Assembly (NCBI GenBank): GCA_016184125.1
Contig: JACPDG010000039.1
Location: 1-64,000 of the forward strand
Length of the DNA stretch: 64,000 nt
Direction: 5' to 3'
Origin: Candidatus Rokuibacteriota bacterium
Lineage (GTDB): Bacteria; Methylomirabilota; Methylomirabilia; Rokubacteriales; CSP1-6
The position numbers were made by a program, and so were the translations under genes. Shown piece after piece: positions 1 to 64,000 of this stretch. The notes beneath the pieces are model-generated. The model was given only the letters and a program-made list of their open reading frames with translations, ran no database searches and was not told where the DNA came from. The stretch's first letter is position 1. Every line of letters starts with the position of its first letter.

Positions 1-1
1 G

Positions 2-91
2 GCGACTCAGCGCGAGATCTACCGCACGCTCAACATCCCGCACCAGGTCATGGCGCCGGTGAAGACTTGGGCCCCCACCCCGCCGCCATAG
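2..91 (+). CDS. 3' end of a CDS truncated by the window edge, product unknown
   Basis: Frame reads ATQREIYRTLNIPHQVMAPVKTWAPTPPP then TAG at 89-91. Confidence 0.4.
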   Translation, partial: ATQREIYRTLNIPHQVMAPVKTWAPTPPP

Positions 92-594
92 TCACTCACG
101 GACCGCACAACATGCTGAAATATCAGCACTCCGACCTCGGGACCTTGGAAGTTGGGCTAGGTCGATCGGACACGGCGCCACGACCGGCCCACGGCGAGCC
201 TGCTTAGGCGGCGCGGTGATCGTCGCGTCCGCTGGTCTCACAGGCGTACGGCCCGGACGGGCGCCCGAGCAGCTGCCGGATGATGGCCTCCCCGCGGGTG
301 TCCGAGCATGCTTGATGGCGAGCCTGGCATGGTGAGGAGTCTGGTCCCACTCGAGCGTGTTCCTGGGGCCGGCGCCGCTTCCAGTAGAATTGGCAAGGGC
401 GCGATCGCGGAGCGTGGTCTGTCGAGCGTTCGATGTTGGCTCCGGCCGGTCCTCCGAGAGCAGCGCGAAGCGTAGGTCCTCATGACGCTTCCGAAGTTCC
501 TGACGGCTGGCTGACGGGACGGTGACGCACACCGGCGACAACATCTCGGACTCTCGGACGCTACCGTCCGGTCCGCCGGACGATCGGGAGGTGA

Positions 595-1533
595 GTGATG
601 AAGATCTGCTCGCTGCTTCCGAGTGCGACCGAGATCGTGTTCGCCCTCGGGCTCGGTGATCGGCTCGTCGGAGTCACCCACGAATGCGACTTCCCGCCCG
701 AGGCCCGGCGCCTGCCCGTGGTCACCCGAAGCACGCTCGACTCGGGCGACCGGGGCAGCCGGGAGATTCACCAGCACATCGCCGCTGCGCGGCACGCCGG
801 TAGCAGCGTCTACACGCTCGATCACGACCTCCTGACCCGGCTCGACCCTGAGCTCATCCTGACCCAGGAACTCTGCGACGTCTGCGCCGTGTCGTACGAC
901 CTGGTGACTGAGGCGGTCCGTCGCCTCGAGGGTGCGCGGAGGGTTCTCTCGCTCCAGCCGACAAGCCTTGACGGCATCCTGGCGACCATCGAGCAAGTGG
1001 GCGCGGCGGCCGGCGTGCCGGAGCGAGCGTCGGCGCTCGTGGCCGAGCTGCGGCAGCGAATCGAGGCGATCGCGGACCGAGCGGGGGCGGCCGTCCGTCG
1101 GCCGTGCGTCCTGGCGCTGGAGTGGCTCGACCCACCGTTCATCGGGGGCCACTGGGTCCCCGAAGTTGTGCGGTTGGCCGGCGGCCGCGGTGACGCCGCT
1201 CGGGAAGGCCGGCCCTCCACGCGGGCCGAGTGGAGCCGAATTTCCGAGGACGACCCCGACATCGTCGTCCTCATGCCGTGCGGGTTCGATCTCCAGCGCA
1301 CGGTTATGGAGTTCGCCGCCGCGAACCTCCCAAGGGAATGGATGGGACTGCGCGCCGTGACCGCGGGAGAGGTCTACGCCGTCAACGGCTCCGCATACTT
1401 CAACCGCCCCGGACCTCGGATCGTCGAGGCGCTCCGGATTCTCGCGGAGATCGTTCAGCCTGGACTGTTCCCGCCCACTTTCGCCGGCACCGCTTGGGAG
1501 CGCGTCGGAGCAGAGGTGCCGGGCGCGGGATGA
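595..1533 (+). CDS. BtuF-like cobalamin/Fe-siderophore ABC substrate-binding protein
   Basis: MKICSLLPSATEIVFALGLGDRLVGVTHECDFP... typical of the BtuF/periplasmic binding family. Confidence 0.85.
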   Translation: MMKICSLLPSATEIVFALGLGDRLVGVTHECDFPPEARRLPVVTRSTLDSGDRGSREIHQHIAAARHAGSSVYTLDHDLLTRLDPELILTQELCDVCAVSYDLVTEAVRRLEGARRVLSLQPTSLDGILATIEQVGAAAGVPERASALVAELRQRIEAIADRAGAAVRRPCVLALEWLDPPFIGGHWVPEVVRLAGGRGDAAREGRPSTRAEWSRISEDDPDIVVLMPCGFDLQRTVMEFAAANLPREWMGLRAVTAGEVYAVNGSAYFNRPGPRIVEALRILAEIVQPGLFPPTFAGTAWERVGAEVPGAG

Positions 1534-1889
1534 CCCGCGCGAACTCACCAGTGCTGGCGAGCCGATCAAACCGGCACCCGCATCGCCAAGCCAGCTCGAC
1601 TCGGCCGCTACTACTCTCGGGAAGCCCCTTTGCGGCGATGCCGCGAAGGGGTGACGTTGCTCGACGCCGGCCGATCAGGCTTGGCCCGCCGCTGCTTGTC
1701 GCTGTCCGGTTTCAGGAGGTGGATACTTTACTGCGACGCCGCTGCGCGGCGTCGCGCGCTGAGCACCTCGCCCAACGCTCGCTGGTAATCTGAGGGGCGG
1801 AGGAGGGTGGCGCCGGAGGTGACAACCGCCATCCGTGGCCGGCAGGCAGTGGTCGGTAATCCGCGTGACGTCTTGAGAGGAGACTCGCC

Positions 1890-2177
1890 ATGAAGATGTA
1901 CGTGGCCGGCGAGTGGATCGACGAGCCACAGAAGATCGAGGTGCGCAACCCGTACGACAACTCGCTGATCGACACCGTGTCGCACGCAGACGGCGGTGAC
2001 GTGGAGCGCGCGCTCCAGTCGGCGGAGCGGGGGGCTCGGGCGATGGCGAAGCCGTCTCGATGGAAGTGGCAACTCGCCAGCACTCTGCGAGCCGTAGAAG
2101 TCTTCGATGGGAACGCCAAGACGCTTGGCCTTACGCCCGCTGTCCCTGCTCCTGCACGGAATCAGGTGATCGAATGA
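1890..2177 (+). pseudogene. Aldehyde dehydrogenase N-terminal remnant
   Basis: MKMYVAGEWIDEPQKIEVRNPYDNSLIDTVSHADGGDVERALQSAERGARAMAK is ALDH-like, then the homology is lost. Confidence 0.6.
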
Positions 2178-2330
2178 GAAATCGCGGATCCCGCCAGAAT
2201 CTGGAGGATTGGCTTCGAAAGAAGACCGCGCCTGCTCAACCGGTGCCGAAGCCGGCTCGGCCGCCGCGACGGCCGCCACCTCACAAACCGGCACCACCGA
2301 GGCCGCGATGACATTCGTCCATCCTGGAAG

Positions 2331-2561
2331 TCAAAGGCTCTGGAGGTGACCGGCATCGCCTCGGGGCAGACGACGACCGCCGACGGGATGAAGGCGCTCC
2401 AGCTGCTGCACCTTGATGATGGGCGGCAGAAAGGCGCCGAGCGAAGGCGGGCCGAACACGACGATCGTCACCTTCTCGGGCGTCTGCGCCATCGCCGCAC
2501 CGGTCACGGTGAGGATCACTGCGACGAGCGCAACCAGGACGGTCAGTTTCGATCCGGTCAT
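2331..2561 (-). pseudogene. Truncated ABC substrate-binding protein (signal peptide plus first strands)
   Basis: MTGSKLTVLVALVAVILTVTGAAMAQTPEKVTIVVFGPPSLGAFLPPIIKVQQ then unrelated tail; ATG overlaps the stop of the upstream large oxidase subunit. Confidence 0.5.
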
Positions 2562-4954
2562 CTTGTCCTCCGTGCGCCGGTCTCCCCGGCGAGGTTCAAC
2601 CACGACCACACCCGCTCCGGTGTGATGGGCAACGACCGAATCACGAACGCGGCGAGGGCATCCTCGACGGCGTTGGCGACGGCGGCCGGGCCGGGGATCG
2701 ACCCGCCCTCACCCACGCCCTTGGCGCCGAGCGGCGTGAAGGGGGACGGCGTCTCGAGGTGGTCGACGTCGATGTCGGGCACGTCGAGCGCGGTTGGCTT
2801 GAGGTAGTCCATGAAGGTGGAGGTGAGGAGGTTGCCGCCCTCGTCGTAGCGGAACTCCTCGAGCAGCGCGGCGCCGATCCCGTGGACCGTGGAACCGTGG
2901 ACCATGCCTTCCACGATCCCCGGGTTCAGCTCGCGGCCGCAGTCGTGGACGACGAGATACGCGAGGATGCGCACCTGGCCGGTTCGCCGCTCGACCTCGA
3001 CCAGGCAGCAGTGGGCGGCGTTGGAGAAGACGAGCTGCGAGCGCACCCGCCGCCGCTCGTCGACGGGCGCAGCGAGCGGGTTGCTGTGGAAGTGACGGGA
3101 TTCGAGGCCCGGGTCCTCGCCGGGCGGAAGGCCGAGGACGTCGGCGTAGGCCGTGCGCGCGATCTCGCGGAGCGTGAGGCCGCGACCCGGGACGCCGCGC
3201 ACACGGGCCTCGCCGTCGATGAGCTCGAGGTCCGCGGGCGCGGCTTCCAGCCGGTGGGCGGCGATGCGCAGCGCCTTGTCGCGGACCTTGCGCGCCGCCC
3301 CGACCACCGCGCCCACGTCCGTCACGGAGAACTTGTTCGAGTAGCTGCCCGAGAGGTAGAGCGACGGCGTGCCGAGCGAGTCGAAGCCGCGCGCGACGTG
3401 CACCTCGTCCGGCGCGAGACCCAGCTCGTCGGCGACGATCTGGGCCACCACCGTCTCGTACCCCTGGCCGGTCGCCGGGTTGCCGAGGGCCGCGCGCACC
3501 TGCCCGTCGGGCTCGATGCGCACCATCGCCGCCTCCGCCGAGCCCGAGGCCGCGCGCCGGCCCGTGATCAGCTCGTACGAGGCGAGATTCGTCCCGGCCG
3601 GCTCGACCGACGTCGCGAGGCCGATCCCGAGCAACCGCCCCTCCTTCCGGGCGCGCGCCTGCTCGGCGCGCCGGCCGCGGTAGTCGAAGCGCTCCAGGGC
3701 CCGTCGCAGCGTCGCCGGATAGTCACCGCTGTCGTACTGCGAGCCGGTCGGTGTCGTGTAGGGCATCTCCGCGGGCTGGACGTAATTGCGCAAGCGCAGC
3801 TCGGCCGGGTCCAGGCCCAGGCGCCGGGCGAGCAGCGCCATCGTCCGCTCGATGGCGAAGCACATGAAGGGCTTGCCGATGCCGCGGTTGGCCCCGCTCG
3901 GGCACTTGGTGGTGAGGACCGAGTACGGCTCGTACCGGATGGCGCCGATCCGGTAGCCGTTGGCGATGTTGCCCAGCTTGATCAGGTTGTGCTGCGTGGG
4001 CGAGACGAGGTTCTTGCCCTCGTCGGCGATGTCCCGGATACGGAAAGCCAGGACCGTGCCATCGTTGCGGTACGCCAGCTCGACGTCCATCACGCCGTTG
4101 CAGGCGTGCATGAGCGCGGTCAGGTTCTCGATCCGGTCCTCGAGGTACTTCACGGGGCGGCCGGTCTTGCGGGCCAGCAGCGCGCACGTGAGCAGGTACG
4201 CCGGACGGCGCTTGTTGCCGAAGGCCCCGCCGATGTCCGGGCAGACCAGCCGCAGCCGCGACTGCGGCACGCCGAGCGACTCGGCGAGGATCGCCAGCGT
4301 GAACCCGGGGCGCTGGTCGTTCGTCCAGAACGTGTACGTGTCGGTTCCCGCATCGTGCTCGGCGATGCAGCCGAAGGTCTCGAGCGGCGTCGACGCGTAG
4401 CGCTGGATCTCGAACCGCTCGCGCAGCACGCCGTCGGCCCGTGTGAACGCGCCGTCCACGTCGCCGTAGCTCAGCACGTCGTGCCAGAGGACGTTGGTGC
4501 CGAGCTCGGGGTAGAGCAGGGGCGCGCCGGGCTCGATCGCCGCTTCGGGGTCGACCACGGGCGCGAGCGGCTCGTAGGCGACCTGGATCCGCTCGACGGC
4601 GTCCTCGGCGGTGGCCCGGTCCACGGCGGCGACGGCGGCCACCGGTTCGCCGGCGAACCGCACGCGATCGACGGCCAGGCACCAGTCGCGGAGCGGTGTC
4701 GGCGTGGGGATGAGCGGGCGGATCGGCTGCGACGCCGCCGCCGCCTCGGCGCCGCTCAGCACGCCGAGCACGCCCGGCAAGCGCTCGGCCTCCGACACAT
4801 CGATGGAGACGATACGCGCATGCGCGTGCGGGCTGCGGAGCATCGCGGCGTGCAGGAGCCCGGACCGGGCGATGTCGTCGAGGTACCTGCCGCGGCCCGT
4901 CGTGAGCCGCGCGTCTTCCTTGCGCGGCACCGGCGCCCCGACCCATGTCGTCAT
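2558..4954 (-). CDS. Xanthine dehydrogenase/CO dehydrogenase family molybdopterin-binding large subunit
   Basis: MTTWVGAPVPRKEDARLTTGRGRYLDDI...GGAFGNKRRPAYLL...GAKGVGEGGSIPGPAAVANAVEDAL. Confidence 0.9.
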   Translation of the reverse strand: MTTWVGAPVPRKEDARLTTGRGRYLDDIARSGLLHAAMLRSPHAHARIVSIDVSEAERLPGVLGVLSGAEAAAASQPIRPLIPTPTPLRDWCLAVDRVRFAGEPVAAVAAVDRATAEDAVERIQVAYEPLAPVVDPEAAIEPGAPLLYPELGTNVLWHDVLSYGDVDGAFTRADGVLRERFEIQRYASTPLETFGCIAEHDAGTDTYTFWTNDQRPGFTLAILAESLGVPQSRLRLVCPDIGGAFGNKRRPAYLLTCALLARKTGRPVKYLEDRIENLTALMHACNGVMDVELAYRNDGTVLAFRIRDIADEGKNLVSPTQHNLIKLGNIANGYRIGAIRYEPYSVLTTKCPSGANRGIGKPFMCFAIERTMALLARRLGLDPAELRLRNYVQPAEMPYTTPTGSQYDSGDYPATLRRALERFDYRGRRAEQARARKEGRLLGIGLATSVEPAGTNLASYELITGRRAASGSAEAAMVRIEPDGQVRAALGNPATGQGYETVVAQIVADELGLAPDEVHVARGFDSLGTPSLYLSGSYSNKFSVTDVGAVVGAARKVRDKALRIAAHRLEAAPADLELIDGEARVRGVPGRGLTLREIARTAYADVLGLPPGEDPGLESRHFHSNPLAAPVDERRRVRSQLVFSNAAHCCLVEVERRTGQVRILAYLVVHDCGRELNPGIVEGMVHGSTVHGIGAALLEEFRYDEGGNLLTSTFMDYLKPTALDVPDIDVDHLETPSPFTPLGAKGVGEGGSIPGPAAVANAVEDALAAFVIRSLPITPERVWSWLNLAGETGARRTR

Positions 4955-5430
4955 GGGAGGCTCCCGCCGCGCCGCGCCGCGGCCGCCTGCTCGATCGCCC
5001 GCACGATGCTCACGTAGCCTGTGCACATGCACAGGTTCCCGGCGATCGCCGCCCGGATCTCCTCGCGGCTCGGCGCCGGGTTCTCGGCCAGGAGCTCGTG
5101 CGCCGCGACGATCATTCCCGGCGTGCAGAAGCCGCACTGGAGCGCGTGGCAATCCCGGAAGGCGCTCTGCAGCGCGCTCAACCCCGCGGCCGGTGTCAGC
5201 CCCTCGATGGTCGTCACCGTCGCGTCCTCGAGCTGGGCGGCGAACAGCAGGCAGCTCCGAGCCGAGCGCCCGCCGACCAGGACGGTGCACGCGCCGCACA
5301 CGCCGTGCTCGCAGCCGACGTGGGTGCCGGTGAGGCCGAGGTCCTCGCGGAGAAACTCCGCCAGCGACCGCCGCGGCGGCACGTCGCGCTCGACGGCGCG
5401 GCCGTTGACGGTGAGCCGGACCGAAATCAT
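4951..5430 (-). CDS. (2Fe-2S)-binding small subunit of molybdenum hydroxylase
   Basis: MISVRLTVNGRAV...GCEHGVCGACTVLV...CGFCTPGM...NLCMCTGY; start ATG lies at the edge of a palindromic repeat. Confidence 0.9.
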   Translation of the reverse strand: MISVRLTVNGRAVERDVPPRRSLAEFLREDLGLTGTHVGCEHGVCGACTVLVGGRSARSCLLFAAQLEDATVTTIEGLTPAAGLSALQSAFRDCHALQCGFCTPGMIVAAHELLAENPAPSREEIRAAIAGNLCMCTGYVSIVRAIEQAAAARRGGSLP

Positions 5431-5534
5431 GGGGGGCCTCGAAGGGCCCCCCAAGCCCCCCTTTGGCGGCTCGGAAGCGGCCCGGGAAACCCGGGCCGCT
5501 CCTCGGGCACCGGGTTCGTTCACGGGCTCTGAGA
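5428..5534 (+). repeat. Modular GC-rich palindromic repeat, copy A
   Basis: atcatggggggcctcgaagggccccccaagccccc...gcggcccgggaaacccgggccgctcctcgg...gttcgttcacgggctctga. Confidence 0.85.
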
Positions 5535-6422
5535 CCATCGGCTCTCACCCTCCCTGCGGGCGGCGCGTCGGCCGGCGGCCTCTCGCACGACCTGCTCGGT
5601 CAGCACGCTGACCAGGTGCCGGCGGTACTCCGCCGACGCGTGGACGTCGGCGGCGGGATGGCAGCAGCCCGCGGCGGCGGCCCCGGCCGCTGCGGCCGCG
5701 TCGGGCGTGAGGGCGGGGTCGCCGAGGTGTATCTCGGCGGCGGTCAGACGGATCGGGCGGTCGTCGACGCCGAACGCCACGAGGCGCACCCGCGCCGAAC
5801 GTCCGACGTCGCCAGGGATCGCGGCGACGGCGGCGCCGGCGATGGCGAAGTCGCCCGCGCGGCGCGCCACCTCGGCGAAACCCCACGCCGCATCTCGGTG
5901 CGGCGGCGTCTCGACCGCGACCAGGATCTCGTCCGCGGCGAGCGCGGTCGCGAAGAGACCGAGGAAGAAGTCGTCGGCCGCGATCCGCCGGCGGCCACCG
6001 GGGCCGGCGGCGACCAGGGTGGCGCCGAGCGCGAGGACCGCCGCCGGCAACTCGGCGGCGGGATCGGCGTGGGCCAGGCTGCCGCCCAGCGTGCCCCGGT
6101 TCCTGATGGCCCGGTGGCCGATGTGCGCGGCGGCCGTCGCGAGCAGCGGCGCTCGCTCGCGAACCAGCGGCGAGGTGACCAGGTCGGTGTGCCGCGTCAA
6201 GGCCCCGATGGCGAGACCGCCGTCCGCAGCGGCGTCCACGCCGGACAGCTCCGCGACGGCGTTGAGGTCGACCAGCGTCGAGGGGCGCGCCAGCCGCATG
6301 TTCATCATCGGTACCAGGCTCTGCCCACCCGCCAGGATCTTCGCCTCGGGGTCGGCGACCAGGCAGCCGAGCGCCTCGTCGAGGCTCCGGGCGCGCACGT
6401 ACGCGAACGGGGCCGGCTTCAT
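5520..6422 (-). CDS. FAD-binding medium subunit of molybdenum hydroxylase
   Basis: MKPAPFAYVRARSLDEALGCLVADPEAKILAGGQSLVPMMNMRLARPSTLVDLN. Confidence 0.9.
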   Translation of the reverse strand: MKPAPFAYVRARSLDEALGCLVADPEAKILAGGQSLVPMMNMRLARPSTLVDLNAVAELSGVDAAADGGLAIGALTRHTDLVTSPLVRERAPLLATAAAHIGHRAIRNRGTLGGSLAHADPAAELPAAVLALGATLVAAGPGGRRRIAADDFFLGLFATALAADEILVAVETPPHRDAAWGFAEVARRAGDFAIAGAAVAAIPGDVGRSARVRLVAFGVDDRPIRLTAAEIHLGDPALTPDAAAAAGAAAAGCCHPAADVHASAEYRRHLVSVLTEQVVREAAGRRAARREGESRWSQSP

Positions 6423-6453
6423 GCGGGCTCGAGCCCAACGCGCGGCGCGGCCA

Positions 6454-6624
6454 TCAGCGGCCTCGTCTCATGCGTCGCTCGCGCTGCTCCAGCCGTCGCT
6501 GGATGTGCAGGATGTGCTCGCGCATCGCCGCCTCCGCCGCCCCGCCGTCGCGCCGCTCGAGGGCCCGGTGGATCGCGCGGTGATGGTCGAGCGTGGTGGT
6601 GACCGTACCCATGTTGATGTCCAT
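6454..6624 (-). pseudogene. C-terminal FCD-domain remnant of a GntR-family regulator
   Basis: MDINMGTVTTTLDHHRAIHRALERRDGGAAEAAMREHILHIQRRLEQRERRMRRGR; N-terminal HTH not found upstream. Confidence 0.5.
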
Positions 6625-6910
6625 GTAACTAGCGCGATGAGGCCAAGGCTTGCCATGATCCGCTGATATCGTTTCGAGCCGTGGAGTATCGTACGACGGT
6701 CGGGAAGCCGCCGGGGTGAGAGATTCGTCTCGCGCCGTCCTCGCAATCATCCTTATGCTTGAGCGGCGGTAACAGGCGATCGTCGTACCAGGCCGAAGGT
6801 CGATATCCTGATCGAGTCGCTGGCATGGTCGATCGTCATCTTGAACGAGTGCCGCGCGGGTGACCGCTGTCCGCTGACATCCGGGCGCGGAGCGCGGCCG
6901 GGGGGCAGCG

Positions 6911-9031
<2,121 letters not shown>

Positions 9032-9056
9032 CCGCTCCATCGCCTTCCGGACGATC

Positions 9057-9335
9057 GTGCTCCGCGATCTCGCGCGCGTCCTCCGCGTCGGGGATCGCGA
9101 GGACGAGGTGTTCCGGCTCGACGCCCTGACGCGGGCCGGTGTCGGCGTCGACCGGCTGCCGTACTCGCTCCGGATCCTGCTCGAGAGCCTGCTCCGGATG
9201 GAAGACGGCGGTTCGGTCACCGCCGCGGACATCGACGCGCTCGCGCGCCGCGAGCCGCTCCCGTCGACGCGGACGCGCTGGTGGAGGAGGGAATCGATCG
9301 CCTCGTTCCCGGCGAGCGACCCGCCCGCGTACTGA
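9057..9335 (+). pseudogene. Aconitase N-terminal-like remnant with a SFPASDPP-type tail
   Basis: FRLDALTRAGVGVDRLPYSLRILLESLLRMEDGGSVTAADIDALA resembles the AcnA N-terminus; ends WWRRESIASFPASDPPAY. Confidence 0.45.
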
Positions 9336-9436
9336 TCGCCGTCTCGAGTTCGGCGGCAGGCGAACGCCGAGGGCGGGGTTGACCGCGCGTCGACGCGGCC
9401 GGATACTTCTGGCACTCGGGTAGGGAGCCAACGGAG

Positions 9437-10222
9437 TTGAACGTCTCCATTGTCCGGGCCGCGTCTCTCCTCATCGTGATCGGGATCGGCCTCGTGCCGA
9501 GCGCCGCGCTGGCAGGTGGTCGCCACGCGGGCGGCCGCCTCACGGTCGTCGTCGGGTCGCGGCCGAGCTTCGCTGGTCACGGATTCGGGCATGCCCGCGG
9601 GACCCGCTTCGGTCATCGCGGCTTCGCGCAGGCCCCGAAGGCGGGCTTCGGTCATCGCGGATTCGCGCATGCCCCGAAGGCGGGCTTCGGTCATCGCGGC
9701 TTCGCGCATTCGCCGTTCGTCCACAAGCATCGCGGCTTCCACAAGCCGTCGTTCATCCGTGGGTTCGTGCCGTTCGTCTCCTCGACGGCGATCGTGGTCT
9801 CGGCCCCGCCACCTGTCTTCGTCGGTCCTCCCGTCGCGGCTGTCGCGGTCCCGCCAGCGCCCGTCGTGGTCGCGCCGCCACCACCGCCGATGCCCAGGGT
9901 GGTCGAATACGCGCACGGACGATACGAGCTTCGCGGCGACGGCGTGACGACGCCGTACGTCTGGGTCTGGATCCCGAACCCTCCGCCACCTCCGCCGCCG
10001 CCTGCGCCAGCGTCTCCGCCCGCGGAGTCACAGGCACCGCAAGCACCGCCGGCGGCTCGAGACGCGTCGCCCGCGCGCTCGGCTCAGATCTATTGCTTCA
10101 CCGACGAGCACGGCGTCACGACGTGGACGGATCAGTTGAACAGGGTCCCCGAGCGATACCGCGCGGAGGCCAGGCAGGCGAACGAGGGCGGGGCATCCCC
10201 TCGCTGCCCGGCGAACAGCTAG
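9437..10222 (+). CDS. Secreted Gly/His/Pro-rich repeat protein with DUF4124-like C-terminus
   Basis: Signal peptide; 13-aa repeats AGFGHRGFAHAPK; C-terminal IYCFTDEHGVTTWTDQLNRVPERYR. Confidence 0.7.
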   Translation: MNVSIVRAASLLIVIGIGLVPSAALAGGRHAGGRLTVVVGSRPSFAGHGFGHARGTRFGHRGFAQAPKAGFGHRGFAHAPKAGFGHRGFAHSPFVHKHRGFHKPSFIRGFVPFVSSTAIVVSAPPPVFVGPPVAAVAVPPAPVVVAPPPPPMPRVVEYAHGRYELRGDGVTTPYVWVWIPNPPPPPPPPAPASPPAESQAPQAPPAARDASPARSAQIYCFTDEHGVTTWTDQLNRVPERYRAEARQANEGGASPRCPANS

Positions 10223-10246
10223 CCTCCTACGACGTCGTCCCCCGAG

Positions 10247-10981
10247 TCAGCGAGCGTGCAGGCGCGGAGACGTCGGGCCCACGTGCACGTGCGCGCCGGT
10301 GGCGCTCCCGGGAATCGCCTCGCGCAGTCCGATGAACGGGACGCCGGCCTCGCGCAGGTGGGCCATGAGCCAGCGCCCCTCCGCGCTGTCGGGATGGACC
10401 GCAACGTCGACGGCGTTCCGGTGATCGAGACCGAGACGGTCGTGCACGCGCGTCTGTCCCACCGCGCTCACGGGCAGCGGCCGGCCGAACGCTCGTGAGA
10501 ACGCCGCCTTGAGCTCGCCCAGGTCGCGAAGCGACCATCGCGTCGTCCCGGCGTAGCGCACGAGGCCGCTCGCGTCTTCGTAGCGGCCGGGCGGCAGCGG
10601 CATCAGTCGAGCCAGCCGCTCGTGCAGCACGGACTCGGACAGCATGCGCTCCGCCTCCTCGATCGCTTCCAGGTGCTCCGCGAGCGCCTGCTGCGCATCG
10701 GCCAGGGCGCGCTCCGCTTCCTCCATGGCAGAGGCTGCGACCGCGCCGGCCTCGTAGAGCGCGCGCCGCTCGGCCACGGCGGCGGCGACGGCCTGCACGT
10801 GCGCCTCGTAGGACGGCCGTGCGCGCTCGAGCGTGGCGTGGTAGTCGGCGAGCGCGCGGACGACGTCCGCGGAAAGATCGGCCAGCGACGTGGGCGGCGT
10901 CCGGCGCGCCGGCTCGGCACTGGCGGATGCGGCCAGCAGGACGACGACAAGCAGGCTCGCAATCGCCGCCCGGAGCGTCAC
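10247..10981 (-). CDS. Secreted protein with coiled coil and an M15/VanY-like C-terminal region
   Basis: Signal peptide LRAAIASLLVVVLLAASASA; DRLGLDHRNAVDVAVHPDSAEGRWLMAHL...GAHVHVGP. Confidence 0.6.
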   Translation of the reverse strand: MTLRAAIASLLVVVLLAASASAEPARRTPPTSLADLSADVVRALADYHATLERARPSYEAHVQAVAAAVAERRALYEAGAVAASAMEEAERALADAQQALAEHLEAIEEAERMLSESVLHERLARLMPLPPGRYEDASGLVRYAGTTRWSLRDLGELKAAFSRAFGRPLPVSAVGQTRVHDRLGLDHRNAVDVAVHPDSAEGRWLMAHLREAGVPFIGLREAIPGSATGAHVHVGPTSPRLHAR

Positions 10982-11255
10982 GGTGGGGACCACGGTACCA
11001 GACGCGAATCGTCGGTGACGATCTTCGAACACGCCGACGAGCGGTGTCGGCTCGCTCCATCCGGGCGAGTGCACGAACGCCAAGCACATGCCCGAATCGT
11101 GAGCACGTGCAAGAACGTCAGCGTCCGGCGAAGTGGCCCTGACTGGCCAGCAAGGAGTACCCGGCGCGACCAAAAATACACCCGAGCTGGAGTGTCGACG
11201 CGCGCCGGGGCGGGATGCTGTCGCGAAATCGCTGCACTGCGGGCAATCCCGGGCT

Positions 11256-11271
11256 TGGCACGCCTCCTGCT
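11256..11271 (+). promoter_or_regulatory. Candidate sigma54 (-24/-12) promoter upstream of the ARC ATPase
   Basis: TGGCACGCCTCCTGCT: GG and GC separated by exactly 10 nt; about 26 nt before the ATG at 11297. Confidence 0.5.
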
Positions 11272-11296
11272 GCAGGATTGTTGGACGAGGTGAACC

Positions 11297-13087
11297 ATGG
11301 GCCAAGAGCGACAGCCCGACACGGGCGAGACGCAGAGGGGGCCAATGCCGACATCAGCCGTCCGGCGGCAGCAGGAACTCCAGAAGATCGAGACGCAACT
11401 CCGAGGGCGTGGCGCGACGTCGGAGACCCAGACGTCAGCGCGTGACAACGGGCACGACGATCGTCCCAGGACCGACGTCGAGAGCCTGCTCGGCGATGCG
11501 AACCGGCAGCTCGTCCTCGCGCTGAACCAGAACGAGAAGCTGGTGAACGCGCTCACCATGGCGCGGGAGGAGATCGCCTCGCTGAAGGAGGAGATCGACA
11601 AGCTCTGCGCGCCGCCCTCGACGTACGGCGTGTATCTGTCGGCGAACGAGGACGGAACGGTCAACGTCCTGTCCCAGAGCCGCAAGGTCAAGGTGAACCT
11701 GCACCCGTCGATCAAGCCCGGAACGTTGAAGCCCGGACAGGAGCTCGTGCTCAACGAGGGGCTGAACGTCATCGAGGCCGCCGCCTACGAGATCCAGGGT
11801 GACGTGGTCATCCTCAAGGAGGTCCTGGACGAGGAACGCGCGGTCGTGACCCTCAGGGCCGACGAGGAGAAGGTGGGCGTCGTCGCTGAGCCGCTCCGGA
11901 TGGAGCGGCTTCGGACGGGCGACCACCTCCTGATGGATCCGAAGTCCGGCTACCTGCTCGAGAAGCTGCCGAAGAGCGAGGTCGAGGACCTGGCGCTCGA
12001 GGAAGTCCCGGACATCGGCTACGAGGACATCGGCGGGCTGGCGTCGCAGATCGAGGCGATCCGCGACGCCGTGGAGCTGCCGTACCTCTACGCCGACTAC
12101 TACAAGGAGCATCGGCTCGCCCCGCCCAAGGGCGTGCTGCTCTACGGCCCTCCTGGCTGCGGCAAGACGATGATCGCCAAGGCGGTCGCGAACAACCTCG
12201 CCGAGAAGATCTCGGAGAAGCGCGGCGAGAAGATCAAGGGCTACTTCCTGAACATCAAGGGGCCCGAGCTGCTCAACAAGTACGTCGGCGAGACCGAGCG
12301 GCAGATCCGCGAGATCTTCGTGAAGGCCAAGGAGAAGGCGAACGAGGACGTCCCCGTCGTCGTGTTCTTCGACGAGATGGACGCGCTCTTCCGCACGCGG
12401 GGCACCGGGATCTCGTCGGACGTGGAAACGACGATCGTGCCGCAGCTCCTCGCCGAGATCGATGGCGTCGAGGGGCTGAAGAACGTCATCGTCGTCGGAG
12501 CCTCGAACCGCCAGGACCTCATCGACCCGGCGATCCTCAGACCGGGCCGCCTCGACGTGAAGATCAAGATCGAGCGGCCGGACCGCGGCGCGGCCGTCGA
12601 CATCTTCATGAAGTACCTGACGCCCGATCTTCCGATCGCCTGGGCCGAGACGCGTCGCTCCGGTGGCGACGTCCACGCCACGATCGCGGCGATGATCCAG
12701 GATGCCGCCGAGTCGATGTACGCGGTCAGCGAGGAGAACCGGTTCCTCGAGGCGACCTACGCGAACGGCGAGAAGGAGGTCCTCTACTTCAGGGACTTCG
12801 CGTCGGGCGCCATGATCGAGTCGATCGTGCGCCGGGCGAAGAAGCTCGCGCTCAAGCGCTACATCGGCGGCGGCGACAAGGGCATCACGACCGAGGACCT
12901 CACGAGGGCCGTGCGCGAGGAGTTCCGGGAGAACGAGGACCTGCCGAACACGACGAACCCCGACGACTGGGCCAAGATCGCCGGCAAGCGGGGCGAGCGG
13001 ATCGTCTACATCCGCCCGGTCGCCGACGCGCCGAAGCGCGAGGAGCGTTCCGTCGATCGCGTCGTCACGACGGGACAGTATCTGTAG
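11297..13087 (+). CDS. Proteasome-associated ATPase ARC/Mpa family AAA ATPase
   Basis: N-terminal coiled coil, OB-like region, [20 protein letters not shown]-terminal VVTTGQYL. Confidence 0.93.
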
Positions 13088-13100
13088 CGAGCGGCTGTCG

Positions 13101-14087
13101 TCACGGCTCGGGGGCGGCGGTCTTCAGGAACTGAAGCATCGCCGCGTTGACCTCGGCTGGTCGCTCCTGCTGCGTCCAGTGACCGCACCCGGGCAGGAGG
13201 ACGGTCTCCTGAAGGCGGGGGATGAACTGCTTGAGCACCGGCAGCAGCCCGTCCATCCCGCGGAACCCCAGCACGAGGTCTCGCTCGCCGGCGATGTAGA
13301 GCGCGGGCACCGTCACCGTCGCGCCTGACCACGGGGCCAGCAGCTCCCAGTTGCGGTCGATGTTGCGGTACCAGTTGAGGCCGCCGCGAAACCCGGCGCG
13401 CCTGAACTCGCGCGCGTAGAAGTCGATGTCCGCCTCGGTGAGCCACGGCGGCAGCGTCGCCGGGGCGTCCCTCCCGCTGAGAAATCCGCCGCCTCGCGGC
13501 ACCATCCCGACGTCGCCGGAGCCGACACTGCGACGTCGGCGAGGCGCATCGCCCGATCCCCAGAAGAGCACACGGCGGATGGTGTTGCGGGGGTCGCGCT
13601 CGAGCTCCGCTTCGGCGACCCCGGGCTCCTGGAAGTACAGCTGATAGAAGACCGCGTCCGCGGTCTGGGGCATGACGGTCGTCGGGCGCATCGAGGAACG
13701 AGGCAGAAAGGGCACGCTGAGACCGATCACCGCTCGGAACCGGTCCGGGCGCAGCAGCGCGGCGTGCCAGGCGACCGGGGCGCCCCAGTCGTGTCCGGCG
13801 ATGACCGCCGTGGATGCGCCGAGCACGTCGATGAGGGCGACCATGTCACCGACGAGATGGAGCAGCGTGTACCGGTCGAGGGCCTCGGGCCTGTCGGTCT
13901 GGCCGTAGCCTCGCTGGTCGGGCGCGACGGCGTGAAAGCCGGCGTCCGCGAGCGCGACGAGCTGGTGCCGCCACGAGTACCACGACTCCGGGAACCCATG
14001 GCACAGCACGACGAGCGGCCCCTCGCCGGCCTCGGCGATGTGCATGCGGAGACCGTTCGCGGTCACGATCCGGTGCATGATGTCCAT
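13101..14087 (-). CDS. Alpha/beta hydrolase (epoxide hydrolase-like)
   Basis: MDIMHRIVTANGLRMHIAEAGEGPLVVLCHGFPESWYSWRHQL...GHDWGAPVAWH...LPGCGHWTQQERP. Confidence 0.85.
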   Translation of the reverse strand: MDIMHRIVTANGLRMHIAEAGEGPLVVLCHGFPESWYSWRHQLVALADAGFHAVAPDQRGYGQTDRPEALDRYTLLHLVGDMVALIDVLGASTAVIAGHDWGAPVAWHAALLRPDRFRAVIGLSVPFLPRSSMRPTTVMPQTADAVFYQLYFQEPGVAEAELERDPRNTIRRVLFWGSGDAPRRRRSVGSGDVGMVPRGGGFLSGRDAPATLPPWLTEADIDFYAREFRRAGFRGGLNWYRNIDRNWELLAPWSGATVTVPALYIAGERDLVLGFRGMDGLLPVLKQFIPRLQETVLLPGCGHWTQQERPAEVNAAMLQFLKTAAPEP

Positions 14088-14273
14088 GGGCGCCTGCCTC
14101 CTTGCCGGCGACCTCATCGTAACGCTGGCGACCGCCAGAACACCGGCGCCGTCAAGCGGCCCTCGGACCCCGTGGTGCTCCGGCTCGCCTTGACTATTTC
14201 GGGACTGGGGCTTCAATAGCGGGCACCGACCGGGGGCCACGAGGGCCCGCAAGCTTCGGGCGGTGAGGTGCCC

Positions 14274-15320
14274 ATGGAGCTCGGGATCTTCCTGGAAGAG
14301 GCGCGGCAGGGGATCGACCAGGCGACCGCATTCGCGGAAACGTTCGCGCTGGCGGACGCAGCGGAAGAACGAGGACTGGACAGCGTGTGGCTCGGGGAGA
14401 TCCACTTCCTCCCGACGCGGTCGGTGATCTCGTCGCCGCTGCTCGTCGCCACCGCGATCGCCACGCGCACGCGACGCCTGCGCGTCGGCACGGCGGTGCA
14501 CCTCATCCCGCTGAACAACCCGCTCCGCATCGCCGAGGAAGTCGCGACGCTGGACCACATCAGCCTCGGACGCGTCGACTTCGGCGTCGGGCGCAGCGGG
14601 TCGCCGCGCGCGTACGATCTCTACGGGATCCCGTACGGCGAGAGTCAGGCCCGGTTCCGCGAAGCGCTCGAGATCATCCGGCGCGCGTGGGAGGGCGAAC
14701 CGTTCAGCTACGCGGGCGAGTTCTTCAAGTTCGACAGGGCGACGGTCGCGCCTCGCCCGTACCAGACACCGCACCCGCCCATTCTCATGGCCGCGACGAG
14801 CGAGGAAACGTTCCCGCTGGTCGCCCGGCTCGGGCGCGGCATCCTCGTCGGCCTCCGTGGGATGCACATCTCCGTGCTCCGCGAGCATCTCCGCCGGTAT
14901 CGGGAGACGTGGCGCGAGGCGGGCCACGCCGGCGCGGGGCGCGTGTGCCTGCGGATCCCGCTCTACGCGGCGCCCACCGAGCGCGAGGCGCTCGACGATC
15001 CGCGCGAGAGCATCATGTACTACCTCCGCCGGCAGGCGGACATCACCCGTGCGCCGGCTGGCCGCGCCGGCGCGCTCGCCACCGAGCGGCTCCGCGCCCG
15101 CGCCGAGCAGCTCGACGCTCTCTCCTACGAGGAGGTGCTGCAGGAGCGCGTCGTGTTCGGAACCGCGCCGGCGATCATCGACCGGTTGACGCAACTGCGC
15201 GAGGAGCTCCGGCTGGACGGCGTCGTGTTCGAGCTCGGCTCGGGCGGTCTCATTCCCTCCGAGCGGGAGTTGCGGAGCCTGCACATCGTCGCGGACAAGG
15301 TCGTCCCCGCGCTCAAGTAG
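14274..15320 (+). CDS. LLM-class flavin-dependent oxidoreductase
   Basis: MELGIFLEEARQGIDQATAFAETFALADAAEERGLDSVWLGEIHF...RVDFGVGRSGSPRAY. Confidence 0.88.
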   Translation: MELGIFLEEARQGIDQATAFAETFALADAAEERGLDSVWLGEIHFLPTRSVISSPLLVATAIATRTRRLRVGTAVHLIPLNNPLRIAEEVATLDHISLGRVDFGVGRSGSPRAYDLYGIPYGESQARFREALEIIRRAWEGEPFSYAGEFFKFDRATVAPRPYQTPHPPILMAATSEETFPLVARLGRGILVGLRGMHISVLREHLRRYRETWREAGHAGAGRVCLRIPLYAAPTEREALDDPRESIMYYLRRQADITRAPAGRAGALATERLRARAEQLDALSYEEVLQERVVFGTAPAIIDRLTQLREELRLDGVVFELGSGGLIPSERELRSLHIVADKVVPALK

Positions 15321-15470
15321 ATCATGGGGGGACTATCGAAGCCCCCCGACCCTCGTGCGAAGGGGGCTCACGCCCCCCTCGTACTCCCCCGGCCCCGCGC
15401 TCGGAGCGCCCCGGGGGGTGCGCGGACGCACCCGCCAAAGCCGTGGCGCTCCTCGACTACCCGATTCCTC
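15321..15470 (+). repeat. Modular palindromic repeat, copy B
   Basis: atcatggggggactatcgaagccccc...cgctcggagcgccccggggggtgcgcggacgcaccc...ggcgctcctcgactacccgattc. Confidence 0.8.
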
Positions 15471-15479
15471 GCCCGCGCG

Positions 15480-17426
15480 TCAGCGCGCGCGCCGGCCGTA
15501 CGGGAGATCGAGGATGAACGCGGCGCCGCCCTCGGGCCGGGTCTCGGCGCGCAACCAGCCATCGTGCTGCTCGACGATCCCGTAGGAGAGCCAGAGGCCG
15601 AGCCCGCTGCCCTCACCGGCCGGCTTCGTCGTGAAGAACGCGTCGAAGACGCGGGGCAGGATTGCGGGAGGAATGCCTGGGCCCGTGTCGAGCACCTCGA
15701 CGCGAACGCTCTCCTGGCTGCCACGAACCCGCACGGTCAGCACCCGTCGTCCGGCGTGTCCCGCCATCGCCTGCTGCGCGTTCTGCACGAGGTTGAGCAG
15801 CACCTGGCGGATCTGGTCCTCGTCGCCCCACACGGGCGCGACCGGCGAGAAGCTCGTGACGACCTCGATCCCGGCGCGACGCAGGTCGCAATCCTTCAGC
15901 TCCAGCACGGCCTTCACCTGGTGCTCCAGGGAGCACGGCTGGCGCTCGGGCCGCCGCTGCCCGAGCTCGAGCAGGCCCTGGAGCAGTCGGGCGGCGCGCG
16001 ACGTCTCCTCGATGATGGCGCGCACGCGCTCGACGCCCTCGGGCGACACGGCGTCCCGCGTCATGAGGAGCTCGGCCTGACCGAGGATGAGGCTCAGCGG
16101 CGTGTTGATCTCGTGCGCCACACCGGTGGCGAGCTTGCCCAGGGTGGACAGCCGATCGCGCTCCGCGAGCTGGTCCTCGGTGTGCCTGAGGCCTTCGAGC
16201 TGCCGGCGCGTCGCCTCGTAGAGCTGCGCGTTCTCGAGCGCGAGCCCGAGCTGGCTGGCCGTGGCCTCGACGAGCTCGATCTCGTCCTCGGAAAATGGTG
16301 GTGGTCTGCGACGGCCGAGGGAGAGCGTGCCGAGGATGCGTCCGCGGCTCCGGATCGGAACGCAGACGAAGCCCCGGACGCCTTCCTCGCCGACGAGCGC
16401 CCGCGCGGCGGGGAGCAGCTCGGCCGCGAGGCTCACCTCGGCGTGCTCCACGGTCGTGCCCGTCGCGGCGACGGTCCCGATCAATCCTTCGCCGACGCGG
16501 AGGACACGGTTGAGGTCTCGCAGCCGCGGGCTGAGGCCGCGCTCGCCATGGAGCCGGAGGGTCGTCCCGTCCGGCGAGAGCAGGTGCAGGCTCGACAGCT
16601 CGTGGCCGGTGACGTGCGTCAGCGCGTCGAGCGCCGTGTCGAGCACGCGGTCGACGTCGAGCGTTCCGCCGGTCGCCTGCGCGATGGTGTGCAGGATCCT
16701 GACATGCGGCTCGCGGCGCGGGACGTCGATCCACGTGAAGCGCGTGACCAGTCCGCGCAGGCGTGCGCGCTGCGCCTCGGTCGCCTCGAGGAAATCGCAC
16801 GCGTACGTCCGCCCGTCGTGCCGGGCGAGGACGGCGGCGATCTCGAGCGGCTCCTGCCCGTCGGGTAGAGCGAGGGTGAGCCTGACGGGCCCGCGCGTGC
16901 GGACCTCACCGTCGGGACGGATCCTCGCGCCGACCGCGCTCACGTCGATGGTCGTGCCTTCCCACTCGGTGCCGTCGGCGCCGCGTGCCCAGACCGGAAG
17001 GGACACGGCGGCGCGCGTGGCGCGACGCCGGTCGTGCGATCGGAGCGCCGCCGCGGGCGTGCCCGCCCGCCGTTCGATCGACGCGAAGGTCTCCCCGAGC
17101 CGCTCGAGCAGCACCGGCTTGCCGACGAAGTCCACCGCGCCGAGCTGCAGACACTCCCGGGCCTGCGCCTCGGTCGCGATCCCGGAGATGGCGACGACGG
17201 GCACGCTGACACCGCGGTTCGCCATGAGCTTGAGGAACTCGAGACCGCTCATGCCGGGGAGGTAGATGTCGAGCAGCACGGCGTCCGGGCGCTCGCTCTC
17301 GAGCGTCTTGAGCGCCGCTTCCGCCGTGTGCGTCATCACGGGCTGGTAGCCGAGTCCGCGGAAGAACTCCCCGAAGACCTGACACAACGGCTGCTCGTCC
17401 TCGACCACCAGGACACGCATGGACAT
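15480..17426 (-). CDS. Hybrid signalling protein: receiver - PilZ - GAF - histidine kinase
   Basis: RVLVVEDEQ...DAVLLDIYLPG; RRRATRAAVSLPVW...DVSAVGARI (PilZ-like); GAF; GVAHEINTPLSLILGQ; GSGLGLWLSYGIV. Confidence 0.85.
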   Translation of the reverse strand: MSMRVLVVEDEQPLCQVFGEFFRGLGYQPVMTHTAEAALKTLESERPDAVLLDIYLPGMSGLEFLKLMANRGVSVPVVAISGIATEAQARECLQLGAVDFVGKPVLLERLGETFASIERRAGTPAAALRSHDRRRATRAAVSLPVWARGADGTEWEGTTIDVSAVGARIRPDGEVRTRGPVRLTLALPDGQEPLEIAAVLARHDGRTYACDFLEATEAQRARLRGLVTRFTWIDVPRREPHVRILHTIAQATGGTLDVDRVLDTALDALTHVTGHELSSLHLLSPDGTTLRLHGERGLSPRLRDLNRVLRVGEGLIGTVAATGTTVEHAEVSLAAELLPAARALVGEEGVRGFVCVPIRSRGRILGTLSLGRRRPPPFSEDEIELVEATASQLGLALENAQLYEATRRQLEGLRHTEDQLAERDRLSTLGKLATGVAHEINTPLSLILGQAELLMTRDAVSPEGVERVRAIIEETSRAARLLQGLLELGQRRPERQPCSLEHQVKAVLELKDCDLRRAGIEVVTSFSPVAPVWGDEDQIRQVLLNLVQNAQQAMAGHAGRRVLTVRVRGSQESVRVEVLDTGPGIPPAILPRVFDAFFTTKPAGEGSGLGLWLSYGIVEQHDGWLRAETRPEGGAAFILDLPYGRRAR

Positions 17427-17581
17427 GTTCTGGACGCTCGGCTGCAATGCGTGCGCCACACCGCGCGTGCTTCGCAAGTCATCGAAGACGAGCGTTTTAC
17501 CCACATCGGCAGGCTGCGGGTGGTCAGAGACCGACCAGAGGACGGCTGAAGCCGCCTTCGCGACCGGTCAGTTCTTAGCCG

Positions 17582-18226
17582 TTACCTCGGCCGCGACTTG
17601 CCGCGGATGAAGTCCTGGATCTCCTCGTCGTGCCGCGAGGGCCGGTCAGTCGACGACTTGCCCGCCGGCTCGCCTCTGAAGAGGTCGCGGAAGCGCTCCG
17701 CAATTCCGGGCTTCTTCTCGGGCTCGGGCGCAGGCGCGGCCGGGCGGTCGCTGGCCGCCGCCGGCTTCTCGGGCGGCGCACTCGCCGGCGGTGGCGCGAC
17801 AGGGGGCGCCGGCGTGGGCGCCGGAGAGAACGGAGGGACCTCCACGGGCGTGAGGTTCGGGAACGCCGCGAGCAGGTCATGCTCGAGGCGACCCTGGTCG
17901 ACCTGCGCGTCGGACGCGATGTCCTTCCACGACGCGCCCGTCTTGCGCGCGGAAAACACCTTGTCGATCGGATGGCCGCGGTGTGTCGCGATACGGTGCG
18001 CCACGAAGAGATCGCCCCACTGGAGCCCGGCTCGCGCCTGTTCCATCCTGAGCGCGTCGGGCGCGACCCCGAGTGCGCGTGCGATGCTCGTGACCGTCGC
18101 CGCCTCGGTGGTCTTCGCCGCACCGGCTTGATTGACCGCGGCCACGAGGCCGTCCAGTCGCTGATCGGCCGCGAAGGCGGCAAGAGGCACGAGGAGCGCG
18201 ACGATCGCGAGTCGCAGGGCCCGCAT
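17582..18226 (-). CDS. Secreted hypothetical protein
   Basis: Signal peptide MRALRLAIVALLVPLAAFA; Pro/Ala-rich C-terminal half. Confidence 0.6.
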   Translation of the reverse strand: MRALRLAIVALLVPLAAFAADQRLDGLVAAVNQAGAAKTTEAATVTSIARALGVAPDALRMEQARAGLQWGDLFVAHRIATHRGHPIDKVFSARKTGASWKDIASDAQVDQGRLEHDLLAAFPNLTPVEVPPFSPAPTPAPPVAPPPASAPPEKPAAASDRPAAPAPEPEKKPGIAERFRDLFRGEPAGKSSTDRPSRHDEEIQDFIRGKSRPR

Positions 18227-18727
18227 CTAGCCCCGCTCGTAGGACAGGCGCGCGACCTTGTCCATGTTCGTTCCCTCGATGCGGATGAGCCGCGTCGGCC
18301 CGTCGCGCCGCGGGGCATGGACGTCGCCCTCATCGTAGACGTGCGCCATGCCGGGCTCCAGCGTGTAGCTCCGGGCGAGGCGGACCTTGCCCGGGCGGTG
18401 CCCGGTCGCGCGCGCGACGATCGCCCAGTCGCTCATGACGGTCGTGCCGCGCGCCTGCCCGTAGATCGCCCACGAGGAGCCGTGGTCGTGCGGCGCGCTT
18501 TCCTTCGCGCCGCGGTAGACGTGAGCCAGGATGCAGAAGCCGAGGTCGCGGTCCTCGTAGAGGATCTTGCGCTCCGGCACGTCGTCGCCGAGATGCCTTG
18601 CGACGAACGCCTCGTCCTTCAGGACGTCCTGGAGCACCGCACACATCTTCCGGCGCCCGGTCGGCCCGGGGTCATCGCGCAGGATCCGCGCGCACGTCGC
18701 CGCGAACTGCTCGAGGGTCACGCCCAT
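18227..18727 (-). CDS. Cupin-like protein
   Basis: MGVTLEQFAATCARILRDDP...ESAPHDHGSSWAIYGQARG...LEPGMAHVYDEGDVHAP. Confidence 0.65.
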   Translation of the reverse strand: MGVTLEQFAATCARILRDDPGPTGRRKMCAVLQDVLKDEAFVARHLGDDVPERKILYEDRDLGFCILAHVYRGAKESAPHDHGSSWAIYGQARGTTVMSDWAIVARATGHRPGKVRLARSYTLEPGMAHVYDEGDVHAPRRDGPTRLIRIEGTNMDKVARLSYERG

Positions 18728-18851
18728 CGTTCCCACCTCCCGCGGGTCTCGATCGACCAGAGCGTACACCGACGTGCCGCGTTCCCGGAACTCCGGCTGA
18801 TATGCTGCTCGCGAGCCTCGAGCACCATCGTGCCACGCCGTCCTCGGCGAG

Positions 18852-18990
18852 CGTTCGTGAACGAATCGCGTCGTCGAGGAGCGCCACGGCTTTTGCCGGG
18901 TGCGGACCCGAGGCGCGGCCCGGGTTCCCCGGGCCGCGGCCGAGCGTCGGGGGGTTTGGGGGGCCATTTCGGGGCCCCCCATGATGTCAG
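18852..18990 (-). repeat. Modular palindromic repeat, copy C
   Basis: gttcgtgaacgaatcgcgtcgtcgaggagcgcc...gcggcccgggttccccgggccgc...ggggggccatttcggggccccccatgatgtcag. Confidence 0.85.
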
Positions 18991-19028
18991 ATCGCCGGGG
19001 ACGCCATCGCGCAGTGGGAGGTTCAGTC

Positions 19029-19394
19029 GTGGCAAACGATCGACGCGGTCCGCGGCTTCCCGAGCGACAGACGACGGTCAGATCCGAGCTGAAAGCGATC
19101 CTGCACGAGGGGCCCTTCACGACGCGCGATCTGTCGGTGCGCGTCGGTGTCGGCGAGAAGGACGTGGCCATGCACCTCGAGCACATCGCGCGTTCCGTGC
19201 AGGCGAGCGGTGAGCGCTTCGAGGTCGAGCCGCCGCGGTGTCTCGCGTGCGGCTTCGTCTTCAAGGATCGGACGCGGATGACGAAGCCATCGCGATGCCC
19301 GCGGTGCAAGGGCGAGCGACTTGCGCCGGCTCGCTATCGGATCGCGACGACGAGGAAGACGCCCCGCCCGGACGCTGACGCCACCCGCGTCTGA
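19029..19394 (+). CDS. HTH plus zinc-ribbon predicted transcriptional regulator
   Basis: FTTRDLSVRVGVGEKDVAMHLEHIARSV...CLACGFVF...SRCPRCKGERL; GTG start. Confidence 0.65.
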   Translation: MANDRRGPRLPERQTTVRSELKAILHEGPFTTRDLSVRVGVGEKDVAMHLEHIARSVQASGERFEVEPPRCLACGFVFKDRTRMTKPSRCPRCKGERLAPARYRIATTRKTPRPDADATRV

Positions 19395-19410
19395 GACGAC
19401 CAGACCCGGG

Positions 19411-20133
19411 CTACCGCGTGGCGCGGCGGTACGCCGCGTACTCCGCGAGCGTCTCCTCGCTCGGCGGATACGTGCCGGTGAGCGACGCCCCGCGCTTGAT
19501 CTTGTCGAGGAGAAACGCCTCGAGCCGCTCCTGCTCGACCCCGTCGGCCGCGACGTTCTCGGCGACGTGCCGCGGGAGGCACACGACGCCCTCGCCGTCG
19601 CCAACCAGCACGTCGCCGGGCACGACGAGCACCTCGGCGCACGCGATGGGCACGTTCTCGTCGACGGCGAGATGACGGACGACGTGCGCGGGCGCAGCGG
19701 GACCGAGCGCATAGACGGGAAAGCCGAGCGCCTGGACCGCCTCGAAGTCCCTCATGCCGCCATCGGCGACGAGCCCGGCCGCGCCTCGCGCCTGGAGCCG
19801 GGCCACGAGGATGTCGCCCGCTGCCGCCGCGGACGCCACGCCGCGGCAGTCCATGACGAGGACCTGTCCGGGCTCGATGTGTTCGATCGCGTGCCGCTGC
19901 GGATAGGCGGGGTCGGACAGGCGCGAGAGCATCGCGCGGTCCTCGCGCGCGGGGACGAACCGCACGGTCACCGCCACGCCGACCATGCGGGTCGACGGGC
20001 ACAGCGGACGCACGCCGGGCAGGAACGTGTTGCGGAAGCCGAGCTTGAAGAGCAGCGTGGTGAGCGTCGCCGTCGACACCTCGCGCAGGCGCGCCACCGT
20101 CTCCTCCGCAAGCGGCGGGATCGCAGGTGACAT
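19411..20133 (-). CDS. RraA-family protein (HMG aldolase/demethylmenaquinone methyltransferase-like)
   Basis: GDILVARLQARGAAGLVADGGMRDFEAVQALGFPVYA...VPGDVLVGDGEGVVCLP. Confidence 0.8.
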   Translation of the reverse strand: MSPAIPPLAEETVARLREVSTATLTTLLFKLGFRNTFLPGVRPLCPSTRMVGVAVTVRFVPAREDRAMLSRLSDPAYPQRHAIEHIEPGQVLVMDCRGVASAAAAGDILVARLQARGAAGLVADGGMRDFEAVQALGFPVYALGPAAPAHVVRHLAVDENVPIACAEVLVVPGDVLVGDGEGVVCLPRHVAENVAADGVEQERLEAFLLDKIKRGASLTGTYPPSEETLAEYAAYRRATR

Positions 20134-20144
20134 GGCCACGCCGC

Positions 20145-20903
20145 TCATCCGCGTCCGATGAACGGCATCTTCGTAGCCATCACGGTCAGGAATTGCACGT
20201 TGGCGTCGAGCGGCAGGCTCGCCATGTACACGACCGCGCGCGCGACGTGCTCGACGTCCATCGTCGGCTCGATCGCGGTCGTCCCGCTGGCCTGCGGCAC
20301 GCCCTGCTTCATGCGCGCCGTCAGGGGCGTCTCGGCGTTCCCGATGTCGATCTGCCCGCAGGCGATGTCGTAACGGCGCCCGTCGAGGGACGTCGACTTC
20401 GTCAGCCCGGTGATGGCGTGCTTCGTGGCCGTGTACGGGGCGGAATTCGGTCGCGGGACATGCGCGGAGATGGAGCCGTTGTTGATGATGCGGCCTCCGC
20501 GCGGCACCTGGCTCTTCATCACCCTGAAGGCTTCCTGCGTGCACAGGAACGCGCCCGTGAGATTGACGTCCACCACCGCCTTCCACTGCTCGACCGTCAG
20601 GTCCTCGAGCGGCACGGGAGGCGCGCCGGTCCCCGCGTTGTTGAACAGAAGGTCGAGGCGGCCGAACGTCTCCTGCGTCTTCGCGAAGAGTCCCTTGACC
20701 GACGCCGGATCGGCCACGTCGGCCGGGACCACGAGGGCCGGTGAGCTCGCGACCGCGCCCTCCGCGGCCGTCGCGTCCAGCAACCCCTTGCGACGCCCGG
20801 CCAGGACGACCGCATACCCCTCATGCAGGAGCGCGAGCGCGACAGCCTTGCCGACGCCCGTACCCGCACCGGTGACCACCGCGACCTTCCGGGACGAAGC
20901 CAT
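20145..20903 (-). CDS. SDR-family oxidoreductase
   Basis: [29 protein letters not shown]...LLFNNAGTG...[14 protein letters not shown]. Confidence 0.9.
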
Positions 20904-20937
20904 CGCGTTCTCCGCCTCTCCTGGCCTGCGAACCATA

Positions 20938-21060
20938 TCGGGATATCGAGGAGCGCCCCGGGTCCCACCGGTGCGTCCGTGCACCACGGGTGCGTCCGCG
21001 CACCCCCCCCGGGGCGCTTCCGAGCGCGGGGGGTGCGGGGGCCATGTCGGGGCCCCCACA
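20938..21060 (-). repeat. Modular palindromic repeat, copy D
   Basis: gatatcgaggagcgccccggg...ggtgcgtccgtgcaccacgggtgcgtccgcgcacc...gggggccatgtcggggccccc. Confidence 0.8.
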
Positions 21061-21161
21061 TCCCTCGCCACGGGCGCGTGCAGCGTAGTGCGTCCGGGCG
21101 ACGCGATCAAGCGGCAGCGACTCGTTGACGGCGGGCGCGGCGGACGCTAGCCTCCTCTCGG

Positions 21162-21260
21162 TTCATGGAGGCCCCGAAATGGCCCCAGACCCCCAAACGC
21201 TCGACGGGCCCGGGCTGAGCCCGGGCCCGTCTCGACCACAGCGATTCGTTCACGAGCTCC
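21162..21260 (+). repeat. Modular palindromic repeat, copy E (divergent)
   Basis: ttcatggaggccccgaaatggcccc...gacgggcccgggctgagcccgggcccgtc...gattcgttcacgagctc. Confidence 0.7.
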
Positions 21261-21291
21261 GAAACCGGCCGTCGAGCCGGAGGGAGGTGCG

Positions 21292-21846
21292 GTGATGCGA
21301 TCAGTGATCACGGTGTACGACCCGACGGCCGAGCCCCGCGCGGCACACGTCTCGCTCGCGAAGCGGCTCACGTCGCTCTCCGGCACCACAGCCGGGGTCC
21401 TCGACAACGGCAAGGCCAACGCCGGTACGCTGATGCTCGCGGTCGTCGAGCGGCTTCGCGCCGCGTACGGCGTCGCGAGCGTCGTGAAGCGGGAGAAGCC
21501 GGTGGCCGGCCCGCCGTCTCCGGAGGTGCTGCGGGATCTGTCCCGCTGCGACTTCGTGCTCGTCGGGAGCTCCGACTGAGGGTCGTGCACGTCGTGGAGT
21601 ATCCACGGCGCCATCCTGCTGGAGCGTGAGGGGGTCCCGACGGTCGTCATCGGCACGGACGAGTTCCAGGAGCTCGCGCGGCTCGAAGCGAAGAACCGGG
21701 GCCTCGAAGCGCTTCCGGTCGCGCTCGTGAAGCACCCGCTGGGGGGCATCAAGGACGACGAGGTCGAGCGCAAGGCGGACACCATCGTGGAGACCGTGGC
21801 GCGGGCGGTCACCGCCGGGCCGGCCGTCGATCGGAAGGACCTGTGA
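21292..21846 (+). CDS. UGSC-motif selenoprotein (184 aa with in-frame UGA at 21577-21579 read as Sec)
   Basis: ...CDFVLVGSSD-U-GSCTSWSIHGAILLEREGVPTVVIGTDEFQELARLEAKNRGLEALPVALVKHPLGG...KDL*; frame stays open to TGA at 21844-21846. Confidence 0.85.
21590..21610 (+). promoter_or_regulatory. SECIS-like hairpin for the UGSC gene
   Basis: CGTCGTGGA-GTA-TCCACGGCG: 9-bp stem (one G-U), 3-nt loop starting with G, loop opens 20 nt after the UGA. Confidence 0.75.
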
Positions 21847-22937
21847 CGGCGGGATCGGGTCCCGCCGCGCGCACGCTCGCGGTCGAGGACTCCTACACCG
21901 CGATCAACGAGATCTACCACGAGCGTGGGTGGACGGACGGGCTCCCGATCGTGCCGCCGACGGAGGAGCTCGTCGCCGAGTTCCTCTGCTGGACGGACCG
22001 CGATCCACACGACGTCGTCGGCGTGCTCGCGCCCCGCCAGGGGGAGGCGACCGTCGAGAAGATCGCGATCAACGCCGTCATGGCCGGCTGCCGGCCGGAG
22101 CACCTGCCGATCGTGCTCGCGGCGGTGGAGGCGGTCGCCGACCCGGCATTCAATCTCGACGCCGTTCAGGCCACGACCCACCCGGTCACGCCGCTCGTGA
22201 TCGTGAACGGACCGATCGCGCGCGAGGCGGGCGTGAACGCCGGGTACAACGCCTTCGGGCAGGGGACGCGCACGAACCTCGGCATTGGCCGCGCACTGAG
22301 ACTCGTGCTGATGAACATCGGCGGGGGACTGCCCGGGACCGGCGACCGGTCGACGCAGGGAACGCCGGCGAAGATCGCCTACTGCGTGGCCGAGAACGAG
22401 GGCGCGAGTCCGTGGGAGCCGCTGCACGTCGAGCTCGGGTTTCCGGTCGAGACGAGCACGGTCACGGTGTGGGGCTGCGAAGGCCCGCACAACGTCCAGG
22501 ACCACTTCAGCAACACCGGCCTCGGCATCCTCAGGACGGTCGCCGGGGCCATGGGCCAGGCGGGCAGCAACAACCTGCTCGGCGGGGGATGGCCGCTGCT
22601 CTCGCTCGGCCCCGAGCACGCGGCGACGATCGCCGGCGACGGCTACGACAAGCGCGCCGTCAGGACCTTCCTCTTCGAGCACGCGCGGTTCCCGATGGGG
22701 AGACTCGGGCACGAGTACCGGGAACACCTCGCCGCGCGCCACGGCGTCCCGGACGATGCGGAAACGATGCTCCCGATCGCGGAGTTCCCCGACGCGATCG
22801 GCGTGATCGTCGTCGGCGGTGCCGGCAAGCATTCGAGCTGGCAGCCGACGTTCGGCCGGAACACCCGCCCCGTGACGCGCCCGATCAGCCGGAAGGACGG
22901 TGCGCCCGCCCTGCGCCTGGCCGACCTCCGCAGGTAG
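21843..22937 (+). CDS. Conserved hypothetical protein translationally coupled to the UGSC selenoprotein
   Basis: GTG start overlaps the upstream TGA by 4 nt; ERGWTDGLPIVPPTEELVAEFL...GVLAPRQGEATVEKIAINAVMAGCRPEHLPIV. Confidence 0.8.
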   Translation: MTAGSGPAARTLAVEDSYTAINEIYHERGWTDGLPIVPPTEELVAEFLCWTDRDPHDVVGVLAPRQGEATVEKIAINAVMAGCRPEHLPIVLAAVEAVADPAFNLDAVQATTHPVTPLVIVNGPIAREAGVNAGYNAFGQGTRTNLGIGRALRLVLMNIGGGLPGTGDRSTQGTPAKIAYCVAENEGASPWEPLHVELGFPVETSTVTVWGCEGPHNVQDHFSNTGLGILRTVAGAMGQAGSNNLLGGGWPLLSLGPEHAATIAGDGYDKRAVRTFLFEHARFPMGRLGHEYREHLAARHGVPDDAETMLPIAEFPDAIGVIVVGGAGKHSSWQPTFGRNTRPVTRPISRKDGAPALRLADLRR

Positions 22938-23063
22938 CCCAGCGGCTGTCCGCGCCCGGGGCCCCGGAGATCTGACGCGAACTCTCAGGGCTCGAGGCAG
23001 TCGCGCGGTAAACTGTGATCTCCGCCCGGTGGGGGCGGGACAGGGCTGAGGCCGGAGGAGTCC

Positions 23064-24422
23064 GTGGATCGCCGACCGGGGAGTGAGCCGCAGTCGAGCA
23101 CGCCGGGCGTTGAACGGCGGGTGGCGCCGTCGGTGCTCGCTGCGCGCTTGAAAGAGAGCAGCAGCGAGCACCACCGGTCGCTGGCGCGCCTCGTCCAGGC
23201 GGCCGAGCCTGCGGAACCCCAGGCTCCGAAGCGCCGCCGCGCGGACTACCTTCCGCTCGCCATCCCCATGGGGCAGCCGGAGGCGGCGGTCGAGATGATC
23301 CTGTCGAGAGCGGTCGCGACCGGCGCGAGCGACGTCCACCTCGAGGCCGACGCCGACGGCATGTGCGTGCGCTTCCGCATCCATGGCGTCCTCCAGGCCG
23401 TGGGTCGCGTGCCGCTCGAGGACCGCGCGGCCGTCATCTCCCGCACGAAGATCCTGTCGAACCTCGACATCGCCGAGCGGCGGCTGCCGCAGGACGGACG
23501 GATCAAGCTCCAGATCGGACAAGGCGTCGTCGACATCCGGGTCGCGGTCACGCCCTCGCTCCACGGCGAGTCCGCGGTCCTCCGCATCCTCGATCTCAAC
23601 GCCGTGTCCCTTCCGCTCAGCCGGGTGGGGATGCCGCCCGACATCTACGAGGCCACGCACGCGCTCTGCCGCCGTCCCCAGGGGCTGATCTTCGTGACCG
23701 GGCCGACGGGAAGCGGGAAGACGTCCACGATCTACGGGTGCCTCAACGACATCAAGGGCCCGCACATCAAGATCATCACGATCGAGGACCCGATCGAGTA
23801 CGAGATGGCGACCGTCACGCAGATCGCGGTCCACGAGAAGATCGGGCTCACGTTCGCCTCGTGTCTCAGGTCGGCGCTCCGCCAGGATCCCGACGTGATC
23901 GTCGTGGGCGAGATCCGCGACGAGGAGACGGCGCGCATCGCGATGCAGGCGTCGCTGACCGGTCACCTCGTGTTCAGCACGCTCCACACGAACAGCGCGA
24001 TCGGCGCGATCCCGCGGCTGATCGACATGGGCGTCCCGCCGTACCTGATCACGTCGTCGGTCAACGCCGTGATCGCGCAGCGCCTGCTGCGCGTCAGCTG
24101 TCCGGGCTGCAAGGAGCCCTGGGAGCCGTCGGCCGAGATCAGGGTGCAGCTCGGCCTGCGGGAGCCGGTGATCCTTTACCGGGCTCCCGGCTGCGACCGG
24201 TGCCTCGGGACCGGCGTCGTGGGCCGGACGGGCGTGTTCGAGCTGCTGACGCTGACGCCGGCGCTGTCCGAGCTCATCATGTGCAAGGCGAGCGAGATCG
24301 AGCTGAGGCGTGCGGCCCGAGCGGCGGGATGCGTGCCGATCTTCAACGCCGGCCTCGCGAAGGTGCTGGCTGGCGAGGTCGCGCTCGAGGAGCTGACGCG
24401 CGTCGTGAGCCCCGAGGAGTGA
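23064..24422 (+). CDS. GspE/PulE/PilB-type secretion ATPase
   Basis: GATDVH-like GASDVHLEADADGMCVRFRIHG; GPTGSGKTSTIYGCL; GEIRDEETARIAMQASLTGHLVFSTLHTN; CPGC...CDRC zinc motif. Confidence 0.92.
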   Translation: MDRRPGSEPQSSTPGVERRVAPSVLAARLKESSSEHHRSLARLVQAAEPAEPQAPKRRRADYLPLAIPMGQPEAAVEMILSRAVATGASDVHLEADADGMCVRFRIHGVLQAVGRVPLEDRAAVISRTKILSNLDIAERRLPQDGRIKLQIGQGVVDIRVAVTPSLHGESAVLRILDLNAVSLPLSRVGMPPDIYEATHALCRRPQGLIFVTGPTGSGKTSTIYGCLNDIKGPHIKIITIEDPIEYEMATVTQIAVHEKIGLTFASCLRSALRQDPDVIVVGEIRDEETARIAMQASLTGHLVFSTLHTNSAIGAIPRLIDMGVPPYLITSSVNAVIAQRLLRVSCPGCKEPWEPSAEIRVQLGLREPVILYRAPGCDRCLGTGVVGRTGVFELLTLTPALSELIMCKASEIELRRAARAAGCVPIFNAGLAKVLAGEVALEELTRVVSPEE

Positions 24423-24458
24423 CGCGAAGGTTCACCGGCCACCGGTGGGTGAGACCGG

Positions 24459-24743
24459 GTGATGGGTGAGCATCAGGCGACGTGCCGGATCTGCCGGCAT
24501 CCGATCGAGCGGGGCGAGCTCGTGAGCATGCGCGGCGGAAGCGGCATGGCGCATCTGAGATGCGTGGGACGCAGGCCAGGCGCCCGCGCCGAGGCGCGAA
24601 GCAGGTCTGCGGTCTGTCCTGCCTGCGGTGTCCCGATGGAGCCCGGGGATCACGTCGTGAAGATCGCGTACGACCTGATCCACGCGCGCTGCTACGACAG
24701 CGTGATCCGGCGGCTCGGCCCCGAAGCGGGGATCGGCTCGTAG
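24459..24743 (+). CDS. Small protein with two CxxC zinc-binding motifs
   Basis: CRICRHPIERGELVSMRG...CPACGVPMEPGDHVVKIAYDLIHARC. Confidence 0.55.
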   Translation: MMGEHQATCRICRHPIERGELVSMRGGSGMAHLRCVGRRPGARAEARSRSAVCPACGVPMEPGDHVVKIAYDLIHARCYDSVIRRLGPEAGIGS

Positions 24744-24747
24744 CTCG

Positions 24748-24793
24748 GTTCGAGCAACAACCGACCGCCGCAGCGGTCGATTGTTGCTCGAAC
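24748..24793. repeat. 46-bp hairpin repeat (IR46), copy 1
   Basis: gttcgagcaacaaccgaccgccgcagcggtcgattgttgctcgaac. Confidence 0.85.
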
Positions 24794-24904
24794 TCTCACG
24801 CGCCTGCCGTCCCGGCCGCTCGCCGCGCGCGAGCGGCACGCCGACGGTGAGACCGTGCGGCAGGGCGTGCGAGGGCGTCGTCAGCACGACCCGTCCGACG
24901 TGCG

Positions 24905-25160
24905 CGCCGGTCAGGGTGACGGAGGCGTTGCTCCCCGCCGCGCCAGCGCGGCGACCTCCGCGCGGGTCACCGGCACACGGGTGACGCGCGCTCCATGCGG
25001 CGCGAGCGCGTCCTCGATCGCCTGGGCGATCACGGGCACCGGCATGATGCCGTCCTCGCCGGCGCCCTTGGCGCCGAACGGGTTCAGCGGCGTCGGCGAC
25101 TCGAGGTGCCGGATCTCGAACGTCGGCGGGGCGTCGGCAGCCGTGGCCAGCGCGTAGTCC
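24905..25160 (-). pseudogene. C-terminal remnant of a molybdenum hydroxylase large subunit
   Basis: Minus strand reads FEIRHLESPTPLNPFGAKGAGEDGIMPVPVIAQAIEDALAPHGARVTRVPVTRAEVAAL. Confidence 0.6.
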
Positions 25161-25168
25161 GTCCAGCG

Positions 25169-25470
25169 TCACGCTCGCGAGACCATGGTCAGGCTGGGCC
25201 CCGGACGCGGCGCGCGCCTGCCCGGCGTGCAGCGGCGACGCGTCGACGAGGTGCACCACGAAGCCGCGCCGGGCGAGCCAGAGCGCGTACGTTCCTGGTC
25301 CACCGCCCACGTCCAGCACGACGGCGGGCGGGGCGGGGAGGTACCGCGAGAGCAGCTCCTTCGTGCGAGCGAGCTCGAGAGGGCCGTGGCCCCTGCCGAG
25401 GCGTCGCACCTCGACGCCGCGCGCGTAGTACCGCTCCATCTCGGGTCCGAGCGCCATCGTCCTCCTCGCG
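25169..25470 (-). pseudogene. N-terminal remnant of a class I SAM methyltransferase
   Basis: MERYYARGVEVRRLGRGHGPLELARTKELLSRYLPAPPAVVLDVGGGPGTYALWLARRGFVVHLVDASPLHAGQA then disrupted. Confidence 0.6.
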
Positions 25471-25531
25471 CGATCCGGCGATGGTATACCGGGGGCATCA
25501 GGCAGTGCACGCCCACCAGGGAGAGCGGCGC

Positions 25532-25765
25532 ATGAAGAAGCCAATCAACGTGCGAGAGCAGCTCGAGACGGCCAAGGCCAAGCTGAAGGCGTACGAGGGG
25601 CGCGTGAAGGAGCTCCAGCGCGCCCTCGCCAGCGTCGAACGGGCGATGAAGTCGCTGGAGCCGCGCGTGCGGCGCGCCGTGGAGCAGACGCAGGTCGTGG
25701 CGCGCGGCGTGCGGGCGGGCATCCGCGCCGGCGCAGCGAGGTATCGCGGGTCGCGGTCGAAGTGA
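25532..25765 (+). CDS. Small coiled-coil hypothetical protein
   Basis: MKKPINVREQLETAKAKLKAYEGRVKELQRALASVERAMKSLEPRVRRAVEQ... Confidence 0.6.
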   Translation: MKKPINVREQLETAKAKLKAYEGRVKELQRALASVERAMKSLEPRVRRAVEQTQVVARGVRAGIRAGAARYRGSRSK

Positions 25766-25900
25766 CCCGCCGCGGCGCCCGGTCGCGGCCGGGCACCGCC
25801 GTGACGTCGGCTTGCGGCCCGAAACCGAAGGCGTATCCTGGCTCTCGGCCTCGAGCCGAGTGCTCATTCCCAACGCGACCACAGAAGGAGGGCTCTGCGC

Positions 25901-26527
25901 ATGGCTGTCGCTGAGATCGTCGGTGGCTTGAAGCTCGGCCAGACGGTGCCGGACTTCGAGCCGCTCGAGACGTACGAACCCACCAAGGGTGACTTCGGGA
26001 AGTTCAGCCTGAAGGACCAGCTCGCGAACAAGCGCTGGACGATCCTGTTCTTCTACCCGGCCGACTTCACCTTCGTCTGAGCGACCGAGTTCGCTGCTCT
26101 GGCAGAGCAGCACGATCGCTTCCAGAAGATGGGCGCGGACATCGTGACGGTCAGCACCGACACGAAGTTCGTGCACCTCGCGTGGCAGCAGAACGAGAAG
26201 GAGCTGGCGCAGGTCAAGTACCCGATGGCCGCCGACCCGACCGGCAAGGTCTCCCGGCTCTTCGGCGTCTACGACGAGGCCACCGGCCTCGCGTTGCGCG
26301 GGACGTTCATCATCAATCCCAAGGGCGAGCTGATCAACGCCGAGGTGAACTTCTACAACCTCGGCCGCAACATCGACGAGCTGATGCGGAAGTTCAAGGC
26401 GAACCTGTACATGACGCGGAAGCAGAACGAGGTCTGCCCGTCGAAGTGGCGCGACGAGGGCGACAAGACCCTCGTCGATCCCGGCGCGAAGATGGTCGGC
26501 AAGGTCCACGAGGCGCTGACCGGCTAG
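25901..26527 (+). CDS. Selenocysteine-containing AhpC/TSA-type peroxiredoxin (in-frame UGA at 26078-26080)
   Basis: ATG preceded by aaggagg; ...WTILFFYPADFTFV-U-ATEFAALAEQHDRFQKMGADIVTVSTDTKFVHLAW...NEVCPSKW...; UGA replaces the peroxidatic Cys of FTFVCPTE; 208 aa. Confidence 0.92.
26093..26111 (+). promoter_or_regulatory. SECIS-like hairpin for the Sec-peroxiredoxin
   Basis: GCTGCTCT-GGC-AGAGCAGC: perfect 8-bp stem, 3-nt loop, loop opens 21 nt after the UGA. Confidence 0.82.
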
Positions 26528-26889
26528 GTCGTCGCAGCTCACGCCGGTTGTGGGTGGTCGGTCCGCGCTCGCAGCCGGCGCCGTTCCCGCGCGGCGTTTG
26601 CTTGCCTCGCACCGTGGCCTGCGTTGCTGGCACCGTGTTTGCGAATCCCGATCGTGGTGTGCCCAGGACACGGTTCAGTCCCGACAACCCCGAGGCCGCC
26701 CACGAGCGGTTCCAGCGAGTCCGGGAGCGGGCCCTGCGCCGAATGCAGGAGGAGCTCAGGATGATCAAGCGCCTCCGGCGCATGGACAGGCCCGCTTCCC
26801 GCCGCTCCGCCCCTCGCTCGAAGCGCTCCGCGTAGCCGAGCACCCGCGTCTCTCGGCGCCGTCGCCAGGCCCGGGCGTATTCTGAGCGT

Positions 26890-27720
26890 ATGCCGCGCGC
26901 TGCCCGCCACGATCGCGATTACTACGCGACCCTTGGCGTCGCGACCGACGCCGGCGAGGACGAGATCCGCCGGGCGTACCGCCGCTTGGCCCTCGAGTGG
27001 CATCCGGACCGGAATCCCGGGAACCCGGCGGCCGAGGAACGCTTCAAGGCGATCAGCGAGGCGTACGCGGTCCTCATCGATCCTGGGCGCCGGCGGGAGT
27101 ACGACCGCGCGCGGCAGGCGGGCACGCCCAGCGACTTCCACCCGCGTCGCGATGACCTGTTCCGGGATCTCTTCGCCGACCCGCGCGCCAGCGCGGTGTT
27201 CGAGGATCTCGCGCGCGAGTTCGAGCGGCTGGGCCTGCGCGTCGACCGGCACGTCGTGCAGCGGACGCTCTTCGGCGGACGGACGGTGGTGACGGGCGGC
27301 ATCGTGATCGTCTCACCGTTGACGCCGGTTCTCGTCTTCGCCCGGCTCGCGCGGCTCGCCCTGCGCGGTGCTCCGAGAGCGGGCGAGGCCGGGTCACGTG
27401 GACCGAACGCGCTGCCGCATCCGAGGCCGCTCACGGCTCGGCTGGTGGATGCCGGACGCCGGCTCCTCGGTCTGCCTCCGACCTCGTCCAGCCCCGGACC
27501 TCGTGATCTGGTCGTGCCGCTCCGGCTGACGCGCGACGAAGCACGGCGTGGCGGTCGCCGGCGCGTGACGCTGTCGCGGAACGGGACGCTCGAGGAGGTC
27601 CTCGTCACGGTGCCCGCCGGTGTCAGGTCCGGGACGAGGCTCCGGCTGCGAGGGAAGGGCGTCGCCGCGTCCGGTGACGTGCCCGGCGACGCCTACCTCG
27701 CGGTGCAGATCGAGGAGTGA
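26890..27720 (+). CDS. DnaJ-family (CbpA-like) co-chaperone
   Basis: [55 protein letters not shown]-terminal substrate-binding-like [19 protein letters not shown]. Confidence 0.88.
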
Positions 27721-27797
27721 TCAGCTCCTCGACCGCTTGGGGGGCGACGGGCGTCGCGTCGCGCTCGTCGCCGCACCCACCCTCCGCGGGCCGCGCG

Positions 27798-28271
27798 TCA
27801 CGCGGCACGCCTGGTTCGCTTGCCCGGCATCGCCGCCCCCATCAGCGCCGACTTGCGCGCCTCGAGGGCTCCGGCGAGCTCACGGAGGCGGTCGTTGCCG
27901 AGCTGCTCGGCGAGCGGGAACATCTCCCGCTCCTCCTCGGTCGCGTGATGCACGACGCTCTGGCGGAGCTCCTTCATGCGCCCGACGAGCTGCGCGTCGT
28001 CGGGCGCGAGCCCGCGAATCTCGGCGAGCATCTCCTTGACGTGCCCGTGCTCCTCGCGGGCCTCGTTCAGGAGCTCGCGCGCCCGGTCCAGCTCGGCCAT
28101 CGCGGGGTAGAAGATCTCCTCCTCGATCGTCGCGTGGGCCTCCAGCTCGGACCCGATCTTCTGCACGAGCTGCTGGCGCTTCTTCACGGCGCGCCCGGTC
28201 GTGCGGTTGAGCTCGGTGAAGAGCCGCTTGACGGCGTTGTGGTCCCTCTTGAGCAGCTGCATCGGTGTCAT
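27798..28271 (-). CDS. Hemerythrin HHE cation-binding domain protein
   Basis: MTPMQLLKRDHNAVKRLFTEL...HATIEEEIFYPAM...EEHGHVKEML...VVHHATEEEREMFP. Confidence 0.88.
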   Translation of the reverse strand: MTPMQLLKRDHNAVKRLFTELNRTTGRAVKKRQQLVQKIGSELEAHATIEEEIFYPAMAELDRARELLNEAREEHGHVKEMLAEIRGLAPDDAQLVGRMKELRQSVVHHATEEEREMFPLAEQLGNDRLRELAGALEARKSALMGAAMPGKRTRRAA

Positions 28272-28431
28272 CGTTCATCCCTCCGCGGTGGTGACGGTGC
28301 CGCGCGGCACCCTGCCGGCCCGCGCGTGCAAGCGGGTCGCCACCGAGCCGCAGGGCCCGCGCCACACAATCGCTCCCATCGGGCCGCAGTCCGGGCTACC
28401 CTACGAGGGCGTCCTCGTGACGCGTCGCCCG

Positions 28432-28560
28432 ATGCCCACGACCACGCTCTGGCGGATCGCGATCCTCGTCGCCACGCTGGTCTGCGTCGTCATGCTCTTC
28501 GCGCCGCTCGTGCGCGAGATGCTGAGCACCGTCGCGGACACCGGGGCCACCTTGCCGTGA
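28432..28560 (+). CDS. Small single-pass membrane protein
   Basis: MPTTTLWRIAILVATLVCVVMLFAPLVREMLSTVADTGATLP. Confidence 0.4.
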   Translation: MPTTTLWRIAILVATLVCVVMLFAPLVREMLSTVADTGATLP

Positions 28561-28570
28561 CGGAGGGCTC

Positions 28571-28963
28571 ATGGCCCGGGTGAAGCTCGCCGCCGCGACG
28601 GACGTGCCACCCGGTGAAGGCCGGGTCGTCGATGTCGCCGGCCGGACGCTCGCGGTGTTCAACGTCGAGGGGGCCTTCTTCGCGACCGACAACGCCTGCC
28701 CGCACCGTGGCGGTCCGCTCGGCGAGGGGGACATCGAAGGACGGGTGGTCGCGTGCCCCTGGCACGGGTGGCGATGGGACGTGACCACCGGCGCGAGCGT
28801 CAACAACCCGGCCGTCACGGTCGCCTGCTTCCCGGTGGCGGTCGAGGGCGACGACCTCCTCGTCGAGCTCGAACTGACCAGGAACCCTGACGGGGTCCCG
28901 TGGGTTGAACACACGCCGGGCGCGCGCGCGTGGCCCGGGAATCCAAGTCCCCGGAGGGGGTGA
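28571..28963 (+). CDS. Rieske (2Fe-2S) ferredoxin-like protein
   Basis: ATDNACPHRGGPLGEGDIEGRVVACPWHGWRWDVTTG. Confidence 0.9.
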   Translation: MARVKLAAATDVPPGEGRVVDVAGRTLAVFNVEGAFFATDNACPHRGGPLGEGDIEGRVVACPWHGWRWDVTTGASVNNPAVTVACFPVAVEGDDLLVELELTRNPDGVPWVEHTPGARAWPGNPSPRRG

Positions 28964-28967
28964 CGAC

Positions 28968-29222
28968 ATGCATCGGTTCCTCGGAATCTCGATCCTCGCG
29001 GGCCTCGGTCTCGTCCTGATCGCTGGCCCGGCCGCCGCGAAACAGTGCCCGAAGCTGGTCGCGCAGGTGAACGCGCAGGTGGGCAACCGCTTCGACGCCA
29101 CTGCGGCCAACGCCCGCCAGACGGCCGCGCAGGCGGAGCAGCTCCACAAGGCCGGCAAGCACGCCGACTCGGAGAAGCTCGCGACGGAAACCCTCGAAGC
29201 CCTCGGCAAGAAGAAGATGTAG
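28968..29222 (+). CDS. Small secreted hypothetical protein
   Basis: MHRFLGISILAGLGLVLIAGPAAAKQCPKLVAQVNAQVGNRF. Confidence 0.6.
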   Translation: MHRFLGISILAGLGLVLIAGPAAAKQCPKLVAQVNAQVGNRFDATAANARQTAAQAEQLHKAGKHADSEKLATETLEALGKKKM

Positions 29223-29326
29223 CGTCGCCCCCCGGCCCGGGACGCCTGCCAGCGTCCCGGGCCGCCGCACCGCACCGCATCACCCTCCTTGTTCCAGCCT
29301 CCCGCGCGCTGCTAGCATGAGGGCTC

Positions 29327-29515
29327 GTGGACTTCGTGCTCACGCTGCCCGTGTGGGCTGGCGTCGCGATCGCCACGGGCGTCTCGATGATGCTCGGTTG
29401 GCGGTTCTACCAGCGCTGCCCCCACTGTGGCCGCCTGGTCCGCCGCGTCGCGCGCGGGTGGAAACGCTGCCAGCACTGCGGCCGGCAGTACCGCCGCGGG
29501 CTCCGCCTGCGCTGA
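29327..29515 (+). CDS. Small membrane protein with zinc-ribbon-like CPHCG...CQHCG
   Basis: FVLTLPVWAGVAIATGVSMMLGWRFYQRCPHCGRLVRRVARGWKRCQHCGRQYRRG. Confidence 0.5.
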   Translation: MDFVLTLPVWAGVAIATGVSMMLGWRFYQRCPHCGRLVRRVARGWKRCQHCGRQYRRGLRLR

Positions 29516-29534
29516 CGTTCTCTGAAGAGGTGAC

Positions 29535-30182
29535 ATGATCGATCTCGACCGCATGGCCGACCGACTGCCAAGTGTCCGGACGTTCCTGATCGCTGCCGCG
29601 GTGGTGCTGGCCGCCGTGCTCGTCGCCGGCGGTGGCTGGTACTGGTACCGCGCGTCCCAGCGGGAAGCCGCGCGCGTCTACGCCGCCGCGCTGGCGCAGG
29701 CGCACACGGCGCCCGCATCGCAGGGCACGCCGGAGGCCCGGGACGCGGCAGCGCGGAGCCTCGAAAGCGCGCTCCAGTCGCATCCGTCGGCGCCGCTGGC
29801 CGACCAGGCGGCGTACGAGCTCGGGAGCCTGCGCCACGCCGCAGGCCAGTACGCGAGCGCACGGGCGGCCTACGGGATCGCACTCGCGCGCGGCAGCAGC
29901 CCGACGCTCAAGACGCTGGCGCGGCTGGGCATCGGCTACGCCTGGGAAGCCGAACGCAACCTGCCCAGGGCGACCGAGACGTTCCAGGCCGTCGCCGCGG
30001 ACCTGAAGCCGACCGACGCGTTCTACGAGCAGGCGCTGCTGGATCTGGCGCGCGTGCAGGAGCTGGCGGGACGCAAGGACGACGCGGTGCAGACGTACCG
30101 GCGGCTGCTGAAGGATGTGGCCCGCAGCCCGCGCGCGGACGAGGTCCGCCTGCGGCTCGCGAGCCTCGGCGCGACGCCGTAA
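29535..30182 (+). CDS. Membrane-anchored TPR protein (YfgM-like)
   Basis: N-terminal TM segment followed by TPR-like repeats. Confidence 0.7.
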   Translation: MIDLDRMADRLPSVRTFLIAAAVVLAAVLVAGGGWYWYRASQREAARVYAAALAQAHTAPASQGTPEARDAAARSLESALQSHPSAPLADQAAYELGSLRHAAGQYASARAAYGIALARGSSPTLKTLARLGIGYAWEAERNLPRATETFQAVAADLKPTDAFYEQALLDLARVQELAGRKDDAVQTYRRLLKDVARSPRADEVRLRLASLGATP

Positions 30183-30244
30183 CCGGGTAAGAGCGAGCGT
30201 GGATCGTGCTCGACCGTCATGGCCTGGGTTCCGATAAGGAGCAT

Positions 30245-30328
30245 TATGTAACTTACGATCCGCCGCGCCGTTCGCGCGGTTGGCCTCGTCGCCACGCTGG
30301 CGCCGCGCGGCGGATCGTAGATTACATA
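30245..30328. repeat. 84-bp inverted-repeat element (MITE-like)
   Basis: Arms TATGTAACTTACGATCCGCCGCGC (30245-30268) and GCGCGGCGGATCGTAGATTACATA (30305-30328), 22/24 complementary. Confidence 0.7.
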
Positions 30329-30479
30329 GATGTTGACCGGACACCGCTCCGCGCGGCCTGCGGCGCGCTCGCCCGCGTGGACACCGCTGCCCCTCGTTCC
30401 GTGCCGCTCAACGCCCCGATGGCGCGGCCAGGCGTCCGCACTCACTGCGTCGTCGACAATCCAGAGCGCGACTTGGATC

Positions 30480-31190
30480 GTCCACGCGCAGCCGGTTCTG
30501 AGAATCGTCCGCCGTCAGCGGGTCGGCGCCGCGCGGCGCGACGGCTCCAGCCAGCGCCAGACTCGTTCTGGCCCGAGCGGCAGCGACCGGATGACTACGC
30601 CGAGCGACGCGAGCGCCTCCTCGACAGCGTTCGCGATCACCGCCGGAGCCGGGATCGAGCCGCTCTCGCCGACGCCTTCCGCGCCGAGCGGCGTGAACGG
30701 CGACGGCTGCTCGAGTATGGTCGACCTCGATCTCTGGAAGGGTCGGCCGACATCGGCTTAAAGTAATCCATGAAGGTCGAGGTCATAAGCTCCAGGGTGA
30801 ATTACTTGAACTCCTAGAACCTCGCGGCGCCGATGCCGTGGATCGTCGAGCCGTGGACCGTGCCCTGGACGATGAGCGGGTTCAGCTCGCGGCCGCATCT
30901 CTTCGAGTGCCTTCTCAAGTGTCGCTACGTATCTCGTGTGGTTCTATGAGATTCCTGAGCCTGAGCTGGGCCGGAGCGAGCCCGAAACGGCGGGCCAGCC
31001 GTGCCATCGCGCGCTCGACGGCGAAGCACCATGAACGGCTTGCCGGTGCCGCGGTTCGTCGTGCTCGGGCGCTTGTTCACGAGGACCGAGTACGCCGCGT
31101 ACTGCACGGCGCCGGTCCAGTAGCCGTCTTGCTTGCTGCGCGCACGGGATGTAGCCGAAGAGCGCCGGCTTCACGGTCGCCCGGTCGCTA
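30480..31190 (-). pseudogene. Degenerate molybdenum hydroxylase large subunit
   Basis: Pieces LEQPSPFTPLGAEGVGESGSIPAPAVIANAVEEALAS, MTSTFMDYFKP, GAVQYAAYSVLVNKRPSTTNRGTGKPFMV in different frames. Confidence 0.75.
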
Positions 31191-32009
31191 CCCCGGGATC
31201 TGGGCCTCCTCCGGGAGCTCGGACCATCGGGGCGTCCACGGTGGCACCACCAGACGGAACTTCTCGCAGAGGCCGGCGACCTCGGCCGCGAACGCCTGGC
31301 GCACCTCGTCGTTGTCGCGCAGCTTCAGCCGGTAGGCCCGGTAGCGCTGGTTCTTGACCGAGCCGGGACGCCCGAAGATGTTCAGGGTCCGCACGTACCA
31401 CTTGTCGAACGTGGCCTGCGCCTCGTCGTGCGTCGCCGGGTCCTCGGCGAGCCGCTTCACCCAGTACTCGCCGTGACGGATGTGGAACTTCTCCTCCTTG
31501 AAGATGCCCTCGATCGCCCGCGCCCACGGCCCGTACGACGACTGGCGGACGTCCTCGAGCTGGTGGCCGGCGCCACGGTCCATGCAGAAGTTGAAGAACA
31601 CGAAGTCGGCCCACGTGTCGATCGGGTAGTAGAAGATGTTGACGCGCTTGTCGGACGTGATCCGCTGCGTGCCGATGTCCGCGTCCGCGGCGATCCGCAT
31701 GCGGAACGTCTCGTCGTGCGCCTGCACGTGGCGGTCGACGTCGAACCCGAGGTCGGCGAGCAGCCCGTACATCACGGTCGCGTGGCGGAGCTCGTCCTTC
31801 ACGATCTGTGAGACGACGTGCTTCTCCTCGACCGTCGGTGCCTTCGTGATCCACGGCACGTAGCCGTACCCGCCCGCCAGCTCGGAGTCCGCCTGCATGA
31901 GCATGAGGTGCACGAGGTGCTCGCGGTACTCCGGCGTCATCTCGTCGGGCGACTCGATGCGCTCGCCCCGCTCCATCCTGGACATCAATGCGGATGCCTG
32001 ATCGCTCAT
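31188..32009 (-). CDS. PaaA-like (phenylacetate catabolism diiron) protein
   Basis: MSRMERGERIESPDEMTPEYREHL...IVKDELRHATVMYGLLADLG...FKEEKFHIRHGEYWVKRL. Confidence 0.8.
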   Translation of the reverse strand: MSDQASALMSRMERGERIESPDEMTPEYREHLVHLMLMQADSELAGGYGYVPWITKAPTVEEKHVVSQIVKDELRHATVMYGLLADLGFDVDRHVQAHDETFRMRIAADADIGTQRITSDKRVNIFYYPIDTWADFVFFNFCMDRGAGHQLEDVRQSSYGPWARAIEGIFKEEKFHIRHGEYWVKRLAEDPATHDEAQATFDKWYVRTLNIFGRPGSVKNQRYRAYRLKLRDNDEVRQAFAAEVAGLCEKFRLVVPPWTPRWSELPEEAQIPG

Positions 32010-32015
32010 CTGTTT

Positions 32016-32112
32016 TCACGGGGGGACTCTCGAAGCCCCCCATGCCCCCCACCGCTCGCACGCGCCCCGGGGGACCCGGGGCGCGGCTCGGTCTCGGATA
32101 CGTTCACGAACT
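32016..32112 (+). repeat. Modular palindromic repeat, copy F
   Basis: ttcacggggggactctcgaagccccccatgcccccc...gcgccccgggggacccggggcgc...gatacgttcacgaactc. Confidence 0.8.
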
Positions 32113-32122
32113 CCCCTCCGTG

Positions 32123-32240
32123 TTCATGGGGGGACTCTCGAGGCCCCCCCTGCCCCCCGCGCTCGGCGCCGTCCCGGAAGGGGTGCGCGGACGCACCTGC
32201 GAAACCCGGGACGGCCCTCGATGACTCGATTCGTCCATGG
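32123..32240 (+). repeat. Modular palindromic repeat, copy G (tandem with F)
   Basis: ttcatggggggactctcgaggccccccctgccccccgcgctcggcgccgtcccggaaggggtgcgcggacgcacc...gggacggccctcgatgactcgattcgtccatgg. Confidence 0.85.
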
Positions 32241-32249
32241 CTCAGCGTA

Positions 32250-32582
32250 TCATCGCGGCGGCAGCGTCACGGGCGGCGGGACCGGTGGCGTAGAGGCGGC
32301 TCGGGGAAGAGCTGATCGACGGCCGCGTGGTGCCTCAGCCCGATCGCCGCGCTGGATCAGGAGCGCGAAGCGCGCGTCTCGCACCCGCAGGCGCGCGCCC
32401 TCGTAGACGTCGAGCAAGCGCTCGCGTTCCCCGCCGTCGACCGCGGTGTCGAGCCGCGCCGCGATCGCGCGCACCTCGGCGAGAGCGGCCTCGAGGCGCT
32501 CGCCGGCCCGCCCGAGCGCGGCCGCCTTCTCGCGACGGATCTCCTCGTCGATCTTCCGGGACGTCTGCTCGCGGCGGTTCAC
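32250..32582 (-). CDS. Coiled-coil hypothetical protein
   Basis: MNRREQTSRKIDEEIRREKAAALGRAGERLEAALAEVRAIAARLDTAVDGGERERLLD. Confidence 0.5.
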   Translation of the reverse strand: MNRREQTSRKIDEEIRREKAAALGRAGERLEAALAEVRAIAARLDTAVDGGERERLLDVYEGARLRVRDARFALLIQRGDRAEAPRGRRSALPRAASTPPVPPPVTLPPR

Positions 32583-32592
32583 GGGACGCGTG

Positions 32593-32880
32593 TCACTCGA
32601 TCGCCACCGACTTCACGAGCCAGTGCTGGCGCTCCAGGAATCGCGCCACGGTCTCGAGCGTGCGCGCCTCCGTCGCCGCCTCGAGGCTGATGCGGTCCGG
32701 CAGGATGTGCCGGACATCGGGGTACGTCGCGAGGACCTTCCGGAGCGTCCGCACGCGGGCGTCCGAGGAGAGCAGTCCCCGCCGGTCACGGCTCGACCAG
32801 TCGCCGCGGACGAAGACTCGGATGGTGCGAGGCGCGGGCACCGCGTCGACGTCCTGGCCGGCGGCGGTTCGCGCGCTCAT
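32593..32880 (-). CDS. Hypothetical protein
   Basis: TIRVFVRGDWSSRDRRGLLSSDARVRTLRKVLATYPDVRHILPDRISLEAATEARTLETV. Confidence 0.5.
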   Translation of the reverse strand: MSARTAAGQDVDAVPAPRTIRVFVRGDWSSRDRRGLLSSDARVRTLRKVLATYPDVRHILPDRISLEAATEARTLETVARFLERQHWLVKSVAIE

Positions 32881-32892
32881 CGGCTCGCCCGG

Positions 32893-34053
32893 TCAGCGAC
32901 CACCCCGAGCGCGGCGCGCGCGGGCATCGGCGTACACCTCCAGCGTGCGGTCGATCATGGCGCGCACGCCGAACTCGCGCTCCGCGATCACGCGCGCCCG
33001 CGCCGACATCCCCGCGCGCCGGGCGCCGTCGAAGAGCAGACCGATCGCAGCGTCGGCGAGCGCCGTCGGGTCGCTCTTGACGACCAGGCCGGACTCCCCG
33101 TCGCGCACGACCTCGTCGGAGCCCGGCGCCGCCACCGCCACCGCCGGCACCCCGCACGCGGCGGCCTCCGCGAGCACGAGGCCCTGCGTCTCGGTCTCGG
33201 ACGCGAAGAGGAAGAGGTCGGCTGCCTGGTAGCACTCGACGACGGTGTCGTGAGGGCGCACGCCCAGGAACAGGATCCTCGCCCGCACCGGCGACGCGCT
33301 CGCCGCCTGGCGCAGCGTGACCGCCTCGGTCCCGTGGCCGACGAGCACCAGCCGCGCGGCAGGGAGCGTCCCGGCGATGCGCTCGAACGCCTGCAACACG
33401 CGGCCCACGCTCTTCTCGCGGTCGAGACGACCGACGTAGAGCACGAGCGGGTCACCCGGCGGCAGCCCGAGCCGCCGGCGCGCCGCCTCGCGATCCCCGG
33501 GCCGGAAGTGGTCGAGGTCGACACCGGTGGGCACGACCGCGATCGCGCTCCGCACTCCGCGGTGGCGCAGCTCGTCGCGGATCACGGCGGCCGGAGCGAT
33601 CACGGCGTCCGCGCGATCGGCGAATCGCGCGGACAGGCGGACGGCGAGGCGCTCGACGAGCGCGCGGGTCAGCGGGACGTAGTGCGCGTACTTCTCGTAC
33701 CGCGTGTGGTACGTGAAGACCAGCGGCCGGCGCCGCCGCCGTGCCTGACGGAGCGCCGCGGGCCCCAGGAGGAACGGGTGGTGGGCGTGGAACACGTCGA
33801 CGTCGAGGTCATCGACCTGCCGCGCGATGCCGCGCGACCACGGGATGGCGAGCGCGAACTCGGGATACGTTGCGGCGGGCACCGAGGGATACCGGATGAC
33901 CCGCGTCTCGTGCTGCGGGCCGGCCGGGAAGCGAGGCGCGAAGACCCACACCTCGTGGCCCCGGGCCTCGAGACCCCGGCGCAGCGTCTCGACCGAGACC
34001 GTGACGCCGCCGGTGAACGGCAGGTAGTTGTTCGTGAAGAGCGCGATCCGCAC
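32893..34053 (-). CDS. Glycosyltransferase family 4 (GT-B) protein
   Basis: MRIALFTNNYLPFTGGVTVSVETLRRGLEARGHEVWVFAP...YVGRLDREKSVGRVLQAF...SETETQGLVLAEAAACG. Confidence 0.93.
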   Translation of the reverse strand: MRIALFTNNYLPFTGGVTVSVETLRRGLEARGHEVWVFAPRFPAGPQHETRVIRYPSVPAATYPEFALAIPWSRGIARQVDDLDVDVFHAHHPFLLGPAALRQARRRRRPLVFTYHTRYEKYAHYVPLTRALVERLAVRLSARFADRADAVIAPAAVIRDELRHRGVRSAIAVVPTGVDLDHFRPGDREAARRRLGLPPGDPLVLYVGRLDREKSVGRVLQAFERIAGTLPAARLVLVGHGTEAVTLRQAASASPVRARILFLGVRPHDTVVECYQAADLFLFASETETQGLVLAEAAACGVPAVAVAAPGSDEVVRDGESGLVVKSDPTALADAAIGLLFDGARRAGMSARARVIAEREFGVRAMIDRTLEVYADARARRARGGR

Positions 34054-34066
34054 GCTGCGGCGCCCC

Positions 34067-34570
34067 TCACGTCTTGTTGAACTTCTCGAAGTCCTCCGGC
34101 TTGATGTTCTGCAGCCACTCGCGGAGCTTGTCCGGGTCGTCGGCCTTGACGGTCTCCGCGTCCTTCGTCACCTCGAGCGTCCGGGCCTTCTTGACGACGT
34201 CCTCGTCGACGTAGATCGGCGCCGCCACGCGGAGCGCGAGCGCGATCGCGTCGGACGGCCGCGAATCCACCGTGTACTCCGTCTCGCCGACGTTCAGGTG
34301 GATGACGGCGAAGAACGTGTTGTCACGGAGGTCGGTGACGACCACCTTCGCCACCCGCGCGTCGATGGTCTCGAGGATGTTCTTGATCAGGTCGTGGGTC
34401 ATGGGGCGCGGCGTCGCGATCTTCTCGAGCTCGAGCGCGATCGCGTTGGCCTCGAAGATGCCCACCCAGATCGGCAGCGACCGCTTGTCCTCGTCGTCCC
34501 TGAGGATGATGATCGGCATGTTGGACATCGGGTCGAGCGCCAGCCCGCGGACCTTCATCTCGACAAACAT
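34067..34570 (-). CDS. Bifunctional nuclease (DUF151) family protein
   Basis: MFVEMKVRGLALDPMSNMPIIILRDDEDKRSLPIWVGIFEANAIALELE...DSRPSDAIALALRVAAPIYV. Confidence 0.92.
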   Translation of the reverse strand: MFVEMKVRGLALDPMSNMPIIILRDDEDKRSLPIWVGIFEANAIALELEKIATPRPMTHDLIKNILETIDARVAKVVVTDLRDNTFFAVIHLNVGETEYTVDSRPSDAIALALRVAAPIYVDEDVVKKARTLEVTKDAETVKADDPDKLREWLQNIKPEDFEKFNKT

Positions 34571-35898
34571 AGAGCCTCCTGGCCCCGCGGCACGAGCGTG
34601 CCGCGCAGGCTGTGGGGCAGCACGTCGGTGACGGTGACCTCCACGAGATCGCCGACCCGCGTGCGCTGCTGGCCGTCGAAGTTCACGACCCGGTGGGTGC
34701 GGGTGCGCCCGGTCAGCTCGCGCGCGTTCTTCCTCGAGGTGCCGTCGACGAGCACCTCGACCGTGCGCCCACGCAGCCGTTCCGCTCGCTCCGCAGCGAG
34801 CCGCGTCGTGAGCGCGAGCAGCTCGGCGTGGCGACGGGACATCACGTCATCCGGCACCTGGTCGGGCATCGTGGCGGCCGGCGTGCCGGGCCGCCGCGAG
34901 TACCGGAACACGAACGCGCCATCGAACGCGACCCGCTCGACGAGGTCGAGCGTCGCGGCGAAGTCCTCGGCGGTCTCACCGGGGAATCCGACGATCAGAT
35001 CGGTGGTGAGGCTCAGATCCGGCACGGCGTCCCGCAGCTCGGCGACGAGCTCGAGGTAGCGCTCGCGCGTGTAGCCGCGGTTCATCCGCTCCAGCACGCG
35101 GTTCGCTCCTGCCTGGAGCGGCAGGTGAAACCACTCGCAGACCTTCGGCACGTCACGAAACGCCCGGATCAGGCGAGGCGTGAGGTTGTACGGGTTGGAC
35201 GTGGTGAAGCGGATCCGCTCGAGACCGTCGACGTCGTTGAGGCGCTCGAAGAGGTCAGCGAGGTCGGTCCGCGGCGTCAGGCCACGCCCGTAGGCGTTCA
35301 CGGTCTGGCCGAGCAGCGTGATCTCCTTCACACCCTCGGCGACGAGCCCTTCGACCTCGGCCACGATCGCCGCGGGCGGATGACTGCGCTCGCGGCCGCG
35401 CGTCGTCGGGACCACGCAGAACGTGCAGTGCTTCTCGCAGCCTTCCATCACCGTCACGTACGCTTTGAGGCGGGACGCGCCGGGCGGGCGCGCGGTGATC
35501 TTCACGAGCGGCGCCTCGCCCGTCTCCATGACCTGCCGGCGGTCGCGTCGCACGCGATCGACCAGCTCGCCGACCCGCGCGATCGCGGGCGAGCCGAACA
35601 CCAGGTCGACGGCCGGAGCGCGCCGCTGGATCTCATCCTGGCGGAGCTGCGCCATGCACCCCATGACGCCGATCACGAGCCCGGGCTTCTTCGCCTTCAG
35701 CGTGCGGAGCTGGCCGAGCGTCGAGAAGACCTTGTCCTCGGCCTTCTCACGGATCGCGCACGTGTTCACGATGATGAGGTCCGCCTCGCGCTCGTCGTCG
35801 GTGAGCTCCCAGCGCTCTGCGCGGAGCAGACCGGCGACTCGCTCCGAGTCGTACTCGTTCATCTGGCAACCGTACGTGATCAGGTGCAACTTGGCCAT
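34555..35898 (-). CDS. miaB: tRNA-2-methylthio-N6-dimethylallyladenosine synthase
   Basis: MAKLHLITYGCQMNEYDSERVAGLL...GCEKHCTFCVVPTTRGRERS...TRAIN domain. Confidence 0.95.
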   Translation of the reverse strand: MAKLHLITYGCQMNEYDSERVAGLLRAERWELTDDEREADLIIVNTCAIREKAEDKVFSTLGQLRTLKAKKPGLVIGVMGCMAQLRQDEIQRRAPAVDLVFGSPAIARVGELVDRVRRDRRQVMETGEAPLVKITARPPGASRLKAYVTVMEGCEKHCTFCVVPTTRGRERSHPPAAIVAEVEGLVAEGVKEITLLGQTVNAYGRGLTPRTDLADLFERLNDVDGLERIRFTTSNPYNLTPRLIRAFRDVPKVCEWFHLPLQAGANRVLERMNRGYTRERYLELVAELRDAVPDLSLTTDLIVGFPGETAEDFAATLDLVERVAFDGAFVFRYSRRPGTPAATMPDQVPDDVMSRRHAELLALTTRLAAERAERLRGRTVEVLVDGTSRKNARELTGRTRTHRVVNFDGQQRTRVGDLVEVTVTDVLPHSLRGTLVPRGQEALCLSR

Positions 35899-36167
35899 GC
35901 GCTTGAGGACGAGAGCGGGGCGCTCTCGTGTTTTCGACCGTAGCATCCACCCCCAGTGAAGTCAAACGACGGAGCGCTGCACGCAAGGTCTGGAGCACAC
36001 TTACGGCGGCGTCGCCACATCCGGCATCGTCACACATTCGCCAGCGGCGAGCGCGGCGTGTCACCCCGGTTCCCCGGGGCGCTCGAGCGCGGCGGCTGCG
36101 CGGCCTGGCGCGCCTCCGAGCGTGGAGGAGTGCGCGTGCGTCAGCGCCTCCCGACCGCCGAGCCACC

Positions 36168-36250
36168 CCGAGGAGCGCCCCGGGTTTCCCGGGGCGCTTC
36201 CGAACGTGGGGGGGTATGGGGGGCCATGTCGGGGCCCCCCATGAGATCAG
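36168..36250 (-). repeat. Modular palindromic repeat, copy H
   Basis: gaggagcgccccgggtttcccggggcgcttcc...ggggggccatgtcggggccccccatgagatcag. Confidence 0.85.
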
Positions 36251-37749
36251 TCGGGACGCGGCGCGCCACCGGCAACGGTGGGCATCGGCTTGGCCGTCCG
36301 GTGACCCTTCGACCCGTTCGTGGCGAACGTCAGCGGGGGCCGAACCTCGAACTGCTGCTCGAGACGAGCGCGGCGCTCCTTCCAGCCCTCCTGGTACTCC
36401 AGCTCGTCCTCGTGCAGCGTGGCCGGCTGGCGAATGCCGTGCGCGTTGCGGAACTGGATCGCCAGGCGGGACGCTTCCCGGCGCACCTCGTCCCAGGGCG
36501 TGCCGAGCGCGAACTGGTCGGAGATGGCGCCGATGCGCCCGGTGTGGATGTTCACCGAGAGCGTGATCACCGAGATGATCGGCCCCGACCAGTACGACGT
36601 CTGGGAGTTGATCGGCATCGGAAGGATGTGCAGGTTGTGACTGCCGCGGCAGTCGCCCGCGACCATCGGGGCGGCGGCCCACGGCGACGTGATCTCGCCC
36701 GGCGCCGGCCAGTCACCCTGCGCGAACGCGAGCAGCACCGGATCGTCCTTGCCGCCGTACGTGAACCCCTTCTTGGTCTTGATGTTGTGCAGCCGCTCGG
36801 CCGACACGACGTAGCCGAGCTGGTCCGTCTCGCCCCGGTCGCTCCGGCTCCAGATGCGCGCGACCACGAACCGCGACGAGCGGCACAGGCCTTCGATGTC
36901 GTAGAGGTCCTCGGGCGCGCGGAGCGTGATGACTTTCTCCTGGAGGCCCTTCGCCAGGTCCTCCATGTTCGCGTCGAGCGCCTTCTGGTCACGCGGATGG
37001 GCGCCGGCCTCGATCGCCTGCGCCTTCGTGTCGAGATCGACGATCTCCATGATGTACCCGCGCTTCATCTTCGACGACGCGATGACGAGTCCGGTGTTGT
37101 AGCGCGGGAGCAGGTACGCGCCGGTGGCGAAGTAGTTGAAGGCCATCGGCTCCGTCTTGTCCGCGAACGACACCAGCACGGTCTGCGAGGCGTTGTCCTT
37201 CCGCACGGGGAGCGGGAGGACGACGCTCGCCGGGCCCGCGCCGCGGAGGTTTCCCGTGAACGCGTCCGCCACGAGGTCCTGCCCGGGGCCGTACAGGCCG
37301 AGCTCCGCGGCCTTGTCCGCGCCCGCGGTCAGCGCGTCCCACATCAGCTCGTCGACCACGCTCATGTCCGTGCGCTCGGACATGACGCCGGTCACCCCGA
37401 CGTCATCGCCCGTGTGCGTGACGATCAGCGACGTGAAGATCGGCTCGCCGCGGTCCACGTTGTTCTCGAGGATGAACTTCGCGATCACGGACTTCACCTC
37501 GTCCGCCGCCACGACGTGCCCGCCCACGCCGCCGACGTCGCACTTCGTCGCCTTCATGAACCGCTGCACGAGCGCCGGGTTCTTCGCGAACACGTACGAC
37601 CGGTACGAGAAGATGTTCGGCTGGTTGGTGACTGCCACCTTCTCCGTGACCGTCTGCGGCAAGCCCGCGAGATCGTCCTTCGACTGGTGGTAGTCCGTGA
37701 GGGGGATCGCGGGCTGACCATCCGCGGAACCGTAACGCTTCGTGCTCAT
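36247..37749 (-). CDS. Class V fructose-1,6-bisphosphate aldolase/phosphatase-like protein, extended (500 aa)
   Basis: DVGGVGGHVV...THTGDDVGV...ELGLYGPGQDLVADAFTGNLRGAGP...DKTEPMAFNYFA...RGSHNLHILPM. Confidence 0.85.
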   Translation of the reverse strand: MSTKRYGSADGQPAIPLTDYHQSKDDLAGLPQTVTEKVAVTNQPNIFSYRSYVFAKNPALVQRFMKATKCDVGGVGGHVVAADEVKSVIAKFILENNVDRGEPIFTSLIVTHTGDDVGVTGVMSERTDMSVVDELMWDALTAGADKAAELGLYGPGQDLVADAFTGNLRGAGPASVVLPLPVRKDNASQTVLVSFADKTEPMAFNYFATGAYLLPRYNTGLVIASSKMKRGYIMEIVDLDTKAQAIEAGAHPRDQKALDANMEDLAKGLQEKVITLRAPEDLYDIEGLCRSSRFVVARIWSRSDRGETDQLGYVVSAERLHNIKTKKGFTYGGKDDPVLLAFAQGDWPAPGEITSPWAAAPMVAGDCRGSHNLHILPMPINSQTSYWSGPIISVITLSVNIHTGRIGAISDQFALGTPWDEVRREASRLAIQFRNAHGIRQPATLHEDELEYQEGWKERRARLEQQFEVRPPLTFATNGSKGHRTAKPMPTVAGGAPRPD

Positions 37750-37997
37750 TTCAGGCCTCCGTGTTTCATCTCGAGCCGAATGATTGCGAAGGTGACTCTG
37801 TAGAGCCCGTACCGCAGGGAAAGCACATTGACTGCCAGCTGGAGCAGCACGTCCTTGAGGTCACCCACGAACTGCACGATGAGCCGGAGAGCGCGCCGAG
37901 GAGTTCCATCGCAAACCCCTTGCCGGTGCCCGGGTGGCGGCGGCGTTTGAACGTGACGCCACCGAGCGTAACGGGGTACACTCCGAGGGTCAAGCAA
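37746..37997 (-). CDS. Small hypothetical protein
   Basis: LRLIVQFVGDLKDVLLQLAVNVLSLRYGLYRVTFAIIRLEMKHGGLK; frame choice uncertain. Confidence 0.3.
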   Translation of the reverse strand: MLDPRSVPRYARWRHVQTPPPPGHRQGVCDGTPRRALRLIVQFVGDLKDVLLQLAVNVLSLRYGLYRVTFAIIRLEMKHGGLK

Positions 37998-38050
37998 GAA
38001 CTTCCCGTTGATGAAACTTCTTTCACATACCGCCGCTGGGAATCTCCCCG

Positions 38051-39040
38051 ATGAAAGTGATGGCCCACGGCTCGGTCGAGCTCCGGCAGATGGTCCAGTG
38101 CCTCGAGCTCTACTACCGGCAGGCGCGCAGTCAGAAGGAGATCGCGCGCGCGCTCGGCGTGTCCGCCGCGACCGTGTCGCGCCTGCTCAAGCGGGCGTAC
38201 GACGAGGGCTTCGTCCGCGTCGAGCTGGACCTGCCGCGCACGCAGGATCTCGAGACCGCGCTCGTCACGCAGTTCGGGCTCCGTGACGCCGTCGTGATCG
38301 CCGCGGGCGGGCGCGGCGACATCAAGGAGGAGCTGGGGCTCGCGGCCGCGGCGTACTTCGAGAAGATCGCCGCGAACGGCCAGCGCGTGGGGCTCTCCTG
38401 TGGCTTCACGCTCTACCAGACGATCAAGGCGCTCCGGGAGCGCCGCTTCCGCGACCTCGTTCTCTACCCGCTGTCGGGCGAGAGCACGCTCAAGCTGGTG
38501 GACCTCTTCCCGAACACGCTGGTGGGCATGATGGCCGCGAAGTACCGTCCCCACGTGACGGCGTACGCCCTGCCCGTGCAGCACATCGGCTCCCTGACCG
38601 AGATCGAGCGCGCCCGCCGCCGCCTGCTCCGCGACCCGGACGTGCGGCGCATCTTCGAGGCCGCGAGCTCCGTCGACATCGCCCTCGCGGGCATCGGCGT
38701 CATCGAGGAACAGACGCCGGGGTTCTGCACGCTCGCCGAGTCCTACGGCGTCACCGTGAAGCATCTCCGCGAGCTCGGCGTCCTCGGCGAGATCAACTAC
38801 CAGCCGTTCGACGCCGAGGGGCAGATCGTGAACCGCCGCGAGCTCCGCGCGCTGTCCCACCGCATCCTCTCGGTCGACGGCGAGCACCTGCGGGCGCTCT
38901 CACGACGTCACGACCGTTACGTGATCGCGGTGGCCGGCGGGAAAAGCAAGCTGGACGCCGTGCGCGGCGCACTGCGTGGACGGTTCATGAACGTGCTGGT
39001 CACGGACGAGGACGTCGCGGCGGCGCTCGTCGGCCGGTAG
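38051..39040 (+). CDS. SorC/DeoR-family sugar-binding transcriptional regulator
   Basis: LYYRQARSQKEIARALGVSAATVSRLLKRAYDEGFVRVEL...; ligand-binding domain. Confidence 0.9.
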   Translation: MKVMAHGSVELRQMVQCLELYYRQARSQKEIARALGVSAATVSRLLKRAYDEGFVRVELDLPRTQDLETALVTQFGLRDAVVIAAGGRGDIKEELGLAAAAYFEKIAANGQRVGLSCGFTLYQTIKALRERRFRDLVLYPLSGESTLKLVDLFPNTLVGMMAAKYRPHVTAYALPVQHIGSLTEIERARRRLLRDPDVRRIFEAASSVDIALAGIGVIEEQTPGFCTLAESYGVTVKHLRELGVLGEINYQPFDAEGQIVNRRELRALSHRILSVDGEHLRALSRRHDRYVIAVAGGKSKLDAVRGALRGRFMNVLVTDEDVAAALVGR

Positions 39041-39093
39041 TCTTCAATCGCGCTTCGAATGACCATCGGTCTCCGACGGCGGTGGTCGGTCGC

Positions 39094-40062
39094 CTACCGC
39101 GGCGGCGGCAGCGATGCCTCCTCGAACGCCCCGATCCGCCGGAACTTCTCGTAGCGCTCCGCCAGGAGCTCGTCCGGCGATTTCCCGCGCAGCGCGTCGA
39201 GGTGCCGGCGCAGTGCCTCGCGCATATGTTCCGCCGTGCCCTCCCAGTCGCGGTGAGCGCCGCCGAGCGGCTCGGGCACGATCTCGTCGATGACGCCCAG
39301 GCCCAAGAGGTCGGTCGCGGTGATCCGCATCAGCTCTGCGGCGTCGGGGGCCTTGGCCGCATCGCCCCAGAGGATCGCGGCGCAGCCTTCCGGCGAGATG
39401 ACCGAGTACACCGAGTTCTCCAGCATGAGCACGCGGTTCCCCATGCCGATCGCGAGCGCGCCGCCACTGCCCCCCTCGCCCGTGACGATCGCGAGGATCG
39501 GGGTCCTGAGCGCGGCCATCGCGCGCAGGTTGCGAGCGATCGCCTCCGCCTGCCCGCGCTCCTCGGCGCCGATGCCGGGGTAGGCGCCCGGCGTGTCGAC
39601 GAACGTGACGACGGGCTTGCCGAACTTCTCCGCGAGATCGAGGAGCCGGAGCGCCTTGCGATAGCCCTCCGGGTGCGGCATCCCGAAGTTCCGTGCGAGC
39701 TTCTCGCGTGTGTCGCGGCCCTTCTGGTGCCCGACCACGACCACGCTCCGGCCTTCGAAGCGAGCCAGCCCACCGACGATCGCGGGATCGTCGCCGTACA
39801 GGCGGTCACCGTGAAGCTCGATGAAGTCGTCGAACAGGAGCCGGCAGAGGTCGCGCGTGTGCGGCCGTCGTGGATGGCGCGCCACCTGCGTGCGCTGCCA
39901 GGCCGTCAGGCCGGCGTAGACCCGCCGTCGCTCCCGCGCGAGCTGCTCCTCGCGGCGCGCGATACGCTCCCGCGCCTGCGGCGAGTCCTCCTGCGCCCGC
40001 AGGTCCGCGAGCTCGTTCTCGAGCGCGACGAGCCGCTGCTCGAAGTCAAGCCCGTCCGGCAT
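39094..40062 (-). CDS. accA: Acetyl-CoA carboxylase carboxyltransferase subunit alpha
   Basis: [19 protein letters not shown]...[24 protein letters not shown]...[39 protein letters not shown]. Confidence 0.95.
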
Positions 40063-43000
40063 GCTCGACCGCCACGCCGTCGGGTCCGAGGACCGCTTGG
40101 AGCTTCTGGACGAACTCGGGACTCGCCTCCACCGAATGCGCGCGCACGCGCAGCACGACCTCGTGCCGGGGCAGCAGCACGTGCACGAAGAGCGGGACGG
40201 AGCCGGGGTGCTCGCCACACGCCTTCAGCATGGCGGCCAGGGTCTCGTCGATGTGCTCGCTCGCGCGCACCCGCAGGCGGCAGGCGCCGGGCGCCGCGGC
40301 GCCGTTACCGTGTCCGTTCGCGATCCGTGTTCCGTTCTCTGCCAGCGCAGCCTCCAGCGGCCGGACGTCCTCGGCCAGGATGACCCGGCCCTTGTCTCCG
40401 TCGTCGATGCGGCCCCGGACCAGCACCGGTTCCCGTGACCGCAGGCACGCGGCCGCCGCCTTGAACGGCTCCGGAAAGATGGTGACGTCCACGGCGCCGT
40501 CCATGTCCTCGAGCGTGAAGAACGCCATCCGGTTGCCACTCTTCGTGACGGTCTCCTTGAGCCCTCCCACCTGCCCGAGCAACCGCACCCGGGCGCCGGG
40601 ACCGTGCGCGGAGAGATTGGCGGTCGACGTGATCCCGAGCGGCTCGAAGACGCCGCGGTATCGCGCCAGCGGATGCCCCGAGACGTAGAAGCCGAGCACT
40701 TCCTTCTCGAACGCGAGCCGCTGGTCGTCGTCCCACTCCGGGAGCACCGGCGTCTCCGCGGCCCGCGTCGCCGGCGCCGCGGTCTGCGGCAAGAGATCGA
40801 AGAAGGACGCCTGCCCGTCCTCCCGGTCGCGCTGCTGCCGCTGGCCGCTCTCCATCGCCGCGTCGAGCGTCGCCATGAGGTGCGCTCGCGTGACGCCGAA
40901 GGAATCGAAGGCGGCCGCCTTGATGAGGCTCTCCAGCACCCGCCGGTTGACCTGTCGCAGGTCCACGCGCGCACAGAAGTCCTCGAGGCTCTTGAACGGG
41001 CCGTCCTTCCGTCGTGTCTCGAGGATCGACTCCATCGCCGCCTCGCCGACGTTCTTGATCGCCGCCAGTCCGAACCGGATCGTGTCCCCGTCGACCGTGA
41101 AGCGCACCCCGGACCCGTTCACGTCGGGCGGCTCCACGCGGATCCCCATGGCGCGACATTCCTCGATGTACTTCACGATCTTGTCGGTGTCGCCCATTTC
41201 CGACGTGAGCAGCGCCGCCATGAACTCGACGGGGTAGTTCGCCTTGAAGTACGCGGTCTGGTACGCGACGAGCGCATACGCCGCGGCGTGGGAGTTGTGG
41301 ACCGCGATGCCGTTGGCGATGAAGCTCCGGGCGCCCGGGACCTCGATGTCGAACGTGGGCTCCTCGCCTTCGACCACGAACGCCCTCGGGCGCGACCATG
41401 TCACGGGTGCGGCCAGGAGGGCACCGAGTTGCGGCGACGCGAGGCGATCGGCGAGAAGCTCGAGCGTATCGCGACGGATACCGCGCTTGCCCACGTCCTC
41501 GAAGAGCAGGCGGTCGGCGATTCCGAGCGCCCGGCATGCGGCCTTGAGACTCGGGAAATGCTTGAGCAGTGCCTCGCGGAGCGGCTCGCGGCAGAGCGCG
41601 AGGGGAATGACGTCGACCGTCCCGCGCGCCTGAAGATCTCGGCTGCCGACGTACGAGGCGACCAGCGTGTCGAGCGCGACCCGCTTGTCGCCGACCAGGT
41701 AGGCGCCGACCAGATCGTGGAATCGCCGGTAGGCGCCGCGGCCGCCGAGCAGGTTGACCGTGTATCCGATCCGTCGCTGTCCGCGATACGCGAACGCCTT
41801 CGTGTGCACCGTGCTCGGCAGGCCCAGCTTCAACAACAGCCGGCGGACGTCGGCGGCGAGCCCCGGGGACGACGTGGCATAGAACACCGACCGGGTCGCG
41901 ACGTGTACGCATCCGTCACCCTGCCACAGCTTCCCGACGAGCACCGCGACCGAACCCCTGTCCCACCCGTCGACCAGGGCCGGCACGCGCTTGTCGAGCG
42001 CGGTCTTGCCCTGGAGTCCGCACGTGTCGAACAGGAAACGCACTGCGCCCGAAGAGCGCGCCCGATCGATGCGGACCGGCCGCACGGACGCAACGTCGCG
42101 GTCCTCGCGTCGCTCGACGCGAGCTTGCGTGTTCTCGAACCGCTCGACGACCGCAACCATGTCAGCGATCTCGTCGGCGTTTCTGGAATAGAGGTAGAAG
42201 TGGCTGTCGTACCCCAGGCTGCCTTCGGACAGCGCATAGCCCAGCAGCGCCGCCATGTGCGGCGCGACCGATCCGAAACCGCATGGGAGCTCGCGCACGA
42301 CGGCCACGAAGTCGTCGGCAGTCAGCTCCTCGGCGTTGACCCAGCCCCGCTGCGTGAAGATCGGGTGGTCGGGCGTGCACCGAATCGACATGCCGTTCGC
42401 GAGGGACAGCCGGCCGACCTGCCGCACACCGCTCGGGCGCGCGCCACACGTCTCGAACGCGCCGTCCTTCGTCAGCACGAGGTCGCCGTCGCGGATCTCC
42501 GTGATGAGCTTGCGGGATCCGTCGGCCATCTCGATCTGCGTATCCGCCACTGCGCACTTGTTGAAGCCGTACCCCGCGAACTTCTCCATCAGCTCCCAGA
42601 CGTGCTCGGCCTTCGCCTCCTTCGTTCCGCGCTCGGCGCAGCCCTTCAAGAACTTGTCGCGCTGCTTCGCCATGAGCTCGCGGTCCTTCTTCCCCATGGC
42701 GCGGCGGAGCGTGTCCGCCTCGCCCATGGAGAAGCCGGCCATCTCCGAGGCGATCAGCATGATCTGCTCCTGGTAGACCATGATCCCGTACGTCTCCTGC
42801 GTGAACGTCTCCATCGCGGGATGCTCGTACGTGATCCTGGCCTTGCCGTGCTTGCGGGCGATGAAGTCCGGGATGAGCTCCATCGGACCCGGCCGGTAGA
42901 GCGACACCATGGCGATCAGGTCCTCGAGCCGCTCCGGCTTGAGCTGGCGCAGCGCGTCGCGCATGCCGCTCGACTCCAGCTGGAACACCCCGAACGTCTT

Positions 43001-44851
43001 CGCCTCCGCGAGGAGCGCGTACGCCTTCGGGTCGTCGAGCGGGATCGCGCCGAGATCGATGCTCACGCCACGCGACTCGCGGATCAGCCCCACCGTGTTC
43101 GCCAGCACGGTCAGCGTGCGGAGCCCGAGGAAGTCCATCTTGAGCAGGCCGAGCTTCTCGATCGGCCCCATCGCGTAGCCCGTGATCAGCTCGGGCCGCT
43201 TCGGGTCCTTGTAGAGCGGCACGTAGTCGTCGAGCGGCGCGTCGGAGATGACGACGGCCGACGCGTGGACGGAGGCGTGTCGGGTGCACCCCTCCAGGAC
43301 GCGCGCGATGTCCCAGAGCTCCGTGACGCGCGGATCCGATCGCACCGCCTCCGCGAGCGGCGGGGACTTCTGGTGCGCGTCGTCGAGCGTGATGTTGAGC
43401 GGGAAGTTCGGCACGAGCTTGGCGATGCGGTCGACGTCGCCGTAGCTCATGCCGAGGACCCGGCCCACGTCGCGGATGGCGGCCTTCGCGCCGAGCGTCC
43501 CGAACGTGATGATGTGCGCCACGCGGTCGCGGCCGTACTTGTCGGCGACGTAGCGGATGACCTCGTCGCGGCGGTCGTCCGCGAAGTCGATGTCCATGTC
43601 CGGCATCGAGATCCGCTCGGGGTTGAGGAACCGCTCGAACAGCAGGCTGTACCGGATCGGGTCGACGTTCGTGATGCCGAGGCAGTACGCGACGAGCGAC
43701 CCCGCCGAGGAGCCGCGTCCCGGTCCGACCGCGATCCCCTGCTCCCGCGCGTACCGGATGAAGTCCCAGACCACGAGGAAGTATCCGGCGAAGCCCATCG
43801 TCTCGATGACGCGGAGCTCGTGCGCGAGGCGCTGGACGAACGCGTCGCCCGGCGCCGCGCCGTACCGCCACACCAGGCCCTCGCGCGCCCGGTCGGCGAG
43901 GTAGCTGTCGAGCGTGAACCGCGGCGGCACCTGGTACTGCGGCAGGTGGAACTGGCCGAACTCGAGGGTGAGGTTGCACCGCTCCGCGACCGCCAGCGTG
44001 TTGGTGCACGCCTCGGGGATCTCGCGGAAGACCTGGTGCATCTCCTCCGCGGACTTCAGGTAGAACTCCTGCGTCGAGAACTTCCAGCGGTTCGGGTCGA
44101 GCAGCGTCGTGCCCGTCTGGATGCAGAGGAGCGCCTCGTGCGCGCGCGCGTGGGTGGCGTCGAGGTAGTGCGAGTCGTTCGTCCCGGCGACCGGTGCGCC
44201 GATCAGCTTCGCGATGCGGACGGTGTCGGCCGTGGCCGTGACCTGCTGCTCGAGACCGTGGGCCTGGACCTCCATGAAGTAGTGATCCTTGCCGAAGACC
44301 TCCTGGTACCAGCCCGCGGTCTGCACCGCCTTGTCGAACTCGCCGGCCGTGATGAGTCGCGACACCTCGGAGTTCAGGCACCCGGACAGCACGAGCAGCC
44401 CGTCGGCGTGCTGGGCGAGGAGCTCCCGGTCGACGCGCGGCTTGTAGTAGAAGCCCTCGAGCCAGGCCTTCGAGACGAGCTTGATCAGGTTCCGGTATCC
44501 GGCGAGGTTCCGCACGAGCACCGTGAGGTGGTTCGCGCCCTCGTAGCTGCCGTCCTGTGGCGCGCGCTCCTTGCGGCCGCCGGGGGCGATGTACAGCTCC
44601 GCGCCGAGGATCGGCTTCAGCCCCGCCTTCTGCGCGGCGAGGTAGAAGTCGATGCCGCCGAAGAGGTTGCCGTGGTCGGTGACCGCGATCGCCGGGAACT
44701 TGAGCTGCTTGGCGCGGTCGACGAGCAGCTCGAGGCGCGCCGCGCCGTCGAGCAGGCTGTATTCCGAGTGGACGTGGAGATGGACGAAGTCGCTGTGCTG
44801 GATGGGTCTACTCCCATTCGATCGTGCTCGGCGGTTTCGAGGAGATGTCAT
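40046..44851 (-). CDS. dnaE: DNA polymerase III alpha subunit with in-frame intein
   Basis: [19 protein letters not shown]..., [25 protein letters not shown]/(intein)/[29 protein letters not shown]; start codon uncertain (overlaps guaA 3' end). Confidence 0.96.
41294..42556 (-). mobile_element. DnaE intein, 421 aa, with LAGLIDADG-type endonuclease region
   Basis: Begins [29 protein letters not shown]; block [19 protein letters not shown]; endonuclease-like [12 protein letters not shown] and [12 protein letters not shown]; ends [21 protein letters not shown] then Ser+1. Confidence 0.95.
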
Positions 44852-46349
44852 ACACCACGCGATTGACGCCCTTCACCTCGTTGATGATCCGGTTGGAGAT
44901 ACGCCCCATGACCTCGTAGGGCAGGCGTGCCCAGTCGGCGGTCATCGCGTCGAGGCTCGTGACCGCACGGAGCGCGACGACGTGCGCGTACGTGCGGAAG
45001 TCTCCCATCACGCCGACGGTCCGGATCGGCAGGAGGACGGCGAACGTCTGCCACAGCTCGCGGTCGAGACCGGCGGCCCGGATCTCGTCCTGGACGACGG
45101 CATCCGCGTCGCGGAGGACGTCGAGCCGGTCGGCCGTCACCTCGCCCAGCACGCGGATGGCGAGCCCGGGGCCCGGGAACGGCTGGCGCCACACGATCTC
45201 CGACGGCAGGTCCAGCACCTCGCCGACGCGGCGCACCTCGTCCTTGAAGAGCTCGCGCAGCGGCTCGAGCAGCTTGAACTGCATCCGCATCGGGAGCCCG
45301 CCGACGTTGTGGTGCGTCTTGATCGTCGCGGACGGGCCGCGGTGCGACACCGACTCGATCACATCGGGATAGAGGGTCCCCTGCGCGAGCCAGGGGACGT
45401 CGCCGAGGCGCTTCGCCTCGTCCTCGAACACCGCGATGAACTCGGCGCCGATCCGCTTGCGCTTCATCTCCGGGTCCGTCACCCCGCGGAGCAGCTCGAG
45501 GAAGCGGTGCGAGGCGTCCACGTGGACCAGGTTGATGTGGAAGTTGTCGCGGAACGTGTGGACGACCGCCTGGGCCTCGCCCTTGCGCAAGAGCCCGTTG
45601 TCGACGAACACGCACGTGAGCTGATCGCCGATCGCCTCGTGGACGAGGACGGCGACGACGGAGGAATCGACGCCCCCGGACAGCGCGCAGAGCACGCGGT
45701 CCTTGCCGGCGCGCTCGCGGATCGCCCCGACGGTCGTGTCGACGAAGGACGCCATCGACCACGAGCGGCTCACGCCGCAGAGGTCGAGAAAGTTCTCGAG
45801 GATGCGGGTCCCCTGCGGAGTGTGAGCGACCTCCGGATGGAACTGCACGGCGTAGAGCCGCCGCGCCTCGTCTCCCATCGCGGCCACCGGGCAGTTGTCG
45901 GTCACGCCCATCGGCGTGAATCCCCGCGGCGCCCGCATCACGACGTCGCCGTGGCTCATCCACACGCTGAGCCGCCCGCGCGCATCCGGCGTCACGCCCT
46001 GGAACAGCCGGCTCGGAGCGATGAGCTCGACCTCGGCCTTGCCGTACTCCCGACGCTCGGACGGCACGACCTCTCCGTCGAGCAGATAGCCCATGGCCTG
46101 CATGCCGTAGCAGATGCCGAGCACAGGTACGCCGGCATCGAACAGCCCGCGCGGCGGGAGCGGCGCGCCTTCCTCGTACACGCTCGACGGCCCGCCCGAC
46201 AGCACGAACCCCCTGTACCCGGCACCGAGCAACTCGTCGATCGACTGCGTCGGCGGAAGGATCTCCGAGTACACGGAGAGCTCGCGGATGCGGCGAGCGA
46301 TCAGCTGCGTGTACTGAGACCCGAAGTCGAGGACCGCGATCTTGTCCAA
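44808..46349 (-). CDS. guaA: GMP synthase (glutamine-hydrolysing)
   Basis: [30 protein letters not shown]...[10 protein letters not shown]...[12 protein letters not shown]...KPPSTIEWE. Confidence 0.96.
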
Positions 46350-46352
46350 TCA

Positions 46353-46492
46353 GATCATGGGGGGACTATCGATGCCCCCCAAACCCCCGCGCTCGGAGCG
46401 CCCCGGGGGGGTGCGCGGACGCACCCGTGGTGCGCGGACACACCCGCCGAAGCCGTGGCGCTCCTTGACCACCCGATTCGTTCACGGCTCTC
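46353..46492 (+). repeat. Modular palindromic repeat, copy I
   Basis: atcatggggggactatcgatgccccccaaacccccgcgctcggagcgccccgggggggtgcgcggacgcacccgtggtgcgcggacacaccc...gattcgttcacggctc. Confidence 0.88.
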
Positions 46493-46574
46493 GGATCGCC
46501 CCACCGGATCACACATCGACGTCGGCGTACGGTGGTCCGCACGCTGGGTTCACGCGAACGGTGCCGTCGGTCGG

Positions 46575-47735
46575 TCAGCGAGGCCGGCCGAGCTTCTGCG
46601 CCTGCTGGAAGACCTTACCCTCGGTCTTGATGGCCGGAGCGATGATCAGCTCGGTCTGCTGGAGCTCGCGGATGTTCTGCGCACCGACCGAGCCCATGCA
46701 GGTGCGAATCGCCCCGACCAGGTTCAGCGTCCCATCCTCGGTGAACGCCGGGCCGAACAGGATCTGCTCGAGCGACCCCGAGACGCCGACGCGGATCCGG
46801 GTGCCGCGCGGCAGGTTCGAGTGCGGCGTCGCCATGCCCCAGTGGTAGCCGCGGCCGGGCGCCTCGATGGCGCGGGCAAAGGCTGACCCGATCATGACGG
46901 CGTCCGCGCCCGATGCCAGCGCCTTGCACACGTCGCCGCCGGTCGTCATGCCGCCGTCGGTGATGATCGGCACGTACCGCCCGGTCTGCTTGTAGTAGAA
47001 GTCGCGGGCCGCAGCGGAGTCCGCGGTCGCGGTGACCTGCGGCACGCCCAGCCCGAGGACCTCGCGGCTCGTGCAGGCCGCGCCCGGTCCGACCCCGACG
47101 AGGACACCGTCCACGCCGCACTGCATGAGCTCGAGGCACGCCTCGTATGTGACGTGATTGCCGACGATGAGCGGGACCGCGAGGGACTTCTTCAGCTTCG
47201 CGAGGTCGAGCGTCTTGTACTCGGTCGCCACGTGGCGCGCGGTCGTGACCGTCGACTGCACGGCGAAGATATCGGCGCCGGCCTCCTGCGCGATCTGCGC
47301 GAAGCGCTCGGCGCGCTGCGGGATGGACGACACGGCGGCCGGGCCGCCGCCCTTCTTGATCTCCCGGATGCGCTCGTGGATCAGCTCTTCCTTGATCGGC
47401 TCGGAGTAGATGGACTGGATGATGCGCGTCGCCTCTTCCTGGCTCGCGGAGACGATGCGCTCCAGCACCTCGGCGGGGTTCTGGTAGCGCGAGAAGATGC
47501 CCTCGAGGTTGAGCACGGCGAGGCCGCCGTGGCGCGCCATCTCGATCGCGAGCTTCGGGCCCACGACACCGTCCATCGCGGCCGCGATGATCGGGAGGTC
47601 GAAGCGGCGCCCGCACAGCTCCCAGCTGATGTCGACCTCGCTCGAATTGACGGTGACCGGGCCTGGCACGAGGGCGATGTCATCGAAGCCGTAGGCCACC
47701 CTCGCCTTTCTGCCGCGACCAACCCACATCCCCAT
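46575..47735 (-). CDS. GuaB3-type IMP dehydrogenase family protein
   Basis: GRKARVAYGFDDIALVPGPVTVNSSEVDIS...IITDGGMTTGGDVCKALASGADAVMIGSAFARA. Confidence 0.88.
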   Translation of the reverse strand: MGMWVGRGRKARVAYGFDDIALVPGPVTVNSSEVDISWELCGRRFDLPIIAAAMDGVVGPKLAIEMARHGGLAVLNLEGIFSRYQNPAEVLERIVSASQEEATRIIQSIYSEPIKEELIHERIREIKKGGGPAAVSSIPQRAERFAQIAQEAGADIFAVQSTVTTARHVATEYKTLDLAKLKKSLAVPLIVGNHVTYEACLELMQCGVDGVLVGVGPGAACTSREVLGLGVPQVTATADSAAARDFYYKQTGRYVPIITDGGMTTGGDVCKALASGADAVMIGSAFARAIEAPGRGYHWGMATPHSNLPRGTRIRVGVSGSLEQILFGPAFTEDGTLNLVGAIRTCMGSVGAQNIRELQQTELIIAPAIKTEGKVFQQAQKLGRPR

Positions 47736-47868
47736 GTAGCGCCTCCGTCCGTCTCGGACTCGGTTCATCGGCCAGCGCGACCTCGCCGCCCTCGAACCCT
47801 AGATATAGTGATTGCGGTGATGCCGATATACGAGATTTCGTGCAGTATAGCGACCGGCCATGGACCGG

Positions 47869-48687
47869 TCAAGCGCGCCCCTCGGGCGCGGCCGCGCGCC
47901 CCTCGGGCGCGGCCGCGCGCCCCTCGCGCGAGAACTCCCACAGCAGCCGCAGGCCCTCGAGCCTCAGGTCGTCGTTCACCTCGTCGATCGAGGTGGCGAC
48001 GTCGGCGATGAGCGACACGAGGCCGCCGGTCCCGATGACCTTCGGATCCCCGCCCATCTCGGTCTTCATCCGCGTGATGATGCCGTCGACGAGCCCCGCG
48101 TACCCGTACACGACGCCGGACTGGATGTTGGTGACGGTGTTCCGCCCGATCGCCTCCTTCGGCCGCACGAGCTCCACGCGGTAGAGCCGCGCCGCGCGGC
48201 TCACGAGCGCTTCCACGGACGTGGCGATGCCCGGCGCGATCGCCCCACCGATGAACGCGCCCTGCTCGTTGACGCAGTCGAACGTCGTCGCCGTGCCGAA
48301 GTCCACGACGATCAGCGGAGCGCCGTAGAGGACGGTGGCCGCGAACGCGTCAACGAACCGGTCCGCGCCGACTTCCGCGGGGTTCTCGACGGCGAGCGGC
48401 ATCGGCGCGTTCAGCGCCGGCTGGACGAAGTACGGCTCGATGCCGAAGTACTGCTCGCACATCCACTGGAGCGTCTGCTGGACCGGCGGCACGACGTTCG
48501 AGATCGCGATGGCGTCGATGGCGTGCCGGTCGAGGCCCCGCGTGCGGAGAAGTGTCTCGATGAACAGGCCATACTCGTCCGCCGTCTGTTCCCGCCGGCT
48601 CGTCAGCCGCCACGAGCCCACGAGGCGCCGGCCGTCGAACACGCCGATCTTCGTGTTGGTGTTGCCGACGTCCGCGACGATCAGCAT
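47869..48687 (-). CDS. coaX: Type III pantothenate kinase
   Basis: MLIVADVGNTNTKIGVFDGRRLVGSWRLTSRREQTADEYG...VVDFGTATTFDCVNEQGAFIGGAIAPGI; C-terminal EGRAAAP repeats. Confidence 0.95.
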   Translation of the reverse strand: MLIVADVGNTNTKIGVFDGRRLVGSWRLTSRREQTADEYGLFIETLLRTRGLDRHAIDAIAISNVVPPVQQTLQWMCEQYFGIEPYFVQPALNAPMPLAVENPAEVGADRFVDAFAATVLYGAPLIVVDFGTATTFDCVNEQGAFIGGAIAPGIATSVEALVSRAARLYRVELVRPKEAIGRNTVTNIQSGVVYGYAGLVDGIITRMKTEMGGDPKVIGTGGLVSLIADVATSIDEVNDDLRLEGLRLLWEFSREGRAAAPEGRAAAPEGRA

Positions 48688-49754
48688 GACGCCCTCCCTC
48701 GCTCCGCCCGCGCGACCTCGACCACCTCGCCGGCGCTGATACGGCGTTCGGCGGCGCCGTCGGCGACCACGAGCGCGCCGTCCATCCCGATGTCGACGGC
48801 GACGCCTTCGACGTCGTCGATGCGCACCCGCCGGCCGATCGTCAGCGCGCGATCGAGCCACCGTGCGCGGACGGGCGCGAACCCCTCGGACTCGAACCGC
48901 GCACGCCAACGGTCGAGCGCGTCCAGGACCGCGTCGAGGACCACGTCGCGGTCGACGTCATGGCCGGTCTCCAGGAACAGGGACGTCGCCCGGCCGCACA
49001 GGTCGGCCCCGAACTCCGACTGGCGCACGTTGATGCCGATCCCGATGACCACCAACATGGGGGGCCCCGAGATGGCCCCCCATACCCCCCCGTCGCTCGC
49101 AACCGGCCCGGCACCGCCGGGCCGGTGCTCGGGCACCCGCTCGGCCACCGCGGGCCCCGACATGGCCCCCACACCCCCCGCGCTCGGAAGCGCCCCGGGA
49201 CACCCGGGGCGCTCCTCGACTACCCGCTCGGCAGGCGGTGTCGCCGGCGAGATCCGGGACTCGAGCAGGATGCCGGCGATCTTGCGCTCGCGCACGAGCG
49301 CGTCGTTCGGCCACTTGAGCCGGACGTCGACGTTCGCCACCGATTCGAGCGCGTCCGCGACCGCGACCGCGGCGACGAACGAGTAGAGCGGCAGCTGGCT
49401 CACGGCGACGCGCGGCCGAATCAGGATCGACGCCAACACGCTTGTCGCGGGCGTGGCTGTCCAGGCGTGACCCCGGCGTCCCCGGCCCTGGCGCTGGAAG
49501 TCAGCGACGACGACGGTCCCGTCGGGCGCGCCGTGGGCGGCCAGCTCGAACGCGAACGTCTGGGTGGAATCGACCTCGCGGAGACGGAGGACGCAGTGGC
49601 TCGCGCGCGCGGGCTCAGGGCCCGTGAACGGATCGGGTGGTCGAGGAGCGCCACGGCTTTGGCGGGTGCGTCCGCGCACCACGGGTGCGTCCGCGCACCC
49701 CCCCCGGGGCGCTCCGAGCGCGGGGGGCTTGGGGGGGCTCGATAGTCCCCCCAT
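48681..49754 (-). CDS. birA: Biotin-[acetyl-CoA carboxylase] ligase carrying in-frame repeat insertion
   Basis: LREVDSTQTFAFELAAHGAPDGTVVVADFQRQGRGRRGHAWTA...LKWPNDALVRERKIAGILLE...(repeat-coded)...VVIGIGINVRQ; the only in-frame ATG seen near the 5' end is inside repeat L. Confidence 0.85.
   Translation of the reverse strand: MGGLSSPPKPPALGAPRGGCADAPVVRGRTRQSRGAPRPPDPFTGPEPARASHCVLRLREVDSTQTFAFELAAHGAPDGTVVVADFQRQGRGRRGHAWTATPATSVLASILIRPRVAVSQLPLYSFVAAVAVADALESVANVDVRLKWPNDALVRERKIAGILLESRISPATPPAERVVEERPGCPGALPSAGGVGAMSGPAVAERVPEHRPGGAGPVASDGGVWGAISGPPMLVVIGIGINVRQSEFGADLCGRATSLFLETGHDVDRDVVLDAVLDALDRWRARFESEGFAPVRARWLDRALTIGRRVRIDDVEGVAVDIGMDGALVVADGAAERRISAGEVVEVARAERGRASC
49056..49146 (+). 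repeat. Modular palindromic repeat, copy J (inside birA)
   Basis: aacatggggggccccgagatggccccccatacccccc...ccggcccggcaccgccgggccgg... Confidence 0.85.
49147..49230 (+). repeat. Modular palindromic repeat, copy K (inside birA, tandem with J)
   Basis: ccgcgggccccgacatggcccccacaccccccgcgctcggaagcgccccgggacacccggggcgctcctcgactacccgctcg. Confidence 0.85.
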
Positions 49755-49761
49755 GAAGTCA
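49621..49761 (-). repeat. Modular palindromic repeat, copy L (birA 5' end)
   Basis: cccgtgaacggatcgggtggtcgaggagcgccacggc...ggtgcgtccgcgcaccacgggtgcgtccgcgcacc...ggggggctcgatagtccccccatgaagtcag. Confidence 0.88.
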
Positions 49762-49807
49762 GTTCGAGCAACAATCGAACGCCCGGGCGGTCGATTGTCG
49801 CTCGAAC
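49762..49807. repeat. 46-bp hairpin repeat (IR46), copy 2
   Basis: gttcgagcaacaatcgaacgcccgggcggtcgattgtcgctcgaac, just downstream of the valS stop. Confidence 0.85.
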
Positions 49808-49809
49808 TC

Positions 49810-52437
49810 TCAGCTCCGGCCGTCACCGAGCCACCCGAGGCTCGCCTCGAGCTTCTCGCGCACGCTGCGCTCGGCGGCGAGCCGACCCCGCTCGCGCTCC
49901 ACGACCTCGGCCGGCGCGCGCTCCACGAACTCCGGACGCGCGAGCTTGCCCTCCAGCATCGCGATCGTCTCGCTCGCGCGCCGGATCTCCTTCGAGAGCC
50001 GCTGGCGCTCGGCGGCCAGGTCCACGACGCCGGCCAGCTCGACGTACACCTCGGCACCACCGGCCACGGCGAGCGCAGCGCTCGCCGGCCGTGTCGCTGC
50101 CGGGTCCACCGTCAGGCGTGCGCGCGCGAGCGCCTCGATCGTCCGGCGACTCGCCTCGAACAGCGCCCCCTGCTCGGCCGAGGGCCGGACGGTCACGCCG
50201 AGCGTCGCCGACGGCGGCACGCGCATCTCGCCGCGTACGGTGCGGATCGCGGTCACGAGGTCGATCACGAGCCCCATGGTGCGCTCGGCGCCCGCGTCGC
50301 CCGCCTTGCGGCGCGCACGCGGGTACGGCGCGACCATGATCGACTCGCCGTCGTGCGGCAGCCGCTGCCAGATCTCCTCGGTGATGAACGGCGTGAACGG
50401 GTGCAGCAGGCGCAGGGTCGTCTCGAGCACGGTGACGAGCGTGTGCTGCGTGCGCAGCCGCTCGTCGGGCGTCTCCGGGCGGTAGAGCGAGAGCTTGGCG
50501 ATCTCGAGGTACCAGTCGGCGAACTCGTGCCACAGGAACTGGTAGATCGCCGACGCCGCGTCGTTGAAGCGGTAGCGTTTCAGGTGCCCGCGCACGGACG
50601 CGATCGCCGCCGCGAGGCGCGCCTCGATCCAGCGGTCGGCCTCCGACGGTTTCACCCGCTTCGCACGCTTCGCGTGGTAGCCCTCGAGATTCGAGAGCAC
50701 GAGCCGCGAGGCGTTCCAGATCTTGTTCGCGAAGTTGCGGTAGCCCTCGATCCGGTCCTCGGCGAGCCGGATGTCGCGTCCCTGCGCCGCGAGCGCCGCG
50801 AGCGTGAAGCGGAACGCGTCCGTTCCGTACTTGTCGATCACGACGAGCGGGTCGACGACGTTCCCGCGCGTCTTCGACATCTTCTGGCCTTCGGCGTCCC
50901 GCACCATCGCGTGGATGTAGACGTCGCGGAAGGGCACCTCGCCCATGAAGTGCAGGCCCGCCATCGCCATGCGGGCCACCCAGAAGAAGAGGATGTCGAA
51001 GCCGGTCACGAGCACGGACGTCGGGTAGTAGCGCCGGAGATCCTCGGTGTCGTCCGGCCAGCCCAGCGTCGAGAACGGCCAGAGGGCCGACGAGAACCAC
51101 GTGTCGAGGACGTCCGGATCCTGCCCCACGGCTCCGCCGCACGTCGGGCACGCGGTCAGGTCGGTGCGCGAGACGTGCACCGAGCCGTCGCGCTCGCAGT
51201 ACCACGCCGGAATCTGGTGCCCCCACCAGAGCTGGCGGGAGATGCACCAGTCGCGGATGCCCTCCATCCAGTGGTAGTACGTCTTCGCCCAGCCGCGCGG
51301 GACGATCTTGATCCGACCCGACCGCACCGCCTTGATCGCCGGCTCGGCGAGCGGCTTCATCCGCACGAACCACTGCTTCGAGACGAGCGGCTCGACGACG
51401 GTCTTGCAGCGGTAGCACAGACCGACCGCGTGACGGTACGGCTCGATGCGCTCGATGAGGCCGAGCCGCTTCATGTCCTCGACGATCGCCTTGCGGCAGT
51501 CGAAGCGATCCATGCCGGCGTACCGACCGGCGAGCGCGGTCATCTTGCCGTCGAACCCGATGACCGAGCGGATCGGCAGGCCATGGCGCTTGCCGATCTC
51601 GAAGTCCACCGGGTCGTGCCCAGGCGTGACCTTGATCAAGCCCGTGCCGAAGTCCGGGTCGACCGCCTCGTCGCCCACGACGCGCACGCTGATCGTGCCG
51701 TCGACGGACGGGATGTCGAGCGTCTGGCCCACGAACTGCGCGTAGCGCTTGTCCTTCGGATGGACCGCGAGGCCCGTGTCGCCCAGCTTGGTTTCCGGCC
51801 GCACGGTACCGAGCGTCACCGGACCGTACCGGATGTAGACGAACTCCGCGTCCCGCTCCTCGCGCTCGACCTCGAGGTCGGCAAGCACCGTCTGGCACCG
51901 GGGACACCAGTTGACGATGTAGTCGTCGCGATAGATCAGGCCCTCTTCCCAGAGCCGCACGAAGACCTCGCGGACCGCTCGTGAGAGCCCCGCGTCCATC
52001 GTGAACCGCTCGCGCGACCAGTCGCAGGACGAACCGAGCCGCCTCAGCTGGCGGATGATGGTCCCGCCGGACTCCTCCTTCCACCGCCACACGCGCTCGA
52101 TGAACGCCTTGCGGCCGAGGTCCTCTTTCGTCTTGCCCTCGGCGGCGAGCTGTCGCTCCACGACGTACTGTGTCGCGATCCCGGCGTGGTCCGTCCCGGG
52201 CAGCCAGAGCGTGTTGAGGCCGTCCATCCGCTTCTGGCGGACGAGGATGTCCTGGAGCGTGTTGTTGACCGCGTGCCCCATGTGGAGCGAGCCGGTGACG
52301 TTCGGGGGCGGGATGACGATCGAGTACGCCGTGCCCGGCCGTGACGGGTCGGCCCGGAAGTACCCGCGGCCTTCCCAGAATGGATACCACCGCGCCTCGG
52401 TCTCGTGCGGGTCGTAGCGATCGGGGATCTCGGTCAT
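49810..52437 (-). CDS. valS: Valyl-tRNA synthetase
   Basis: MTEIPDRYDPHETEARWYPFWEGRGYF...PPPNVTGSLHMGHA...KMSKTRGNVVDPL; C-terminal coiled coil. Confidence 0.97.
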   Translation of the reverse strand: MTEIPDRYDPHETEARWYPFWEGRGYFRADPSRPGTAYSIVIPPPNVTGSLHMGHAVNNTLQDILVRQKRMDGLNTLWLPGTDHAGIATQYVVERQLAAEGKTKEDLGRKAFIERVWRWKEESGGTIIRQLRRLGSSCDWSRERFTMDAGLSRAVREVFVRLWEEGLIYRDDYIVNWCPRCQTVLADLEVEREERDAEFVYIRYGPVTLGTVRPETKLGDTGLAVHPKDKRYAQFVGQTLDIPSVDGTISVRVVGDEAVDPDFGTGLIKVTPGHDPVDFEIGKRHGLPIRSVIGFDGKMTALAGRYAGMDRFDCRKAIVEDMKRLGLIERIEPYRHAVGLCYRCKTVVEPLVSKQWFVRMKPLAEPAIKAVRSGRIKIVPRGWAKTYYHWMEGIRDWCISRQLWWGHQIPAWYCERDGSVHVSRTDLTACPTCGGAVGQDPDVLDTWFSSALWPFSTLGWPDDTEDLRRYYPTSVLVTGFDILFFWVARMAMAGLHFMGEVPFRDVYIHAMVRDAEGQKMSKTRGNVVDPLVVIDKYGTDAFRFTLAALAAQGRDIRLAEDRIEGYRNFANKIWNASRLVLSNLEGYHAKRAKRVKPSEADRWIEARLAAAIASVRGHLKRYRFNDAASAIYQFLWHEFADWYLEIAKLSLYRPETPDERLRTQHTLVTVLETTLRLLHPFTPFITEEIWQRLPHDGESIMVAPYPRARRKAGDAGAERTMGLVIDLVTAIRTVRGEMRVPPSATLGVTVRPSAEQGALFEASRRTIEALARARLTVDPAATRPASAALAVAGGAEVYVELAGVVDLAAERQRLSKEIRRASETIAMLEGKLARPEFVERAPAEVVERERGRLAAERSVREKLEASLGWLGDGRS

Positions 52438-52447
52438 GCGGAGACGC

Positions 52448-53491
52448 TCATTGTAGCACCGGCATCGCGCTCACGAGCCGCCACCCGGCCGGTCCCCGCT
52501 GGAACGTGAGCTGCCACGGCCGCTCGGCGTCGCGCGCCGCGACGGACACGCGCTCAGGCCCGATCGTCTCGCGCGCGTCGCACGCCGGCTCGGGCGCGAG
52601 GGAGGGTGGAAGCAGCCGTCGCATCGCGGCGTCGGGGACGAGACCGGCGAGCGCGTTCCCGTTGCCGGCGGCGACCGCGTCGAACAGTCGCGCGACCGCT
52701 CCGCGGAACTCGCGGTGCCACGGATTGATCAGACGGCGCGCGACGCGCGTCACCGACGCGCCGCCGCTGCCGACGCGGTACACGTCCTCCTGCTCGGTCT
52801 GACCATCGCAGCCCGGCGTCCAGCCGGGGTACTGGACCTCGTACCGGACGCGGATCTCGGAGCCGCGCACCGACCAGCCGCGGGCGAGCAGACCGTCCGG
52901 GAAGAGCTGCGCGGTCGACCACGTGACGCGCACGCCATCGCCTTGCGGATGCGCGAGCTCCATGCGCAGCGGGCGCGTGCCCCGCCCTGTCGGCGGACCT
53001 TCCCAGGTCATCAGGAACCGAGCGGCCTTCGCACCGCCCTGGCGGAGCGCGAGGACGCTCGGTCGTCCCGCCCGCGTGAACGTCACGAGCAGGGCGGCCT
53101 CCCCGTCCAGGCGACCGTACACGCGCACGCTGTTCCCGACCGGCGTGCCGGCGAGCTGAAAGGCGCCGACGAGGACGTCGCCGACACGCACGAGACGGAC
53201 CACGGTCGCGCCCCACACCTCGCCGAACGTGTCCAGCCGGTCCTGCAGGAACCCGAGCGACGCGAACACTCCCCCGGACGCCAAGCTCTCGACGATCTCG
53301 TCGTCGAGGAGCGCGTACACCTCCCGGTAGGTCTCCGCAGAGTCGTCGCCGAGGGCGCCCGCGGCGAGCTGCGTCGCCGCGAGCGCACGGAACCGGTCGA
53401 GCCGATCCGGAGCGCCCGCGGACGCGACACCAACGAGACTGAGCGCCGCGACCGCCACGGCGAAACGCGCGGCGTGCGACGTCGGCTTCAC
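52448..53491 (-). CDS. Secreted hypothetical protein
   Basis: Signal peptide MKPTSHAARFAVAVAALSLVGVASAG; no family recognised. Confidence 0.65.
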   Translation of the reverse strand: MKPTSHAARFAVAVAALSLVGVASAGAPDRLDRFRALAATQLAAGALGDDSAETYREVYALLDDEIVESLASGGVFASLGFLQDRLDTFGEVWGATVVRLVRVGDVLVGAFQLAGTPVGNSVRVYGRLDGEAALLVTFTRAGRPSVLALRQGGAKAARFLMTWEGPPTGRGTRPLRMELAHPQGDGVRVTWSTAQLFPDGLLARGWSVRGSEIRVRYEVQYPGWTPGCDGQTEQEDVYRVGSGGASVTRVARRLINPWHREFRGAVARLFDAVAAGNGNALAGLVPDAAMRRLLPPSLAPEPACDARETIGPERVSVAARDAERPWQLTFQRGPAGWRLVSAMPVLQ

Positions 53492-53513
53492 CCCGCCATG
53501 TTACAACATCAGG

Positions 53514-55883
53514 ATGAGGCGCCCGCCCATCGGTCTCATCGACCGGTACGTGCTGCGCGAGCTCGTGACGCCCTTCGCCTTCGGTGTCGGGCTGTTCACG
53601 TTCTTCCTCGTCATCGACCGGATCTACCAGCTGACCGAGCTGGTCATCACGAAGGGCGTGCCGTTCCACCTCGTCACCGGACTGCTCGTCTTCATGCTGC
53701 CGTCGTTCCTCGGCTACACGCTGCCGATGGCGCTGCTGGTCGCCGCCCTCCTTGCCGGCGGGCGGCTCGCGGGAGACCTGGAAGTCGTGGCCCTCAAGTC
53801 GGCGGGCGTGAGCCTCTTCCGACTGCTGCGGCCAATCCTGCTCGCCGGCGCCGCCGTGACGCTCGCCGTGGCGCTCATCACCATGTGGCTGACTCCCGTC
53901 GCCAACCGGCAGTTCCAGCAGCAGCTCTTCAAGATCCTCGAGTCGCGTGCCGTCGCGGGCCTCCGGGAACGCATCTTCAACACGACGTTCGGCGACGTCG
54001 TGCTCTACGTCGAGGACGTGAGCGCGTCGCAGGTCGCACTCCGCGGCCTGCTCGTGTCCGACGAGCGCGATCCGAGGCTGACGCGGATCATCACCGCAGC
54101 CGAAGGGCGCATCCTCACCGACGAGGCGACCCGCCGGATCGTGCTCCGGCTCATGGATGGCGCGGTCAACGAGGCGGACGTCATGCCGGCCAATCCGCCG
54201 GCCACCGGCGGCCTCCCGGCGCCGAGGGGCGGCGCCGCGGCGAACACACGCTACCGCTACACGACGTTCACGCTCTACGACATGACGCTGCCGCTCGACT
54301 CGCCGTTGCGCGGCGCGACCCGCCTCGACAAGCCGGAGCGAGACCTCTCCCTCGGCGAGCTCCGTCGCGAGATCGCGCGCCTCGCGGCCGACGGTCCGGG
54401 GCGCCGGCCGTACGAGTTGGAGTGGCACAAGCGCCTCGCGCTGCCGCTCGCGACCTTCGTGTTCCTGCTGGTCGGTTTCCCGCTCGCCGTGCGCTCGCAC
54501 CGTGGCGGGCGCAGCATCGCGCTGCTCGGCAGCCTCGCGATCCTCGTTGCGTACTACGTGCTCCTGACGTCGCTCGAGGGCATGGGACTTCGCGGGACGC
54601 TGCCTGTCTGGCCCGCGATCTGGCTCCCGAACCTGCTGTTCGCGACGGTCGGCACCACCCTGCTCGTCGCCACCGCGCGCGAGTGGCGCGCGCCCACGCC
54701 GCCGGCGGCCTGGAGACTGATGCACGCCATCGTCCGGCGCTTCCCGACGCGGCGGCCCGGTACCAGGCCCATCATCGTGTCGCCCGTCGGTCCGCGCGAC
54801 TCGACGCACATCGTCGACCGGTACGTGATCCGCGAGCACCTGGTCTTCATGGTGATCTGCCTCGGCATCGCGACGGCCCTGGTCCTCACGATCGACCTGC
54901 TCGACACGCTGGACCGGTACCTGCGCGTCAAGCCGCCGCTCGCCTATATCTTCCAGCACTTCCTCTACCGGCTGCCGGCCGACGTGCATGCCGGACTGCC
55001 CGTCGTCATGCTCGTCGCGACCGTCTTCCTCTTCATCACGCTCAACCGGCATCACGAGCTGACCGCGCTGAAGGCCGCGGGGATCAGCGTGTACCGTGTC
55101 GCCGCGCCGGTGCTCGCACTCGGCTCCCTGGTGGCCCTGGGTGCCGGGCTCTTCCAGGAGCTGGTCCTCCCGGTGCTGAACGAGCGCGGCGAGGAAGTCG
55201 ACCGCGTGAAGATACGCGGACAGCTTCCACGGCACCTGCAGTCCCGCCAGCGGCTGTGGGTCCGCAGCGCGGACTCCCGCTTCTATCGCGTGGAGCTGCT
55301 GGCGCCAGGAACGAACGACCTCTACGGTGTCACGGTCCTCGAGATCGACCGCAGCTTCCGTCTCCTGCACCGCCTCGATGCTCGGCGCGCGCACTGGACA
55401 CCGCGCGGCTGGGAGCTCTCGGACGGCGCGTTCCGCGATCTCGCCCCCGACGGCAAGGTCCGGACCGTCCCGTTTGCGCGGACGGCGCTCGAGCTACCGG
55501 AGTCGATCGACGACTTCACGCGCATCCAGAAACCGGTGAGCGCGATGAGCTATCGCGAGCTCTCCGAGTACGTGACGAGACTCGAAGCCGCGGGCTACCA
55601 GGCGCGCAAGTATCTCGTCGATCTCTACGAGAAGCTCTCGTTCCCGCTCGTGAACCTGGTGATGGTGCTCGTCGCCGTGCCCTTCGCCGTGCACTCGCCG
55701 CGCAGCGGGCGGCTCTTCGGCGTCGGCCTCGCGATCGTGATCATGGCGGGGTACCTCGTCGTGCACTACACCGCGATCTCGTTCGCACGCGCGGATCTCC
55801 TGCCGCCGATCGTCGCCGCGTGGACGGCCAACGTGATCTTCGCGGGCATCGGCCTCACGCTCTTCGCGCGCCTGCGGACCTAA
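53514..55883 (+). CDS. LptF-LptG fusion, LPS export permease (789 aa)
   Basis: Two YjgP/YjgQ modules: LIDRYVLRELVTPFAFGVGLFTFFLV...; then HIVDRYVIREHLVFMVICLGIATALVLTIDLLDTLDRY...HELTALKAAGISVYRVAAP. Confidence 0.9.
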   Translation: MRRPPIGLIDRYVLRELVTPFAFGVGLFTFFLVIDRIYQLTELVITKGVPFHLVTGLLVFMLPSFLGYTLPMALLVAALLAGGRLAGDLEVVALKSAGVSLFRLLRPILLAGAAVTLAVALITMWLTPVANRQFQQQLFKILESRAVAGLRERIFNTTFGDVVLYVEDVSASQVALRGLLVSDERDPRLTRIITAAEGRILTDEATRRIVLRLMDGAVNEADVMPANPPATGGLPAPRGGAAANTRYRYTTFTLYDMTLPLDSPLRGATRLDKPERDLSLGELRREIARLAADGPGRRPYELEWHKRLALPLATFVFLLVGFPLAVRSHRGGRSIALLGSLAILVAYYVLLTSLEGMGLRGTLPVWPAIWLPNLLFATVGTTLLVATAREWRAPTPPAAWRLMHAIVRRFPTRRPGTRPIIVSPVGPRDSTHIVDRYVIREHLVFMVICLGIATALVLTIDLLDTLDRYLRVKPPLAYIFQHFLYRLPADVHAGLPVVMLVATVFLFITLNRHHELTALKAAGISVYRVAAPVLALGSLVALGAGLFQELVLPVLNERGEEVDRVKIRGQLPRHLQSRQRLWVRSADSRFYRVELLAPGTNDLYGVTVLEIDRSFRLLHRLDARRAHWTPRGWELSDGAFRDLAPDGKVRTVPFARTALELPESIDDFTRIQKPVSAMSYRELSEYVTRLEAAGYQARKYLVDLYEKLSFPLVNLVMVLVAVPFAVHSPRSGRLFGVGLAIVIMAGYLVVHYTAISFARADLLPPIVAAWTANVIFAGIGLTLFARLRT

Positions 55884-55987
55884 ATCATGGGGGGCCCCGA
55901 CATGGCCCCCCAACCCCCCCCGCGCCCGGAGCCGTCCCGGGGAACCCGGGACGGCCCTCGATGACGCGCTCCCTTCACGGGCTCTGA
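55884..55987 (+). repeat. Modular palindromic repeat, copy M
   Basis: atcatggggggccccgacatggccccccaacccccc...gccgtcccggggaacccgggacggccctcgatgacgcgctcccttcacgggctctga. Confidence 0.9.
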
Positions 55988-56104
55988 AATCATGGGGGGC
56001 CCCGACCTGGCCCCCCAACCCCCCCCCCGCGCTCGGAGCGCCCCGGCCAAGCCCGGCCAAGCCGTGGCGCTCCTCGACCACCCGACGCGTTCACGGGCTC
56101 TGAG
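55988..56104 (+). repeat. Modular palindromic repeat, copy N (tandem with M)
   Basis: atcatggggggccccgacctggccccccaaccccc...cgctcggagcgccccggccaag...ggcgctcctcgaccacccgacgcgttcacgggctctgag. Confidence 0.88.
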
Positions 56105-56105
56105 A

Positions 56106-56151
56106 GTTCGAGCAACAATCGACTGCCGCGGCGGTCGGTTGTTGCTCGAAC
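56106..56151. repeat. 46-bp hairpin repeat (IR46), copy 3
   Basis: gttcgagcaacaatcgactgccgcggcggtcggttgttgctcgaac. Confidence 0.85.
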
Positions 56152-56335
56152 TGAGCCGGTGGCGGTAGCGGGCAGGGTCGGGTGACCCGTTCCCCGCCGT
56201 CGGTCGTTGCGTGCGAGCGCCGTCGGTTGGGAACGCGCCGGCGCATCAGTCGGGCGCAACGGGTCGTGGTCAGAGATCCTGCCCGGCTCTCGGCGCCGAG
56301 CGAGCCACCGCGCAACGGCGGGCGCGGCCTCCGCG

Positions 56336-59101
56336 CTACCGCCGTCCTTCGGCCAGTGCGCGCAGCGTCTCCTCGAGCCGCTTCTGCTCGGCTCCGTATG
56401 CCGCCCAGTCGCCGCGCTTGAGCGCCTCCTGAGAGCGTCCCCAGATCTCCCACGCCCGCTGTCCGAGCGCGCGGACGTCCGGAGAAGGCTCGGCTGCTCC
56501 GGGAGGAACCGCCGCGCCAGGAGGACGCGCGACACCGGGTGGCGGCGCCGGTGCCGGCACCGGGGCAGCGGCGGCGCGCGGACTCTCCGCCGGGAGCCGG
56601 GCGCCGAAGATCCGGGCGAGCGACTGCTCGAGCGTCGGCTCCATCGCGATCTGGTTGCCGAACGCTACGATGACGCGGCGCAGCTCGGGCAGCGCGCCCT
56701 GCTCGGAGGCCGCCAGATAGAGCGGCTGGACGTAGATGAGCGACTGGTCGATCGGGATCGCGAGGAGCGAGCCCCGGATGACGCTCGAGCCGCGCTGGTT
56801 CCAGAGCGAGAGCTGCTGGGAGATGACCGGGTCCTGGTCGATCCGCGCGTCGATCTGCCGCGGCCCGTAGACGAGCTTCTGCTTCGGGAAGTTGTAGACG
56901 ATCAGCTTGCCGTAGTTCGGCGGGTCGGAGCGCGCGGCCAGCCACGCGATCATGTTGTCGCGGCGCGTGGGGTTGAAGAGGGTCAGGAGGATGAACTCCT
57001 CCCGCTGCTCGTTCGGCAGCCGCATGATCGTGTAGTAGGGCTCCATCTCCCGGTCGCGCCCCTCGATCGTGCGCCGCGGCACCGCCCACAGGTCCTCGCG
57101 GTTGTAGAAGACCTGGGGATCGGTCATGTGGTAGACGGCGTACTTCCTCGCCTGGATCGCGAAGAAGTCCTCGGGATAGCGGATGTGCTGGCGGAGGCCG
57201 GCCGGCATCGACTCGAGCGGCTTCAGCAAGCCGGGGAACGCCGCGCCGTACGCCCTGACGATCGGATCGGTCGCGTCCGCCACGTAGAATGTGATCGAGC
57301 CGTGGTAGGCGTCCACGACGACCTTCACGGAGTTGCGGATGTAGTTGCCCACGCCCGCCGCCGGGTCGGCGTACGGGTAGCGGTCGGTCGTCGTGTAGCC
57401 GTCGAGCATCCACACGAGCCGGCCGTCGTCCGTGATGACCAGGTACGGGTCGCGGTCGTAGCGGAAGAACGGCGCGACCTGGCGCACCCGCTGCCCGATG
57501 GCGCGGTAGATCATGATGCGGCTGTCCGCGGTGAGCGCGTCCGTGAACATCAGGCGGAACTCGCCGAAGCGTGCCGCGAACGCGAGCGTCCGCAGCCACG
57601 ACGTCAGCGGGACGCCGCCGGTGCCGCGGTACGTCGTGTACACGTTCTGGTCGCCGGCCGGATAGTCCAGCTCCTGCTCGCGGGTGCGCACGAGCACGTA
57701 CTGGTTCGACACCTCGCTGTAGTAGATCTCCGGCCGGGAGAGCTTCGGGAACCCGTCTGTCGATCGCGGCGGGATGTCCTTCACGAAGAACTCGGGCAAC
57801 CCTTCCGCGGTGATGCGGTTCACCGGGCCGACGACGGCGCCGTAGCCGTGCGTGTACGTGAGGTGCTCGTTGATCCAGTTCTGGCCGAGCTGCTGGTAGG
57901 AGAGCTCGCGCGGCGACAGCATGAGCTGGCGATACTCGCCGTTCACGGTGTACCGGTCGTTGTCGACGTCGAGGAACTTGTAGTACGTGCGGATCTCCTG
58001 GAGCTGGCCGAACGTCCGGAGCAGCGGGCGGTGATCCCACAGCCGGATGTTCTTGACCGTCGCGGCGTTCCGCTCGAGCGCCCGCGCGTCGAGCTCGTCC
58101 CGGGCCGGGAACTCCTTCTCCTCGATCCGGTCGAGCCCGAAGGCCTGGCGAGTCATGCGGATGTTGTGCGCGATGAACGGCCGCTCGGCGGCGAGCTGGT
58201 TCGGCTGCACGCGCAGCTTCTCGATCACGCCCGGGACGGCACCGAGGCCCAGGACCCAGGCGGCGCCGAGCACGACCAGTCCGGTGGCGAGCAGGCGGAT
58301 GCCGGGACGCGCGATCTGCACGAGGCACGCGAGCGCACACAGCGCCGAGAGGACGGCGAGGACCCCGAGCGCCGGCAGCGAGGCGCGGACGTCGGTGTAC
58401 GACGCGCCGAACACGAGGCCGCGCGGCGAGTAGACGAGCTCGTAGCGATCGAGCCAGAAGCCGACGGCCTTGAGCGCGAGCACCAGGGTGCCGAGGACGA
58501 GCAGGTGCGTGCGCGCGCCGCCCGCGAGCCGCGGGCCACGGGCCGTCAGCACGAGGCTGCGCTGGAGGACGTAGACGGCCAGCGTGAGGACGATCGTGCC
58601 GATCACGAGCGCCGTCGCCCACCCGTGAACGAGGCGCCAGAACGGCAGCACGAAGACGAAGAACGACAGGTCCTGGCCGAACAGCGGGTCGGTGGCCCGG
58701 AAAGCACCGCCGCTGCGGTACCGGAGAAAGACCTCCCACCCGGCAGTCGCGCGGAGTCCGGACGCCAGCGCGATCAGCGCGATCACCACCGGCAAGAAGC
58801 GCCGGATGAGGGGCTCGATCACGACACGGCCGGGCAGTCCGAGCTGGTCCTCCAGCTCCCACAGCACGTCGGGCGCGGCGGTCCGCGCCGCCAGCGTGAC
58901 GTTGACCCACAGGAACAGCGCGACGACCAGGGCCATCGCGGCGAACAGCGTGCCGCGTATCGAGAGGGTCGTCACGAAGACCTGGGTGTACCCGACCTCC
59001 TGGAACCACAGGTAATCGGTGTAGAGGGGGACGAGCTGGCCGAGCGCGCCGAGCGCGACGAACACCAGGACCAGCACCACGATCGGCTGGGGTCGGTTCA
59101 T
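56336..59101 (-). CDS. UPF0182 family large membrane protein
   Basis: MNRPQPIVVLVLVFVALGALGQLVPLYTDYLWFQEVGYTQVFVTTLSIRGTLF...LSPRELSYQQLGQNWINEHLTYTHGYG. Confidence 0.92.
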   Translation of the reverse strand: MNRPQPIVVLVLVFVALGALGQLVPLYTDYLWFQEVGYTQVFVTTLSIRGTLFAAMALVVALFLWVNVTLAARTAAPDVLWELEDQLGLPGRVVIEPLIRRFLPVVIALIALASGLRATAGWEVFLRYRSGGAFRATDPLFGQDLSFFVFVLPFWRLVHGWATALVIGTIVLTLAVYVLQRSLVLTARGPRLAGGARTHLLVLGTLVLALKAVGFWLDRYELVYSPRGLVFGASYTDVRASLPALGVLAVLSALCALACLVQIARPGIRLLATGLVVLGAAWVLGLGAVPGVIEKLRVQPNQLAAERPFIAHNIRMTRQAFGLDRIEEKEFPARDELDARALERNAATVKNIRLWDHRPLLRTFGQLQEIRTYYKFLDVDNDRYTVNGEYRQLMLSPRELSYQQLGQNWINEHLTYTHGYGAVVGPVNRITAEGLPEFFVKDIPPRSTDGFPKLSRPEIYYSEVSNQYVLVRTREQELDYPAGDQNVYTTYRGTGGVPLTSWLRTLAFAARFGEFRLMFTDALTADSRIMIYRAIGQRVRQVAPFFRYDRDPYLVITDDGRLVWMLDGYTTTDRYPYADPAAGVGNYIRNSVKVVVDAYHGSITFYVADATDPIVRAYGAAFPGLLKPLESMPAGLRQHIRYPEDFFAIQARKYAVYHMTDPQVFYNREDLWAVPRRTIEGRDREMEPYYTIMRLPNEQREEFILLTLFNPTRRDNMIAWLAARSDPPNYGKLIVYNFPKQKLVYGPRQIDARIDQDPVISQQLSLWNQRGSSVIRGSLLAIPIDQSLIYVQPLYLAASEQGALPELRRVIVAFGNQIAMEPTLEQSLARIFGARLPAESPRAAAAPVPAPAPPPGVARPPGAAVPPGAAEPSPDVRALGQRAWEIWGRSQEALKRGDWAAYGAEQKRLEETLRALAEGRR

Positions 59102-59135
59102 CGCGCTCGGCCGCTTTCGACGTCGGGCAGCGAGC

Positions 59136-60539
<1,404 letters not shown>

Positions 60540-61685
60540 CTAGGCGTCGTCCCGCAAGTCCTTGACCCGGTCGATGCGCTCCCAGGCGAACTCCGGCTCG
60601 GGCCGTCCGAAATGGCCATAGGCGGCGGTCTTGCGATAGATCGGCCGCCTGAGGTTCAGGTACTTGATGATGCCCGCGGGCGTGAAGTCGAAGTGGCGCC
60701 TGACGATCTCCTCGAGGCGATGGTTCGACACCTTCCCGGTGCCGAACGTCTCGACCATGATCGAGACGGGATCCGCCACGCCGATCGCGTAGGCGACCTG
60801 CAGCTGCGCGCGCTCCGCCAGCCCGGCCGCGACGACGTTCTTCGCGACGTGGCGCGCCATGTACGCCGCCGACCGGTCCACCTTCGTCGGATCTTTCCCC
60901 GAGAACGCGCCGCCGCCGTGCGGGCACGAGCCACCGTACGTGTCGACGATGATCTTTCGCCCGGTCAGCCCGGTGTCCCCCATCGGCCCTCCGGTGACGA
61001 ACCGGCCGGTCGGGTTCACGTGGAAGGTGCAGCGCTTGTGATCCATGAACTCGGCCGGAAGGACGGGCAGGATGACCTGCTCGATCACGTCCTTCCGGAG
61101 CTGCTCGCTGGAGATCTCGGGGCTGTGCTGCGTCGAGATGACGACGGTGTCGATCGCGCGAGGCTTGCCGTCCACGTAGCGCACGGTGACCTGGGACTTG
61201 CCGTCCGGCCGGAGCCACGGTAGCGCGCCCGACTTCCGTCGCTCGGACAGGCGCATGGTGAGCTGGTGCGCGAGCGTGATGGGCAGCGGCATCTGCTCGG
61301 ACGTCTCGTTGCAGGCGTAGCCGAACATCATGCCCTGGTCGCCTGCGCCGAGCGCGTCCACGCCCATGGCGATGTCCGGAGACTGCTCGTCAATGGCCGT
61401 GATCACGCCGCACGTCTCGAAGTCGAAGCCGTACTTCGCGCGGACGTAGCCGACGTCCTTGATCGTCTGGCGCGCGATGCGCGGGATGTCGACGTAGCAG
61501 TTGGTCGTGATCTCGCCTGCCACGACCACGAGGCCGGTGGTGAGGAGCGTCTCGCACGCGACGCGTCCGCTCGGGTCCTGCGAGAGGATCGCGTCCAGGA
61601 CGGCGTCCGAGATCTGGTCGGCGATCTTGTCCGGATGACCCTCGGTCACCGACTCGGACGTGAACAAATAGGCATCCTGGGCCAT
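60540..61685 (-). CDS. metK: S-adenosylmethionine synthetase
   Basis: [34 protein letters not shown]...[12 protein letters not shown]...[34 protein letters not shown]. Confidence 0.97.
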
Positions 61686-61789
61686 GCGGCGATCCTCCAA
61701 AGGTGAAAGTATTTGTCACTTTAACACGGTGCGGCAAGACGGCGTCAAGCGCGAGCCGATGTCACCTCGGACCGGTGTGTGGCCGAATC

Positions 61790-61899
61790 CCGTCATCGAG
61801 GGCCGTCCCGGGTTTCACGGGTGCGTCCGCGCACCCCCCGGGACGGCTCCGAGCGCTGGGGGGTTTGGGGGGCCATTTCGGGGCCCCCCATGAAGTCAG
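61790..61899 (-). repeat. Modular palindromic repeat, copy O
   Basis: gtcatcgagggccgtcccgggtttcacgggtgcgtccgcgcaccccccgggacggctcc...ggggggccatttcggggccccccatgaagtcag. Confidence 0.88.
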
Positions 61900-62938
61900 T
61901 CCGCATCCGTCGCTTGAGCTCGTCGAGCAGCGGGATGGTCCACGGGTCGATCTCTCGCAGGATGGCGAGGTAGTAGCTCGTCCACTGCCCGAGGTACGCG
62001 AGGGACAGGAGTCGGGCGAGTCGTCCGCGGCCTCGCGTCCAGGACTCGCTCACACCGCCCGCCGCGGCCTCGACGAGCTCGCGGAGCACGGTGAACCGCC
62101 GGGTGATCTCGGGCAGCTCGGCGTGGTCGCGGAGCAGGAGCAGGTGAAATCCACCGGCCGCCGGCGCGCGCCAGGCCTCGATCTCGTTGTGGTTCATCTC
62201 CGGCAGGCTGCCTGCGATCGCGAACGTCTTGGCGTTCTCCTCGACGTCCGTCTTCCACCGGTACGCGATCGGGCCGGTGTCCTGACCACCGTAGATCGCC
62301 GGAATCCGGTTGCCGATGGCGAGCGCCAGCCGTTTGGCCTCGTTCGACCGTGTCGGGCGCTCGGGCACCAGCTCGGCGCCGAGCGCGTCCACCGTCTCGA
62401 GGGCTTCGGCGACCTCGGCGTCCGTGGCGACGGAGATCCCGACGCCTGCGAGCACCGAGAGCGCGGGGAAGAACAGGTTGCCGAGCGCCATCCGGGGCAT
62501 CAGGCCGCCGGGCAGCGCCACGCGCGGCAGACCGTACTGCGCGGCGAGCTCCGCCAGGCGTCCCCCGGCCGTGATGACCAACGCGGGCACGCCGCGGGCA
62601 ATGGCGGCCTCGAGGGCGGAGATCACCTCGGCCGTCTCGCCCGAGTACGACGACGCGATCACGAGCGCCCGCCGGCCCGCGACCGGCGGCAGGCCGTACC
62701 CTCGGTGCACGAGGATCGGCACGTCCGCGCGATCCGCGGCACACGCGGCCAGCAGATCGCCGCTCGCGGCCGACCCGCCCATGCCGGCGACGACGACGGC
62801 CGACGGGCGGTCGATCGAGGGAGCGGGCCGCGCCACGAGCCCGGTCGCCTCGCGACACTGCGCGGCGAACGCCGCGAGCACGTCCCGCGTGTCGTGGACG
62901 TCGATCCGCTTGATGTCTCCGAGGTCGTCGAGGGTCAT
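61793..62938 (-). CDS. Bifunctional phosphoglucose/phosphomannose isomerase family protein, C-terminus read into repeat O
   Basis: MTLDDLGDIKRIDVHD...VVAGMGGSAASGDLL...VIASSYSGETAEVISALEAA...NHNEIEAWR...; tail FMGGPEMAPQTPQRSEPSRGVRGRTRETRDGPR is repeat-coded. Confidence 0.85.
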   Translation of the reverse strand: MTLDDLGDIKRIDVHDTRDVLAAFAAQCREATGLVARPAPSIDRPSAVVVAGMGGSAASGDLLAACAADRADVPILVHRGYGLPPVAGRRALVIASSYSGETAEVISALEAAIARGVPALVITAGGRLAELAAQYGLPRVALPGGLMPRMALGNLFFPALSVLAGVGISVATDAEVAEALETVDALGAELVPERPTRSNEAKRLALAIGNRIPAIYGGQDTGPIAYRWKTDVEENAKTFAIAGSLPEMNHNEIEAWRAPAAGGFHLLLLRDHAELPEITRRFTVLRELVEAAAGGVSESWTRGRGRLARLLSLAYLGQWTSYYLAILREIDPWTIPLLDELKRRMRTDFMGGPEMAPQTPQRSEPSRGVRGRTRETRDGPR

Positions 62939-62951
62939 CGTGGGACCAGCG

Positions 62952-63070
62952 ACGTGGGGGGCCCCGAAATGGCCCCCCACACCCCCCAACGCTCGGAGCG
63001 CCGCGGGGGGTGCGAGGACGCACTCGGGGAACCCGCGGCGCTCCTCGATTCGCCGACTCTCCGACACGTT
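62952..63070 (+). repeat. Modular palindromic repeat, copy P
   Basis: gtggggggccccgaaatggccccccacaccccccaacgctcggagcgccgcggggggtgcgaggacgcactcggggaacccgcggcgctcctcgattcg. Confidence 0.85.
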
Positions 63071-63136
63071 CCTAGGCCGGACACCCGTCGATCGTCCTCG
63101 ACGGAGCCGCGCATGGGGGTCGTGTTCGTCATCGGG

Positions 63137-63999
63137 CTACTCGCGATCCAGGTCGCGGTGGACCACGGTGGGCGACAGGCCGCGCTCCTCCAGGAACGCC
63201 CGCAGCTCCTCCACGAAGGCGACCGACCGGTGGCGGCCGCCGGTGCAGCCGATGGCGACCGTGAGGTACGCCTTGCCCTCGCGCTCGTAGCACGGGATCA
63301 GGAACGCGAGGAGGTCGCGGAGCCGCCGGAGCAGCTCGCGGCTCTCCTCGTGCTCGAAGATGAAGGTCCTCACCGGCGCGTCGCGCCCGTCGTGGGCCCG
63401 GAGCTCGTCGACGAAGTGCGGGTTCGGGAGGAACCGGACGTCGAAGACCAGGTCGGCGTCGTACGGGATGCCGTGCTTGAACCCGAACGAGACGAGCGAC
63501 GGCGCGAGCCCGGGGCGCTGCTTCGGCGTCACGTAGAGCTCGATCAGGAGCGCCTTGAACTGGTGCACCGTCAGGCCCGACGTGTCGAGGATGCGATCGG
63601 CGATCTCGCGCAGGTGGGCCATCGCCTTGCGCTCGGCCCGGATGCCCTCGAGCACGTTGCCGTTGCCGGCGAGCGGATGGCGGCGCCGCGTCTCGTGATA
63701 GCGGCGGACGAGCGTCTCCTCGCTCGCCTCGAGGTAGAGCACCTCCACCGAGTGCCGGCGGCGCCTGAGCTCGGCGATCGCGTCGAGCAGGTGCGAGAGG
63801 TACTCGCCCTCGCGGACGTCCACGCCGAGGGCGATCCGGTGAATGCTCTGGGTCGAGCGGGTCGCGAGGTCGGCAAACGTGGGGATCAGCGTCGTCGGCA
63901 GGTTGTCGACGCAGAAGAACCCCATGTCCTCGAAGCACTTGATGGCGTAGCTCTTCCCGGCCCCCGACATGCCGGTGATGACGACGAAATCGATCGGCG
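63137..63999 (-). CDS. rapZ: RNase adapter RapZ/YvcJ-family nucleotide-binding protein (5' end beyond window)
   Basis: IDFVVITGMSGAGKSYAIKCFEDMGFFCVDNLPTTLIPTFADL...VAIGCTGGRHRSVAFVEEL. Confidence 0.94.
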   Translation of the reverse strand, partial: PIDFVVITGMSGAGKSYAIKCFEDMGFFCVDNLPTTLIPTFADLATRSTQSIHRIALGVDVREGEYLSHLLDAIAELRRRRHSVEVLYLEASEETLVRRYHETRRRHPLAGNGNVLEGIRAERKAMAHLREIADRILDTSGLTVHQFKALLIELYVTPKQRPGLAPSLVSFGFKHGIPYDADLVFDVRFLPNPHFVDELRAHDGRDAPVRTFIFEHEESRELLRRLRDLLAFLIPCYEREGKAYLTVAIGCTGGRHRSVAFVEELRAFLEERGLSPTVVHRDLDRE

Positions 64000-64000
64000 G

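Follow-up and report, generated by a model that had tools for sequence, protein, structure and literature searches.

How does a repeat that is spread through noncoding DNA come to be read as part of an enzyme, and can the enzyme go on working with it? The question is raised by the biotin protein ligase gene birA in a 64,000-nucleotide stretch of DNA (the window) from a Candidatus Rokuibacteriota bacterium whose draft genome is divided into 121 contigs (93% complete, 70% GC, 4 Mb). A first-pass annotation had noticed two tandem repeats in frame within the ligase, and this observation is confirmed by the sequence itself, by Tandem Repeats Finder and by a profile of the repeat family. The residues it quoted are found exactly, with KIAGILLESRISPAT running into PPAERVV...GPPM and from there into LVVIGIGIN.

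Very probably, two units of a dispersed hairpin repeat have been inserted in frame into a loop that BirA can spare, the insertion is tolerated, and the ligase keeps working. The repeats would have spread among intergenic sites, and two tandem units would have entered, in frame, the β6-β7 turn of BirA (the position of dimer loop II in E. coli), which is probably a length-variable surface turn that catalysis does not need. The roughly 59 extra residues would then form a disordered, looped-out segment of a ligase that stays functional, and purifying selection would clear such insertions from nearly all other places within genes; the one in birA would have survived because it is in frame, free of stops and placed in a tolerant loop. 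If so, birA offers a clean natural case in which noncoding repeat DNA has turned into part of the protein sequence of a conserved, usually essential enzyme.

The insert and the ligase around it

Tandem Repeats Finder places the insert at 49062-49232 (period 87, 1.9 copies, score 223), and a profile built from 55 units of the family puts it at 49053-49233 on the minus strand, as two tandem units of about 59 codons in all. Unit 1, the first in the reading direction of birA, is 87 nt long (49146-49232; folding energy -53.8 kcal/mol, z -2.6) and unit 2 is 90 nt long (49056-49145; -58.2 kcal/mol, z -2.2), both more stable in folding than shuffled sequence. Hairpin 1 of unit 1 is formed by GGAGCGCCCCGGG-TGT-CCCGGGGCGCTTC (49187-49215), with a stem that covaries on both sides across 160 units of the family. 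Folding of unit 2 gives a hairpin 1 of ACCGGCCCGGC-GGT-GCCGGGCCGGT (49102-49126) and a hairpin 2 of GGGGGG CCATCTCGG GGCCCCCC and then ATG (49056-49083); all of these features lie on the minus strand. Together, the two units span 177 nt, which is divisible by three, and the birA frame crosses them without a stop. Because the unit has many further copies in the genome, the repeat is not a product of chance.

The gene that carries the insert extends over 48681-49682 on the minus strand, as defined by its open reading frame, by Pfam and by a coding model that places its start at 49682. Upstream lies valS (49810-52437, minus strand) and immediately downstream coaX, which encodes a type III pantothenate kinase and overlaps the birA stop (47869-48687, minus strand); the order valS-birA-coaX is conserved in six genomes. 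The 3′ end of coaX holds a 21-bp tandem repeat of 2.8 copies (47873-47930), which codes for GRAAAPE repeats at the end of the protein. BirA qualifies as a group I biotin protein ligase, a class marked by GRGR(R/L)G, KWPND and GIGIN motifs, the KIAG lysine and a C-terminal domain, with no N-terminal DNA-binding domain. Pfam recognizes one catalytic-domain family on each side of the insert (BPL_LplA_LipB, E 2.4e-16; BPL_LplA_LipB_2, E 6.8e-9), and the match to the C-terminal domain falls slightly below the cut-off (20.5 of 21 bits).

In the AlphaFold model, the core has pLDDT values mostly of 90-98, and its best fold matches among solved structures are biotin protein ligases. The insert falls between the adjacent strands 133-144 and 209-218, with pLDDT values of about 35-52 and no secondary structure. 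The first-pass expectation that the extra residues loop out thus agrees with the model, in which they are predicted to be disordered beside an intact core. Alignment puts the insert at residues 193-199 of E. coli BirA, which we take to be dimer loop II. That loop is known to be flexible and of variable length, and in place of a short loop the window enzyme has the ~59 repeat-coded residues added here. Dimer loop II has a part in E. coli BirA dimerisation, and is extended in that enzyme, whereas in M. tuberculosis BirA it shrinks to a turn of two residues (PMC2821413), so its length is known to vary among working ligases.

A full-length paralogue of 279 residues, about 38% identical, is encoded elsewhere in the genome (contig C21, L001:1372-2211) and has GRGRLG, KWPND and GIGVN motifs and a C-terminal domain; such biotin ligase paralogues are patchy across the bacterial family. 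A second ligase of this kind, which the first-pass annotation had named as grounds for doubt, could relax selection on the window gene, and one might suppose that the window birA is decaying or inactive and that the insertion was tolerated only because the C21 enzyme supplies the activity. We think this improbable. The window gene has no stop or frameshift, keeps its operon position and shows strong in-frame coding scores on either flank (0.94 and 0.88, compared with near zero in the insert itself). Its protein retains every residue that is invariant in an alignment of 41 BirAs of the family, and its branch in the BirA tree (0.57) is no longer than those of the insert-free relatives of the same genus (0.51 and 0.73), which gives no sign of decay. 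Most probably, BirA is made, active and unharmed, and the insert itself serves no purpose.

Repeat DNA also reaches into the beginning of the gene. The spacer between valS and birA is occupied by a second array of the hairpin family (49622-49761, plus strand), which contains two 19-bp CGGGTGCGTCCGCGCACCA repeats and is oriented opposite to the insert. The candidate start codons of birA (GTG at 49682, GTG at 49679 or ATG near 49754) all lie within repeat DNA, and the birA frame contains no ATG, GTG or TTG between 49679 and 49595, on the way to the first conserved BirA residues. Since the spacer is a repeat array and the frame offers no start further in, the start codon and at least the first 20 residues of BirA must be coded by the repeat. 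In relatives, a short leader opens birA immediately at the end of valS. A different short palindrome, GTTCGAGCAACAATCGAACG...CGATTGTCGCTCGAAC, directly follows the valS stop (49766-49812) and may be a terminator or a small repeat; it has two more copies in the window (24745-24794 and 56105-56154).

The hairpin family and its place in the genome

The repeat of the birA insert recurs at more than a dozen other sites in the window. Further arrays lie at 5422-5525, 15319-15470, 18899-18990, 20932-21060, 21161-21254, 32014-32239, 36165-36249, 46351-46408, 55880-56097, 61836-61898 and 62951-63061, nearly all of them intergenic by the gene model. The window also holds a 39-bp tandem repeat of 2.7 copies with 95% matches (9606-9709). 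Within 848 kb, about a fifth of the genome, we count 208 units of the hairpin family in 140 arrays (88 single, 39 double and 13 larger). The best copy outside birA, among the 40 scored of 698 first-look candidates in the genome, is 84% identical over 180 nt (E 2.5e-46). The repeat is found in high numbers in genomes of the same genus and also in those of several further genera within the bacterial family.

Each unit measures ~85-90 nt and contains two hairpins, one near GAGGAGCGCCCCGGG-TTT-CCCGGGGCGCTTC and the other near GGGGGGCCATGTCGGGGCCCCCC. Across the 160 units, one pair of the first stem occurs as A-T in 49, C-G in 43 and G-C in 15, and another as C-G in 80, G-C in 54 and T-A in 14. These counts rest on the six stem pairs given by RNAalifold, of whose output only these were used because it placed the hairpin loops poorly. 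Variation on both sides of the stem, together with folding that is better than shuffled, indicates that what is conserved in the family is the hairpin at the nucleic acid level. The lengths of the units have no bias toward multiples of three, and the open frames in most units merely follow from GC-richness. MITEs are marked by terminal inverted repeats and a target-site duplication; the hairpins here are internal to the unit, and the family offers no near-identical empty site at which a duplication might be read.

For each array, we used a coding model trained on the genome itself to ask whether it lies within an open frame that scores as coding on either flank. Only 3 of the 140 arrays pass, compared with 761 of 1400 size-matched random segments (54%): birA, clearest by far, a methyltransferase gene on contig C106, and C53:79055. 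The last is really the end of one gene joined to the start of another, and additional in-gene candidates from a survey of coding scores failed the flank test. Truly intragenic, in-frame arrays thus number 2 of 140 in the 848 kb sampled, and 138 (~98%) lie outside genes. The methyltransferase array (C106:105634-105725; L127:5634-5725) sits in the gene at 104889-106121, in a linker before RVVVWGAGSK. This near absence from genes, with unit lengths unbiased to three, suggests that the in-frame placement in birA is what selection has left over rather than a property of the element. Among intergenic arrays, 8 of 99 lie between divergent genes, whose spacers hold 18% of intergenic bases; by these crude gene calls, divergent pairs are avoided, as they are by REPs (PMC3733652).

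One loop in related genomes

The first-pass annotation had stated that only a short segment separates the two BirA strands and had proposed a search for the empty site in close relatives. E. coli BirA has only LTGKTGDAAQ here, the loop is uninterrupted in 50 of 58 genomes of the family, and the two same-genus genomes, G001 and G002, have an ordinary short loop with no insert. This empty site is visible in the protein rather than base by base, as the same-genus relatives are only ~55-62% identical at the protein level.

G001 matches both halves of the window birA at similar identity (66% and 57%), which bears on whether the assembly is wrong at this place, as the first-pass annotation had allowed. 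A draft of 121 contigs might have been misjoined at a repeat, where assemblies are prone to fail, or might mix strains. We can scarcely credit such an artefact, as the flanks are the two halves of one gene, in one frame and with the correct neighbors, and other genera also have inserts in this loop.

The eight genomes with an interrupted loop are that of the window and seven others from three other genera (G010, G023, G026, G060, G061, G065 and G070). The inserts of these seven are not related to the window hairpin repeat. Most consist of a second repeat, GGGCGTGTCGGAGCC...GGCCACC...CCGCTACAA[TC], single or in tandem, which is itself dispersed (26 to 62 matches per genome in ten genomes) and non-palindromic (fold z of +0.7 and +1.0, and -1.4 in a third case). 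Two unrelated repeats in one loop require at least two independent insertions. The presence of an insert changes seven times on the BirA tree, and well-supported branches force at least five of these changes, which may be gains or losses; within the clade of the second repeat, an early insertion may have been lost and regrown several times. The short loop of G005 resembles the remnant of an insert.

At E 1e-20, a second ligase is not detected in six of the seven other carriers, all judged from draft, incomplete genomes (G060 is 75% complete), and in the drafts of G010 and G026 none is found even at E 1e-3. Enzymes with such inserts therefore very likely work. The same observation argues further against decay of the window gene and, because most carriers of an insert in this loop have no second ligase in view, the C21 paralogue does not refute a tolerated insertion there.

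An insert could also be of use, if a longer dimer loop II altered oligomerisation, partner choice or stability and its recurrence reflected selection. The role of the loop in E. coli BirA dimerisation (PMC2821413) and the long inserts in 8 of 58 family genomes would fit such an account, but loop length (8 to 72 residues) and sequence follow no pattern, gains and losses are frequent, and the insert has no predicted structure. Close relatives do without an insert, and G010 and G071, whose DNA around the site is 96% identical, differ by the clean, in-frame presence or absence of 138 nt. We therefore hold an adaptive insert to be very improbable, even if the loop may have some effect on fitness or dimerisation. 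Pairs of empty and occupied alleles as close as this one, which concerns the second repeat, make tolerance, targeting and benefit testable against one another.

Targeting at the DNA level, by which the repeats would prefer a sequence in the birA loop and make it an insertion hot spot rather than only a tolerant place, is rather unlikely, and would be compatible with a tolerated insertion in the window gene itself. The second repeat would insert next to TACAAT: TACAA[TC] occurs within 35 nt after its end in 13 of 22 cases, compared with a background of 0.5%, and GTTACAAT is present in the birA loops of that clade even when these are short (G005 and G064). The motif may instead be part of the repeat, however, and the short loops resemble its deletion remnants; moreover, no TACAAT-type motif is present at the birA site of the window family. 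More broadly, though we think it rather unlikely, the β6-β7 turn may truly be a place where unrelated dispersed repeats enter again and again in this bacterial family, through targeting or through selection for longer dimer loops; one site would then repeatedly convert repeat DNA into new loops of the protein.

The second repeat often ends directly at CGCTACAATG, whose ATG in several cases resembles the start of the next gene (L196-L207 and L088-L115; G010, G026, G030, G070 and others). In G030, a 42-bp tandem array of this repeat precedes the apparent start of an epimerase-type gene (C89, ~46081-46560; L097, 1500-2000).

Relation to known small repeats

The birA insert belongs, by its features, to the general class of small dispersed repeats found within genes, which includes RPEs, REPs and RUs. 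The first-pass annotation had likened it to the protein-coding palindromic elements of Rickettsia. Like these, it is a short palindromic repeat in frame within an ordinary protein gene, and a cluster of RPEs can code for roughly 20 to 80 residues (PMC3733652). The likeness holds for birA as an in-frame, dispersed repeat but does not extend to membership among the RPEs: 138 of the 140 arrays lie outside genes and 2 within, the units do not keep to lengths divisible by three, the host is another and the sequence, as far as known, is different. Because this host genome is GC-rich (70%) and 4 Mb in size, similarity to a described RPE family is unlikely.

REPs of the GTAG and CGTC groups are likewise abundant hairpin repeats that lie mostly between co-directional or convergent genes and at times within genes (PMC3733652). 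The window family differs in its unit of ~87 nt and its head-to-tail tandem arrangement, and a partner transposase was not found: the genome, 93% complete, has one partial Y1_Tnp match to a REP-associated tyrosine transposase, with no repeat unit in its 1.8-kb locus. Placement in the REP superfamily was rejected, as GTAG stands at the hairpin foot in 0 of 130 cases and CGTC in 5 of 130. In recB of two Xanthomonas species, different REPs occur at about one site, which provides a precedent for recurrence (PMC3733652).

The enterobacterial elements RU-1, RU-2 and RU-3 (ERIC-like) are mobile intergenic sequences of 103-168 bp with open frames that also occur in frame within genes (PMC2759123). The resemblance lies in small intergenic repeats that also enter genes in frame; hosts and sequences differ, and here unrelated repeats share one enzyme loop across several genera. 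The birA insert is a further example of a kind already known from RPEs, REPs and RUs in genes and from recB, to which it adds two unrelated repeat families using one loop of one conserved enzyme.
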